From positions 4,588,001 to 4,652,000 of the forward strand of contig JAHQIY010000006.1 in the NCBI GenBank assembly GCA_019054805.1: 64,000 nucleotides of DNA. Reading direction: 5' to 3'. Position numbers and translations under genes: made by a program. The notes under the pieces are model-generated. The model ran no database searches. It worked only from the letters and a program-made list of their open reading frames with translations, and had not been told where the DNA came from. Shown in pieces: positions 1-64,000 of this stretch (within the stretch, counting starts at the first letter, position 1; each line of letters starts with the position of its first letter). The DNA comes from Brachionus manjavacas (Eukaryota; Rotifera; Eurotatoria; Ploima; Brachionidae).

Positions 1-293
1 GATTTCTAATTATTAAACAAAAAATAAAATCTTTTGAAATTGAACGATTAGAATAAATCGATAAATTACATAAAAATAATAAAATTAAAAAAATAAGAAA
101 TTTGTATTTTATTTGGGAAAAAAATCAAAAAATCTTTTAGAAACCAAATATGAATAAAATAAAAAAAGCAGAGATTTGTCAAAAAATCTCCAAGGAAATG
201 TGAAAAAAAACTTTAAAAACTTTAAATTTCTAAAAAAGATTATTTTATTATTACAACCCAGAAACTAAGGGAAATATAAAACTTAATTTGAAA
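1..293. other. Spacer or 5' untranslated region before the first gene
   Basis: AT-rich sequence with no open frame of note. An acceptor-like sequence ending in CAG lies near 259, so part of this stretch may be an untranslated exon or intron of the gene that starts at 294. Confidence 0.4.
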
Positions 294-3200
294 ATGAGCA
301 ATGAACAAATAAATGTGAAGACGAAATCGAGAGTAAAAGAACTAGTGAGTAGGATCAACTCAATGAGTGAAACAAGCTCAGAAGGAAAATTTGCTAGACC
401 ACAAGGAATTAAAAATAGTAAAATAAATTGGATAAAAGATGAAGAAAAAATTTCGATAATTCAGGCTCGAAATCACAAGGATGATTTGAGTAAATTTGAC
501 AAGATTCCATTTAAAAATATTCAACTAGGAAAAGTTGATGAGAAGCAAGATTTTTTCAATTTTCGTTTTAATATCCACATGCCTAAAAATCAAAAAAACA
601 AAAAGTTTTCCCAATTGAAAAAAATTGAACTCACTCTTGAGGAAAAAGAGAAAATTGGACAAGCCAACGAAACAACTTCGGTTTCTGAAGATTCCGTGTC
701 CAAATCAAGTTTAACAACAAATTCAAATACAAGTATGACCGATTTGGATGAATCAATCAAAAATAGATACAGTAATATCAGCAAAGAAGATAATGAAAAA
801 AAAAGAACTTCAAATGATTTACAAGACGACCAACAAACTGTCATAGAATTACCATCTGGGCTTGATGGTGATTCAGATAATGAGCTAATTGATGGCTATT
901 ATATGAGTGATTTTTTTAGGAAAAGAAATAAGCAAGATGTTGATGAAGAAACTCTTGCTGATGAAAAAGATACGGATACTGTAATAACAACTCATAATAT
1001 GAGTCAATTAATAGAGCAAAAAGCATCAATCTTGATAACACAGTCATCTAGTTCGGACAGTTGTGTTGAGTCCAAGGATCCAAATATAAAAATTAAAAAG
1101 GGTCGATCACCAGCTAGACAAGAATTGGCAAAAAATCCTTCAAGTGAATATCTTGGAACTAATTTTGAACCTTTGAAAAGTCAATTGATCGATGAATCTC
1201 AAGAAAGAAGACCATTTTATCCTTCTAGACAAAGATTTGAAAAAAAATCATCTAATGACCTTCCAGGATCATACTTTGAACCTTTGCAAAGCCAACTGAT
1301 CGACGAATCTCAAGAAAGGGGACCATTTTATCCTTCAATTTATGAATCTAAGAAAAATCCTTCTAGTGAATATCTTGGAACTAATTTTGAACCTTTGAAA
1401 AGCCAATTGATCGACGAATCTCAAGAAAGAAGACCATTTTATCCTTCTAGACAAGGATTTGAAAAAAAATCATCTAATGACCTTCCAGGATCATACTTTG
1501 AACCTTTGCAAAGCCAACTGATCGATGAATCAGATGATAGCGAGTTTATATATGAATCTGACACATCAAAACAATTGGAAATACATGAACAGCTGTCCAA
1601 AAAATTTGACAAGAACGGAAGAATTTATTATGAAATTATGTGTCCTGACTATGAAAATAAAGAGAAAGAAGTGTATGAGCAAACAGAATTTTTAATTTCG
1701 GAACAACAAAATGAACTGGGTGAAGAAGAGAAAAAAATCTTCTTCTTGTCTCATGTTGACACTTCAAATGCTAAGGGTAAGTTTGAAAATTTTGAATTTC
1801 TTAGTGAAGAAGACAAATATGTTAAATTTTGCCCAAATGATGATCCAAAACCAGCACCAACGCCAAAAGTGACAATTAATCTTTTCAAAGACATGAATTC
1901 TGTTGACAAACAATATTCATGCATTCAAGAACAAGATTTCAATGATTCAACAACAAATATTATAGACATTCCAAAGGTGATAACACATTTTTATGATACA
2001 TCAAGAAATGAGGCCAGTTGGAGTGCAAATAAAAATTGGTCTTTTTTGGACGACACTAGCAAAATTGTTTGTTTTACTGAATGTCTAAAGTGCAATATAA
2101 CAGCAATAAAAAATGGATTGAAAAAATTTGTTCTTTTTTGTTCTGAAATTTTTGACGCTGATCAATCCGGCATTTGTTTTGAACAAGTTTTTGAATATGT
2201 TTCGGTAAAATTTGAAGACTCGGATTCGCATGAAGACATATCCAGAAAAATAAAGAAAAAGTTGATCACTTGGATTCATTAGCAGATAGCAATATGAACA
2301 CATTTCATCCCATTGAATATGCCAAAGAAAATCTAATTGAACGAAAGAGCTCAAATTTTTTACGTAATAATTCGCTTCCGGGTGTAAGAAGAGACGTTCT
2401 CTTGGGATTTGAGGATGATCAAAATTCCGATAAAATAAATTGGATGTTTCTCAATTCTCTTTTGACCAGTTTACTGAGCAAAAAATTAGCTCAAAACAAG
2501 CAAAAATTGTTTGTTATTTTGGTAAAAGCCAAAGAAAAGTGTCTTCGTTTTGATCAAATACTCAGCCGATCCAAGCTACCATGTGAAATATATGACCACA
2601 AAGAGTTTCAGTCTAGTAATAGTGAGTCTCGTATTGTGACACACTTGTCTTTTACTCAACTTTCAAGTGAGCAAGAATTCAAGAAAGAAAGCGAACACTT
2701 TTGTTCTATGTCTGATAAACAAACGTTCCAACAAATTGATGCCAAATTCGAATTGGTTCAAAAAAAGGCCAAACCGCTCTCAGATTTGTCAATTCATGTT
2801 TCAGATAGTGTCAATATTGAACCAAATAGCCATAGTCTTACGGAAAATATCCAATTGATAAACAATCCATCGCCCGACTATATTCATATTAATCAAAATG
2901 TTACATCAAGTTTTGCAGATAGCAATGATACTTCGAATGATAATTTTCAAAATTCGAATGAATACGATGCCACTTATGAAGAAGATGATTTTTTTGACGA
3001 TTTTAACACCCAAAAATCTAGTTCTACGCCTTTTTCCGAATCAAAACATAAAAATTTTTATTCCTATCAAATGAATATATCGTCTAGTTTTGATTCGGAT
3101 AAAAATGATGCATCATTTGACAGTCAATTTTATCAGGACACAAATCAAACTAAAAAAACACGATTAAACCAAGGTCAAGCAACCATAGACAGCCCAAAAG

Positions 3201-3406
3201 CAGTGGACGAGTTAAAAAGTCCTTTGAGCCCAAGAAGATTTCATGAAATGGATAAACGATGTGAAAAATCTACACCTACCAATCTATTGTCTCGTGAACA
3301 ATTACAAAAACTAAAAAAATATTCAGCAGGTGCTGAAAAATCTAAGAAAATTCAAAATTTGAAGAAAATGTTCCAGTCAATTCACCAGCGTACCAAAAAC
3401 TTTTGA
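294..3406 (+). CDS. Large acidic, Ser-rich low-complexity protein with internal repeats (unknown)
   Basis: I do not recognise this protein. The first frame opens at ATG 294 and stops at 2280-2282. A second frame, already open from 2234, runs to 3406. A phase-0 intron joins them, either 2187-2245 (59 nt) or 2205-2245 (41 nt), giving about 1,020 residues. The longer version fits the intron sizes of this window better. The protein is rich in Ser, Asp, Glu, Asn and Lys, looks mostly disordered and has no clear signal peptide or membrane segment. Residues about 281-413 hold four half-repeats built around a core reading SQLIDES, made by a recent tandem duplication of a 222-nt unit. The C-terminus is basic. 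If the intron is not real, this is a frameshifted gene or two overlapping genes. A cytoskeletal or nuclear scaffold role would be a guess. Confidence 0.6.
1134..1530 (+). repeat. In-frame tandem duplication, 222-nt period
   Basis: The segment starting at 1134 is repeated from 1356, a 222-nt (74-codon) shift. About 175 nt of the second copy match the first with only a few substitutions. Each unit contains two diverged halves of about 37 codons, both with the SQLIDES core, so there was an older duplication and then a recent one. Confidence 0.85.
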
Positions 3407-3422
3407 GTTTTTTTTTTTAATG

Positions 3423-3428
3423 AATAAA
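3423..3428 (+). promoter_or_regulatory. Polyadenylation signal AATAAA
   Basis: A canonical AATAAA lies 17 nt after the stop codon of the first gene. It would give a very short 3' untranslated region, as expected in a compact gene. Confidence 0.5.
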
Positions 3429-5299
3429 TTGTTACAAAAATTTAAACAAAAATTTTTATTTAGTTTTTGAAATACTTTTGGGTCATATACTTTACAGTTA
3501 CTTTGGATTTTTTTTGATTTTTTTTTCTAATTATCATTAAACTTTTTTATTTTTTTCTGTTTCTTATCTACGAGCAAGAGACCACGCTTGTCCTTTTTAA
3601 ATTGGCTATTTTCAAAGTAAAATGAGTTTTTTTTGCTGTGCATTGTCATGCTAGAGTTAGTTAAGGTATATCCTGCTCAATACAAGTTTATTCTTTGTCT
3701 TATTTTCCTCGCGAAAAACTCGAAATTACAACTTTTCATAAAATTTGTTTTATTTTTTTTAAAGGATTAAATTAAAATTTAAGAACCTTAATCTTATTTT
3801 TTCTTTAATTGAATTTTTAAGACTATTTATTTTTTTATCAAATTCTCAACTCAAAATTATCATTTAGATTAAAAATTAAACCTTATCATCGTTTAACTTT
3901 TTTATGCATGTAATTTAAAAATATATTTTTGAATTGACTTTTATTAGAAAAGAAGATTATGCAATTAGAATCAAAAGTATATTAACTATTTAGCTATTGA
4001 ATAATCAAAAAGGTATAATAGTGGATGACGTCGACATAACAAGGCAACGTTATGAAAATATACAATTGCTAGGGAAACAAAAAGTTTTTTTTAAAAAGTT
4101 TATTATAATTTTAATAACTAGAAAGTCATCTCTGTTAAGCTTTGGCATTAATTTTATTTTATTTTCCGAAATTTTTTCTCTCTTAAAAATTACTTTCTGT
4201 AAAACTAGTTACTTTGATGTGGTTTCATTCAATTCCAATTATGCCTGTTTATTGAATAAATAAAAACTTACATGCCAATATTTGATTCAAATATTAGCAA
4301 AAAAGTTCTTAAAAATTTATTCGAAAAATATATTATTGTTAAATTTTGCGCAACTTATTTTACCTGTTTTATTTTTTTTGAATGAAAAAAATTTTTTTTT
4401 TCTTAACTTTCAAAATTTATCACCAGTTGAATTTGTTTTTATCAATTGACCAAAATTTGAAATATTTTCTCAACTCGTCTAAATTATTAATTAATACATA
4501 GATAACAATTTATACCAAAATTTTATCACGCCAATTAATGGATGACACAAGCAAGGATAAATAAAAGAATATTCCATTTAACTTGCCAGTGGGTAGAAAA
4601 TTACATATATACATAAATATCTCGTGCATTTATTATAGCTGGCTCGTACATTTATTTATATTAAAAATTTAAACAAATAAATAAAGTTTAAATAAAGTTG
4701 GGTATGACAATTAGTGGTTTAAATTAAAACTTTCAATTTTTTCTTCTTAGCAAGCAAAACAATCACGAATATAAACTTAACAGATAAAAAAAAATAGATA
4801 AATTTTAATTAAAAGTTAGTATTTTTTAGTCTCGATTCATTAAATCGCAATTATGCTTTTATGAACAAAAATTAGATAATTATTCCAGATTAAGAATTAT
4901 TAAAAAATTTCCTTGACAACATTCAAATTAAGAATTTATATTTTATATTTTCAAGAAACCTTTAAATATTAAGATCGTATTCATGTTTAAAGTAGCTATC
5001 TTGTATTAAAATTTTCAATGGTTTCAAAAATTATCTCATAATTTCTGAAAAGTCCAATTTTTTAATATTGTAATAATTATCATTCTTAAATTGTAAGAAA
5101 AAAACTTATATTTGAAACTTTTTTTAACATTTTTAAATGAACTATTTATTTTAAGGTAAATGAGTTTAGTTTTTAAAGAAATTTATTAAAATTGAGATGT
5201 TAAAAATATAAATTATAAACTAATGATTATTTTTTTAACCAAATTTCATTTTTTTTCTCCAGTCGAAATTTTTTAGGTCTTTTAGAATTATAATTAAAA
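3429..5299. other. Intergenic, no gene seen
   Basis: AT-rich spacer with long A and T runs. A short open stretch near 3997-4100 reads like protein for about 35 codons but then turns into hydrophobic AT-rich sequence without a usable start. I see no convincing gene. Confidence 0.5.
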
Positions 5300-6279
5300 A
5301 TGTATAGTAGTCGTAGACCGGTTGTTAAAAGCGATAGCGATAGTGATGTGGAATCACGGTACAGATCGTCATTTTCAAAAGAGGGCTCTAAATCATACAA
5401 TCATCCGTCTTCAGCTAGAAATTCTGTTACTCGTGATTTACGAGATGTGCGTGATCCTAGAGATTCTAGGGAATTAAGACCAATTAGAGACACAAGAGAG
5501 AGAGACAATGACCGATATGAAAGTAGCAGTCGTTATAATAGCTACAGGTCTTCATCCAACAAATTTCAAAGTGACAGCGATGATGATAAACCAAGTAGTC
5601 GATATGGTGTTAGTTCTAGAAGAACAACAAGACGAAGCAGTGACAGTGAAGACAGCGATGATAAAAATGACAGATTCCGTCGGACCATGACCAGTTCAAA
5701 ATCTTCTCGTCCACTTACTTCCACCCGCCGTAAAGCTGAAGATTTCGATTCTTATGAAAATGCTAACGTTTGTTTTTTATATATTTATTTTTAAGTAATT
5801 TCAAATTTTTTTTTAGCAAAAACTAAAAGAAATGATACAATATGATAAGAATTTATGTGAACAACTGGATGATATATATGATTCAAAATTAGCTAAGGAA
5901 AAAAAAATTGAGCAACTAAAGGAAGATATTCATCGGGACACACTGAAGTAATCTTATTTTTTAGAGTGGCATTTTCCATATTGTTAGTTATTAGTCAAAC
6001 AATCTCAACTGTAAATATTACTCAATTTTAATTAGGATTTAGAAACAGACATTTATTGTCATGAGCCTTAAGCGGTTCCTATTATTTTCAATACACCTTT
6101 TAAAGATTTTTACTTTTTTTAGAGAGGAAAATTTGAGAAAAAAATTAAGTGAACTTAGAATGAATAAAAAACTCCTTCAATCAAAACTGGTGAGTAATTT
6201 TTAAATTAATTCGAAAACTAAAGTCGATTTTTTAATAAATTTTGATATATTTTTTTGCTTTAAGGACGAGTACAAATAA
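5300..6279 (+). CDS. Ser/Arg-rich protein with C-terminal coiled coil (unknown)
   Basis: There are four exons: 5300-5767, 5817-5947, 6123-6189 and 6265-6279. All have GT-AG borders and matching phases, and together encode 226 residues. The first 156 residues form a low-complexity tail rich in Ser, Arg and Asp, with many RD and SR pairs and acidic serine clusters suited to phosphorylation. The remaining 70 residues are charged and helical and form a coiled coil (segments KLKEMIQ, KKIEQLKEDI and LRKKLSELR). The last exon contributes only four codons plus the stop. The second intron (175 nt) is longer than usual here. I do not recognise the family. The layout suggests an RNA-binding, centrosomal or ciliary scaffold, but nothing in the sequence decides between these. 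Confidence 0.75.
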
Positions 6280-6638
6280 AGAAACTATGCATTTTTTAAT
6301 CTATTTTTTTATATTTATCAGTTAATTTGAATAAACCTGTTTGATTTAATAATTTATTTCATTAGTATCTCCTTTTAAAAAATTAAGTAAAATCTAAAAG
6401 GTGAATCTAAAATAAAAACTTATCTAAATTGATCTTCAAAATGAGAAACCAGATATTGCAGAGAAGGAAACATGCCATTGGCTTTTTTGTTCTAGATGCT
6501 ACTCAAATATATAATATTTTTTTTAGATTTTATTAAAAAAGATATTTTTTTATTATAATAGCGATGTTTTTATTAAAATTAGCAGCGAGAAAAATTATGG
6601 CCAAATCTAAAAAAACAAAATTTTATAAATTTAACAAT

Positions 6639-7033
6639 TTATTTTCCGATTTTAAATAGATTATTTGCATAGTTTAAATTTAATTTATTTCTAGAACGGC
6701 TCGTAATTCTTGATCTTATTTGACTCTGTGATAAATTTGGATTAGTTCGACCATTATTTTCCAGAAAATTTGATTGATTCGAATTTTTGTCGATTTTGGA
6801 ATGAAGGTTAAATTTGGCCGAATGCTTCATTTTCTCTGTCATAATTATGTGTTGCAAATTTCTATTTCCCATTGTAGATACTCTCATCAGTCCAAGAACA
6901 CCATTTCCTTTTAATCCTGGTGGAATACGAAAGCTTTGAACACACAAAACATTAATCTGACAAATTTTTATTATAAGATTCATTTAATTTTTTTTTGTTG
7001 AAATTTTACCAATAAAACACATAAAATTCTCAT
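6639..7033 (-). CDS. Small secreted protein, 113 aa (unknown)
   Basis: Exon 1 is 7010-7033 (eight codons) and exon 2 is 6639-6956, joined by a 53-nt phase-0 intron. Only the spliced form gives a good signal peptide: MRILCVLL continues into INVLCVQS, with likely cleavage before FRIPPG. The mature part is basic, Asn- and Ser-rich, lacks conserved cysteines and ends in Gly-Lys. A terminal Gly-Lys can be a C-terminal amidation signal in peptide precursors, so a neuropeptide or other secreted peptide is possible, but no repeated peptide units are visible. The next gene upstream (7336-7911) has the same exon plan, which suggests a shared origin. I cannot name the family. Confidence 0.65.
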
Positions 7034-7335
7034 TTTTAGCGTAAGTCTTTTGGGCATGAGCAGTCACCATTAAAAGGAAAAATTATTTTAATTTTTTAAA
7101 GGAATTTTTCGATGATTCTCTATTAAAATATATATAAATGTAACATAACTTTAAATATAACAAAAGTGCTACTTTTGTCTTCCAAAATTAATTAATATAA
7201 TAGAGCTAATTTTTTTAAAATTATATTCAAAAAATCATAATTTAAAAATTTGATAAAAACTAAAACAATGGGTAGAAAAACAATACCTAAATGAGGAAAA
7301 AATAAAAAATTTTAGTCATTAATTTCAATCAGTAA

Positions 7336-7911
7336 TTATCCAATTCTATTCATTCCCATATTCATACCCATACCAGGATTTGATCCCATACCCATACCCA
7401 TACCCATAGGATTTCCCATGCCCATACTCATTTGATTTCCAAAACCCATACCCATTTGATTTCCCATTCCAAAACCACCACCCATGTTATTAACGCCCAT
7501 TCTATTTCCTATTTGCCCCAGTTTATTCATTAAACGCGAACCATATCCATTACCGTTTGGAAATGGTGACAAAGGAGGTGCACCACTTAATGCTGAAGCA
7601 GTTCTGCTAAAACCGGCTTGAGCAGATGGGTTCGATGTTTGCGGCATACCTGTCATAGCGGCTGTCATTCTATTGTTCATATTCATACCAGCCATTCCGT
7701 ATCCTGTCTGTTGCATCATTGGATTCATTCCTGGATTTACACCTCCCATTGCAGGGTTCATTCCAAAGCCAAATGATTGTCTTCCAACACCTGAAAAGCC
7801 TGGTAAACAAGTGATATAACTAACACATATTAACTTGATTTAAGTGTAAATGAAATTAATAAATATCCCAATTAGTTAAAACCTTACCAAAATGCCTATA
7901 AATTTAATCAT
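7336..7911 (-). CDS. Secreted Gly/Met-rich repeat protein, 173 aa (unknown)
   Basis: Exon 1 is 7888-7911 and exon 2 is 7336-7833, joined by a 54-nt phase-0 intron. Splicing joins MIKFIGIL to LICVSYITC and creates a clear signal peptide, with cleavage likely before LPGFSG. The secreted part is almost entirely Gly, Met, Asn and Pro, with many MG, GM, NQM and NPGM units that become denser toward the C-terminus. It has no cysteines after the signal peptide. Such composition is known from structural, adhesive and cuticle or shell matrix proteins, so an extracellular structural role is likely but inferred. Its neighbour at 6639-7033 has the same eight-codon first exon and phase-0 intron. Protein-like codon periodicity and the spliced signal peptide both argue that it is real. 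Confidence 0.75.
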
Positions 7912-8901
7912 GGTAGCTGAATTTTAATAAAATCTAAAATTTAAATGAAAATTTTTAATCAATAATGTCTAAGCCTTTTTTGTTCAGCTTTATATCCAGT
8001 GCTTAAAAAAGCTTGTTTTATTCTTTAGAAACCTTTAATTCTATATGAATACTTAACTTTTTATTTAAAAGATGTTTTGTTAACTGAAAAATCTTTGGTT
8101 CAGTTGATAAAGTTAAGATTTCAAACTGAATCTAGAATTTGCAATTAATATATTATGTTTTCGAGTTAAGCTTATAGACAGTTTTAAAGACTTTTTTTAA
8201 TTTAATTCTAGAGTAAAATACAAAATTAAATCTTTTTTGTGCTTCTATCAGTTTTGTCAAAGCTAATTTTCTTGAATTAAAATTTTAGCATCAAATTGGT
8301 TGTGAAAAATTTTTGGATTGTTCTCTATTTAAAACATTATAAAACGGAACGGTAAAGTTAGCAGCTATTTTGAAAATGAATATCTTGAATCTATTAAAAA
8401 TTTTAAGAAATAATCAAAAAATCAAGCAAATTATTTTTTATAATTAAATTCTAAATGATTTTTTTTAATCAAATTTTAAAATTGAAATTAAAAAAATTTT
8501 TTCTTATTCACTAAAAATTATCTCTTATGTGTTTCTTAAAAATCACTCAAATAATATTTGATATTTGTGATATTATCTTTATTCAAAATAATTCTGTTCT
8601 TTGATTAACAGTTTATTAAAATAATATAAAATTTAATAAAGACTAAAAGATTTAATAAAAAATTAAACTAATCTTTTTTTTCATCAAAAAGTTGTTTATT
8701 AGAAAAAAATAAAAAATAAAAATCTGATGCTTAATATTTTTATTCTATAATCAACAAAATTAAATAACTTTTAAAAATAAATAAAAATTGTTAAAATCAA
8801 TCTTTAAATCTATAATGAATAAAACATTAATTTTATGAGAAAAAATAATTTTTGTTAATTTTTACAAATTTACAACAGAAACTAAAAAATTTCAATAAAA
8901 T
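7912..8901. other. Intergenic, no gene seen
   Basis: AT-rich spacer between two minus-strand genes. It would include the promoter of the Gly/Met-rich gene and the 3' untranslated region of the zinc finger gene. No open frame or RNA gene was recognised. Confidence 0.5.
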
Positions 8902-9876
8902 TTAACTTTTATAAAAATTTGCCTGATAATTTAACAAATTTGATTGAAATTGCATTTGCTGGTTGTGTAAATGATTAAAATACTGGAAGAAAAATTGAAA
9001 TTGATTTGGGTAGATTGACCAAGGATTTAAAACCGCATTGTTCAAACAAGATTTTTCATCAGTTGATTTGTCTTCATTTATCAGTGAAGATATACTAAAA
9101 CTTACATTTTTGGGACTCAAAGACTTGGGACTTGTAGTTTTGTGATGTTCGATTTTTTTCGAATTTTCAATGTCATCAATACTGTCCTCGTAGTCTTGAA
9201 TTTCAGAATTTTCATTCTGATTTATTGACAAATTGGGCGATGAATGCATGGACTTGGGTGACGAACTTGACGAAATAGTCGATGAAGTAGAAGAATTAAT
9301 TCTGTATTTGGTATTTATTTGAGCTACCAATTTTTCGTTAGCCTGTCTAGCCTCTGCAATAAACGCTTCTCTGTTAAAGCTGGCTGAGTTGAACATTTCA
9401 GGATCAGGAACAGCTCCTGAATTGAACGCATACGCTGGATTTGCACTTGTATGTACGACATTTGGATGAACCTTAGCCAGATGTTCTTTAATGGAGCTGT
9501 GATGCATGCAACTGTAATTGCAGCTTTTGCAGTGATAAGGCTTGATTCTGGTATGGACTCGGAGATGAACTTTCAAATTTGATTTACTGGTAAATAATTT
9601 TTTGCATTCGGAACATTCCCACATGGAAGTTTTCATGTGAAATGTTTCTACATGTTGGCGTAAATTTGCCGCATTGGCAAATCCAGAGCTGCACAGTTCA
9701 CAATTAAAAGCAAGTCGGTCGTCTTGGCAGGAATGCTTTATTTTTTTGGCATTCGATTGAGCCAAATTTTGATCAGCTGAGGTATCCAGCGATCTTTTTT
9801 GGCGTTGTTGGTTTGGGTGCGAGCTTTTGATCATGGAAAAGTTAAGTGTAGATATTAGTGGCGATGATTGATACAT
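8902..9876 (-). CDS. C2H2 zinc finger protein, three fingers
   Basis: A single-exon gene of 324 residues starting at ATG 9876. Three consecutive C2H2 fingers occupy residues about 59-139. Finger 1 has CELC followed by a His pair spaced by four. Finger 2 has CSEC and ends in HLRVH. Finger 3 has CKSC and ends in HLAKVH. The linker between fingers 2 and 3 (TRIKPY) resembles the classic TGEKP linker. A basic KKIKH stretch before the fingers could be a nuclear localisation signal. The C-terminal half is Ser-, Asn- and Gln-rich and disordered. It is most likely a sequence-specific DNA-binding transcription factor. The finger pattern does not let me assign it to a named family. Confidence 0.85.
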   Translation of the reverse strand: MYQSSPLISTLNFSMIKSSHPNQQRQKRSLDTSADQNLAQSNAKKIKHSCQDDRLAFNCELCSSGFANAANLRQHVETFHMKTSMWECSECKKLFTSKSNLKVHLRVHTRIKPYHCKSCNYSCMHHSSIKEHLAKVHPNVVHTSANPAYAFNSGAVPDPEMFNSASFNREAFIAEARQANEKLVAQINTKYRINSSTSSTISSSSSPKSMHSSPNLSINQNENSEIQDYEDSIDDIENSKKIEHHKTTSPKSLSPKNVSFSISSLINEDKSTDEKSCLNNAVLNPWSIYPNQFQFFFQYFNHLHNQQMQFQSNLLNYQANFYKS

Positions 9877-11676
9877 ATTAGTTTTGATAATTTTTTTGAT
9901 AAGAATTATCTAACTTATATTCAATTTTTAGAGCGAAATTTGGTGTCTAATCAATTAGTGTCCTAGAACTAAATTAGAAATCAATTTCTTTGTTGCTTGA
10001 TTTTTTGTTTGAATAAGTCAACTAACTAGTAAAAGACGTATATATAGTCAAGTGATGTGACGGACTTCAAAAGAACTTAATTCAGGTAAAAGTTTTTTTG
10101 TGAATTGTGATCAGCTATTAATTAATTAGTTTGAGATTCACGAATTTTGATTTGTTGAGTATTTTTTAACAACTTTCAAGCGAGACAAGAAAAAAAGAGT
10201 TAATTAATTTTTTCTTGGTTAAGCCGGTAATTTATCAATTAGATATTATTATCTTTTGCAATGAGAACCTGAAACGACCACGAATAAACATTCAGATTAG
10301 TTCAAGTGAACTTATGATAAACATTCGGCTTTACAGGTAAACTTCAAAAGGCGTCAATACGATAAGAGTCAAATATTTTTCATAATCACTTGAGTAGTTT
10401 ATTGGTTACAAAATTCAAAAAAGCGAAAATATAATTAGTTTTATCGATGTCTTCGATTTATCTTTAGTAATTTTTTGAGATTTAAATTTTTTTATCGTTT
10501 CATGTTGTAATCACTATGTATCTTTTAATATTGCGGAATAGATAATTTTTATTAATTTTTCTTTTTCTGAATTTTTTATTTATTTATTTTCTAATCTCAC
10601 TCTTTGGGTCCAGATCTTAACCGAGACATTGATAACTCATTTGCTGAATAAGTCAGCAAAAATAAAAATATAGAAGCAAAATGCATTTATTGTGTATTGA
10701 TTAAAATTTAAAATTCTTGTCTGTTTTAATAAATTTTTGGTTTAGAATGCAAAAAAATCTGAAATATATTTAAAAAAATTTTCACAATCAAGAAATTTTA
10801 AAAGAAAGAATTTTTTCAGTTAGTATAATTTACAAAATTAAATTTACATAGAATTGATATCATACAGAAGCAATTTTTTAAGGCTTATCTGAAAAGAAGA
10901 GAAAACCCAAAAAATAAATTTTATTTAAATAAAAAAAACAAATGTTTAAACTAGGTTTTTGGACAATAAAGTTTTGGCTTTTGAAAACAAAAGGGTCTTG
11001 CTAGATACCAGATTTGATCAGGGAGGTGACTTAATATGTGACCAAGTGACATATGTCGGATTGGTGAGCAAGCATTCCTTGTCAAATATTATCTGGTCAC
11101 AAAATATGTGACCAATTTTTTTTTTAATAAAAAATAGAAATTAATGTATACCTTCCCTGACAAGTACATAGCTGAATTTGCTTAACAATGTAAATACAAA
11201 TTATATAAAAAAAATATAAAATAATTTTTTAATTAATCTAAATTTAGTAAAACTAAAATTGCTAACAAGAGGGCTGAAAAGAATACTATGCCATTCGGAG
11301 CTGCCCTGGAAATTCCCCTTTCCTAAATTATCTTAAATTAATAAAATAAAAATTTTTAATGGTTTAATTTTTTGTGTTTGAATTACAGAATGTATCCAAT
11401 GTTAAAATAACATTGAAAAAGTGTGATGTTTCAAATATTTTTTTCAGTTTCAAAAAAAAAAATAATTTTAAGTTAATTTTGCAAATATGAAAAACTTTAT
11501 TTTATTTTTTATAAATTTTGACTTTTGATTTATGGTATGATGATCCTTAAAGATAATATTTGTAGTTTAAAAAATTATCAACGCTCTGTTTTCCCTTTTT
11601 CATTAATTAAGTATTTAAAATATACAACAAACGAAAGTAAAGTCACTAAAGTCAAAATTTTTAAGAAGAAATTATT
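9877..11676. other. Intergenic, upstream of the zinc finger gene
   Basis: Long AT-rich spacer that would hold the regulatory region of the zinc finger gene, as expected for a transcription factor. No gene is supported. A short inverted element lies at about 11017-11165. Confidence 0.4.
11017..11165. mobile_element. Small element with imperfect terminal inverted repeats
   Basis: The left tip reads GATCAGGGAGGTG near 11018 and the right tip reads TACCTTCCCTGAC near 11151-11163, which are inverted copies with one or two mismatches. The interior repeats TATGTGACCA on the same strand and carries GTCAC/GTGAC inversions. Size and layout suggest a MITE-like insertion, but no clear target duplication is seen. 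Confidence 0.35.
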
Positions 11677-12296
11677 CGGTTAGGTAAACTATGGTTCACT
11701 CGGAACAATTATTGTTATCAGGTTTTATGAACTATTAGTTGACCTAATCTAAAAATTGTTCACCTAATTAGAAATTTTTTCATCTATACAGAAAAAACTA
11801 ATGTAATGATTAAAAATAAGATCGAAATAATAATTACTTAAAAAACTTAAAGTTGGGCGGAGTAGGTAAATTTTGCGAAAATGATGAATCTTTGTTTCCC
11901 AAAGTCAAACACTTGAAGAGTGAAAAATTAACTTTAATTTTCTTTAATTTTTATTTTTTTAGACTGAAAGGCAAAGATTTAAGTAGAGAGCGCATTTGGA
12001 TATTTTGGATTGTTGATAGAGTAATACCAAGTCAACCAGATCAGAGCAAATGCTAAGTTATTTCTAAAGCTCCTTCAAGTTAAAAATAAAATAATTATTA
12101 ACTAATTTTTACATCAGTTTCGAGAAATAGGAATTCTATTGAATAGCTTTATTCAATTTGTTAACATAATCTAAAAGTTGTTCGTTTTGGTTCACCCAAA
12201 TTCTATTTTGAACAAAAAATTGGATGAACCAATAGTTCACAAAACCTGAGAACAAGAATTTTTCAGATATTAAGTGAACAATGGTTCACCTAACCG
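11677..12296. mobile_element. Fold-back / MITE-like element with long inverted ends
   Basis: The left end begins CGGTTAGGT and the right end is its inverted copy ACCTAACCG. Inside each tip, a second inverted block (TCAGGTTTT.TGAACTATT on the left) is matched on the right strand at about 12220-12250. Each arm covers roughly 90-110 nt with gaps. The interior (about 11800-12160) has no transposase-like frame, so this would be a non-autonomous element. No unambiguous target site duplication is visible. Confidence 0.6.
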
Positions 12297-14733
12297 ACTG
12301 AACCCAGTTTTTCAACGATTGAATATTAACTTTGATCTAATGAATTATTCATCTATTTTTTTTTATTTTTTTATTTTTGTTTATTTTTATTTTTTTTTAT
12401 ATTATTTAACTTTATTTTTAGTTTTTTTCATATGTTTTTATTCTGAAGGAGCATTTGCTCGGCAAAAAATAAATAACTGAATTGTTTAAAGGTTAAAAAA
12501 GAATTTTCAATATTTTTTTTTTTCAAATTTCCAAATAAGAATTCAACGCATTCTATTTCACCAAAGAGTTTAATTTCAAATATAAAAAAATTCTTGCAAT
12601 TTTAACTTAAAATTAATTTTTTTTGAAACTGAAAAAATGAAAAAATTATTTTTGTATTTTTGAAAATGTAATTTTAATCCATTTTCGTGTTTCATTAATT
12701 AACCACAATCTGCACAAGTAAAAGGGTTCTCGTGTTTTCTCAAAGCATTCTTTACCATAAACTAGGACCCTCTGATCACCAAAGATGCAAGACCCAAACA
12801 AAATATTATTTTAAATCAAACAATTTTATTTAATCTAATTATTGGATTCAGTTCAAATTCTGACTATTTAATGATATAATAAAAACAAAAATTAAAATTA
12901 AAAAAATTTATTTAAAAACAGAAACTTGTATTATTGATACATTTTCGAGTACTCAAAATTAATTTTTTTTATTTAAAAAAAATTTTTTGTTAAAAGATGT
13001 TTTTTCAGGTTAATTCATAATCGAATCAAACAAGCAGTTAGGATTAAAAAAAATCATAAATATGTATATGTTTTTTATTTTTTGGAAACAGAAAAACTCT
13101 AATTATAAAATTTTACATCAGTTATTTTTTAGAATAATAATTTGAAACCAAACATTAATGCCAAGTTTTATAATTTATCTCATAATCGGTCTCATATAAT
13201 TAAATGATTTAATTAAATGACAAGTTAATTATTTGAAAGTATTTGAATGCAAAAAAAATATTAATTATTTTATTTTGATTTTTTTTTAAAATTCGAATAA
13301 GCTATATCTTGTCATACTTGAACAAATAAGTAATTTAGTCATGGTTTTTTTTAATTTTTTTTTTTTTTTTGCAGTAAATTTTAGTAATCCTGCATTCGAT
13401 ATTTATTCAAATCTAGATTAAAATAAAACTCATTCATCTTTTTGAATATTATGATAGATTGGTTAGAATTAGAATAAGTTTTGTACAAAAATTATTTATC
13501 TATTATTCAATTATAGCAATAAAAAATTTATCATATATCAATTTTTATAAATTCTAAATTCGAACACAGTTAACCCATCTTTTTTGAGCAGTTATTTAAA
13601 AAATTCAATAAACAATTAAATAATGAGAGTTTTTATTTTTGATTTGAATTTTTGTTTTTAATTTTTGAAAATTTAAGATTTGATCAGTGATTGATAGCTT
13701 GGCTTTTGAAAATTTCAAATTTAAAATATGTTCAGTTTGATTTTTATTTTATTTCAAGTAATTATAAGTTTGTAAATTAAAAATTTACTGATCATAGTGC
13801 GAAAATTTTGTTTTCAATTTTTTTTTAAAGAAAAAAATCCGCTAAAATTTTTTGGTGACTCTCAGATAATTTGTCTAGGGCAAGAAAATAGCAGTATTTT
13901 TCTGATAGATAAACGGCATTAGTAGACACCTCAAATAGTTGATCTTAATTCTTGGTCTTTGTTTGCTAACAAATTTCGCTAAATTAAATTAGATTAAAAA
14001 TAAAACAGTTGGTTTATATTTTATTTCACTATTTTTTAAAAATGTTTTACCAAGCTTCGACTGTTTAGATTAGAGCTAAAGCTTGTATTTTTTAAAGTTT
14101 TGTACTAAAATATATTTATTAATAATTAAGATTTGATTTAACAATAATAAATCTAAAACTCATCTAAAATAAAAATAACAGCAGAAACAAATAGTGAGAG
14201 AGAGAGAGAGAGAGATGGAAAATAGTTTGGCAACAAAAAACAAACAAATAACTAGAACATGGAAATGTAGTTAAACAAAAAAAGATACAAAAATAATAAT
14301 GCATTGGCCTTTTTTTTAGACAAGTATAAAACGGTTGCCATTCATAACTTCATCAGAATATTTGGCAACTTAATCAATCTCTCTCAAATCATTTTTTTAT
14401 AGCAGGATTTTTAAATTTTCAAAAAGTTGCGCTTACTAAAAAAATCTGATTCAGGCAACTAGATGAGTACAAAAATAAAAGCACATTTAAGACCAGAGTA
14501 AAGAGAGAGAGAGAGAAAAAACTCACAAAAATGAAGAGGGTACTATTCTTTCTAATGAGTACAAAACGCTCGCCAACATTTTAAAATCAATTAAATTAAT
14601 TAACTATTTGCTTAAAATAAATAGGGAAAAAATTGCCAAAATATTACAAAACCTGCTTTTAGACTATAAGGCGAGCTTGAAAATTTAAATGGAAAAAAAA
14701 GAAATTCTATAAATAACAGAGACCTTAAAAAGC
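12297..14733. other. Intergenic, downstream of LSM14
   Basis: Mostly AT-rich spacer. On the minus strand at about 12700-12760 there is a fragment reading LRKHENPFTCADCG before a stop, a possible remnant of a C2H2 zinc finger. Two GA-rich microsatellites lie at about 14189-14215 and 14500-14516 and may fall in the LSM14 3' untranslated region. No intact gene is supported. Confidence 0.45.
14189..14516. repeat. Two (GA)n microsatellites
   Basis: Pure GA dinucleotide runs of about ten repeats near 14192-14213 and about seven near 14500-14515, in the region downstream of LSM14. They may lie in its 3' untranslated region. Confidence 0.8.
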
Positions 14734-14803
14734 CTAAAAAAAGAGGCTCTGCGACAATAATTTGATGTTATTAGGTGGCTTTTTTAGATTGATTTTTGAG
14801 TGT

Positions 14804-16884
14804 TTATCTTGAGCCAAATCGGCGACCACCGACACGCTGTCCGGTTGGAATTGGCACATAGTTATCATTTCTTCTGTCCATTCTGTATCCATTGTTTTGG
14901 TATCCGCCAGTTCGTTGGCCTGATTGCACGCGCTGTCCATTTGGATTTGTCCATCTCATTTGACTGTTTGAATTGTTTGATTGACGGTATTGATGTTGAC
15001 CCGAGTTGTTTCTCGGATAGTTTCGGTTGCCAGAGTTTCTGTACTGATAGTTTTGACGTGGAGTATAGTTGAGGTTTCTGTTCTGCAAGCCGAATGTTTC
15101 GCTGTTCAATTTTCTCTCTTCTTTCCAATTTTTGCTTCTGGCCATTGACTTTTCGTTGGCTTCACACGAAATACGGTCGAAAAATGAAATGTTTTTGTCA
15201 TAGAAATTCTTGTTTTCTTCACTCAGGTGCTCGCTTTGTGGCTGGGCCTGGTTGTCCAGAGCGGATTGAATGGTTTTTTTCATGATCAAGTGCTGCTCGT
15301 CTTGCAAGTTCATCGACTGGGACTGGTTTAGCGAGGTGTCATTGTTGTTGGTGTCATTTTTGCCAGTGCCTATCTTGAGCTTGTCGAACTCTTTTTCGAT
15401 CTCTTGTTCGAATCTGGCGTTGGCTTGCTCGAAGTCAAACTCGCCCTCGAACTTAAGAGGCTGGCCATTTTGTAGTGGCGTTTGAGCACTGCGTGGCATT
15501 GGCGGGCGTCTTTGTTGACGTGGCGACACATTTTGTCCTTAAATAAAAACAAACAAATTAGCCCGATGGTTCCAAAAAATTATCTATGCTTCATCCCCGA
15601 ACTAAAACAATTAGTAGAACTAAAATGTTAGAAGAAAAAAAAAGCAAACCAAAAAAATTATTATAAAATCAAAAGTTAAAGGTAAGTTAGGTTAGAGGCT
15701 AGATGATGAGATGACAGACGCATTACTTCGTGTATTTTGGCTGAACGAAGTGTTGTTGTGCTGCTTGCGGGTGTTGTTTCTAGACTGGGAGAGCTTTCTT
15801 TGCTTGGTGGCCGAGTTGACTCGTTGCCTTCTTTTTTGGCTCTTTTCTGGCGTGGGCCTCATGGAATTTTTGTGCACTGGCTTTTCGTAGCTATTGTTCA
15901 TCGATTGATTCAGACTGGAGTTAACTGTTCAAATCACGGATTAGTCAAGTAGTTTTAAGTTTAAAGAAAGATGTCAGTGAAGCATAGAAACAGGGGCCCT
16001 AAGATCGACAGAAAAGCATCAACTTACGGGAAGCATACTGTTGGCTGCGTTCTTGCATTGGCTGCCTTTGGCGTCTGTAGCCGTTTTGTTGTGGCAGATT
16101 TTTTCCACGTTGCTGCTGATTTTGGTAGCCATTATTGCGCTGATTCTGGTAGCCATTGGTGCGTTGGTTTTGGTATCCGTTGTTGTGTTGCATGCGTTGA
16201 TTGTTCTCTCTGTAGTCGTTTTGGTGGCGTTGTGAGCCAACAGTTCTCTGTTGCTGCTGTTGTTGCTGTTGCTGTTGATTGGCCGTGTTTTGTCTGTCGC
16301 TATCGACTTGTACACTGCTGTCCTGGGTTGGAGAGCGTCTCTCAGCTGGCTGCGTGGTCGCTTGGGTTGTCTGCTGAGCTTGGACTGTGCCAGTGGTGCC
16401 GATGGGTTGGGCAGGAGCTGACGGCATGCTAGTTGCAGTCGAACTTGGTAGATTGGTCATGGATGACTGGCTTGGCGCTGATGGTTGCTGGGCGCTGTTC
16501 GGGAAAACTGGGCCCGATGATGTGGTCACAATAGCTGGATCTTGCATTAGGCCAGACGGCAATTGGTTTGGTTGTTTGGCAGCCGGGTACGGCTCGCAAA
16601 CATGCAAGTCCTCGATGTCACTTCCACGGAAAATTATGTACTCAAATACTTCATCACGTGGTGGCACCGGGCGATCAGTTGGACGGTCCTCGGTACCAAA
16701 TGAACGAACTTAAACACATTAAGTTAGTTTTTTTGGTCACATAAAATAGATGAAAAGCTTTGTTACCTTTGGCCAATGCGACAGTCGATTCATTGGTGTC
16801 AATGGTGTACAAAATACCCTCATAGCGAATTTTGGCTTTGGATACCAAGCTTATTTTGCTTCCTAGATACGGAGTTGTTGCCAT
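14804..16884 (-). CDS. LSM14: LSM14/RAP55/Trailer hitch mRNP protein
   Basis: Exons are 16767-16884, 16028-16708, 15727-15924 and 14804-15537, all phase 1, giving 576 residues. The N-terminus is an LSm14 domain (residues 1 to about 85) containing [18 protein letters not shown] and then [17 protein letters not shown]. The C-terminal half carries the other family marks in order: FDF box (FDF at about 366-368), FFD box ([12 protein letters not shown], about 446-456) and TFG box (TFG at about 480-482), followed by Arg/Gly/Asn-rich tails. A run of ten Gln and NGYQNQR repeats fill the middle. Known family role: P-body and mRNP scaffold that binds DDX6 and 4E-T type partners and represses translation in the cytoplasm and germ line. 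The introns after exons 2 and 3 (103 and 189 nt) are longer than average. It is head to head with PUSL1. Confidence 0.95.
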
Positions 16885-17599
16885 TTCTTGTCAATTATTT
16901 AACTCAATAAATAAAAATCTAAATTGGACACAAGAGTTTTTTTTATTTATTTTAGCTTTAGACAAGCTTAAGCTTTGAAAATTTGTTGAAAGAAATTTTT
17001 TTAATTTTTTTTATTAAATCAAAAATGACTCTTAGCTAAAGATCGGCTTTTATAATTTTATATGTCAAAAAAACTATTCTCAATCCTAAGTTAAAGCTTT
17101 TTTCTTATTGCCAATTCGGGACTTGTTTCCATTCATATACAAAAGCACACGATCTAAAAAAAAGAAAAGCTACCCTTGAAGTGAAGAACAACAATGCTTC
17201 TAGTTGGCTTAAGCTATTCAGCTGTTCAAGAGACTTGCAAGTCGAAACACTTGCCAAAGGATTGCAGTTTTCTCTCGCCAAGCTTGCTCTCAAACGATTT
17301 CGTCATTGCTTGCAAGAACCATTTTTTTCTTTTTTTGAAATTTTAATATTGCTTAATAATTGCGAACATAAAAAATGTAAGTAGAGAAAACAAAATTTAG
17401 CATGCTTGCAACAATGGAGCCCGATTCTGGATTAAAAGCGTGCAAATATTCTGCTCTTCTTCATCTCTTCTCTTTCTGCACTCGATTTATTCTAAATCCT
17501 GAAAATATGGTGAACAACTTTTGAAATCGAATTGCAAAATTCATCTCAATAGTTGACTAAGAACATGTCTTGACTTGATAAGTAGTTAATAGGACTAGA
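16885..17599. other. Divergent promoter region between LSM14 and PUSL1
   Basis: The 715 bp between the two start codons should hold promoters for both genes. A less AT-rich block at about 17160-17325, with several TTGC/GCAA inversions and ending in a long T run, stands out. Open frames cross it on both strands but resemble no known protein. Confidence 0.5.
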
Positions 17600-18871
17600 A
17601 TGGCAAGCACAAATTTGCGCAGATTTTTCATTGAGTTCTCTTACAATGGATCTCGATTTAGGTATCTAAAGCAATCACTTAAATAAAGCATTTGGTAGTT
17701 TTTTTGCTTATAGTGGCGTGGCAAAGCAATTGAACAGTGTTCACACTGTTCATAATGTAATCTTTAGGAATCTGAAAGAGTCGTTTGGCGAAAATTTTGA
17801 TCTTAGATCTAGTATTTGCATTTCGAGTCGAACCGATGCTGGAGTTCATGCTCTATCTAACACGGCTCACTTTGATCTAGAAACGCATGAACCAAATAGC
17901 GCTGACAGCATCGGCGCTCATATTAAAAATAAATTGAACAAAAATTTTATTCAACAAAAAAATCATATTAGGTAATTTATTACAAAAAAAATTTAAATTA
18001 AAATCACAGGACCCAAAAAAAGTCTGATTAAATTAGACAAAAAATTTTTTTTATATTTTATTTTACTCTATAATTGATTTGAAATTAAAATTAAGAATTG
18101 TTGATTGCCGCGAAGTAAGTCGCAGTTTTGTATCTAGACATGCCAAGTCGAGAACGTACTTGTACAGATTGGCTTATTTGAAAAATGGACCATATTATTG
18201 GAACCAAGTAGAGACAGTAAAAAAAATAGATAAATTGCTAAAAAATAGCCACAACCACTCAATGCCATATTTGTATCCTTTTAGCAATTTTTTGAGTATT
18301 TTTGATTCCAATTGTGTTACGGAACTTAAGTAAATTCTTTTAATTTTTTATGTGGAGGAAAAAATTTATTTGAATTTTTAGTGAGCCTATTGATAAAGAT
18401 TTGTTTTTCGAAGCAATTCGATTATTTAATGGTCTTCACAATTTTAGTGCATTTACGACCAAGCAAGGACGGGTTGAAATGATAGCTAAGAATAAGAATC
18501 CACTAAAATTAGTTGATATAAGTAAGATATTTTGCGTAATTTAGAAATAAAAAATGATTACTTTTAACATTATTTAAGAATTAAAATCAATAAATGATCA
18601 ATTTATGTCAAGTTACTTAAACAAATATCATGAAAATTATGAAATTTTTGAACTAGAAATAAAGAGCACGTCATTTTTGTATAAAATGATCCGAAAAATG
18701 GTTGGTGCTGCCAGTGATGCTGCAAAAGGTATCATACCAATTGAGCAAATAGGCAAGATGTTAACTGAGCCCGAAAATTACTACGATCAAAAATTAACTT
18801 CTGTGATGAAACCTCAAGGTCTTTATTTAAAATGTGTTGAATATGATCCCACTGATTTTTTATTAGAATAA
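17600..18871 (+). CDS. PUSL1: tRNA pseudouridine synthase-like 1 (TruA family)
   Basis: Five exons, 17600-17661, 17714-17971, 18096-18329, 18382-18521 and 18579-18871, encode 328 residues, close to the roughly 300 of animal PUSL1. The catalytic motif RTDAGVHALSN is present with the nucleophilic aspartate at about residue 62. It is followed by the conserved RHAKSRTYLYRLA segment and the HNFSAFTTKQGR block. The C-terminal STSFLYKMIRKMVG helix that lines the TruA active site is also present. Family role: conversion of uridine to pseudouridine in tRNA; animal PUSL1 acts at least partly in mitochondria. The N-terminus here shows only a weak basic start, so targeting is uncertain. The stop codon overlaps an AATAAA polyadenylation signal. 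Confidence 0.94.
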
Positions 18872-18872
18872 A
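18867..18872 (+). promoter_or_regulatory. Polyadenylation signal overlapping the PUSL1 stop codon
   Basis: The sequence GAATAAACA contains the stop codon TAA (18869-18871) inside the hexamer AATAAA. If this signal is used, the 3' untranslated region would be only about 10-30 nt. Confidence 0.5.
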
Positions 18873-20400
18873 CATATCACTTTTTTTGTTTTATTTTTAA
18901 GTAATTTTTTTATCAATATGATAATTTTTGAAAAAGTGAAAACATTATCTAAAATCTATTTTCAAAGATTTTGAATGAAATTCTAATATTTTAGGCCAAA
19001 AACCAAATCATTTCTTATTTTTTCACATTCTTAGATTTATAAAATGCATGCAGCATTATTATTGAGGCCTAAACCGGCCAAAAACTCACATTCTTTCATT
19101 AGAAAGGTAATCAATTGCCACAAACTTAGGAAAACTTCTAAGTCTTTGCCAGACTTGCTCAAAAATCAAAGTTTATAATCAAATTATTATTTTATTTTAA
19201 AAAGACAATTCAAAGACTTGAATAAAACGTGGCCGCCACAATAATTTTGTGGATGAAAAAAATTTATGATTTAAAAATTACTAGATTTTTAAGTCAAGTC
19301 AAATGAATTGTAAGTTTAGAGCAAAAAAAATTAAAGCAAGGCAAAATATTTTTTAAAATTAATAAATATTGTAATAAATTTGAACAATTTTACTACAAAA
19401 CTTAAATTATTTTTTTTAAATTCAGAAAAAAATGTTATGTTTAAACATGTAAAAATTTATTTTTAAAAGCAATTTCTAATAATTCAAATAAAAAACAAAT
19501 TCAATTTAAAAAACAAATTAAAAAATAAATAATTTAAAAAATAAATAATTTGCATTCAATTTAAAAAACAAATTTTGCGATAATAATAATAATAATAATA
19601 ATAAAAAGCTACAGCAGGCTAACTGCGGAGCAAGGCTATAAGTAGCCTCGCTATGGTAGCTGTCTGGATAATCTTTCTCAGATTTCTTTAAAAGTCTCAA
19701 ATTAAATTACAAGTCCGGATTTGAAATTTTTTTTCAAAAGTCGGAGCCAAAGACTTTTATTTTTTTTTTTAAAAGTCCCGTCACATGCTTTTTTTTCCGT
19801 TCTAAGTAGTTATTGTGACGGTCTAGTTGAATTCAAAGTCAATAAAAATAAATTCCAAGTCCGGATTTTTTGAAAAAAAAAGTCTTTGGCCAGGGAATTT
19901 TGAAAAAAATTCTGGACTCGGTCTTGACTTCAAACTATTGACTATTAAAAAACTCTGGTTTTTCTCCAAACTTCATCGCCTTATTTAATCGACTTGAATT
20001 TGAATTATTTTTTTGTTAAATTTAAACATTATGGATAAATTTTTTAAAACCAAATTTTTTTTAAATGAGAAAAATATTTGACTTAGTCGACTTCAGTCCA
20101 TTTTATAGATAAGTAGTTGACTATTACCGTAAAACCTTGCAAACTACCCCATAGGCTTGTCAATAAAAAATGGAGAGGTAATTAATTAATGGAGAGCTTT
20201 TTACGATTGATTTAAAAAGAAAAATATACTGATTAGCCTGGAGTTAAAATTTAAAATTTTATTAATATAGATTAAGGGTTATACCCTATGAAAAAATTAA
20301 TAAATTAAATAAAATTAAATTTGACTGGGCGAAAGATTTTCGGTCCCACATAATATCTGAAAAAAAATGAATACATTATTCTATTTCCATATCAGATTTA
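18873..20400. other. Intergenic with microsatellite and short repeats
   Basis: Holds an (ATA)n microsatellite at about 19577-19603. Directly beyond it is a hairpin-forming stretch at about 19607-19665 (core AGGCTA-TAAG-TAGCCT). Two related copies containing AAGTCCGGATTT lie near 19710 and 19858. These look like repeat or SINE-like debris. No gene is supported. Confidence 0.45.
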
Positions 20401-20401
20401 T

Positions 20402-20690
20402 CATCACTCTGGTCTGTTGGTAGCACCTATTTCGCTGATTGTTATTTCATCACCGTAATAAAAACCATGAACATTTTGACCATCATCATCTTCTATATCA
20501 TCTATGAAATTTTAATTGAGAATAAAATGTCTAAACTGCCTATGAAAGACATCAATCGTATGTTTGTGGCGTAATCCCAGCTCCTCCGAATGAATTTTGT
20601 ATAATCGTTGAATCAAATTGATTATAAAGGTTAAAATTTTTGGTAGTCGATTTTTGTCGAATTGATTCACAATACTAGTTATTAAGAAAC
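20402..20690 (-). pseudogene. Decayed coding fragment (unknown, possibly transposon-derived)
   Basis: Read on the minus strand from 20690, about 58 codons stay open, with good codon balance including KIHSEELGLRHKH and VFHRQFRHFIL. A TAA follows at 20512-20514. The same frame then stays open and acidic (IDDIEDDDGQNVHGFYYGDE) to further stops near 20404. It has no start and no splice signals. The composition is much less AT-rich than random spacer. I do not recognise the family. Confidence 0.4.
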
Positions 20691-20859
20691 ATCATAATAT
20701 TTAGATTTAAAAGCGAATATTGAAGCAGTCTCATTAAATTTTTTTAGCTTTCGTATTTCACAGAATTTGTAGGCAAGTAGGTAATCTTAAATTTTATTTG
20801 ATTAAATATGTACATATAGGTGTACAAAGAGTTGGTCGATCGGTCAGAAACCTAACCGG

Positions 20860-21131
20860 TTTTTAAAAATCAGTCAAAAAACAAAAATGATGTTAAATCA
20901 ACATCAAAAGCATCATCTCAAGCATTTATACCTGTTTCATTTGGAGGACTAGGAATGACAATCGGATTACATCTTCCTGCATTGATTACTTTAGGTAGAA
21001 TAGAAGATCAAATAAGTGAATTTTATATTAAAGCAGAGATATTACCACTTGTACGACCTTCTATAGGTTATGATATAACATTTTCTGAACAAACTGTCCT
21101 GGCTGAAATTGCATTTCCAAGGGAATTATAA
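20860..21131 (+). pseudogene. Orphan coding fragment (unknown)
   Basis: A frame of about 80 codons without an obvious start runs to TAA at 21129-21131. It contains AFIPVSFGGLGMTIGLHLP and then EFYIKAEILPLVRPSIGYD. Base composition is balanced compared with the flanks, as in real coding sequence. It may be the last exon of a gene whose other exons I cannot find, or a fragment of a transposable element. The opposite-strand relic at 20402-20690 lies next to it. Confidence 0.4.
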
Positions 21132-21211
21132 TTCTTTGAAAAAGATGAAACTATCATCCAAGTTAAAAATTAAATTGTTCACTTGATTCTGGATCACCAA
21201 AAAATAATGAT

Positions 21212-21350
21212 ACGATCGGCCAAAAATACGGCAATATTATTCGCGCGCCATCATTTGTATTTTTAAGAAAATTTCTTCTTTATTTTGAAAAATTTTCTGA
21301 AAGTTTAAGTTACCTTCTCGCGAAAAAGTTGGCTGTATTTTTGGCGGTCA
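21212..21350. repeat. Imperfect inverted repeat with GC-rich patches
   Basis: The left arm GATCGGCCAAAAATACGGC (about 21213-21231) pairs with GCTGTATTTTTGGCGGTC (about 21330-21347). Further inward, CGCGCG near 21241 faces CGCGA near 21321. The arms are about 30-35 nt around a roughly 70-nt AT-rich loop. It is probably a small fold-back element. Confidence 0.5.
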
Positions 21351-22225
21351 AAAAATGAGACCGCCTGGTTTTTGAATAACCACCAAAAACCTGCTTTGTC
21401 TTGATTGCATCCAACACTATAATTAAATCAAAAGTAAACAAAATCTTTAAAACTTGTCCAAAGGAAGCCTTGATAATTCAAACAATATAACAGAGTTCAA
21501 TTAGTTTGAAGTATCTTTTTTGAATTAAAAGCTAAATTTTTTTTTATTATTTTAAGTTTACTTATTAATTTCCATACTTGTATTCAATTAAAAACTATAA
21601 AAACATAAAATTTTTAAAAATTACTCTATCTTGCAGTAAGACTAAATAAAAAATTTAAAAAAGTAAAATTCACATATGAATGATTCAGACTTGTGCAACT
21701 TAAAACTTAAACTTAAAAAAAGTAAAAAAAAAGACGTTTTAAAGTTTTTTCATTTGACTTACATATTTGAAGTTAATAATTATTGATAATAATTTTACTC
21801 AAAGGTCAATGATAAAAAGGTTTTCATGAAAAATGCTATCTTTACTATTATTGAATTTAATTTTGAATTCATGATAATATTTAGCTAAAAAGTTTGTTTT
21901 ATATTTTATTTTTTCATTTTTTGTCAAAAAATTTTAATTTAAAAACAAATATTTATTTAGATTTAAAGTAAAGTCTCTTCGTTAACTTTTATTTAACTTC
22001 TTTTGAACAACATGGAAAAAATTTAAATGATTTATGATTATAATAATTATAATTTAGAATATAAATCGTAATTTAATTTAGACAAACTTTTTTTGTTTAT
22101 TTAAAAAAAAAAAATTCAGAAATTCATTTGATTTAATAAATTTAAATTTCAAAATCTTTTATTTCAGAAGATTTTAAAAATCAATAAAGTTGATCGCAGA
22201 GATTATAATTTTTTTAAAATAACTA
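21351..22225. other. Intergenic, 3' side of GNL1
   Basis: AT-rich spacer. The last 60-70 nt before 22226 on the minus strand would be the GNL1 3' untranslated region, with a TTTATT (AATAAA on the minus strand) near 22158. No gene seen. Confidence 0.4.
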
Positions 22226-24343
22226 TTATTCATTTGATAGTACAGAGTATAAATTTTCAATGCTTTCAGAACTAGACTCTTCTTTTAATTCTGAAGATAT
22301 CTCATTTTGCATTAAAACTTTATTGATGCTTTTTGAGGTAGTTGGATAATCATCATCATCTGATTCTTGACTATCTTCACTAAATTCGTTTAATTCTGAT
22401 ATCAAACTTCGCTTCTGTTTAGCTAATGCCTCAACTTCAGCTGTAACCTCGTCTAGCTTTTTAGTTTCTGGGTGCTCTTCCCAAAATTTTTTATTTTTTG
22501 AGAAATTTTTCGGTTTTAAACTCAAACAAATGGCACCATCTAAAGTCATTCTTAAAAGCTCATTAGCTGCTCTGAACACATCCGGTCGTGATGCTTTCGC
22601 GGTAAAATATCCTCTTTTAATAGCCCTAGCTTAAATTATTAAAGTTAAATTTGTAAAAAAATAAAATAAATTAATTTTTACCTTCACAAATATCAAGAGG
22701 ACTCCAATCACTGTTATTTTGTGAAGATGGATGTTTTAAATTAAAAATTTCGATTAGAGGAATTCTTTCGGCAATGTATCTAATTGCACTATAAGGCTCT
22801 TGTAACTGAGAAATTGGATAAATACCTGCAATTATCTTAAATTATTATTAAAGATAAAAAAAAATTAAAATTTTTAACAAGATAGCTACTTGAAGCGGTT
22901 TGCAGACTAGAGAAGGAAAAACAAGTCCTGGGCAGTCGCAAAGGCGAACATTTTTGGTCAAAAATATGGTCTGTAAATGTTTAGTGTGACCTGGTGTTCT
23001 ACTTACGCTGACTACTTTGCGACCATTTAGTGAATTCAAGAGGGAACTTTTGCCAACATTCGGAAATCCTTTAAAATAAAATTATTTTAAATATTAATAT
23101 TTTCTCAAATTGGACTGCATTGAAAATTTTAATTATTTTACCACAGCATCCAATTGTAACAAAACCGTGTTCGTATTTAACACGTGGAACCTCGCCAAAA
23201 TAAAGACTATCCATTATTTCAACTTCATTTTCAGATATATTCATTTTTCCGATTGCTTCAAAGGGTTCAGAGATAGAAGACTTTTTAACCAATTCTTCTG
23301 TCATTTTTGACCAACCACTCAAGTCCACCTGATTTTTCACAATCTTTTTTACACATTCATATAGTTTTCTATGAGCTTTAGCTGTATTTATCTCAGCTGC
23401 TAGTGCTTTGACTTCTAGTTCATACTCTTGGTCAATATCTTTACTTGATTCTCCACTTTTTCTTGCTTTCTTTCGTTTATGTTTTATTTGTTTTGCCGAA
23501 GAAAATAAGACAACATGCAAATTTGGAAACTTAGCCTCAAAATAATTCTTCCAAGCAATAACTACCGAACTAGGTATCAGATCGATTTTATTTAAAATAA
23601 GAATTATATCTTTTTTTAAAATATCTGTACAGTATTCATAAAATTTTGGAGAAAAATTAAGTGGTGAATATCGAACATCGACTATTATGAGAATAATGTC
23701 GCTGATTTCAGTCACTCTCCATAATTGACGCCAAGTTTCAAGATTCATTTCAAAATAGCTAAGCTCTTGATCTTGATAATTTTCAAAAATTCTGTCTAAA
23801 TACTCCTTTAAATAAAAGTGTTTTCATAATATGATTAAAAATTGTAAAAATTGAAATACTGAAATATATTTTTTTTCCTGCTGGTCAAGTTGTTCTTTGG
23901 TCATGTCATAAGACCATTTTGGACGAATTGGTATATCTAAAGGACTTGATTGACCATAGACATCTTCAATGTCTACTTCTAGATCTGATTCACTTTTGAA
24001 CGTCAGTTGTTTTGATGCCTCGACCTTACGACGCTTTATTTCTTCTGGAGATTCTTTCACAAATAGAAGTTTAAATTTGTTTCTTTTATTTTCTTGTTGA
24101 GAATTGCCAATTTCTGGATTTATTAAATTTCTAATGGGTCTTCTAGCATTTAGATTTGTTGAATGAGTTTCAAAATCTGGTTCTAAATCCGAAGAAGAAG
24201 TATCTAGATCTTGAGAATTAATTAGATGATGCTCAAAATAATTTGATTTTATTACCTTTATTTCTTTTTCGTTCTCGTTTTGTTATTAGCTGCTGCTTTT
24301 TTTGTTTGGAACTAAATGGTTTTCGTCTCCTGTTTAATGGCAT
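22226..24343 (-). CDS. GNL1: Guanine nucleotide-binding protein-like 1 (HSR1), circularly permuted GTPase
   Basis: Six exons, 24256-24343, 23860-24209, 23142-23805, 22890-23068, 22682-22835 and 22226-22629, encode 612 residues; the human protein, from memory, has 607. The basic start MPLNRRRKPFSSKQKKQQL and the WSYDMTKEQLDQQE block match GNL1. The GTPase motifs appear in permuted order typical of the YlqF/YawG family: G4 NKID (about 218-221), then G1 GFPNVGKSS (about 368-376), then G3 DCPG (about 412-415). The C-terminus is acidic and Ser-rich, as in GNL1. The exon 4/5 junction is set by homology to the LQ-x-x-AGIYPI segment. Family role: a nuclear or nucleolar GTPase linked to ribosome biogenesis and growth control. 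Confidence 0.94.
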
Positions 24344-25178
24344 TTTATTACGCTTATTTTTCAACTTAAATTTCAAAAATATCTCTAAAAGTATTTTTTT
24401 TAAATATGTCAAAACAAAGTCATAATTTAGAAAATTTTAAATTTACTTTTCCTTTAACAAGTAATAAACAAAATTTAAAAATTAATATTTTTATTTTTTA
24501 ATTTAACTTTTAATCAAGAGACAAATAATGTTTCAATAAGTTGAACGTCTAGATCATCTTTGAAAAATTCTTTTACTTCATTCCTACATGGTAATTCTGC
24601 TGACCAATTTTTCTAATAAATCTAATATTCATATCTGAAAACAGAATTAATGTAACAAAATTTAATATACTTATTTTAAACATCTATTTCATAATTTTTA
24701 CGATGATAATTTGAAAAACATAAGACTAAGGTATCAAAGTATGAATTGAAAAAATTTCAAAAATCATAACCCAAGTTTTAAAATCAATCCAGTCAAAGAA
24801 AATATGGCTTTAGCAATTCATGTAAGTTCTGACTTGAATTATGCTTGAAGTCAACTAGAAGTAAAACAAAAAGCAAGCTTTTGAGAAAAGTTTAAACTAT
24901 TTGCTATAATTATGACGAAACTAGATTTGATTAAATTCAAATTAGCAAAATTCTTCATAAATCAAGAACCAAATTTTTGTCGAATGTTCAAATAATTTTT
25001 AACTATTTTAAAATATTTTATTTAAAAATTATAAGAAAGAAATTACATTGACTTCAATATTATGAGTGTCTAACAAGTGAAAGCGTTAAAACTCGTGTTT
25101 AAAAATTGATTTTTAATTGCAAAATTTACATTTTCAATTTTTTCGAAATTTAATTTTTTAATAAAAGAACTAAAGATT
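24344..25178. other. Intergenic between GNL1 and POLA1
   Basis: Spacer between two minus-strand genes. On the minus strand, 24514-24612 has an acceptor followed by 32 protein-like codons and a TGA (begins KNWSAELPCRNEVKEFF). Another open segment near 24815-24870 (HNSSQNLHELLKP) also looks coding. They could be exons of a small unrecognised gene, but I could not link them in phase. Confidence 0.3.
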
Positions 25179-28100
25179 TTAAAAAAATTTGAACAATTGT
25201 GTCAAATTCACAATTCCGAACGAGTTGTTCTTCAATTTTTTATGTACATGTTCCTTCAATTGATTTAAAGCCTTTTCTAGCTCTTTATTATTTCTTATCA
25301 AATTAGTTACATCGATCAGATCATCTTTGAAGCAATTTTTATATGCCTCATAGTCGAAGATAAACTTAAAGAATTTCATTTGATAGTACAAATCAGAGTG
25401 AGAAAATTCCATACAAGTGGCATATCGTTCGCATTCTACACATTGAGGTCTTCCATGAAAGTATTTACAAGAAATTCTCTTAGTCCTGAAAGAACACATT
25501 GGATCTTCGCAGACCAGCCATCCTTGATAATACTGCCGTATAAATTTTCCCAATTGTAATGTTATTAAGTTTTTGATATAAGCTAATTTTGACAATGGTT
25601 TAAGAGTACATGCCGGATTTGCACATGACTCCAGAATACATTTTATTTTTGAATTAGACATTTTTTTTGTATCTGATATTATAATGGAAGTTCCCTCCAG
25701 CTCAATGTCATCGTCATCATCAGCCTCCATTTTAACATCAACAGGCTCCTGTTTTATATTATCATTTAATTTTACAAATGAACTAGTCCAGTTGGATTCG
25801 GTTTTACACTCGGGACATATAAACTTAAATGGCAAGCAATTCGAATACTTTTCTAGCTCGTTCATAAAGTTTTCTATTTTTTTCTGCTGCTTGGACAATT
25901 GCGGTATGGCAATTGTGGAGCCTGAGTTCGATGCTGAATTTTTGTGTCTAAATCCGTTGGGATCTAGACCTAGAGATTGAGCAATTTGATAAGCGTCAAT
26001 GCCTTCAATTGGCTCACATAAACGGGTCACTACCGGATGTACTTGTTGAGTCAAGTAGTATTTAGTGTCCAATTTTAAATTGTCTGAATTTCTAAACAAT
26101 TCACTTTTGGAATAAGATCGTTGAGTGGAAGAATTTTGGGTGCCATCCTCACAAACTATGTAAGAAACAACATCTCCAGATTTGTATTTTTTACTGTTGT
26201 TCGAGTCTTTGTTGTGCCTTAAAGCGACCAATACATGTGGTTGATGGTTGGCATCACTATAATCTTCTGGATTTCGATTTAATTGCTAAAGAAATTATCT
26301 TAATGAAAGAAAAATTTATTTTTAAATGTATAAAACCTTTGAAATCTCAAACAAACTCAGATCGTATGAATTGTTTTTGATTCTCTCACCCGTTTCGGTC
26401 AAAATTTTATTGATATTCGACAAGACTTGGTCGAACTGATTTCCTGATAGAATTTCGCCAATAACTTTTTCTCCAATTTGTTTTGCCAAAAGACACCAAT
26501 CTCTACGAACAACATCTAAGCCCTTAATTTCTTGTTGACATTGTAAGCTCATGTCTTTCGGATTTCGGCCAACAATTGTCAAAGCAGCGTATTTTTTTTT
26601 CCTCAATAAAAGTAAGCATTTATAAACACCATCAATATCAATTTCCAAGTGCCGATACATTTTATTTACTTCAGATTTTATCTTTAAAAAATTATTTTAA
26701 TTGATTGTCCAACTAAATATTTAAAATGTTTAATCTACCATGTTTCCTAGCTTGATTACTTGATCGTAGTCAGTCAAATTAGTATTTATCATTATTGAAT
26801 CTGTATCACCATAGATCACTTCGATTTTTTTCTAAATTTTTAAATTAATATTTCGATTCTTATATATTTTAATAAAAAAAATTACATTTTCTACAAGTTC
26901 TTTAGTTTTCATTAAGATGTTACGACCATTTTTAGTGATTAAAGCAGCTAAAGGTTTGCAATAGAATCTTGAGTTTTCAAAACCTAAACAACCATAAACA
27001 CTATTTGCAGTTAATTTCAATGCTTTTTGTCTTATATCGTACTAAAATAAAGGTTTTAGGAGTACAAAAATAAATTCTAGTACTTAATTATTTGTTTTTT
27101 CAGCTAAATAATACTCAAACGATAGATCTTGATCAGAATCGTTTGGAAGCTCTTCAAATAATTTTGTTTAAGAAAGTATCATTACGCTAGAAAACTGATT
27201 AGGATTAATTATTTTAATTCGCAGTATCTTATATATTTCCTATCTTGAAAGTATGTGGATGTTTTTTACTTAACTTAAAAGAAACTCGTCACCGCTTGTT
27301 TTTTATTTTTATTTTTTTAATAATATTAATATACACAAAAAAAAATTTAATTCATTTAATTTTTTTAAACCTTTCGACTTTCTCAAAATCATTCTTTTGA
27401 TAAAAATAAGTTATATATCATTTATAAAATAATTAATTTAATGTATGACTATTGAATAAACATATCAAAATTATCAAAATTTAGAAAAAATTGAGCATTT
27501 GAGTTTTCTTTTTGGATAAAAAAAAATTACAAAAACGAATACTATTTTCAAAATAAAAAGATAATTTCACTGAAAATATTTTGATTTTTGATAAATAATA
27601 AAAGCTAAAAAACAACGAATAGCAAAAATTTTAATTTAAGACAATCTAGATGAATTTTTAATCGAAAACAAATCATGAATTAGTATTGAATTATTATTCT
27701 AATTATATTAGGATCATTGTCTTCAATAATTTTTCAATTATTTTTTTCATCTCTTTAAATAAGACAATACCTTTACAAATAGTTAGATTTTATACATATT
27801 TTGATAGCGCAAATCCTTAAAATATTTAATTAAGCTCAAATTGTAATTAAAATGCTAAATTAAACCATATTGTTCAATTTTTCTAAAGTATGTTTCAAAA
27901 TAAGATCATAAATAAACAGATCAATTAAGATTGAAATTCTACATTCGTAGATGATGTTTACCTGCATTTTAAGGTCTGGGCTTAAATTTTTTTCCTGCAT
28001 CAACTGTTTTACTTGACGTCTTGAATCAACCAATTTGCGAATTTCCATGGGCAAAATACCTTGTTTTTCATCCAACCCAGGTACTTTGATAAAATTTTCC

Positions 28101-31100
28101 AAATATTCATCAATATCGGTTTCAGCTAACTCATTTGTTGGCCGACTAATAGTAGTGAAACAAATATTAAACTCTTGAATAATACTGGGATAAAGTGAGT
28201 TAAAATCAAGCAACAGAATAAATTTATCATAAAAACCAATTTTTGGGTCCAATACCAAGCCGCCTTGATAGCTATTCGAGTTAGTATTATGCGTATTTTT
28301 AGGCTCAACCTTTTCTAACTTAGCCAAAGTAAGGTTATTAGTTGACGATGGCATTTCTTCATCGTCTTCCAGAGCCATTCTAGAAAGCATTTCATCTTCC
28401 ATTTCCTCTTGTGTTTGATTCATACTCATCTCCCTCTTAACTACACTTTTGTTGGTCACAGATTTAGCAGGTTTTGCATTTTGCCTAGCACTTTTAGCAT
28501 AACCAGAGTACTTTTCAGGAAGAATAAAGTCTTTGTCATTAAAAGCATGCAAAAGTAGATACTCGTTGCGCTCCGAGCGACCGCCTGTCAGTGTCCTGGA
28601 CAGCACATTTCCAGCAATGCATGTTATTTGATAAGCCAATTGCAAACACTGCAAATCATTGAAAATATTGAGTATGTAGGTGGCATCCATCATTGCCAAT
28701 TGTAGAAACTTAATCAACAATTGAGAGTTAGCATAAAAGGCAGCGACGTTTTTTTCCTCTTCGTAGTCCCTTTCTAAAATACTACTTTTGTCCTTTTTGT
28801 ACAACACATGACTTACAAGTTCATTAAGGTCAAAACTTTTGCATTTGGAAAGCAATTCTTTGGCACTAATCATTATGTCACATAGCAACCTTCCGGAAAA
28901 AACTGTTTGTATTCGTTGTTGGATGGCCATATTGCTAGCTGTTGAGTTATGAGTGCCACGTTTGAAATGACCAGGCAAATTGGGCATTGTAGACCGCTTC
29001 AGACGACCTAGCCTGGACCAATGAGGCACTTTATTGACCATGCATCGATTTAAGATAATATCTAAATTTGTTCCGAACAAGTCATGACCGACAATGATAT
29101 CCACGTCTAAGGCTTGAATTTTGCACAGCAAAAACGCTAGCATGGCTCTCTCTGAACCACATTGTTCTATTCTAAATTTTTGCAGGTTCGACTTGACTAC
29201 ATTTTGAAAATCATAAGGAAATATGACATGTGATGGTTTGGTAACAGCACAAAAATATGAATCATAGATGGCAGTTTTTTGGGTTTTCATCGATGAAGGA
29301 ATTGTGGGCTTTTCTAGATAGAATTTTTGGCAAATTAAACCACAGGCTGAGACGATTTCGTGCTCGTGTGTTTTGTGATTAAGAGTGGTTCTTAAAACTA
29401 GAGTTAATATGGTCAAAGGTGGTGTTGGAGGAAGGGAAATATTGGGATTTTCTAAAGAGACATTTTCGTGATAGACAGAAATATTTCTGAAATTTTCAAT
29501 TATGTACTCTAGTTTGCACCAGCTTAGCATTGAGCCAGATCCACCTTCTGTATCTCGTCTTTTGGCATTCGATACCATCAACCAGCAGGGACCTTTTATT
29601 TTTAGATCGATGAGCAAATGTTCCAAATATGGAGTATTAGCACCGAAAATACAAGAAAAGTATTCGCCTTGAATATCGACAGGCAATTGGCGATTGCTGT
29701 GCTGATCTTGGAAATACTCTACTTGTAAGTACTCCGATTCATAGGGAATTTCTTCGTCCAATTTGGTGCACCCTCGTCTATCAAAAGCATAATTTTTTTT
29801 CACAACATTAATCCTATAGGAAGAAATACGGTTCTTTTCTAATAAAAGCTCTATTTCTTTGCGAACTTGGTCCATAGTCACCGCTTCAGAACCACTGGCT
29901 CTTTTGAATTTTCTGGGCAAGACATGAACACATTTGGGAATATTTTTCACAATGCAACAAACACTTACAAATGTCAAGCAATTGTCACTAGTCTGAGATT
30001 CATTCTGAGTTTTTGCAATTGGCATCTTACCAAACATGTACACAGTGCCAGAGTGACTGTAGACATCCTCGAAAGCATCGAGCCAATAGAATAGCATTCG
30101 ATTGCTGCTTGATTGATTTTTCATTAATGATTTGAGGTCAAAGTCATCAAAGGTATTTGATTCTTGTTTAATTGGTAAGTTCAAGTGGTGAGCAAGATTG
30201 GAATTGTTAGCCTCCAGTGATAACTGAGATAATCGTTCAGCATTTTGTTCTTCAACACTAATCTTTTCTTGTTTGATATTTAAATTATCTGCGGAAGTAA
30301 CCGATGAATCAAATTCAATGGGTTCAGACTTGACCGGAAGAAAATTTTCTTTGGTTTCTGTTTTACTAGGCTCATTAATTACTTTAACATCGCTATCACA
30401 TGAGTCCGTTTCCAATAGTTGCTGGACCAGATTGTCATCGAGTTCAATTTTTTTTGAACATCGCTTTTCTTCGTTTCTATTTGAAGTGCTAGGACTCAAT
30501 TTTCGTTTGAAAGCTGGACTGAGGCTTATACTGGTGTTTACAATGGAAGAAAATGGAATATTTGATCGGCTAGGTGTATGTGTAGCTTTCAGCTTGGGAG
30601 TTCTGGCACTTTTTTTACTCAATTCCTGCATTATTTCGTTAGCAAGATCGTCGTCGTTTTCCATCACGGATGCTTCGTTTTTTTTTTCCGGTTTTGATTT
30701 TGAGGATGCCGAAGCTCTAAAAAAAGCGTTTCTAATGTCATTTTTTGGATCAGGTTCATCTTCGGCTATATTTGATAATTTGTCTTTGGTTATATTTTTT
30801 CTTAAATGTTTTTTTGCTTTTTGGTCATGATCATCATTTCGGTGGCGATTTTTCGAACCTTTTTTTCCGGAATAATCGCCTTCGTAGTAATCGTCGTCGT
30901 ACTCTTCAACATAATCGTAAATCTCTTCTTCTTCTTCTTCATCGTCTTCAACCTTAAAATTGATCAGAATCAAAACTTAAAAGTCGATAGAGTTTTGTGT
31001 TTTTTTACTTTTTCGCCTTGACGAGCTTTTTTAAGTTTTTCTAAGGCACTTAATTTTTTGTCATTAAGTTTCTTATTTCGATTTCTGGGCGAGTCTTAAA

Positions 31101-31165
31101 TTCCAAAAATTTGAATAAATTTTAACTTGGATTTATTTTTTCCATATCTTACCCACGTCCATCAT
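25179..31165 (-). CDS. POLA1: DNA polymerase alpha catalytic subunit
   Basis: Seven exons, 31153-31165, 31009-31094, 27962-30952, 26886-27041, 26739-26831, 26337-26681 and 25179-26285, encode 1,596 residues. The conserved N-terminal [12 protein letters not shown] and the acidic region after it match animal POLA1. The B-family polymerase motifs are complete: motif [11 protein letters not shown] (about 949-958), motif [10 protein letters not shown] (about 1039-1047) and motif C YGDTDS (about 1089-1094). The C-terminal region has paired cysteines (CPEC, CEDPMC, CVEC) for the zinc-binding domain that contacts the B subunit and primase. Role: initiates DNA synthesis on RNA primers at origins and on the lagging strand, in the nucleus. 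The large central exon (2,991 nt) contrasts with a 920-nt intron after residue 1,030. It is longer than the human protein mainly through low-complexity N-terminal sequence. Confidence 0.96.
27042..27961 (-). other. Unusually long POLA1 intron (920 nt)
   Basis: Flanked by a GT donor after KMQ and an AG acceptor before YDIRQ, phase 0. It is more than ten times longer than the gene's other introns (51-58 nt). I see no convincing nested gene; the sequence is AT-rich with A and T runs. Confidence 0.8.
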
Positions 31166-32099
31166 AGCTATTTATGTGAGATAAAATTTTTGCTTAACTT
31201 TTAACATTAATTAATTCTGCGTGCAAGATATTAAAAAAAATAAATTTAAATAAATCCGCTAAAAGTCATTCATTTTAAATATTTATTTCAGTTTCAAATA
31301 CAAAACTGATTTTTTTTAAACTAGTTTTTTTTTTGTTGAAAATCTTGAATTCAATCAAATAAATTAATGTTTTGTTCGATTTTTTAAAACATAGTTTTTA
31401 TAAATAAAGTAAAAGTTTAAAAAAATTAAAATCACTAATTGATTAAAATTTTTTTTGAAAATAAAATTATCTTTTTCTAGAAAATTTGAATAAAATAAAG
31501 CTGTTCAATGCACATTATTATTATTTTGTACTATATCAGTGACAGTTTATGGCGCATTTTTTAAAATAATTAAATTAATTTAAATACTTTCAAGCTTTCA
31601 ACATTATGGTTAATAGTATCATAACAAGAAACCAGTTTTAAATAAAATCATTTTTAAGTGAAGTGAGGAATTCTCTATCCATCATCTAGCCATCATTGAC
31701 TTTTTTGAAAATATTAAGTAACCAGTTGTTTACAAGTTTTCTGTTTATAAAAAAAATTTAATTCAAAAAATTTTTTTGTGTTAATTATTTTTGAATTAAA
31801 AATGAAAAGAAAAAGCAAGCTTAACTAAGACTATTTTTAAATGGTCTTAGTTAAGCTTGCTTTTTTCAAATTTTTCAAATTTAATTTGTAATTTTGTGTC
31901 AAATATTATTTAACAATTTTCATTAAATTAAAAATTATGAATTTTTTAGTCGACAATACTAACTGTTTTTATAAAAATATTTTTATCTTAATATCAAATC
32001 AACAAATTTAGATAAATAAATAAAACAGGCAGTTTTGAACAGCTGCAAATATTTGCTGATGTGCCTCTAAAAATTAACAAATAATTAGAATTTATTAAA
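31166..32099. other. Divergent intergenic region between POLA1 and TAPT1
   Basis: This region would hold both promoters. The only clear structure is the perfect inverted repeat at 31810-31865; the rest is AT-rich. Confidence 0.5.
31810..31865. repeat. Perfect 22-bp inverted repeat (hairpin)
   Basis: Arms 31810-31831 (AAAAAGCAAGCTTAACTAAG and two more bases) and 31844-31865 are exact reverse complements, separated by a 12-nt AT-rich loop. The outer end is an A/T tract. It lies between two divergent start codons. Confidence 0.9.
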
Positions 32100-33905
32100 A
32101 TGTACATATGGAACTACGTAAAATCAGAACTAAGCAATGAAGAAGTCATAGACTACAAGGAAAGCGAAATCAATCAAAAAAGAGAAAATGTTTATCTTTT
32201 TCTTCGGTTGCCTTTATCACTTGAAAAATTTATGCTCTATGGATTTTTGCAGTGCGCCGATAGTTTTTTATACATTAGCTCTCTATTGCCATTGCGTATT
32301 TTTACCTTTTTGCTAAACACCTTAAAGAATCCACTTAAATTGTAAGTTAAAATTTTCAAACTATTAATACCTTAAATGTTGCGTTAAGCTGGAAAAGAGA
32401 AATTCAACCATCGAGAATAATAGATTTTACAAAATTCTTTTTAATTTTAATGTGTTACTTTTTGCTTACGTTCATCGATACATCAATGGTTTATCACATA
32501 ATACGCGGACAAGCAATCATAAAACTTTACATTTTTTTTAACATGCTGGAAGTTTGTGAGATTATTATTATTCTAATAAACTTTTTTGAGAAGAAAATTT
32601 CAATTAAGAAATTTCATAAATTAGGTAGCTGATCGGTTGTTGTCAACAATTGGTCAAGACGTAATGGATGCCATGTACTGTACAGTCACCGAGCCAAAAC
32701 GATCGTATCTGCTCACTGTCCGCCACTTATTTATTGCTCTAATTTATATGTGTAAGTCAAATTGATTATTTTTCTTAATAAAAAATAATTTAATCATGTA
32801 AGTCTGTCATTCAATTGTTTTTCTATGTTTGAGCACCACACTCAACGTTGCATTCAATTCACACAATAATGCTCTTTTAACCATAATGATGTCAAATAAT
32901 GTGATTTTTTAATTTTTAGAAAAAAAAACTTAAATTATTTGCAAAATTTTAAAGTTTGTAGAGTTGAAAGGAAGTGTTTTCAAGAAATTTGACAAGAACA
33001 ATGTTTTTCAAATGTCATGTAGTGATGTAAAAGAACGATTTCAATATTTGATTTTGCTCCTGACTGTGCTGATTCGAAATATGGCTGAATTTGAATGGCA
33101 AATAGGTTTTATTTATAAAATTTGAAATTTCTTCTCTAAAAAATAATTTTAAGAACAACTTTTTGAATTTATTCCAATAATGTGCACCATATTTGTTTTT
33201 GAATTTTTTATCGATTGGGTAAAGCATGCATTTGTTCTTAAATTCAATGATATACCTACTGAAGTAAAATTGAATTTATAAAAACTAAAAAATAGCAAAA
33301 GTGGTTTAAAAAATTTATTATCTAGGTATTCAAAGATTTTAAACTAAGCCTTGCTTATGAAATGCTTGAGTCAAGAAAAAAAAGAGTAAAAATAACTAAT
33401 ATTAATTATTAATAGTAGTTTTTAATTTTAAAAGGAACATTTTGATTTCCAGAGTCATTCATACGGTTTCATACCTATTCCACTATTTTGTCTATTGTTT
33501 AGAGTTGTCACACAGTCCATAAAATTAAACAATAATTTGTCTTACATTAACATTGCCCTCGGATTTGTCGGGTAAATAATTATAAAAAGGAATAATGATG
33601 TTAGATATTTTTAAATTTTGGATTTAAGTTTAATTTTGATAAAAATTTTGAATCAAGTGATTCTTGATGGGCTTTCATATAAATACTTAATAGAAGAAAA
33701 ATTGGCAGCCAAAGAGAAAAAAACGGACGCCCAAATCGAATACGGAAAAAAGGAAATAGTCCAAGAAAATTTGGAAACAAAACAATCAAAAACAAAAAAG
33801 TTAATTCTTACTTCAAATTGTCCGATAAAAAGACTCATTGTTTATTCTAATACCACTAGAATATTAATCAAACGTTCAAAGCTATTTAAAAAAAAATCCA
33901 AATGA
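32100..33905 (+). CDS. TAPT1: TAPT1 homolog, multi-pass membrane protein
   Basis: Nine exons, 32100-32341, 32389-32551, 32625-32751, 32803-32900, 32955-33105, 33154-33263, 33326-33385, 33435-33571 and 33629-33905, encode 454 residues. The family blocks are present in order: SELSNEE with LRLPLSLEKFMLYG, then MVYHIIRGQAIIKLYIFFNM. These are followed by STTLNVAFNSHNNALLTIMM and the segment NNFVELKGSVFKKFDKNNVF. Several hydrophobic segments would cross the membrane. Family role: an endoplasmic reticulum protein linked in vertebrates to axial skeleton patterning and primary cilium function, with fungal relatives (Emp65). The final exon is Lys-rich and diverged. The human protein has a longer N-terminus; I saw no upstream exon here. 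Confidence 0.93.
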
Positions 33906-34035
33906 TTTTTCTCAAATTTTTATTTTAAAAAATTAAATCTTAATAAAAAAAATTCAAATTTTTATAAAACTTCTAAAAAACACATTCGATAACTTTGCAT
34001 AAATTTACAAAACACTGATCATAATTTCTTAAGAA

Positions 34036-35121
34036 TCAGGCTGTAAGAATTGAACCTTGAGATCGTGGAAGTTCGACTGGTGTCTCTATAGCTTCTCTAC
34101 AATTAACTGAATTGTATATAAAAACTGGTTTGTACATTTTTCCTAAAATAGAAATTTCCTTTTAAATTTAATTTATAGACTTTGGTTTAATTTACTTTTT
34201 TCGATTAGTGATGAAATGCCCATTAGAATTGTAATAATAGTAGCTCCGGTTAAAATAACTCTTAAGTTTTAATATTTTTAATTTTTGTTGCTAATCAATG
34301 AATTTTTTAATTACCCCAAAAAAACCAATATAATAAAAACTAGATTTTTAAGTGTTAATTGAACTGGTAGTACTGTACTCCATGCTTTGTACTCGGGAGG
34401 GTTGCAACAAACTTCGAACTGCGATTTTGGCTCTGCACAGCATACTAATTCATCATAACATCTTTATTTAAAAATTAATTTATTTGATTAAACTGAAGTG
34501 TATTAAATTGCAAATTAATTTAATTTGATTATATTAATCTGCCTACACATTTTAAACAGTTTTTGGCTGATGATTCAACATTTACTTAATTTTATTATTG
34601 AAAAAATTTAAAACATAATTTTAAAAAAGAAAAGCACTTAGAAAAACTTTTAAATGTAATTGCGGGTTATCATACCAAAAATGAAATAATAGAATTATTC
34701 AAATAAAGGTTCTGATCTTTGATTTAATATCTATAATTTATTGTAAAATCATTCAATTTATTTGCTTAAATTAAAAAAAAAATCCTAAATGAATGAAACT
34801 TTTTTAGAAAAATAAAATAAAAAACAAAAGTTTTTAAACACAAAATTTAAATTTAAATAAATCAAATACTTACATTTTGAATTCAGTTTTTTCTGTAATT
34901 GAATTGAAATAAGAACAATTTTTGAAACTAAATGTTCGGCTGTCATTCAGCTTAGTAAATATGTAAGACAAATGGAATTATTTAAATAATATTGAATTTT
35001 TAAAACTGATTTATATTAAATACAAATATTTAAAAAATCAATTCTAATTAAAACACTGTAGTTCAAAAAATACCTTCAAATTTGAAATTAAAAAAATTAA
35101 TGTTATCAAAATTGCTCGCAT
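34036..35121 (-). CDS. Six-cysteine single-pass membrane protein (Shisa-like architecture)
   Basis: No long open frame reveals this gene. I built it from five exons: 35074-35121, 34874-34950, 34315-34461, 34196-34260 and 34036-34142, with phases 0, 2, 2 and 1 all matching. It encodes 147 residues. A signal peptide (MRAILITLIFLISN) is followed by a short ectodomain with exactly six cysteines (about 28, 43, 49, 50, 60, 61) in the order C, C, CC, CC, including KICYDELVCC and FEVCCNPPEY. A transmembrane helix (about 80-108) and a 35-residue basic to Pro-containing tail follow. This signal peptide, six-Cys, one-TM layout is that of the Shisa/WBP1/VOPP1/CYYR1 group (STMC6), which act as transmembrane adaptors. 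Membership is inferred from architecture, not alignment. It converges on TAPT1 with 130 bp between stops. Confidence 0.75.
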
Positions 35122-36915
35122 TTTTCTTGATCAAAGCAAATTAGTTTTTGTAGTGTTTTCGAGAGTTCTTTGCGTTTAAATTTAGGAAATTAGTCGAACG
35201 ACATATTATTTTTAAATATTCTCAAAAATTTATTTTCCTGAAAAAATCAAAAAAAATAATTGACTTAACTCATGAATATTTTTTTGCAAAGAAATAAAAA
35301 TTAAAATAGAATTTTAATTAATAATCTCAAGTTACAAATTAAAAAGTATTCTTCCTTAATTTAGATAGAAAAATTGAGCTGATTTGTCATGCAAAGAAAA
35401 TCTTTTGAGATTTCAAATTTTATTGATTTTAAAAAAAAATTTAATCGAATTTATTTGATTTAATTACTTTAAAATGATTATTTAAGGAGTAATAAAAGCA
35501 TATTTTTTAATCATTATGAAAGCTTTTAATAAATTTTAGCTGCCTGATTTAAATTTTTGCGAATACTATTCAAGATGAAAAGAAATGATTGATTAAATCA
35601 ATATTCAAGCTCGGATGAAGTGTGTTTAAAGAAATTCCTTCAATTCTAATTCAGAATAATAAATTCCTAAGTTTAAAATTGCACTAGGTAAGACTAAATA
35701 TGCTGTTGAAATCCTAAATATTCAGCTATTTTGTAAATAATTTAAATAATTAATCATCGAGAATTCTCAATAAAATAAGTTTATTTAAGCCATGAATAAG
35801 ACTGTGAAAAAGTGAGCAATGATGCGAATAAGAATTCTAATGATTTTAATGCAAATTCTCAACTAACAGCAAAAATTTCAGAATCATGCGAAATAAATTA
35901 TTTAATAAACTTTTTTAATTTTAAAAGTAACTTGAATTTGTTTGCTTAATCGATTTGATCTTTAAAAAAAATTGTTTAAAAAAATTCTCGATAACTGAAT
36001 TTGTTTTTTTAATTAAAATAATATTCAACTGAATAATGAAATCTAAATAAAACAAAATTATTTGCATGGTTTGTGTTTGACAAACGGATTTTGTGAAATT
36101 AAAAGATTGTCACCAAATTTTCTTTTGCCTGATTAAATAATCAATCGAAACGGCTTCATATAACTTAAGCTTAATAAATATTTTAATAAATGTTCACTCT
36201 CTCTTTTGTAATTTAATAAAAGCCAAGCTGATAAGTTCAGGATATTAATATATTTTGCCTCAATTCCTAAATCAATTAAGAAATATTTTTATCTAACTGA
36301 ATTTTTAAAAAGAGTTCCCAAAAGACACGCATATCAGAAAATTATGAAAGTTTCAATAATTTTTACATTCAAATTTATGCTAAAAATAAAGGCTAAATAC
36401 TTATTTCATATCGAAAAGGAAAAAATTTTTTAAAAATTTAAAAAAAATTTGGTCGATTTCTAAGAATTGAATCGAATTTCTTATAGTTCCGTATTTTTTT
36501 TTTTTTTAATTGACTTTATTTACTTTTAAAAAAAAAAAGTATATTGTTTATTTATGAAAAAATCTTGTAATTTGACATTTTAATCTTGCTTAAACAGAAA
36601 AAAATTTTATTTAAATTTCCTATTTTTTTCTATTTAAGCTATACTCAATTGCCTTTATTCTCATAGTTGAAAGCTTTAGGAAATCGTCTTTCTCTTATTT
36701 AAAAAATAAATGAAAGAAGCATTTTAAGTATATAAAATTGCCATTCGGAATATTTATGAAGCGAATATCGACTTAAATTAATTAATTCCAAATTTGAAAA
36801 ATATATTATTGTAAGACTAAAAACTGGAAGAAAATTTAGACCTTAATTTGAATCGAAAATTCAAAAAGGTTTTTGAGTCTTACAAATTTAAATTCAAACT
36901 TAATTCATGATAATT
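35122..36915. other. Intergenic, no gene seen
   Basis: AT-rich spacer upstream of the six-cysteine membrane protein gene. No protein-like frame, RNA gene or strong repeat was recognised. Confidence 0.4.
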
Positions 36916-36917
36916 TG

Positions 36918-37000
36918 AATGTTATGATAGCTTAGTGGTAAGCGCGATGTTCGAAAATATTAAAATTTAGTAGAGGTTACGATTCCCGCTGATGATAAAT
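36918..37000 (+). mobile_element. tRNA-derived SINE-like sequence or tRNA pseudogene
   Basis: A box A-like TAGCTTAGTGG (36928-36938) lies in a D-arm-like stem (GCTT loop AAGC). A box B-like GGTTACGATTCC (36975-36986) carries one extra base compared with GGTTCGATTCC. Spacing fits an RNA polymerase III promoter of a tRNA, but the anticodon arm cannot form and the acceptor stem is poor. So this is a tRNA-derived repeat head, not a working tRNA. Confidence 0.6.
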
Positions 37001-39140
37001 AACTTTAAAGCGTTAGTTGGAAAATGATGATCGGCATAGTTCATCTGATAAACAATGATCGTTAATGCTTAGCATTTAGTCTTTCGCTCCTATCTGATCC
37101 AAAAACGCTTTAAATATTTTTCATAATAAATTTTAAAATAAAATTTCATTTTTTACATTTAAAAGATGATTGTGATAGAAATTCTATGTGATTGTTAAAT
37201 TACATTGAATCATGAAAAATTAAAATAAAACTATTCATGTAAGAAGTAATTTACTAAGGTGAAAATTTAGACGGAAATTTTGAAATTAAGCAAAATTAGG
37301 AATCAAAAACTATATGTAATAATTTTCTTTGACTCTGCTTTTTTTACATAGGGTTTTTTTTTTAATGATATTTATTTTTTTAATTAAATAATTAATAATT
37401 AATTTATATCAAAAAAAGGCTTCTAGCTATCATTCGAAATAAGCGCATTCTGCCCAGTAAAAAAAAATAAAAATATTAAACAAAGTTTAAGTATAGTTTA
37501 AGTTACATCATTAAAATTTAACAATTTGAAAAAATTTAGTCAAATAGAGTCGCATCTTTTTATTTAAGAAATTGAGTTTAATTTTGAATTCATTGTTTCC
37601 TTCAAGTGCTGAATTTTTTTTTCTTTTATTATAATGGACTAAGATGGTAAGCATGGAAATGGATGGAAAATATTATTCCCGATGAAGATTATGTTCCAAG
37701 TTTGGCAAACAATTATAAGACAAGTCTTTCATATCTTGAAAACAGCAAAGAAATTTATTTAAATTTAGTTCAGCTTGATTTGATTTTCTTTCGTTTCTAT
37801 TTCAATCATTCTTCGATGATTGTGCTTTGAAAGAGTGGCCGAAATCTAAAATCACTCCTATCTACTAAAAAAGGTAAACTATTAATCCAGCTATATATTA
37901 AACAAGTATAGCTTCTTGTAAAAAAATTAAAAAATAAAGAATTTCATTGAAAATTAATTTTGTTTTAAATATATCGACTATAAAATTACAAAAAAGCTAT
38001 TTTGGACTATCATTCTTTATGTATAAAAACAGAAATATCCCTTCCAAAGTTTAAATCTTACCTATACAAAACAAACTATATGTCTTTATTTTCTTACGAT
38101 CTTGGAATAATTACCCTAAACACTGGAACTAAAAATTACCTTAATACCCTCAAAAAAAACTAATTAGACAAATCTTGAACTAATAATAAGTGAAGCTCTT
38201 TTATTTTTGTCTTTTCTTATTTTCTTTATTCCTTTTCTTTATATATGACCTTTTTATATGTAATTATTTAGCATCTTTTTTTTTATTTTTTTTAATTTAC
38301 TTCTTCTAACAGGGGGCTAATTCAATTTAATAGATTAATTAAAAATTATTTGAATATCCATCTAGAGCCTTTTAAAGCAAAAGACCAACATGTATTTGTC
38401 GGCAAAAAACAATTTTTTTTCTAAATCATGAACCATAATACAATAGCAGTTGCCAAGCATAATTAATTGATTTCTTTCTGGACTGTGTTAAAAAATTTTA
38501 AAGATTAGTGATTTTGAATTAATGATCAGATTATAAATTTCACAAAAACCTTCCTAACTAAATGGGTAAACAAATAGACTAAATGTGAATGACATGGAGA
38601 GAAATCTTAGACTTTGTTACCCATAAATCCAATAAATCGAATACTGGCTGAATCTTGTCTAATATTATTTATTTAATTAAATCAAAGATAGTTTGGGACA
38701 AGTGAAAATTTGAGTGATAAAAATCAAATTATGGCATGGGTTTCACAAGGGTTAGAAATTATTCCTCTAATGTTTAGCATTTACATAAACGTTCATTGTA
38801 AATTACCATTTTAATTATCAAACTAGGTAGAGGATTAAACTCACATAAAAAAAGTGAAAATTAAAAAATGTCACATAAATATGAAAATGAAAGTTGAACA
38901 TATTGGAGCAGAGAAAAAAAAACATAAAGTTAAGCATTATTTTTTGAAAATGTTAAAAAAACATAAATTGTTTCTTCAATAGTGAAAAAAACATAAGTTG
39001 TTGATTCAACTGGTATAAAAACATGAATTTATTTTTCATCTGTTAACAGTATCGAAAGTCCTTGCGATCATGTAATGGGAAAGACTTACAAAGACATTGA
39101 CTTACAAAACTTTCCAAATGACCAACCGTTCTAATTTGGT
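37001..39140. other. Intergenic with possible coding relics and short tandem repeat
   Basis: At about 37656-37830 a plus-strand frame of about 58 codons (begins WKWMENIIPDEDYVPSLANN) lacks a start and looks like a relic. At about 38915-39045, four copies of a roughly 30-nt unit with core AAAAACATAA occur in tandem. Otherwise AT-rich. Confidence 0.4.
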
Positions 39141-39143
39141 GTA

Positions 39144-39360
39144 GACATTAACGACGGCAGTGAAGAAATTCACTTTCATCTTGGTGTTACTTCTAAGCAG
39201 TTGTTGTCACACATCAAAAATAGATTCAATTTTCAATGCAGACTGTACTTAAAAAGTCGTTTTGTACGGATTTCCTCTTATATTGTTTGGTGTGACAGAT
39301 ATTAAGCGTAAATTCTTTCCTATATGCTTTATGGTTACCTCTAGTGAACAAGAAAATTAA
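39144..39360 (+). pseudogene. Degenerate MULE-type transposase fragment
   Basis: The frame at 39259-39360 reads YGFPLILFGVTDIKRKFFPI and then CFMVTSSEQEN. This matches the GFPVL..GTTD..RKFHP..lavCssE core of MULE/FAR1 transposases. Just upstream, another frame (from 39144) reads DINDGSEEIHFHLGVT, so at least one frameshift separates the two parts. It has no intact start, catalytic residues or ends, so it is a dead copy. Confidence 0.65.
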
Positions 39361-40495
39361 TTACGACTAAAATGTTTATGTTTTTAATTAACTTTTTTAC
39401 TTTGATAAATAAAATTGACTTATATTTTTCTAACAGTTATACAATATTTCTATATGTTTTTTCACGTTTCACTAAATTTCAAAAAAATTTTATGTGTCTT
39501 TCTCTTTGTTTATGTTTTTTTAACTCACTTGATGTGAATTTCAACCTACACCATCAAACTAGAGTTAATTTTTTAGAATTTCAAATCAAAATTACTTTTT
39601 TTTAATTATTTCTTAAGCGGTTCAATTTTTAAATCTTTAAAAGTTTTATGTCTTTTGAGATAATTTGTCCTATTTTTTATTTTTGCTTTTTTACTTATTT
39701 TTTATGAAACAGTTATAGCTTGATAAAAGTTTACAAATAAAAAAATACCACACTTTTTGATACCATAGGTGAAATGAATCATGTACTTTATTCTGATTAT
39801 AAGAAATCTGCCGAGAGTTCTTACATCGAAATAAAGGCTTTGCCAAAAACTAGTTAAAGAAACTTTATTTTAAATCTTATTTCTGTTACTGAATTATCCC
39901 AAGATGATATTAACAATGAAGTTTAAATTTTCAGACATTATTTTTTTCTAAATAACGGGACTTAAAAAAGAATTATTTTCTCTTTTAAATTTATATTTTA
40001 ATTTATTAAATTCTTATTATGAAAAAGGCAATAATTTTATATTTTAGAGTTTTTCTCCTTCTCTTATAACACCACAGAATTAGAGGAAGTAAGAGAATTA
40101 AAATCGATACAATGGCCTGGGTAATCATAAATATCCAAAATTCAAAATGACCTCAGAGATTAATTTTGATGTATAAATTTAGATCCTGTTATCCTAGGCA
40201 TTAATTTTTTTAAAATTATGCCAGCAGTAATATGTCGAAAAAGATTCAGTCAATGAATTCAAAATTAAAATAGATTAGCAATAATTACTAGATTTTTTAA
40301 ATAAAATCAAAAAAAATTTTAAAAATTTAATTTACATTTATTTATTAAAATATGATTTTGATTCAAAAAATAAAATCTTTTTTGAAAATTTTGTAATTTA
40401 GTCTTTTTTTAAGGCAAAATTTCAACAAATCGGAAAATTTCCTTAATTTTAAAAATAACAAAAATAATATTTTAAAAATTTAAGAGCCACAATGC
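39361..40495. other. Intergenic, no intact gene
   Basis: AT-rich sequence downstream of the transposase relic. A hydrophobic frame at 39372-39605 has the Phe/Leu/Ile bias of random AT-rich DNA and is not accepted as a gene. Confidence 0.4.
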
Positions 40496-40939
40496 TTAAT
40501 CACCGTAATATTCTAAGATTTGATTGTAATAAACATAATTTTTGATTGCGTTTTTTTGATTTAGTTTTTTGAAATAATTGAAAATCTTGACTTTTTTATT
40601 CTTCGATTTACCAAAATAGTTGAAGTCTAAATAGATGCCTTCTTCTTCATCGCTTTCGATCGAGTCACAGCCACTATTGAAGGGAAGGAATTGATTATAG
40701 TAATTTTCGTTTGCATGGTTGACATTATTGTTGCTGTTAAAATAACAATTCAAATGATTTGCGTCCAAATAGATGCACTGGTTCAAGTTTTGGTAGCTCA
40801 AATTTTTCATTTTATCTGATTTTTTTGAATTGGCTGATTTTCCCATTTTTATCAAATAAACTGGCTGATGATAATGAGGCTTCGAGTTGGCTGTTTTAGG
40901 GACAAGATTTTTTGTAAATATATTTGGCAATGCGTTCAT
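40496..40939 (-). CDS. Asn/Tyr/Lys-rich small protein, 147 aa (unknown)
   Basis: Open from ATG 40939 to the stop at 40496. Upstream in-frame sequence has only a TTG, so this ATG is the likely start. The protein is rich in Asn, Lys and Tyr, basic overall, with an acidic patch (SIESDEEEG). A loosely repeated motif, CIYLDANHL and GIYLDFNYF, occurs once before and once after that patch. There is no signal peptide or membrane segment. No family is recognised. Codon use is less AT-extreme than the flanks, which supports coding, but it could belong to a longer spliced gene. Confidence 0.5.
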   Translation of the reverse strand: MNALPNIFTKNLVPKTANSKPHYHQPVYLIKMGKSANSKKSDKMKNLSYQNLNQCIYLDANHLNCYFNSNNNVNHANENYYNQFLPFNSGCDSIESDEEEGIYLDFNYFGKSKNKKVKIFNYFKKLNQKNAIKNYVYYNQILEYYGD

Positions 40940-42590
40940 TACAAATTTTGAACGTAACAATCAATTCTATAATAAATAAAATTCAAAACTTTAATTTATT
41001 TAGAAAATTTTAAGGTAAAAATGATGAGAGGCATATTTGTTTTCTGCATCTATTTTATTTAAATAAACATTTAAAATTTCTTTAAAAAATACACTTAAAT
41101 ATAAATTCTACGAGTTTAAAATTTATTACTCCCCATAGACAAAAATGTCTGTATCAAATCAAGTCTTTATTGTGTAATGAAAATTTCAAATTAACCATAC
41201 AATACAGACTATTGTTACAATTAGTCTCCATGATTTAGAGCCTTAAATGAAATGGCTCTCTTTTGACCATTAAGAGATACAATTTTTATTTTATCATTTC
41301 AAAAATTTTAGCCAAAAAAATTTAGCTCTTGTAACCAATTAGGGAAAATTTAGTTTTGATAACCATTCTAATTTTTTATGAATTGTTTTGAGCCTAAAAG
41401 AAAATTCCGAAAATATGTCACTTCAAAATTATGTAATTGATTTTCACTTTCCTTATTGAAGAATTCAAAGAGGTTTTAATTAAAATTGAGTCAAATTTAA
41501 GTTTCCACTAGCCTACAGCTATTATTTAACAAAATTTTAATTATTTCAAATTTACTTACACTTTGTTACTTCATACTTTTTTGATTTTAAAATATCTCGA
41601 GCTATATTTGGTAAAAGTATCAAAATTTAAATCAAATGTCGACTATAGACCAGGTTTATCCAAGCAAAAACTAACTTAAATAGATTAATTATCATTTTGT
41701 GTTAAGCTGGGTGTTAAAAGTTTTAGCTTGGAAACAATTTTCGCTTGCATGATTTTGCCTAATTTATTATTTGTGTCTTATTGTTAAACTTCAAGTGGGT
41801 TTAAGGGTCTATCAATGGCAAATAGAGATATCAATCATTTTGAAGACTTTCAAAATTATTTGAACCGACTAGTTAGATTTTACGCTATGAGAAATTCTTT
41901 TAAAAAGCAAAAGTTAAAACTTTTTTAGTTTCAACTAAACTTTCTCTAATTTTGTTACTTGACTCTGAAAGAACAAATAAAAATTGAAAATAAAATTTCT
42001 ATAACTCTTTAGATAATTAATCAATGAATTGATTTATTTAAATTTTAAAAACCAATGGGCTATTTTTAACTATTTGATATTTTTAGAGAAAAAAAATTAA
42101 TTTGAAAATTTCTTCATATTTTTTCTTTAAGAAATTGTTGTTGTTTTCTATACTCATTAGAAAGTACTATTTATTAAACTTGTAAACTATGAATTAAATA
42201 GCTCATTAAAAAAAAGATTTTAAAACCATAAAATTTCAAAATAAAGTTCAAACCAACTAGAAAATTAAATAAAAATACAGAAACAGTCTATTAAAAGCCT
42301 ATTTATCAAATATTGTTTAAAGTCCAACAAGCTAAATGATTAAAAATATAGATAAATATATGATCAATTTAAATATTTTATTAAATAGAATTTTATTGAA
42401 GACTTGAAGCTACACGAAGCCCTAGACTTCAATTTACTTCAGAAATCATGGTCTATTAATTAGGAGAAGAAAAAATTATCATTATTTGTTATCAAAATAG
42501 GCGTAAGGGAATAGGGAAAAAAATAAATCGATTAAAAATAAATAATTTAAAACAAAAAAAGGCATACATAGCATATTAATTTATTTAATT
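40940..42590. other. Intergenic, no gene seen
   Basis: AT-rich spacer without protein-like frames or clear repeats. Confidence 0.4.
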
Positions 42591-43055
42591 TTAATTTAAA
42601 AGAAAACTATCTATGGAATCTGAATCTAGAATAGAAAACGCTTGTTGATTTGTATCTAGTACAGGTGTTTGAGTAATTAATTCGAAAAAATCGGAAGCTG
42701 GGCGAATTTGGGTCGGACCAGTATTCAATTGAGTGCCGTTTATCAATGAACTTTCATCTGAATCAATATCGCCACTATCTAAAGAGGAAATGACAGGTGT
42801 TGCAATGATTACTGGTGTTAAATTTGGCTGATCAATAATCATAAACGTAGGCAGTGTGGAGATTTGGTCAATCATTGTTGGTAGCGTAGTTGGTTCGATT
42901 TCTAATGGAGGGTTCAAAATCATACTTTGATCAGGGGTTATCAATGAAACATCAATAGTCTCAAATTGAGTCGCTTGTCTTTTAAACCCCCGGGGAAGAG
43001 CATTTAATTTAAAAATTTGAATAGAAATGATAAAAATATAAATTCTAGCTTTCAT
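42591..43055 (-). CDS. Small secreted Thr/Pro/Ile-rich protein (unknown)
   Basis: From ATG 43055 it encodes 154 residues; an in-frame ATG at 43079 would add eight. The N-terminus (MKARIYIFIISIQIFKLNA) is a typical signal peptide, and a basic FKRQ site follows that could be cut by a furin-type protease. The mature chain is poor in charge, rich in Thr, Pro, Ile, Ser and Asp, with no cysteines and one NGT glycosylation sequon. Composition suggests an extracellular, possibly O-glycosylated low-complexity protein. It lies just downstream of the 48-aa membrane peptide gene on the same strand. No family is recognised. Confidence 0.55.
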   Translation of the reverse strand: MKARIYIFIISIQIFKLNALPRGFKRQATQFETIDVSLITPDQSMILNPPLEIEPTTLPTMIDQISTLPTFMIIDQPNLTPVIIATPVISSLDSGDIDSDESSLINGTQLNTGPTQIRPASDFFELITQTPVLDTNQQAFSILDSDSIDSFLLN

Positions 43056-43199
43056 TTTAGGATTGAATATAAAAATCATGTGAATTAGTCTTTATATGAA
43101 TGAATTTTAGGTTTATTTTAGGATCTGGGACAAGGTATTATTAAAAAATCTGGGTAAACAAAAAATTTTGAAAAAAAATTTATTCCAGATAAATTTATC

Positions 43200-43346
43200 T
43201 TAAAAAATAATTTGATTTTCGTTGTAATCAACGTTCATATCCATTAGTAAAATTAAGGACATCATGATCATGCCAACAATAATCATTGCCATTACGAACG
43301 TCAAATCAGAGCTCATTAGTAGATTCAATGCCCAATAGATCAGCAT
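43200..43346 (-). CDS. 48-aa membrane peptide with spliced 5' leader
   Basis: A short frame from ATG 43346 to TAA 43200 reads MLIYWALNLLMSSDL, then a strongly hydrophobic helix of about 20 residues rich in Met and Ile, then a polar tail ending NVDYNENQIIF. A consensus CAG acceptor lies one base before the ATG. A GTAAGT donor lies 51 nt further upstream, which implies a non-coding first exon. That exon contains a tiny upstream frame (MCFINALL). The base composition is richer than random spacer. It could be a micropeptide of the type that regulates membrane pumps, but this is only an analogy. No family is recognised. Confidence 0.5.
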   Translation of the reverse strand: MLIYWALNLLMSSDLTFVMAMIIVGMIMMSLILLMDMNVDYNENQIIF

Positions 43347-43994
43347 TCTGAAAAAATATGTGTTTACAAAAAAGGTGTCGGGAAATCTAATTACTTACTT
43401 TTAAGGTTTTGAAATAAGTTTACAATAGAGCGTTTATGAAGCACATTTTTGGATGCTTTTATTTGACTTATGGAGGTCACCAAAAGGGATAAATTTAGTG
43501 CTAAAAATTCAAAGATAAATTTAAAGGCATTAAAGTAGATCAAAAACTTAATGAATCATGGAACAATTGATGATTATATTGTACATTGAAATTTTTTCAA
43601 ATATAAATATTTGACCAGATTGGTTAAATTGAAGTCTAAAACCCAATTATGGATACATAATAAGTTTTTAAATATTTACCTAAAATTATACAAAATCTAA
43701 AAAAAAAAATTCAAAATTTCTTAATAATGTAATAGATTATTTGTTATAGTTTTGCTTATTTTTGACCAAAATTTAAAAAAAAAAAACTAAACTTATTGTA
43801 TTCTTTTGGAGACAAATTTAAATGAACAATGTTGGTTTCCATGTCAACACAATGCAAATAAGGCCATTAAGATAAATGTTCAAATTTGACCATAAAGTTA
43901 ACTTAAATTTTAAATGCTTGGAGTTTGAATTTAAAATTTTTTTAATGACACAGTTTTGAAAAATTTCTACAAAAAAAATTCAAATTGTGAAAAT
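43347..43994. other. Divergent region between the 48-aa peptide gene and the SFI1-like gene
   Basis: Contains the proposed non-coding first exon of the membrane peptide (up to about 43480) and the SFI1-like promoter. Otherwise AT-rich. Confidence 0.45.
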
Positions 43995-46900
43995 ATGAAA
44001 AGGGTAGATTTGGCCAGCCAATTTCTTTCTAATCAAACAAATCAACAAACCATAGATAATATAATTAAATTAAGAAATAGCGTTGAAGAGAAGAGAAAGC
44101 TGCTGGATAAAATTTACCTTGAGGCTGCAGGAGGAGATGAAAATTCAGAAAATAAACCAAATGAATTGGGCGTTACAATGCTCAAGAAAGTACACTTTGA
44201 ATCAATCGATGTCACTGAAGAATCTAAAGTCGAAAAAACCTTCAACAACACATTCACGATAACAAAAGTCGCTGAGCAAAAGGAAATAAACTCGTTCAAA
44301 TCTAAATGCCATGAAAAAAATAAAAAAAAAGCTTCTCCGAGTCAAAATGCAAAAAGCGATGCACCCAAAACAAAAAATTCTCCAAAGAGTGCATTGAAAC
44401 CAGTCCAACGTCAGATCCTTACCTTCCATCAAAAAAAAATAATCGAAAAGGAAAAAAAGCAAAAATTTGACGCTAATTTGAAAGAAATACGAGATAAAAT
44501 ATTAATGAGAAAATTTGCATACATTTGGCTACGTTCACATTTAAACAAAAGTAAAATCTTGTCCAAACAAAAATGTATTCTTCCATCTGAAGCCCAGTAA
44601 TATCATTAACAATTACTTTTTCTTTTTGTTAAAATTTTAAATAATTTGTTCTTAGAGATTATTATGAAAAAAGGACTTTGAAAAATATACTCAAGCGATG
44701 GCATACTGAGGTCAGATTTGAAAGAAATGAATGGAGACTAAATGTGAAAGCTGAATGTCACCACAAGTAACCAATTTAAATCATTAAAGAGCAATACTTA
44801 CTTTTTAAAGCTATGTGTTGTTCAATAAAATGTGGAGTCAATGGAAAGAGTTTTTAATGATTAACATCTATGAAAAAAATATTTCAAATAAGGCTGATAC
44901 TCATTGTAAGTTAGTTGACTTAAACTTTATTCAAAAAAAAAAAAAAACTATTATTTACTTTTTAAATTAAAAATAATAAAACCTAAATAAAATATAATGC
45001 TGAAGGGCTCATGGTTTTTAGAAAACTTAGACAAAAATTTAGTGATAACAAAGTTAACAATTAAATAGTGATTTTATTCAATTAATTTATTTTTTTTAAT
45101 TGATATTTTTTAGACAATCAGATAATGAAAAAAAAATGTCTTTTTCAATGGGATCAATTTCGTAAGAAAACGCTGAAGACGCGACTAAATTTAACTTTAA
45201 TTCAAGAAAAAAGAAATGCTGAGATAAAAAAGTATTTTTATGAATTTAATTTAATTCCATAATTAAATTTTGTTTTAAAAAGGCAAATATTTTTAATTTG
45301 GCTCTCAAGGCTTAATGATAAAAAACGGCTTGGTGACTTTGCGGAAATAGCGCAGAGGCACAATCAGTTAGTCATTCTATCTAAAGTATTCTTAATGTAT
45401 CCTCTAATTTTTATTCTAAATTAAAGATTAATTTAGTGTTATTCGCTCTGGTACTTTAAACTCGTCCATGAAAAAGAAGATAGACGCAAGCTTAAAAAAG
45501 CGGAAAATTTTCATAGGGACAATTTACTTCGGAAACATTTAACTTCTATTAAAATGTACACTTTGTACCGAAGAAAGAAAAAAATACAAAAGAAAAAATT
45601 GGATGAGTACGCAGAGTCTCAATTGGTGTACAAAATTTTCCAAACTTGGCATCAAAAATATCAATTTAGACTCAAGGTTAATTTACTTGAGGAAGAAATA
45701 TCTTGTTTTTCAGAGACTTATCTAAAATACAGAGTGATAAAATACATGCAAAAAGGTAAATTTATATCCAAATTTTTTTTTAATTTTCTAAATAAATTTC
45801 TAAGAATACAATTACAGAATAATATTGAGAATAAAAGTGACAAAAGCTATTAAATTTTATAATAAACAACTTAAACTAAAAGCCTTCAATGCGATAAAAC
45901 AAAATTTAATTACGACCAAAAATGAAATATTCATAGTTCAAAAAGCAGAAAAATTCGACTCTTTTTGGTGCAAAAAAATTATATTTTATAAATGGTTTGA
46001 TCGACTAGAGGACAAAAAAGAAATAAAATCCATGCATCTAGTGTTCAAAGCGAGAAAACACTACGAGTCTTATCTTTTAAGTACTGGCTTCAAGACATGG
46101 AAATATTTTATTAAGCAAAAAAAAAAACTTGATGTAAATTATAGTACTTTTATAAATGTTGATTTTTGATTTTTACTAAAGGCTAAAGAAAAAAAAGCTA
46201 CCGATTTCAATAATTCGAAAATTTTATTAAAGTATTTTGAACAGATAAAAACTTACGTTGAAGTGGCGCAGCATAAACGAGAGAATCATCGTTTGGCCGA
46301 AGAATTTTACAAGTTGACATTTGTTTTTAAATAACTTTTCTATTTTTTTAATTAAATTAATTTAGAACTAACACATATGGTAAATTTTTTGAAAAATGGT
46401 ATCAAAAATACGACCAAACAATTGAGTTTCAAATGAATCTACGAATTGTAAATTTCGTATTTTTATAATTCTAGTTTAGAGACCAAATTATTCTAAGATA
46501 ATACGAGCATTAGTTGAATAGTTATATTTAGGTTAGCTTAGGGTTCATAGTTAAGTAGCATATGGATTAATAAAATGAAACTCTGTTTTTATCAATTTTA
46601 GGCATATAATTAAAATAATTCTTATTTAAATTATTTGACCATTAGATTTAAATAGTTATTTTTTATGCTAAATTTACAAGTATTAGTTAATCTTTATTTT
46701 TCATAGTAATCAAATTGTGTTACTTGAGTATTAACTTTTTTTTGTTAACCGTAAACCTAATTTTTATTAATAAAATTCAAAGTAAATAATGGTTGATGTT
46801 AAAAGAAAATAATTCTTTTGAGGTTGAGGTTCAAATCTCAGTCGATTAAATAAGTTATCTGATAATCTGAAAGAAAGATTAATTTTAAAATTCAATTGAT

Positions 46901-49452
46901 AATAATTTGAATTAATCAAATAAATTATTTAATAAAAATAATTGAAAATAATCTCCGATATTGTTAAAACTCAACTTTAAATAAATTCTAAGTAAAATCA
47001 ACCTACGATTTTTAAAATAAAGTCCTTCTTGAAAAATCCGAAATGAATAAAAAATAGAATTTAACAATTTCAAGAATTTCAATTAAATTTAGAAATTAAA
47101 ATATTTCAAGTTCCAACTCAAGAAAAAAGCTAATTTTAGAAATGAGATTTATGAATTTCTAATTTTTATTTCTCAAAAAAATTCTAATAGCCAAAAATTT
47201 TTATTCCAGGCCATTTTACATCACGAGTCTTCACTTCATTCAAAAATTTTTAACATCTGGTCACATAATTATCATCTAAAACTGAGAGAAGAGCTTAATG
47301 AGGTAACATTTGTGAATATTTAATAATGCTGAATTTAAAATTTGTAATCAAGAACCGAGCAGATTTTTGGAACCGCAAGTATTTGCTTAAGAAATATTTA
47401 ATTGTATGGACACAATTAAATAGGGAAACAAAAATAGAATATATTAACGAAAAAAAAGCGGTGACACATGATTTCAAACGTGCGTGTACTCCTGTCTTTC
47501 TTTGTTGGAAAAAAGTAAGACATTTCTTATCATCTAATCAAGGAAATTTACTATTTGTTTTTTTAAGTTTATTGAGCAAAAAAGACATTATTTTTATAGG
47601 TGTAATTTAGCTGAAAACTTTTACAGAATTAAGCTTGAAAAAAAATTTGTCGAAATTTGGAAACTTCGAAGCATAGATTTCAAAAGGATAAATCAAATTG
47701 TTGATGAAAAATATGACCAAAAACAGCTGGAAAAGTGTCGATTATTGTTTCATTCATGGAGAGATGGTGTTAGAGAGAAGAAAATCGAAAAAAGAAATGA
47801 AGAAATCGCCATCACTTTTTACCTTAAGCATTTGATGATAAAAATAATAAACGAATGGCGCGATTTTTGTATTCACAAGGCTTTAAGGCGATTCAACGAC
47901 CAAAATCTAATTGAAAAATTCGTCAATATTAGATCTAAATTGATCAAGGGGAAAATATTTTCTCTTTGGAAAGAAAAATGCTCCCAACATATTTCAGAAG
48001 AATGCAAAGAACAGATCGCTGTTAATTTCTTTAATCGAAGAACAAAAGAGAAATATCTTTCAGCATGGAAAGTTTACCACAAATTTTACATCCGAAAAAA
48101 ACTCCTGAACTATCAAGCCAGGTGGTTCTTGGAAATGAGACTCAAATCAGATATTTTTTACAAATGGACTGCCAAGTATGAACATGAGTGGGCTAATAGA
48201 GACAAAAATGAAAAAGCTTTGATGCTGTGGTCGATTAACATTCAAAAAAATTGTTTTATTGCATGGCAAAATTGGATACAACATAAAAAAATAAAGCGAG
48301 AACGATACCAACAAGCATTGGAAATGCGTCAATTAGATATAATAAAAGAGTGTTCCAGAAAATTTTTACAATTTTCAATGGACAGTAAAATCAGACGTCT
48401 TAAAGCTAATCGGATCCTAAAGGAAAAATATTTGCTTAATTCGGTCGAGTTAGAAACGAAATATTTTAATATTTGGCTAAATAAATGTAAGTTTAAATCA
48501 TTACCGAGAAGAGAAGATAAAAAAGTGATGAAAATAAGAAATGCTTTGTGTGAAGTCGAATCAAAGAAATCAGCTATTTTGGAGGATATTAGTTTAGAAA
48601 AAAAAGAAAATATATCCGGTCCAGCAACTTTATTCAAAAATTTAGATTCGAAGACAAAAACAAGACCAGCACCGCGCAAACCAGTATTTATTGAATCGAT
48701 TGATTACTCTAAAGGAAACCAAGAAGCAGAAAAAATAGTTGAAACAGTTGAAATAAACAATGAATTAATTGTGGAGCAGCATCTTAATGTTCCGAAAGAA
48801 GTTATTGTTAATCCGGTATTATTACCACCAAGTGCTTTTTTGAATCCTAAATTAAATTCTCCCAATGAGTCAGCATACTCGGCAAATCAAATTAGCAATG
48901 AGCTTAAAAATGACTTAAAATCTTCTAGCATGTCAACTATTTGCAATACTGAGGTTTATAAAGAAATTAATTTTGGAAAGAGTAAAACAAATTTGAACTT
49001 GACTAATTCGTCATCAACTTCCAGCTTGAATAGTGACGCTAAAAAAAACCCTAATAAAGACAACGAACTGATTAGTCTAAAAAAAAGACTAGAGGCCTTG
49101 GCTCTGAAATCAGACAAATTAAAGTATTTTTTTTTAAACTTTAATTTAATATTAAAAAAAATATATAATTTATACTTTAAAATATATTTTTAAATAATTT
49201 TTTTTTCTAAGACGGCTCAGAGAACAAGAAAAATTATTATTAAATTGTATCAAATCTAATGAAATAAGCCAAACAAGCATGTGTGAAACTATTTATCAAG
49301 AGAAAGAGCAAGTAAGAACATTTTTTATTCAAATTAGAATCAACTAATATGCGATTAAAAAGGTTCAAGCTGAGATTAGAGAAATTAGCAAATTTATAAA
49401 AATTGAAAAGCAGGTCGTCAATGAATTGCTTAAAAAACACAAATTGAGCTAA
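43995..49452 (+). CDS. SFI1: SFI1-like centrin-binding repeat protein
   Basis: Fourteen exons encode 1,296 residues: 43995-44596, 44656-44766, 44811-44905, 45114-45231, 45283-45385, 45437-45755, 45805-46133, 46182-46312, 46366-46447, 47210-47302, 47353-47514, 47568-49123, 49212-49311 and 49363-49452. All junctions keep phase. From about residue 190 to 900 it is a long array of helical repeats with a Trp in a x-x-W-x-x-x or WKK/WHQKY setting (LKRWHTEV, FNKMWSQWKEF, IFQTWHQKYQF, FEKWYQKYDQ, FHSWRDGV). This is the Sfi1 centrin-binding pattern. After a Ser/Asn-rich linker it ends in a coiled coil (QAEIREISKFIKIEKQV). Human SFI1 is of similar length. Known role: binds centrin at centrosomes and basal bodies. 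Other Trp-repeat proteins such as CCDC191 remain possible. Confidence 0.82.
46448..47209 (+). other. Long SFI1-like intron with tRNA-like promoter remnants
   Basis: This 762-nt phase-0 intron is about 15 times longer than most others of the gene. It holds TTAGCTTAGGG near 46533 (A-box like) and AGGTTCAAATCTC at 46827-46839 (B-box like). A SINE-type insertion may account for part of the extra length. Confidence 0.5.
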
Positions 49453-49814
49453 AAATTGTTTTTTAAATCAAAAATTTGATTTTGACTAAATTTGTGTTGA
49501 ATTTTTATTTTCACAAATTAGATTAATTTTTTTAATTTTTAATCGGATTTTAAAATCAATACAATAAACAAAATTTTATTTAAGAATTTTAATAAATTTT
49601 TTGATCAAATAGTTTGTTTTTATAATTAAAAAAAATGAAAACAAAAAAATAAAATAACTATGTGTTTAATTGTTGAAATCTAAGGGAAGATAAAAGAAGA
49701 TAAGAGACATCCATCAGTCTTTCTACAAATGGAACAAAATTACTCAACTCTTCCATAGAAAAACTCTTAAAAGAATAGAGATCATAAATAATGAGTTAAT
49801 TTTAAAGTTAAGGA
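49453..49814. other. Intergenic, convergent 3' ends
   Basis: AT-rich spacer between the SFI1-like gene and the first ENPP gene, with an AATAAA near 49564. No gene seen. Confidence 0.4.
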
Positions 49815-50811
49815 ATGTTTTTAGATCTAAATATGGTCAAATCAGAAATTTATTATTTTATTAATTTGAAATTTAAAAAACAAAAATGAATGAAAACATC
49901 AATTACTTAAAAAAAAAAGAAAATAATTGTAAAAATAAAATATCCAAAACATGATGGATAAAGTAAAGATGAATTATTTTTCAGATTTAGAACATTTGAA
50001 AACGGAGCCATTGTTCCATTATTCGCATTACAATTTATCATCAACAATTGGCAAAGCAATGGATAAACGTCAACATTATTAAGGCTATTTATTTTCATAC
50101 TTTTTGAAATCAGGCCCTCTGGCCAAAAAATTGCTCTCATGGCTTCTATTTCACTGTCGAAACCATGATTTCCTTTTAATGTTTGCCTTCTAGTGCTCAT
50201 TACATAGCCCTCGTCAGCTATGGCAACAATAGGAGCTATTCTATTACTGTTTTGATAGTGAAGTTCTTTTGGGATATTTTCTTTGTAAAAAACTCTCAGA
50301 TTGGCAACTTTGGACAGCGCATCAAATATCACTGCTTTCTAGAATCAAATTAAAAGAATTAAAAGAATAAATACATGTCTTTTTTTTTGCTGTTTACATC
50401 TTGCTCATTATTTGGATAGATATTAGAGACTATGCCAAAAATAGATCTACTTGAATTTATCAACTTGCTATCAACATGATCGTACACAAATATTGTCTCA
50501 TTTTTCATGTCAGCCATTCCATGATCACTTACAATTAGAATGTTTATTTTATCAGCAATGTCCTCTTGCTCCATGAGTTCTATTAAATAGCCAATTATCC
50601 AATCCATGTCTCTTATCTTTTACAATTTAGAATGAATTATTGTAGAATTTGTTTTTTTTTAAAGGTATTGAAAATAATTTACAGCATCTCTGTATTCTTG
50701 CGAGTCAGCTCCATAAGAATGTCCAGTGTGGTCAGGCTCATTGAAATAAAGTGTCACAAAATCCATTTCAAATTTTGTTAACCAGCTGACAACCTCTTCA
50801 CATCTTTGTTT
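49815..50811 (-). repeat. Inverted duplication, arm 1 (pairs with 56626-57623)
   Basis: About 997 nt here are nearly identical to the reverse complement of 56626-57623. The match covers part of exon 2, exons 3 and 4, the introns and about 90 nt past the stop codon. The differences I saw are few and mostly in A or T runs. The match stops abruptly at both ends. Confidence 0.9.
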
Positions 50812-51363
50812 GAATAAAAACGCATTTGTATAACTTAAAAAATGATCTGGATTTCTTGTCCATACTTCTGAACCGGGCCAGAAAAAGGAAGAAGTTTTCA
50901 GACCCTTTTAAATAATTTCTTATTTTCTACTCAATTATTTTATTTAAAATACTTGGTTTTTTGCAGTTAACCAAATTGGGTCTGTTTTGTTCCACCATCT
51001 AGGTTTCAATGAATCTTCATCACTCAAAAATCTGACAATTCTGTCTCCCTCAGGATCATAGTATGAATTTCCGACAATGCCGTGATTTTCCATGTATAAA
51101 CCAGTGACAATTGTATAATGATTTGGAAAAGTCAATGTTGGAAATGCTGGCTGCATAAAATCAGCTTTGACACCAACATCAACAATTTTTTTTTTCAAAA
51201 AAGAATGTGGATTTTCTTCCATAAATTGGTCTAATGAAGTCGCCCTTAAGCCATCAAGTGATATTAAAAGAGTAGGTGTTCGCTTTTCTTTTAAGTCAAC
51301 CGGAGTGCTTTTTACTTTCTGAGAATAATTTAAAATGCAGATTAAAATAAAAATCAATTCCAT
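49907..51363 (-). CDS. ENPP: ENPP-type ectonucleotide phosphodiesterase, copy A
   Basis: Four exons, 50953-51363, 50683-50904, 50398-50616 and 49907-50338, all phase 0, encode 427 residues. A signal peptide (MELIFILICILNYSQKV) leads into a single alkaline-phosphatase-fold domain. Visible active-site parts are LLISLDG (Asp 37), TLTFPNHYT (nucleophilic Thr 78), NEPDHTGH, VSDHGM and GNHGFD, which supply the six metal ligands. The C-terminus is hydrophobic and may be a membrane or GPI anchor. Without somatomedin-like or nuclease-like domains it fits the short ENPP4-7 type, which cleave nucleotide or lipid phosphodiesters outside the cell. Odd: a one-base and a two-base deletion in homopolymers replace the conserved ARGP segment of the sister genes with WPEGL. 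This restores the frame but alters about eight residues. Confidence 0.9.
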
Positions 51364-52366
51364 TTTAAATTTTTTTAATAAAAGAAATATTTTATTTCTT
51401 AATTAAAAATTAAATTTTCAAATTTATAAATCGGTTTTCCATTCTTATTAGTGAATTCTTCGTGATCAACAATCTTTTATTTTCATTTTGATAAAAATTC
51501 TTACTTGATCTTTTCTCCGTCATTCGTCCTGAATAGTTAAATAGCATGCTCGATAAAAAATTTATAATAATATATTTATGATTTTTTTAAATAAAGATAA
51601 AACTAATTCTTAAAAATCTTATTGCTCAAAAGATTTTTAAAATCAAAGTCCTTAAATAGTTTTAATAACTTTAAATTTAGAATTGTTTGATCATAAAAAA
51701 AATCTTCCAACGATGTGCACTTTTTCCAATTTAAAATACACTCTTCTAAACTCCTTTATCGAATTTAAAAACTTTAAATTGTTAAAAACCTTGGAAAATT
51801 TTTTTATTTTTAATAATAAATATTGACTAATAATTCGACCATACAGACATTGTGCCTCAAATTTAAAAAAAGGATTTTAAACAAACTAATGTTACTTATT
51901 AACACTCAGTTCTCAGTTCGACTCTCAGTTCGAAGGTTGGATTTCTTTAAAAAGGGATAATCATTTTTTAGTCAGGTAGTAGTTCTTGGTTCGAAATTCC
52001 AGTAAGCAGAATATTTGAGACAATCCCTAATTTGTGGCAGTATGATGCTTTAGTTGCAAAGACTGGAGTAGACCAGATTTTTAAAAGTATCTACAACTTT
52101 TCAGAATACAAGTATGCTATTTTTAATAGTTTATTTTGATAAACTAAAATAACAATAAATGATTAAAATGAAGATATTAAGATAAATTGTAATCTAATAA
52201 AAACAACATTATTTACGTACCTGTTAATTTTGGTGGAACTAATTTTAATAACTTAAAGTTTATTTTTTTATAATTTTATTGATTTTAAAAATACATGAAA
52301 ACAAACTGGTAATTAATTAAATGAAAATTTAACAGCTTATTTATTAGAAAATTATTTAAAAAAAAT
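51364..52366. other. Intergenic between ENPP copies A and B
   Basis: AT-rich spacer. GGTTCGAAATTCC at 51988-52000 is an almost perfect RNA polymerase III B box, but no matching A box or cloverleaf is clear. It may be another tRNA-derived repeat fragment. Confidence 0.4.
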
Positions 52367-53748
52367 CTAAAAAGCCAAAAATTTAGAAGTAAGAGCGTTT
52401 TTAAATGGCAACAAGGAACCATTATTCGGATGACAATTAATTTTTACTAATTCGCATAATAGTGGATAAACGTCAACATTTTTTAAACCACTTATTTGGA
52501 CATTTGGTCTAAAACTCGGACCTCTTGCCATAAATATAGCTCTCATTGATTCCAAGTTATTATCGAAACCATGATTTCCTTTTAATGTTTGCCTTCTAGT
52601 ACTCATTACATAGCCCTCGTCAGCTATGGCAACAATAGGAGCTATTCTATTACTGTTTTGATAGTGAAGTTCTTTTGGGATATTTTCTTTGTAAAAAACT
52701 CTCAGATTGGCAACTTTGGACAGCGCATCAAATATCACTGCTTTCTAGAATCAAATTAAAAGAATTAAAAGAATAAATACATGTCTTTTTTTTGCTGTTT
52801 ACATCTTGCTCATTATTTGGATAGATATTAGAGACTATGCCAAAAATAGATCTACTTGAATTTATCAACTTGCTATCAACATGATCGTACACAAATATTG
52901 TCTCATTTTTCATGTCAGCCATTCCATGATCACTTACAATTAGAATGTTTATAATCTGATCTAAATTAGCTTTTTTAAGTTCGTCAATTAAATAACCAAT
53001 TGTTTCATCAAGTTTTTTAATCTAGCAAAGTAAAAATAGATATAAATTTTAATTATTGAAAAATTTTACAGCTTCATAATATTCCTCAGAATCAGGTCCG
53101 TAACCATGACCAGAGTGATCTGGTTCATCAAAGTATAAAGTTCCAAAATCTATATCAAATTTTTTAAACCAGCTAACAATTTGATCGCATCGAGATTTCC
53201 ATTCAATATTGCCGTCATATTTCAGGAAAAAATCTGGATGTCTTTGCCAGACTTCAGAGCCGGCCCAAAAAAATGAAGCTGTTTTTAGACCCTTTTTGAA
53301 AATTTCAAAAAAATCATGTTTTAATTTTTTTAAAATCAACTTGATTTTTTGCGCTTAGCCAAATTGGTTCCGTTTCATTCCACCACTTAATGTTAGTCTT
53401 TTCCAGATAGTTTCCTCCTATATAGTTGAGCTTCTGGTCGTAAACACTATCATAAACTGTGTTTGCAGTAACACCATGGTTCTCCATAAATAGTCCAGTA
53501 ACCAATGTAAAATGGTTTGGAAAAGTTAGTGTTGGGAATGAGGGCTGCATATGATCAGCTTTGATACCAATATTAACAAATTCTCTCTTAAAATAGGAGT
53601 CCGGATTTTCTTTTAAAAATTTATCCAATTTGTCTGAACGGAAACCGTCCAAAGAAATCATTAGAAGAGGATTTTGCTTGGACTTTTTTAAAGGAATCAA
53701 GCTAATTTCGTTTATTAAAATCAACAAAAATATTAAAAAATATTTCAT
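52367..53748 (-). CDS. ENPP: ENPP-type ectonucleotide phosphodiesterase, copy B
   Basis: Four exons, 53341-53748, 53070-53291, 52803-53021 and 52367-52744, all phase 0, encode 408 residues with the same intron positions as copy A. A signal peptide (MKYFLIFLLILINEISL) precedes the catalytic domain. Metal-site motifs are complete: LLMISLDG, TLTFPNHFT, DEPDHSGHGYG, VSDHGM and GNHGFD, and the conserved MARGPSF segment is intact. It ends at SKFLAF without the long hydrophobic tail of copies A and C, so it is probably a soluble secreted enzyme. A stretch of about 390 nt across exons 3 and 4 and their intron is nearly identical to copy A, while the rest is clearly diverged, which points to gene conversion. 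Confidence 0.9.
52562..52952 (-). repeat. Gene-conversion tract shared with ENPP copy A (50156-50552)
   Basis: From the codons for GNHGF back to those for NILIVSDHG, copies A and B are almost identical, including the 58-59 nt intron. I saw two differences: one synonymous base and one T in an intron run. On both sides identity drops sharply to ordinary paralogue level. Confidence 0.88.
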
Positions 53749-54058
53749 TTTGGTTTATTTTTCAAAAAAGTTTGTTTTTCAATTTATATTTTTATCATTT
53801 AATAACTAAATTATCAGCTTCAAGCATGATCAAAATTTAATTATCTAAATTATTTTTGAATAAAAAAATTGACTTTAGTGTGAATTTTATTGCATCTAAA
53901 CTACACGTGAACGACACTAATTTTGATTAAATAAGATGCTCTTTTATTTGTTTAATTATTTAATCAAATTGTTTTTTTTTAATTATTCTGTAATTAAAAA
54001 GTTAAAATTTTTGATCAATAAAAAAAATGTACATTATCACTACACATGATTTAAATAT

Positions 54059-55570
54059 TTACTCTTGAGTCTTTTCCGAACTTTTAATCTGATTATTGTT
54101 ATACAAATTGGTAAGTTCAGCGATCCATTCGCTCAAATTTGAAACTTTTTTGTTTATCTGAAAAAAAAAGTCATTTAAAATAAATTTAAAAGTGCATTTT
54201 ATACTTTAAATTTTTTTATATCTGCTTCATCATATCCACTTAGTGAAATTAATTTTATTAAAGACTGGTCACATAGCGGATAATGCTTTGGCAAAAGAAT
54301 AGTTGCCATTTTGGATGACTTTGAATTAATTAAAATAGTCAAAACATGGGAGCCTTCAATCCAATCTATGGCAAATCTTAATTTTTTTATTTTTTAGCCC
54401 AATTATTTTTAATTAAAAGAAAATTACTGTTTTTTAGCATCCTCAATTTCTTGCTTGCTCATCATAAAACATAAAAGTTGCAAATAGCAATTAGCCACAA
54501 TTTGAAAATCTTCCAATTCATTCAAAACTAAACAACCTTTGAAAACATTACCGTTCATTTTTCTTCTTTTCTTTTTGAAAATTTTTGAATTAATTATTAA
54601 ATAAAAAAGAAAAAAAATATTACTTTAAAAATTGAACGGTATTTGTCCAAAAGCTCTTGAGATAAATGTGACTTTTTGGTTTTGGATGTTAACGGATTAT
54701 TTTCCGAATAAATCTCAAGGTCAAGAACATCGTCGATTAGGTTTATAAAAGCAATATTGAACCATTGCGATCCAAAATCATAAGGCATCTCAAGGACCTT
54801 AATTCCAAGCATAAGCTCAAATATACGATATTTTAACAAAAAGTAATCTTCATTATTTTCAGAAATTTTGGAATATTTTTCCAAGCAATTAACTAAAATT
54901 GATTCAGCTCGTTTAATTTGGTCAATAATTTTGTGATCGTTTTTTATTATATTTAATTGAAACTCGTGAGTTTGATGTTTTAATAGTTGGCTCCTTGATT
55001 CCACTATAGATTGATTTATATTTTTTTTCTTGGAAAAAAAGAGGCTATTTAAATTGTTAATCTCATAGTTTATTAAAAACCTTTTCCAATGTTTCTTTTA
55101 AATTCTCAAGTTCTTTGGCAATTTTTGCATTTTCTTCGATAAGATTTTCAAAATAAACTTGATATTTATCCGTAATAATATTTGATTCTCTATAAATTTT
55201 TTCATCATCTTTTAAATATAAAAAATATCATTCCTTAGAAAATTTTTATTCAAGTTATTACATTTTTCATTTAGATGAAATGCTTCGTCTATGTCTCTTT
55301 TCAATAGAACCATTTGGTTAAATGATTCGTTTAACTCTGAATTATAAAAAAATAGAAATTTGAATTTAAGATTTTTATTTTGAAAATAAACCTTCAAGGA
55401 TTTGATGGAATTGCTCGGTTTTATCCTGATCATTTATGGATGAAAACAAATTTATGTCTTTTTTAGTTTGTAGAATTTCAGCCTTTAAAAGATCTAATTT
55501 ATTTTAAGAAATGGCTATAAAAGCTTCCACTTACGCTAAAGGAATTGAGTTGACGATAAAATAAGTCCAT
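54059..55570 (-). CDS. Coiled-coil protein with compact C-terminal region, 382 aa (unknown)
   Basis: Eight exons, 55535-55570, 55392-55482, 55262-55336, 55081-55208, 54624-55028, 54428-54570, 54205-54376 and 54059-54157, keep phase at all seven junctions. The N-terminal half (residues about 10-180) is charged, helical and coiled-coil like (ENAKIAKELENLKETLEK). The C-terminal half has fewer charges and looks globular, with segments such as MPYDFGSQWFNIAFINLI, FAIDWIEGSHVLTILI and KHYPLCDQSLIKLISLSGYD. A coiled coil followed by a small globular domain is common in kinetochore, centrosome and ciliary subunits, but I cannot place it in a family. It has no signal peptide, unlike the ENPP genes on both sides, and is probably unrelated to them. 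Confidence 0.75.
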
Positions 55571-56075
55571 TTTTTGGTTTTAGAAAAAATGGAAAAAAAC
55601 AAAAAATTTGTCAAAAGCTAAAAATTAATAAATCATTTAGAAATGATAGTAGAATTTTTTTCAAAATTTTGAATTTATTTTAAAAAGTCATTTTTAAACA
55701 AAAATTTCGTTTTTAAAAATTTGAATAATATATTTTAAATTTAAAAGACTCGATTATTTTTCAAATACAAATGTGGTAAAATCTGTCTTTTTTTTAAATT
55801 CAATATCAACTTTAAAAAAAAATCATAGCCTCTTAATTTTTTTTATAATAATAAAATATTAATTGGAAAATCATAATCAGTTAGATTTTATCTTTTAATA
55901 AATAATTTGTATGGTTAAAAGTGTTGTTATTTACTCTTAGATTGACATTTTTAAAAATCTCTAAATTAGTTATTACCTTTAAAATTGAGATAAAAATTAA
56001 TTTAAGAAAAGTTTTCAATTTAAAATTACTTATCATACGATTAAATTTGTATAAACTCAAAAATAACTAAAAATA
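55571..56075. other. Divergent promoter region
   Basis: AT-rich region between the start codons of the coiled-coil gene (minus) and ENPP copy C (plus). No specific element recognised. Confidence 0.4.
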
Positions 56076-57531
56076 ATGAATTTTCCATTAATTTATTTAA
56101 TTTTACTGATTTGTTTTGTGAGTTATGTACTTAATGGACCAACAGATTCTTTAAAGAGAACACCAACTTTACTTATATCTCTCGATGGCTTAAGAGCATC
56201 TTCATTAGACCAATTTTTGGAAGAAAATCCACATTCTTTTTTACAAAAACAATTTGTCGATGTAGGGATAAAATCGAAATATATGAAGCCTTCATTTACT
56301 ACGTTAACTTTTCCGAATCATTACACAATAGTAACAGGATTAAATATAGAAAGCCATGGAATCATTGGCAATTCACTTTACGACCCAGACATGGACGAAA
56401 AAGTAAATTTCCTAGGAGGAAATAATTCTTTGGACACCAACTGGTGGAACAATGCAGAACCAATTTGGTTAACTGCAAAAAACCAAGTATTTTAATTAAA
56501 AGTATTAATTAATATTTAATGATTTAATTAAGGGACTAAAAACTGCATCATTTTTTTGGCCTGGATCTCAAGTTTGGTCGAGACATCCAGATTTTTTTCT
56601 AACATATACTGAATCATATTCTTTTAAACAAAGATGTGAAGAGGTTGTCAGCTGGTTAACAAAATTTGAAATGGATTTTGTGACACTTTATTTCAATGAG
56701 CCTGACCACACTGGACATTCTTATGGAGCTGACTCGCAAGAATACAGAGATGCTGTAAATTATTTTCAATACCTATAAAAAAACAAATTCTACAATAATT
56801 CATTCTAAATTGTAAAAGATAAGAGACATGGATTGGATAATTGGCTATTTAATAGAACTCATGGAGCAAGAGGACATTGCTGATAAAATAAACATTCTAA
56901 TTGTAAGTGATCATGGAATGGCTGACATGAAAAATGAGACAATATTTGTGTACGATCATGTTGATAGCAAGTTGATAAATTCAAGTAGATCTATTTTTGG
57001 CATAGTCTCTAATATCTATCCAAATAATGAGCAAGATGTAAACAGCAAAAAAAAAGACATGTATTTATTCTTTTAATTCTTTTAATTTGATTCTAGAAAG
57101 CAGTGATATTTGATGCGCTGTCCAAAGTTGCCAATCTGAGAGTTTTTTACAAAGAAAATATCCCAAAAGAACTTCACTATCAAAACAGTAATAGAATAGC
57201 TCCTATTGTTGCCATAGCTGACGAGGGCTATGTAATGAGCACTAGAAGGCAAACATTAAAAGGAAATCATGGTTTCGACAGTGAAATAGAAGCCATGAGA
57301 GCAATTTTTTTGGCCAGAGGGCCTGATTTCAAAAAAAGTATGAAAATAAATAGCCTTAATAATGTTGACGTTTATCCATTGCTTTGCCAATTGTTGATGA
57401 TAAATTGTAATGCGAATAATGGAACAATGGCTCCGTTTTCAAATGTTCTAAATCTGAAAAATAATTCATCTTTACTTTATCCATCATGTTTTGGATATTT
57501 TATTTTTACAATTATTTTCTTTTTTTTTTAA
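56076..57531 (+). CDS. ENPP: ENPP-type ectonucleotide phosphodiesterase, copy C
   Basis: Four exons, 56076-56486, 56533-56754, 56819-57037 and 57097-57531, all phase 0, encode 428 residues. A signal peptide (MNFPLIYLILLICFVSYVL) and the full set of catalytic motifs are present: LLISLDG, TLTFPNHYT, NEPDHTGH, VSDHGM and GNHGFD. The LARGPDF segment is intact, unlike in copy A. The C-terminus is hydrophobic, a possible membrane or GPI anchor. From mid exon 2 to 90 nt past the stop it is nearly identical to copy A in opposite orientation. Exon 1 is only moderately similar, so the gene is a mosaic of an older paralogue and a recently shared 3' part. Confidence 0.92.
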
Positions 57532-57623
57532 GTAATTGATGTTTTCATTCATTTTTGTTTTTTAAATTTCAAATTAATAAAATAATAAATTTCTGATTTG
57601 ACCATATTTAGATCTAAAAACAT
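56626..57623 (+). repeat. Inverted duplication, arm 2 (pairs with 49815-50811)
   Basis: This is the mirror copy of the segment in ENPP copy A, about 998 nt. The arms are 5.8 kb apart in opposite orientation and enclose ENPP copy B and the coiled-coil gene. Confidence 0.9.
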
Positions 57624-59263
57624 GACCAGATTCATAATTTTGATCATTTTCAGAATCTTTTTCATTCTTATTATATCACTTCTTATGATCTCTTTTTATT
57701 TCAATAATTTACTCAATTATAACTACCAAAGCAAACTCCTGATTCTTAATTCTTAAGTCTTAATTCTGATTGATACTGAGAAAGATAAGTAAATATCAAT
57801 TTTAACTCTGAATTCCTTTAAAGTTACTATCAGTTAATTTTTAACGACCCAATTTGCTCAAATGAATTAACTATTGCTTTAAAAGATTGAATCATGCATG
57901 ATCTGACCAAATGCATAATATACCTATAAATTCTCTAAAATAAATCATAAAACTTTTGAAAATAACTTTTCGAGAATCTAGAGTTCCGAAAGCATGGAAA
58001 ACTACGAACATACTATGATTCAAAAAAGACCAAAAAATGAGACAATTGTAATAATGTTAATTTTATTTTTTCTATTTCTTTAAGTTTAAGTCAATCTTTG
58101 TAAAATTTAATTGTACAAATTTATCAAAAGATATTATCTTGAATTTTTTTTATCCACGTTTCATGAATAACCATTCCTTTGTCCGCTTAATTTTTTTTGA
58201 AAATAAAATTATTTTTCTATTTTTTTATAATTTTTTAAAATTTTTCTTTAGATTCAAATTTCTAAATTGAAGTGGCTTTTAAATTTTCTTAACCTTCAAA
58301 ATAACCTTTAGATAAGTAAATCTGTTGGCAATTAATACTTTTTTAACATGTTAATTTTAATTTAAAAGTTATAAAAATTTTACAATTAATTTTTAATGAT
58401 TTCTCTTTTAAATCTTAGTCCAAAGATTAATTTTTATTTAAATAGTTTAACTACAAAAAATTAAGAAACATGCTGATATTTCTCATTTTTTTAAAGAGAT
58501 TATTTTAAAAAACAAAATTTTATTTTTAGGATAAAAATTTATTCCTTTTTAAATTTTTTCAGAAATAAGCAACTAAATTAGTGTTAACTTCATTTGGATT
58601 TGTTTTTCAGATAACCAATATTTTATCTATTTAAGTATTTTAAATTCTATTAAACAAAAACAGTATATAATTAATCAGATAAATTATATTAAAACTAAAA
58701 CAAAATTTTTTCTGATTCTAGATAAAAAACTTGGTTGTTTTTCTGTATAATTGATTTCTTTTCATGTTAGTTTATTTTTATTATATCGATTGTATCTGAT
58801 CGAATTTTTTTTTGATTGAATATTTAAGGATAATTACAAAAGCTTAGATAAAATTAGATTTAATAAATATATTAATTACTGATAAGTTCATGTTAATGAA
58901 TATTAATGTTTTAATCTAATGATATTTTTTTCATACAAGATATTGTAGTTATCGATGTAGAAGTTAATTCAATACAATAATTTGAATTTGAAATCTTAAA
59001 ATTAGTTCATAAACCTAGAATAAATGATCATATTTTAATTTGAGATAAGAGATGATAAAGAAGAGTAGAGTTTTAATTATAGAAATTTCAAGTGATTTAT
59101 TTTGATTTAGATACATATATTTTATGAAAGTAATCAGATGGATTTTAAAATTTTTATTTTTTTTTCAATATTCTCTAAGAACGAATTTTGATGAGCAGCT
59201 AATTCATTAAAAAATTTTAAAATCTTGCATACAAACATAACTTTGTTGTAAATAAATATTTAG
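57624..59263. other. Intergenic between ENPP copies C and D
   Basis: AT-rich spacer beginning right at the end of the inverted duplication. A 44-codon hydrophobic frame at about 57622 is compatible with chance. No gene seen. Confidence 0.4.
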
Positions 59264-60928
59264 ATGAATAGCTTGATGAAAATTTTATTTTTGTTAGCAA
59301 TAAATGCATGTGTACTCAATGCAAAATCAAGTCCACTTCTTTTGATATCTATGGATGGATTCCAAGCGGCAAAATTGCATCAATTTATGAATGAAAACCC
59401 TAGTTCAAATTTTACTCAATTTTACAATAAAAGTCTTGGAGCAGATTATATGAATCCGTCAGAACCTTCTATAACTTTTCCTAATCATATAACTTTAGTA
59501 ACTGGTAAGTAAAAGAAATACCTTTAAATAAATTTTTCATTATTAATAATTTAGGTCTTTATCCTGAATCCCATGGTAAGCTAATTAAAGTAATGCTTGC
59601 CTAATATTCATTTAGAAATTCAAAGGTATTATCAATAACATTATCTATGATCCTAATTATGACCAAAAAGTAAAGCTAGCCCAATCGCAGGATCTTAAGT
59701 GGTGGAATCTGTCAGAACCAATTTGGTATACAGCTAAAAAACAAGTTTAACACTTTAAAATAGATTTACAGAAATTTGAATTGACTTTTCATAAAGGGTT
59801 TAAAAACGGGATCTTCTTTTTGGATATCTAACAATGTTTGGCCGAGGCAGCCAGGTAAAATTATCAAAATTAAAACATGTGTTTATTTAGAAAATTATTT
59901 CTTTTAAGATGTCTTTCTCAGTTATAATCCAAATTACGACTCATTTGATCGAGTAGATGAAATTATTAACTGGTATAGGAAATTTGATTTGGACTTTTTA
60001 TGTGTGTATTTTGATGAGCCCGATTCCACGGGTCATAGGTATGGACCTGATAGTAAAGAATACATGGAAAAAGTAAATTTAAAATAAAAATTATCAAATT
60101 TATCTATTTCAATTAGATTGGCTATATGGATTCTGTATTGGGATATTTATTGAAAAGACTAGATGAAATCGGTCTTTTTCAACGACTAAATATAATTCTG
60201 GTCAGCGATCACGGAATGGCAAACTTAGCCTCAAATTACAATGTTTTTATTAAAGACCATGTAAATACAGATTTAATTGATATGGATAAAAGTGTATTTC
60301 ATGTTGTTTCTAACATTTTTCCAAAATCCGATGATAAAGTAAACCCATTATAAATGTGTATTTAGTAATTGTTGATAATTTTTCTAAAGCTAAATGAACT
60401 GTATGAACAAATGAAAAAATTGCCTAATATGAAAGTTTATAAAAAATCAGAAGTGCCCAAAGAGCTGAACTATTCTACAAGTGATCGAATCGGTATTTTC
60501 GGGTTTTATTAATAAAGTCAAAATTAAGCCTTTGATTTTAGGTGACATTGTATCATTTTCTAATGAGGGATATAGATTAATGGATCAGATTTATACCGAC
60601 AATAATCGAGGTGCACATGGATATGCATCTAATTTGACTTCAATGAGAGCAATTTTTATGGGTACTTTTTTTTCTTAATCTTAAAAAAAATAAATTAAAA
60701 ATTTTAAAAGCTCATGGTCCCAATATTAAACAAGGACGCATTGAAGGTTTCAGAAATGTAAATGTTTACCCATTAATGTGTACACTGATGAATATAAATT
60801 GCAATTCAAACAATGGAAGCATTGACATTTTTGAGCCCTTCATTGAAATGAATAACACAAATAATAAAAAAGAAAGCAAACTCTATGTTATTTTGGCTTT
60901 TTTGATGGCAAAATTAAAAATGTCATAA
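59264..60928 (+). CDS. ENPP: ENPP-type ectonucleotide phosphodiesterase, copy D (divergent)
   Basis: Nine exons, 59264-59504, 59555-59575, 59626-59744, 59797-59854, 59909-60072, 60117-60338, 60390-60492, 60542-60661 and 60711-60928, encode 421 residues. A signal peptide (MNSLMKILFLLAINACVLNA) is followed by LLLISMDG, SITFPNHIT, LYPESHG, DEPDSTGHRYG, VSDHGM and GAHGY, so all expected metal ligands and the threonine nucleophile are kept. The conserved MAHGP segment is split by an intron. It ends in a short hydrophobic tail (LYVILAFLMAKL). It shares intron positions with copies A-C but has five more introns, including one pair flanking a 21-nt exon. No recently shared tract with the other copies was seen, so it is the oldest lineage of the cluster. 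Confidence 0.9.
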
Positions 60929-61197
60929 TTGAATGATTTTTATTAAATTAATGAATTTTTTTAGTCGAATTTAAATTTAAAGTTAAGTTTTAACTAATAA
61001 ATTATTTAATAGCAAAAAAGAAAACTTTTTATTAGTATTTCATTAAAAAGTGATTTTGGTATAAGACATAAATGTTGGTTTGATGGTTTTTAAGCAATGA
61101 TAAAAATTTGAAATTATTTTTTTAAATGTTGTTCTAATTTTGCCCCTGTATAAATATATATTTGTCTGTTAAACATAATTTTTTTTATTTTATTAAA
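60929..61197. other. Short spacer between ENPP copy D and NUDT14
   Basis: AT-rich 269-bp stretch holding the 3' end of copy D and the NUDT14 promoter. Confidence 0.4.
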
Positions 61198-61908
61198 ATG
61201 ACGGAGAATAATAAAAAAGTAGAGTCATCAAATCACGATATACATTCATTTGAAGTATCTGAACTAACTACTTCAAGATACATCAATCCATACCGTTTAC
61301 AGTTTAGACATAATTCTCAAAAACGAGTCTGGGATGGCATCATATCATTTCCGTCTGTATCATGTATTTTGTACCATACGGTGCGCGAATCTGTTATTCT
61401 TGTTCGACAATTTCGCCCGGTAGTTTATGTCAATCAGCTTCTGGAAAGCCAAGCTTCGAACCAAAACGACGAAACAAAGGTGGTAAATAAGATTAACGGA
61501 ATCGATTGGTCAAAGACTCATCCAAATGAAGCTTTTACTTATGAACTATGTGCTGGTATATGCGACAAAAACAAGTCTTTAGAAGAGACAGTAAAAGAAG
61601 AAATAATGGAAGAATGTGGATTCGATGTAGATGTTAAAAATGTTCACAAAGTTCGTTCATTCAGAGTGGGCGTCGGTCTAATCGGTTGTTTGCATACAAT
61701 ATTTTACACAGAAGTTGATGAGTCGATGAAAATAGGATCAGGTGGTGGTAATCAATACGAAGGTGAATTCATTGACTTATATGAAATTCACAAGGACTCG
61801 ATAAGAGAATTTTTAGATGATGAAAGTAAGCAAAAACCTCCGGGATTGTTGTATGGTCTAATGTGGTTTTTATATGAGAGAGAAAACTTTTTAAAACCAA
61901 AACAATAG
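61198..61908 (+). CDS. NUDT14: UDP-sugar pyrophosphatase of the NUDT14 type (Nudix hydrolase)
   Basis: A single-exon gene of 236 residues. ATG 61198 is chosen because the upstream in-frame start is only TTG. The Nudix box spans residues about 120-142 and reads GICDKNKSLEETVKEEIMEE followed by CGF. The catalytic EExxEE core is complete, with Lys in place of the first Glu of the generic pattern. The flanking blocks WDGIISFPSVSCILYHT, VRQFRPVVYVNQ, EAFTYELCAG and the GGG loop before the conserved EGEFIDL match NUDT14. Known reaction: hydrolysis of UDP-glucose (and ADP-ribose) to sugar phosphate and nucleoside monophosphate in the cytosol. Two AATAAA signals follow the stop. Confidence 0.94.
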   Translation: MTENNKKVESSNHDIHSFEVSELTTSRYINPYRLQFRHNSQKRVWDGIISFPSVSCILYHTVRESVILVRQFRPVVYVNQLLESQASNQNDETKVVNKINGIDWSKTHPNEAFTYELCAGICDKNKSLEETVKEEIMEECGFDVDVKNVHKVRSFRVGVGLIGCLHTIFYTEVDESMKIGSGGGNQYEGEFIDLYEIHKDSIREFLDDESKQKPPGLLYGLMWFLYERENFLKPKQ

Positions 61909-61980
61909 AAAAATTAAGATTTTTAGGAGCTTTTTATTTATTTCTAAATAATTCTTAATTTTATTATTTTTTTTTTTAAT

Positions 61981-62000
61981 AATAAATTATATTGAATAAA
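61981..62000 (+). promoter_or_regulatory. Two AATAAA polyadenylation signals after NUDT14
   Basis: AATAAA at 61981-61986 and again at 61995-62000, 70-90 nt after the NUDT14 stop codon, in the right orientation. Confidence 0.6.
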
Positions 62001-63229
62001 CTGATTTTTTTCATTATTAAGTCATATTATGAAAATTTAATACTCATTTATTGATTTCCATTTCTGCTAATAAACTGGTCTATTCATTTTCTTCCAAATT
62101 GAATCAAAATTTCTAATAATTTCGAATTTGAGATCATTTTTAAAACAAATATTACATTTAGAAGAAAAAAAGTAATTGTGAATTTTCTTACAAAAATTTA
62201 GTTCTTTAAAAAAAATATGCCTATTGAACTACAGATTTTTCTGTAATTTCTAAAAGGAGAAACAAATGTTTGATTTAACAGTCCAATTTGAGATAAAATT
62301 TAAATAAATATTTCCCAATAAATTGATTGTTTTTAATCAAATTGCATGTTAACTTAGAAATGAAAAATATTTTTTTTTCAATTGTAACGATGAGAGAATT
62401 TTAACATTTAAATAAAATAAATTTACAAAATGCAAAAAAAATTTTGATTAGAATAGATGATAGAGACAAAAAATAAATAAATTTCAAAATATTTAGTTTG
62501 TTTTATCATTAAAATTTTTCTGTAAATAAAAAATCTTTAAATTTTTTTTTTTGTTAATTAGTCCTTTAAATTTGAAAGTAGATACATTAATACAAAGAAC
62601 AAATATATATATGGTTAATTTTTTATTGAAAAACTAAGATTTAAGTTTAAGATCACGTTAATTTAGATTCAAGTTCCACTTTTTAGTACCCAGTCAAACA
62701 TTTTCAGAGATTTTTTGAAGTATCTTTAAAAAATCTCTAAAATTCACTTAAGACTTGTCTCTTTTATACAAATCTGTTTTTTAATATATTTAATGTTTTC
62801 TTGAAAATGTTTGACCCTTTGTTCATTTGTTGATTTTTAGATATTTTTATTGGAAAAAATGTATTATTAGTGAACTGTTTCGACGTCAAAACTATTAATT
62901 TACTAGAACCAGAACAAAATTATTGCTAATTTATTTCTGGTAATAAAAAAATGATTGTGTAAATATCATCAGCTTCAATTTTTAAGCAATCGCCTAATTT
63001 TGATCAAAAGATTTAAGATTTTGTTTCTTATATTGACAGCAAATGCCAGCAAAAATTTAGAAAGAACAATTGCTAGTTCAGACTTAAGCAGGAATTTCAT
63101 AAAAATTAAAAAATTAATTATAAGCGTCAACTTTTAATTTTTAAATTGCTTGTAATCCATGTTCTTTTTATTAAAATTTAAATTTAAACTGAAAATTAAG
63201 CGATCATGGTTTTCATCTTTATTATAAAA
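62001..63229. other. Intergenic, no gene seen
   Basis: AT-rich spacer. No protein-like frame or repeat with clear structure was recognised. Confidence 0.4.
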
Positions 63230-63480
63230 ATCATTGAAAATCACTTTCATTCATCCAAATTGGCCTTAATTGGTGTTCCCCAGGGATTAGTTTCTGGACC
63301 TATCCTTTTCATCATCTACGTAAATGATTTGGCAGTACACATCAAGAATTATTTTTAAATTTATGCTTATGATTGCAAAATTATATCACTTATTGACAAA
63401 AATGGCAATAAAATGGACATTAACACGTTCGAGAAAGTACAACGTAGAGCCACTAAAGTTGCCAACTGAGCTACGAAAAA
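63230..63480 (+). pseudogene. Non-LTR retrotransposon reverse transcriptase relic
   Basis: The plus-strand frame from about 63236 reads KLALIGVPQGLVSGPILFII followed by YVNDLA. This is the GVPQGS.LGP..F..Y.NDL block of non-LTR reverse transcriptases. After a TAA the same frame gives YAYDCKIISL, a decayed form of the catalytic YADD region, and then FEKVQRRATKV, which normally lies well downstream. So there is a stop, a lost catalytic Asp and an internal deletion. It is a dead copy. Confidence 0.8.
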
Positions 63481-64000
63481 AAAAGAAGAGAAATACTTGT
63501 ATAAGTGTTTCAAAAAGTCTCGAAGTTGTTGATTGGCACATTTCACCTTTTTGTATTGAGCCCAAAACAAACCACAAACGTATAGGATAAAATTTTTTTT
63601 TTTAATTTCCGAGATTAATCAGCAAGCCCATGTCTCAAGAGACTGATTAACACTTCATTTATTTAAATTCATTAAACATAATTATATCAAAAATAAAAAA
63701 AGATTCAACATGAAAATTATTCAATATATAAAAAAAAGTTATTGATTACATTGTTATTTGAAAAAATTTTACAACAAGTTACTTAAGTTAAATGATTCAA
63801 ATTTTGCAACTAAATCTAATACCCGACTCCATTGTGTAATTGCTACCTTACAATTTCCTCTTTTTTTCCTGAAATCTAAACTATGTAAACCTGAATGACC
63901 TAAAACTCTCTTTATCATATATCTTTTTTATATCTATTAACTCTTACAAACTTTATTTTTATTTTTTTTTTTTTTCCTTATTTTTTGATTTTATTTTACT
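63481..64000. other. Intergenic, no gene seen
   Basis: AT-rich sequence after the retrotransposon relic, possibly its decayed tail. No intact gene. Confidence 0.35.

Follow-up and report, generated by a model that had tools for sequence, protein, structure and literature searches.

Nested near-identical tracts in three neighbouring ENPP4/5-like genes point to repeated interlocus gene conversion

This locus raises the question of how two ENPP genes in opposite orientation came to agree almost letter for letter over about 1 kb of their 3′ parts, with clearly diverged sequence at their 5′ ends. The genes lie in a window of 64 kb (the whole stretch of DNA that was analyzed, C6:4588001-4652000; G+C 27%, no N) in a host assembly of 114.17 Mb in 61 contigs. 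The following genes and gene regions were located (window positions):

49907..51363, minus strand: ENPP copy A; four exons (51363-50953, 50904-50683, 50616-50398, 50338-49907); 427 aa; PF01663, E 2.7e-79
52367..53748, minus strand: ENPP copy B; four exons (53748-53341, 53291-53070, 53021-52803, 52744-52367); 408 aa; PF01663, E 1.8e-76
54062..55433, minus strand: gene region between B and C, open stretches (the putative coiled-coil gene of an earlier note on this DNA)
56076..57531, plus strand: ENPP copy C; four exons (56076-56486, 56533-56754, 56819-57037, 57097-57531); 428 aa; PF01663, E 1.3e-78
59336..60500, plus strand: ENPP copy D, a fourth, diverged copy; PF01663 stretches within C6:4647336-4648500

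The exon models of copies A, B and C are predictions in which the GT/AG splice sites were read by eye. Their translations scored 267.7, 258.4 and 265.5 bits, respectively, against PF01663 (cut-off 23) and contained the motifs TFPNH, SDHGM and GNHGFD, which we take to be the catalytic motifs of these predicted ENPP enzymes; the hydrophobic C-terminal tail present in A and C was missing from B. A likeness to ENPP4/ENPP5-type enzymes was seen both in the PF01663 matches of all three copies and in the best solved relatives of copy C, which were ENPP5 (5vem, E 2.4e-71) and then ENPP4 (4lqy, E 2.4e-69). Genome-wide, at least 21 PF01663 stretches, counted exon by exon, were found: 12 on C6, all belonging to this cluster, and 9 on C4, C9 and C17. 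For the gene region between B and C, no Pfam match was found in the three scanned of its six open stretches.

The two near-identical arms and the sequence beside them on the inner side were delimited as follows:

49815..50811, minus strand: arm A, in copy A; end of exon 2, introns 2 and 3, exons 3 and 4 and 92 nt of 3′ flank, aligned to arm C
50812..51363, minus strand: inner flank of copy A (exon 1, intron 1 and the first part of exon 2); dS 1.85, dN 0.23 against C
56076..56625, plus strand: inner flank of copy C; dS 1.85, dN 0.23 against A
56626..57623, plus strand: arm C, in copy C; inverted partner of arm A in the same alignment

Copies A and C are transcribed divergently, so that their arms form inverted repeats, with a spacer of ∼5.8 kb. 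The earlier note had described the arms as almost exact reverse complements, and this was borne out over their full extent, with three small indels and one mismatch as the differences. In intron 2, a 2-nt indel and an A/T mismatch lie three columns apart in an A/T-rich run (A 50659-50663); in exon 4, a 1-nt indel falls in a T-run of the coding strand (adjoining A 50130 and C 57306) and a 2-nt indel in an A-run of the coding strand (adjoining A 50106 and C 57331-57332). All of these differences are in or beside homopolymers. No aligned coding substitution separates the arms, and the 13 coding differences in 258 codons that the codon count returned within them (formal dN 0.013, dS 0.034) are ascribed to the stretch of codons that the two exon-4 indels enclose. 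Arm C comprises 783 coding, 123 intron and 92 3′-flank nucleotides, and introns 2 and 3 and the 92-nt flank were as alike as the exons, again as the note had claimed. Purifying selection was ruled out as the source of the identity, since selection at the protein level fails to account for introns and a 3′ flank that match as well as the exons do, and silent sites are equally alike. In the pairwise comparison with gapped columns excluded, the longest run of A-C identity was 844 columns (maximum of 156 in 20,000 shuffles); in the three-gene test of variable sites, made on 435 gap-free variable columns within a range picked by the analyst (alignment columns 234-1720), the longest run in which A equals C was 217, against a maximum of 40 in 20,000 shuffles.

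Upstream of the arms (164 codons, NG86; exon 1 and the first 93 nt of exon 2), A and C differ at dN 0.23 and dS 1.85. The clear divergence of exon 1 that had been noted earlier therefore stands, and it also takes in the start of exon 2; the comparison of arm and exon 1 synonymous divergence, which had been proposed as a check, came out unequal, with no aligned coding substitution in the arms against dS 1.85 upstream. Both reading frames are open in this part and dN/dS is ∼0.12, a pattern as expected for long-kept genes. The inner flanks are homologous (score 334 against a maximum of 38, with 0 of 200 shuffles as high), and their divergence marks A and C as an old paralogue pair. On the outer side, the tract ends abruptly (49814/57624) in sequence with no detectable homology: for the outer 400-nt flanks of the arms, similarity was not above shuffles (134 of 200 scored as high). 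The 400 nt upstream of the ATGs of A and C likewise showed no visible homology (106 of 200), and the 3′ flanks of B and C were of borderline similarity (3 of 200).

A further tract was found in copy B, which sits between A and C in direct orientation relative to A:

52563..52952, minus strand: near-identical tract in copy B; 390 nt including intron 3; matches A and C

This tract is nested wholly inside the A-C tract and differs from both A and C by one substitution (52601) and one 1-nt intron indel (adjoining 52794); A and C agree with each other at these two places. Within it, A and B show 3 differences in 112 codons, edge codons counted, in contrast to an A-B dS of 1.77 before the tract and 1.19 after it; for B and C, dS was not computable before the tract and was 1.48 after it. 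Outside the tract, neighbouring 50-column windows of copy B were mostly 0.4-0.85 identical to A. The longest identity runs were 351 columns for A-B and 351 for B-C, against a maximum of 51 each in 20,000 shuffles with gapped columns excluded. In the variable-site form, the A-B and B-C signals were weak: 93 of 20,000 shuffles reached the A-B run of 5, and 8 reached the B-C run of 6. The analyst puts this down to the loss of columns in which the three genes agree. The part of the tract that copy B shares is the most telling feature of the locus, and the earlier note overlooked it; three genes are involved.

Taken together, two nested tracts in three old paralogues, in both direct and inverted orientation, argue for repeated interlocus conversion and not for one recent duplication. 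We consider it very probable, on the assembled sequence, that an old ENPP4/5-like cluster (minus-strand A and B, plus-strand C and D) underwent repeated interlocus (ectopic) gene conversion, of which at least two transfers would be visible. One transfer, involving B and either A or C, would have moved ∼390 nt that span exon 3 to the middle of exon 4, intron 3 included; another would have homogenized ∼1 kb of A and C, over a stretch that begins at the end of exon 2 and reaches 92 nt beyond the stop codon. Because B alone differs at the two places at which A and C agree, the last A-C transfer is probably later than, or contemporary with, the B transfer. In the three-way alignment, which has a mosaic pattern, the tract edges are sharp and lie within exons. 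Two signs of conversion were found: sharp edges set in diverged homologous sequence, at the A-C inner edge and at both edges of the B tract, and the inclusion of silent sites and introns (introns 2 and 3 and the flank in A-C, intron 3 in B). The earlier note had offered a very recent duplication or ongoing conversion; conversion is retained as recent and repeated, although "ongoing" is not demonstrable in one genome, and a very recent duplication is unsuited because the inner flanks are old (dS 1.85) and the B tract needs another transfer. Copy D matches B and C at ∼70-72% at the DNA level, and no near-identical tract was found in it; its DNA, like that of the ENPP genes on C4, C9 and C17, has diverged too far from A, B and C to reveal the direction of donation.

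The outer ends of the A-C tract count against this history in its simplest form, since a simple two-ended conversion does not predict ends without homology unless older homology has decayed; either homology beyond the tract decayed, or repair was ended by end-joining. The same abrupt ends, which resemble a duplication breakpoint, speak for a young inverted duplication of ∼1 kb or more, after which another ENPP gene replaced the front of one copy or was joined to it. Such a duplication would leave non-homologous sequence on both sides of the arms; here the outer flanks look non-homologous, whereas on the inner side the flanks are old homologous sequence that continues in frame (dS 1.85). Moreover, an arm that replaced exactly the homologous part of an existing gene would be conversion by another name, and the B tract would be left unexplained.

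Young-looking pairs do exist in this genome, which also favours the duplication. A contiguous 262 kb (twenty 10-kb stretches and the window, with 2 kb overlap) was searched for pairs of at least 150 nt at 90% identity, and the four pairs of at least 400 nt at 97% or more, the ENPP arms included, were as follows:

tandem pair: 682 nt, 99.6%
direct pair: 846 nt, 97.2%
inverted pair of ∼4.17 kb: 99.5% over 3,771 nt and 98.5% over 402 nt; arms 7.45 kb apart
ENPP arms: in this search part of a 1,485-nt match at 91%

Near-identical neighbours are thus not rare here, in the one region sampled. The right arm of the 4.17-kb pair begins shortly before the left edge of the window and ends at window position 4019, and a 1.9-kb part of the pair had two near-identical places in the genome together with two short weak matches. 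Its flanks were without clear homology (75 of 200 shuffles as high for the inner flanks, and a borderline 6 of 200 for the outer), and by its sequence it looks like a young inverted duplication. A tandem ENPP pair on C4 showed 99.6% identity across 2.95 kb, its copies separated by 4 substitutions and 6 indels in homopolymers. The ENPP arms, with inner flanks at 0 of 200, are unlike the 4.17-kb pair at the window's left end, which has no clear homology beside its arms. A young duplication of the arms with a later change of front is accordingly judged very unlikely, and a recent duplication of the whole gene is ruled out by the old inner flanks and by the contrast with the truly young-looking inverted pair.

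An assembly artefact, in which reads from one arm served to build or polish the other, would also yield near-identical arms. The position of the arm differences in or beside homopolymers agrees with it, and polishing could erase small true differences; some small true differences between the arms could have vanished in this way. Both arms, however, have distinct, gene-continuous flanks in a contig of 6.7 Mb, the inner joins lie within exons and in frame in both genes, and the B tract has edges of its own. Polishing would also be unlikely to turn a difference at ∼30% of coding sites into identity. In addition, some long open frames nearby are intact through many homopolymers (e.g., one of 3,114 nt that contains 13 runs of at least 6), which speaks for a fair base quality in single-copy sequence but is not decisive for repeats. 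An artefact as the source of the arms is therefore regarded as highly improbable.

Crossover between the arms, which would invert the 5.8 kb holding copy B and the gene region at 54062..55433, is possible. The most far-reaching form of this idea is an invertible switch, in which the arms recombine regularly, flip the block and exchange gene ends or regulatory flanks, and which would be compatible with conversion. The geometry of nearly identical inverted arms of ∼1 kb, 5.8 kb apart, allows it. The assembly, however, shows one orientation of the block, and in a genome-wide DNA search with arm A, in which the best candidates were scored, only A, B and C were among the matches listed; neither a further copy nor a flipped second haplotype was found among them, and a flip was set aside as the explanation. 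No recombinase-like Pfam family was found among the 17 proteins or stretches scanned in part of the window. Given how little the arms differ, the proteins would also come out of a flip nearly unchanged: the 3′ exons that it would swap differ only by two compensating indels. The identity of the arms does not require inversion, and conversion alone suffices to explain it. A regular switch is thus considered extremely improbable. Should recombination between the arms nevertheless occur, an inversion rate for this organism might be measured here. A hairpin or an antisense RNA made from the arms was also considered as a possibility; the two genes, A and C, are transcribed divergently.

Conversion between neighbouring paralogues is a well-known process, and the locus is a clear example of it, with nested tracts among three paralogues in both orientations. 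Trees, dates or primers taken from the 3′ parts of A, B and C would mislead. In excerpts of the study by Zhao et al. (2007; PMC1803023), inverted paralogous pairs with nearly perfect arms are described in Caenorhabditis, with gene conversion as one mechanism offered; the ENPP pair resembles them as inverted paralogues and in its partial tract, as in C. briggsae CBG13231/CBG13232, which are 59.6% identical overall and 100% over the first 297 nt. The arms of the Caenorhabditis pairs, both divergent and convergent, are described there as taking in the intergenic region, with a short spacer (e.g., 126 bp), whereas at the ENPP locus it is the outer 3′ parts that match, and 5.8 kb with other genes separates them; that study compared three species, whereas the ENPP locus was read in one genome. 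Likewise, according to excerpts of PMC3924832, the palindromic Hsp70 and Amy pairs of Drosophila, inverted paralogues in linkage, owe their continued likeness to ectopic gene conversion, and the homogenized ENPP pair resembles them; the alternative outcome discussed there is crossing over, which is deleterious and can yield inversions. The Drosophila case was built on species comparison and shared polymorphisms, in contrast to one genome and part of a gene homogenized here.

As to tract length, the excerpts of PMC3966223 give 12-2,958 bp (mean 117) for interlocus conversion among 7,829 pairs in C. elegans, so that the ENPP tracts of 390 and 997 nt are within that range and longer than its mean. 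According to the same excerpts, introns were included in 15% of the detected events, both orientations occur, and the frequency drops with distance on one chromosome; a human study is cited in which proximity was without effect. A suggestion that pairs in the same orientation convert more often is also cited there, whereas at the ENPP locus the longer tract joins the inverted copies. A literature search combining ENPP, gene conversion and tandem found no paper.

The tract common to all three genes starts shortly before SDHGM and extends to GNHGFD. These are presumably the C-terminal metal-site motifs of the predicted enzymes. Conversion may have been targeted to, or selected in, this part, so that a common catalytic core would be kept while the N-terminal halves diversify, a domain-wise concerted evolution; this extension is regarded as very unlikely.

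Finally, the two homopolymer indels in exon 4 of copy A compensate each other with a net loss of 3 nt, and IFLARGPDFKK of copy C reads IFWPEGLISK in A. Either enzyme A is altered or the indels are consensus errors. Nine sequences were aligned manually (A, B, C, L005, L006, L008, L009, L010 and ENPP5 5vem; copy D, L020 and L004 were outside the line-up), and at the position of GLIS in A the eight others read G[PA].[FI], so that copy A, with FWPEGLIS in place of F...G[PA].[FI], is unlike the rest. The frame of L004 breaks at the same T-run as the copy A indel.

In ENPP copy A, a minus-strand gene, a conserved stretch (window 50095-50140) was found to be changed by two compensating homopolymer indels, which represent either a genuine change or a consensus error. 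The ENPP tandem pair on contig C4 (L004, C4:5819127; L005, C4:5827627) was analyzed by DNA comparison, and the two loci showed 99.6% identity across 2.95 kb. The frame of L004 breaks at the same T-run motif as is altered in exon 4 of copy A.

A second near-identical inverted pair (L043/L044) was observed at the left edge of the window, with arms of ∼4.17 kb that are ∼99.5% alike and lie ∼7.45 kb apart. When 1.9 kb of this pair was searched against the genome, two near-identical places were found. Positions of features noted in the window are as follows:

Window 1-4019: right arm of the second inverted pair (partner, C6:4576233-4580400, same contig)
Window 25182-30976, minus strand: DNA polymerase alpha-like gene (PF00136, PF03104, PF08996)

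The 4.17-kb arm carries an uncharacterised gene with open stretches of 682 and 390 amino acids, neither of which gave a match in a Pfam scan. Within the 682-residue stretch, an internal repeat was observed (window 1131-1531), with units of 179 nt that are 97% alike and start 222 nt apart.
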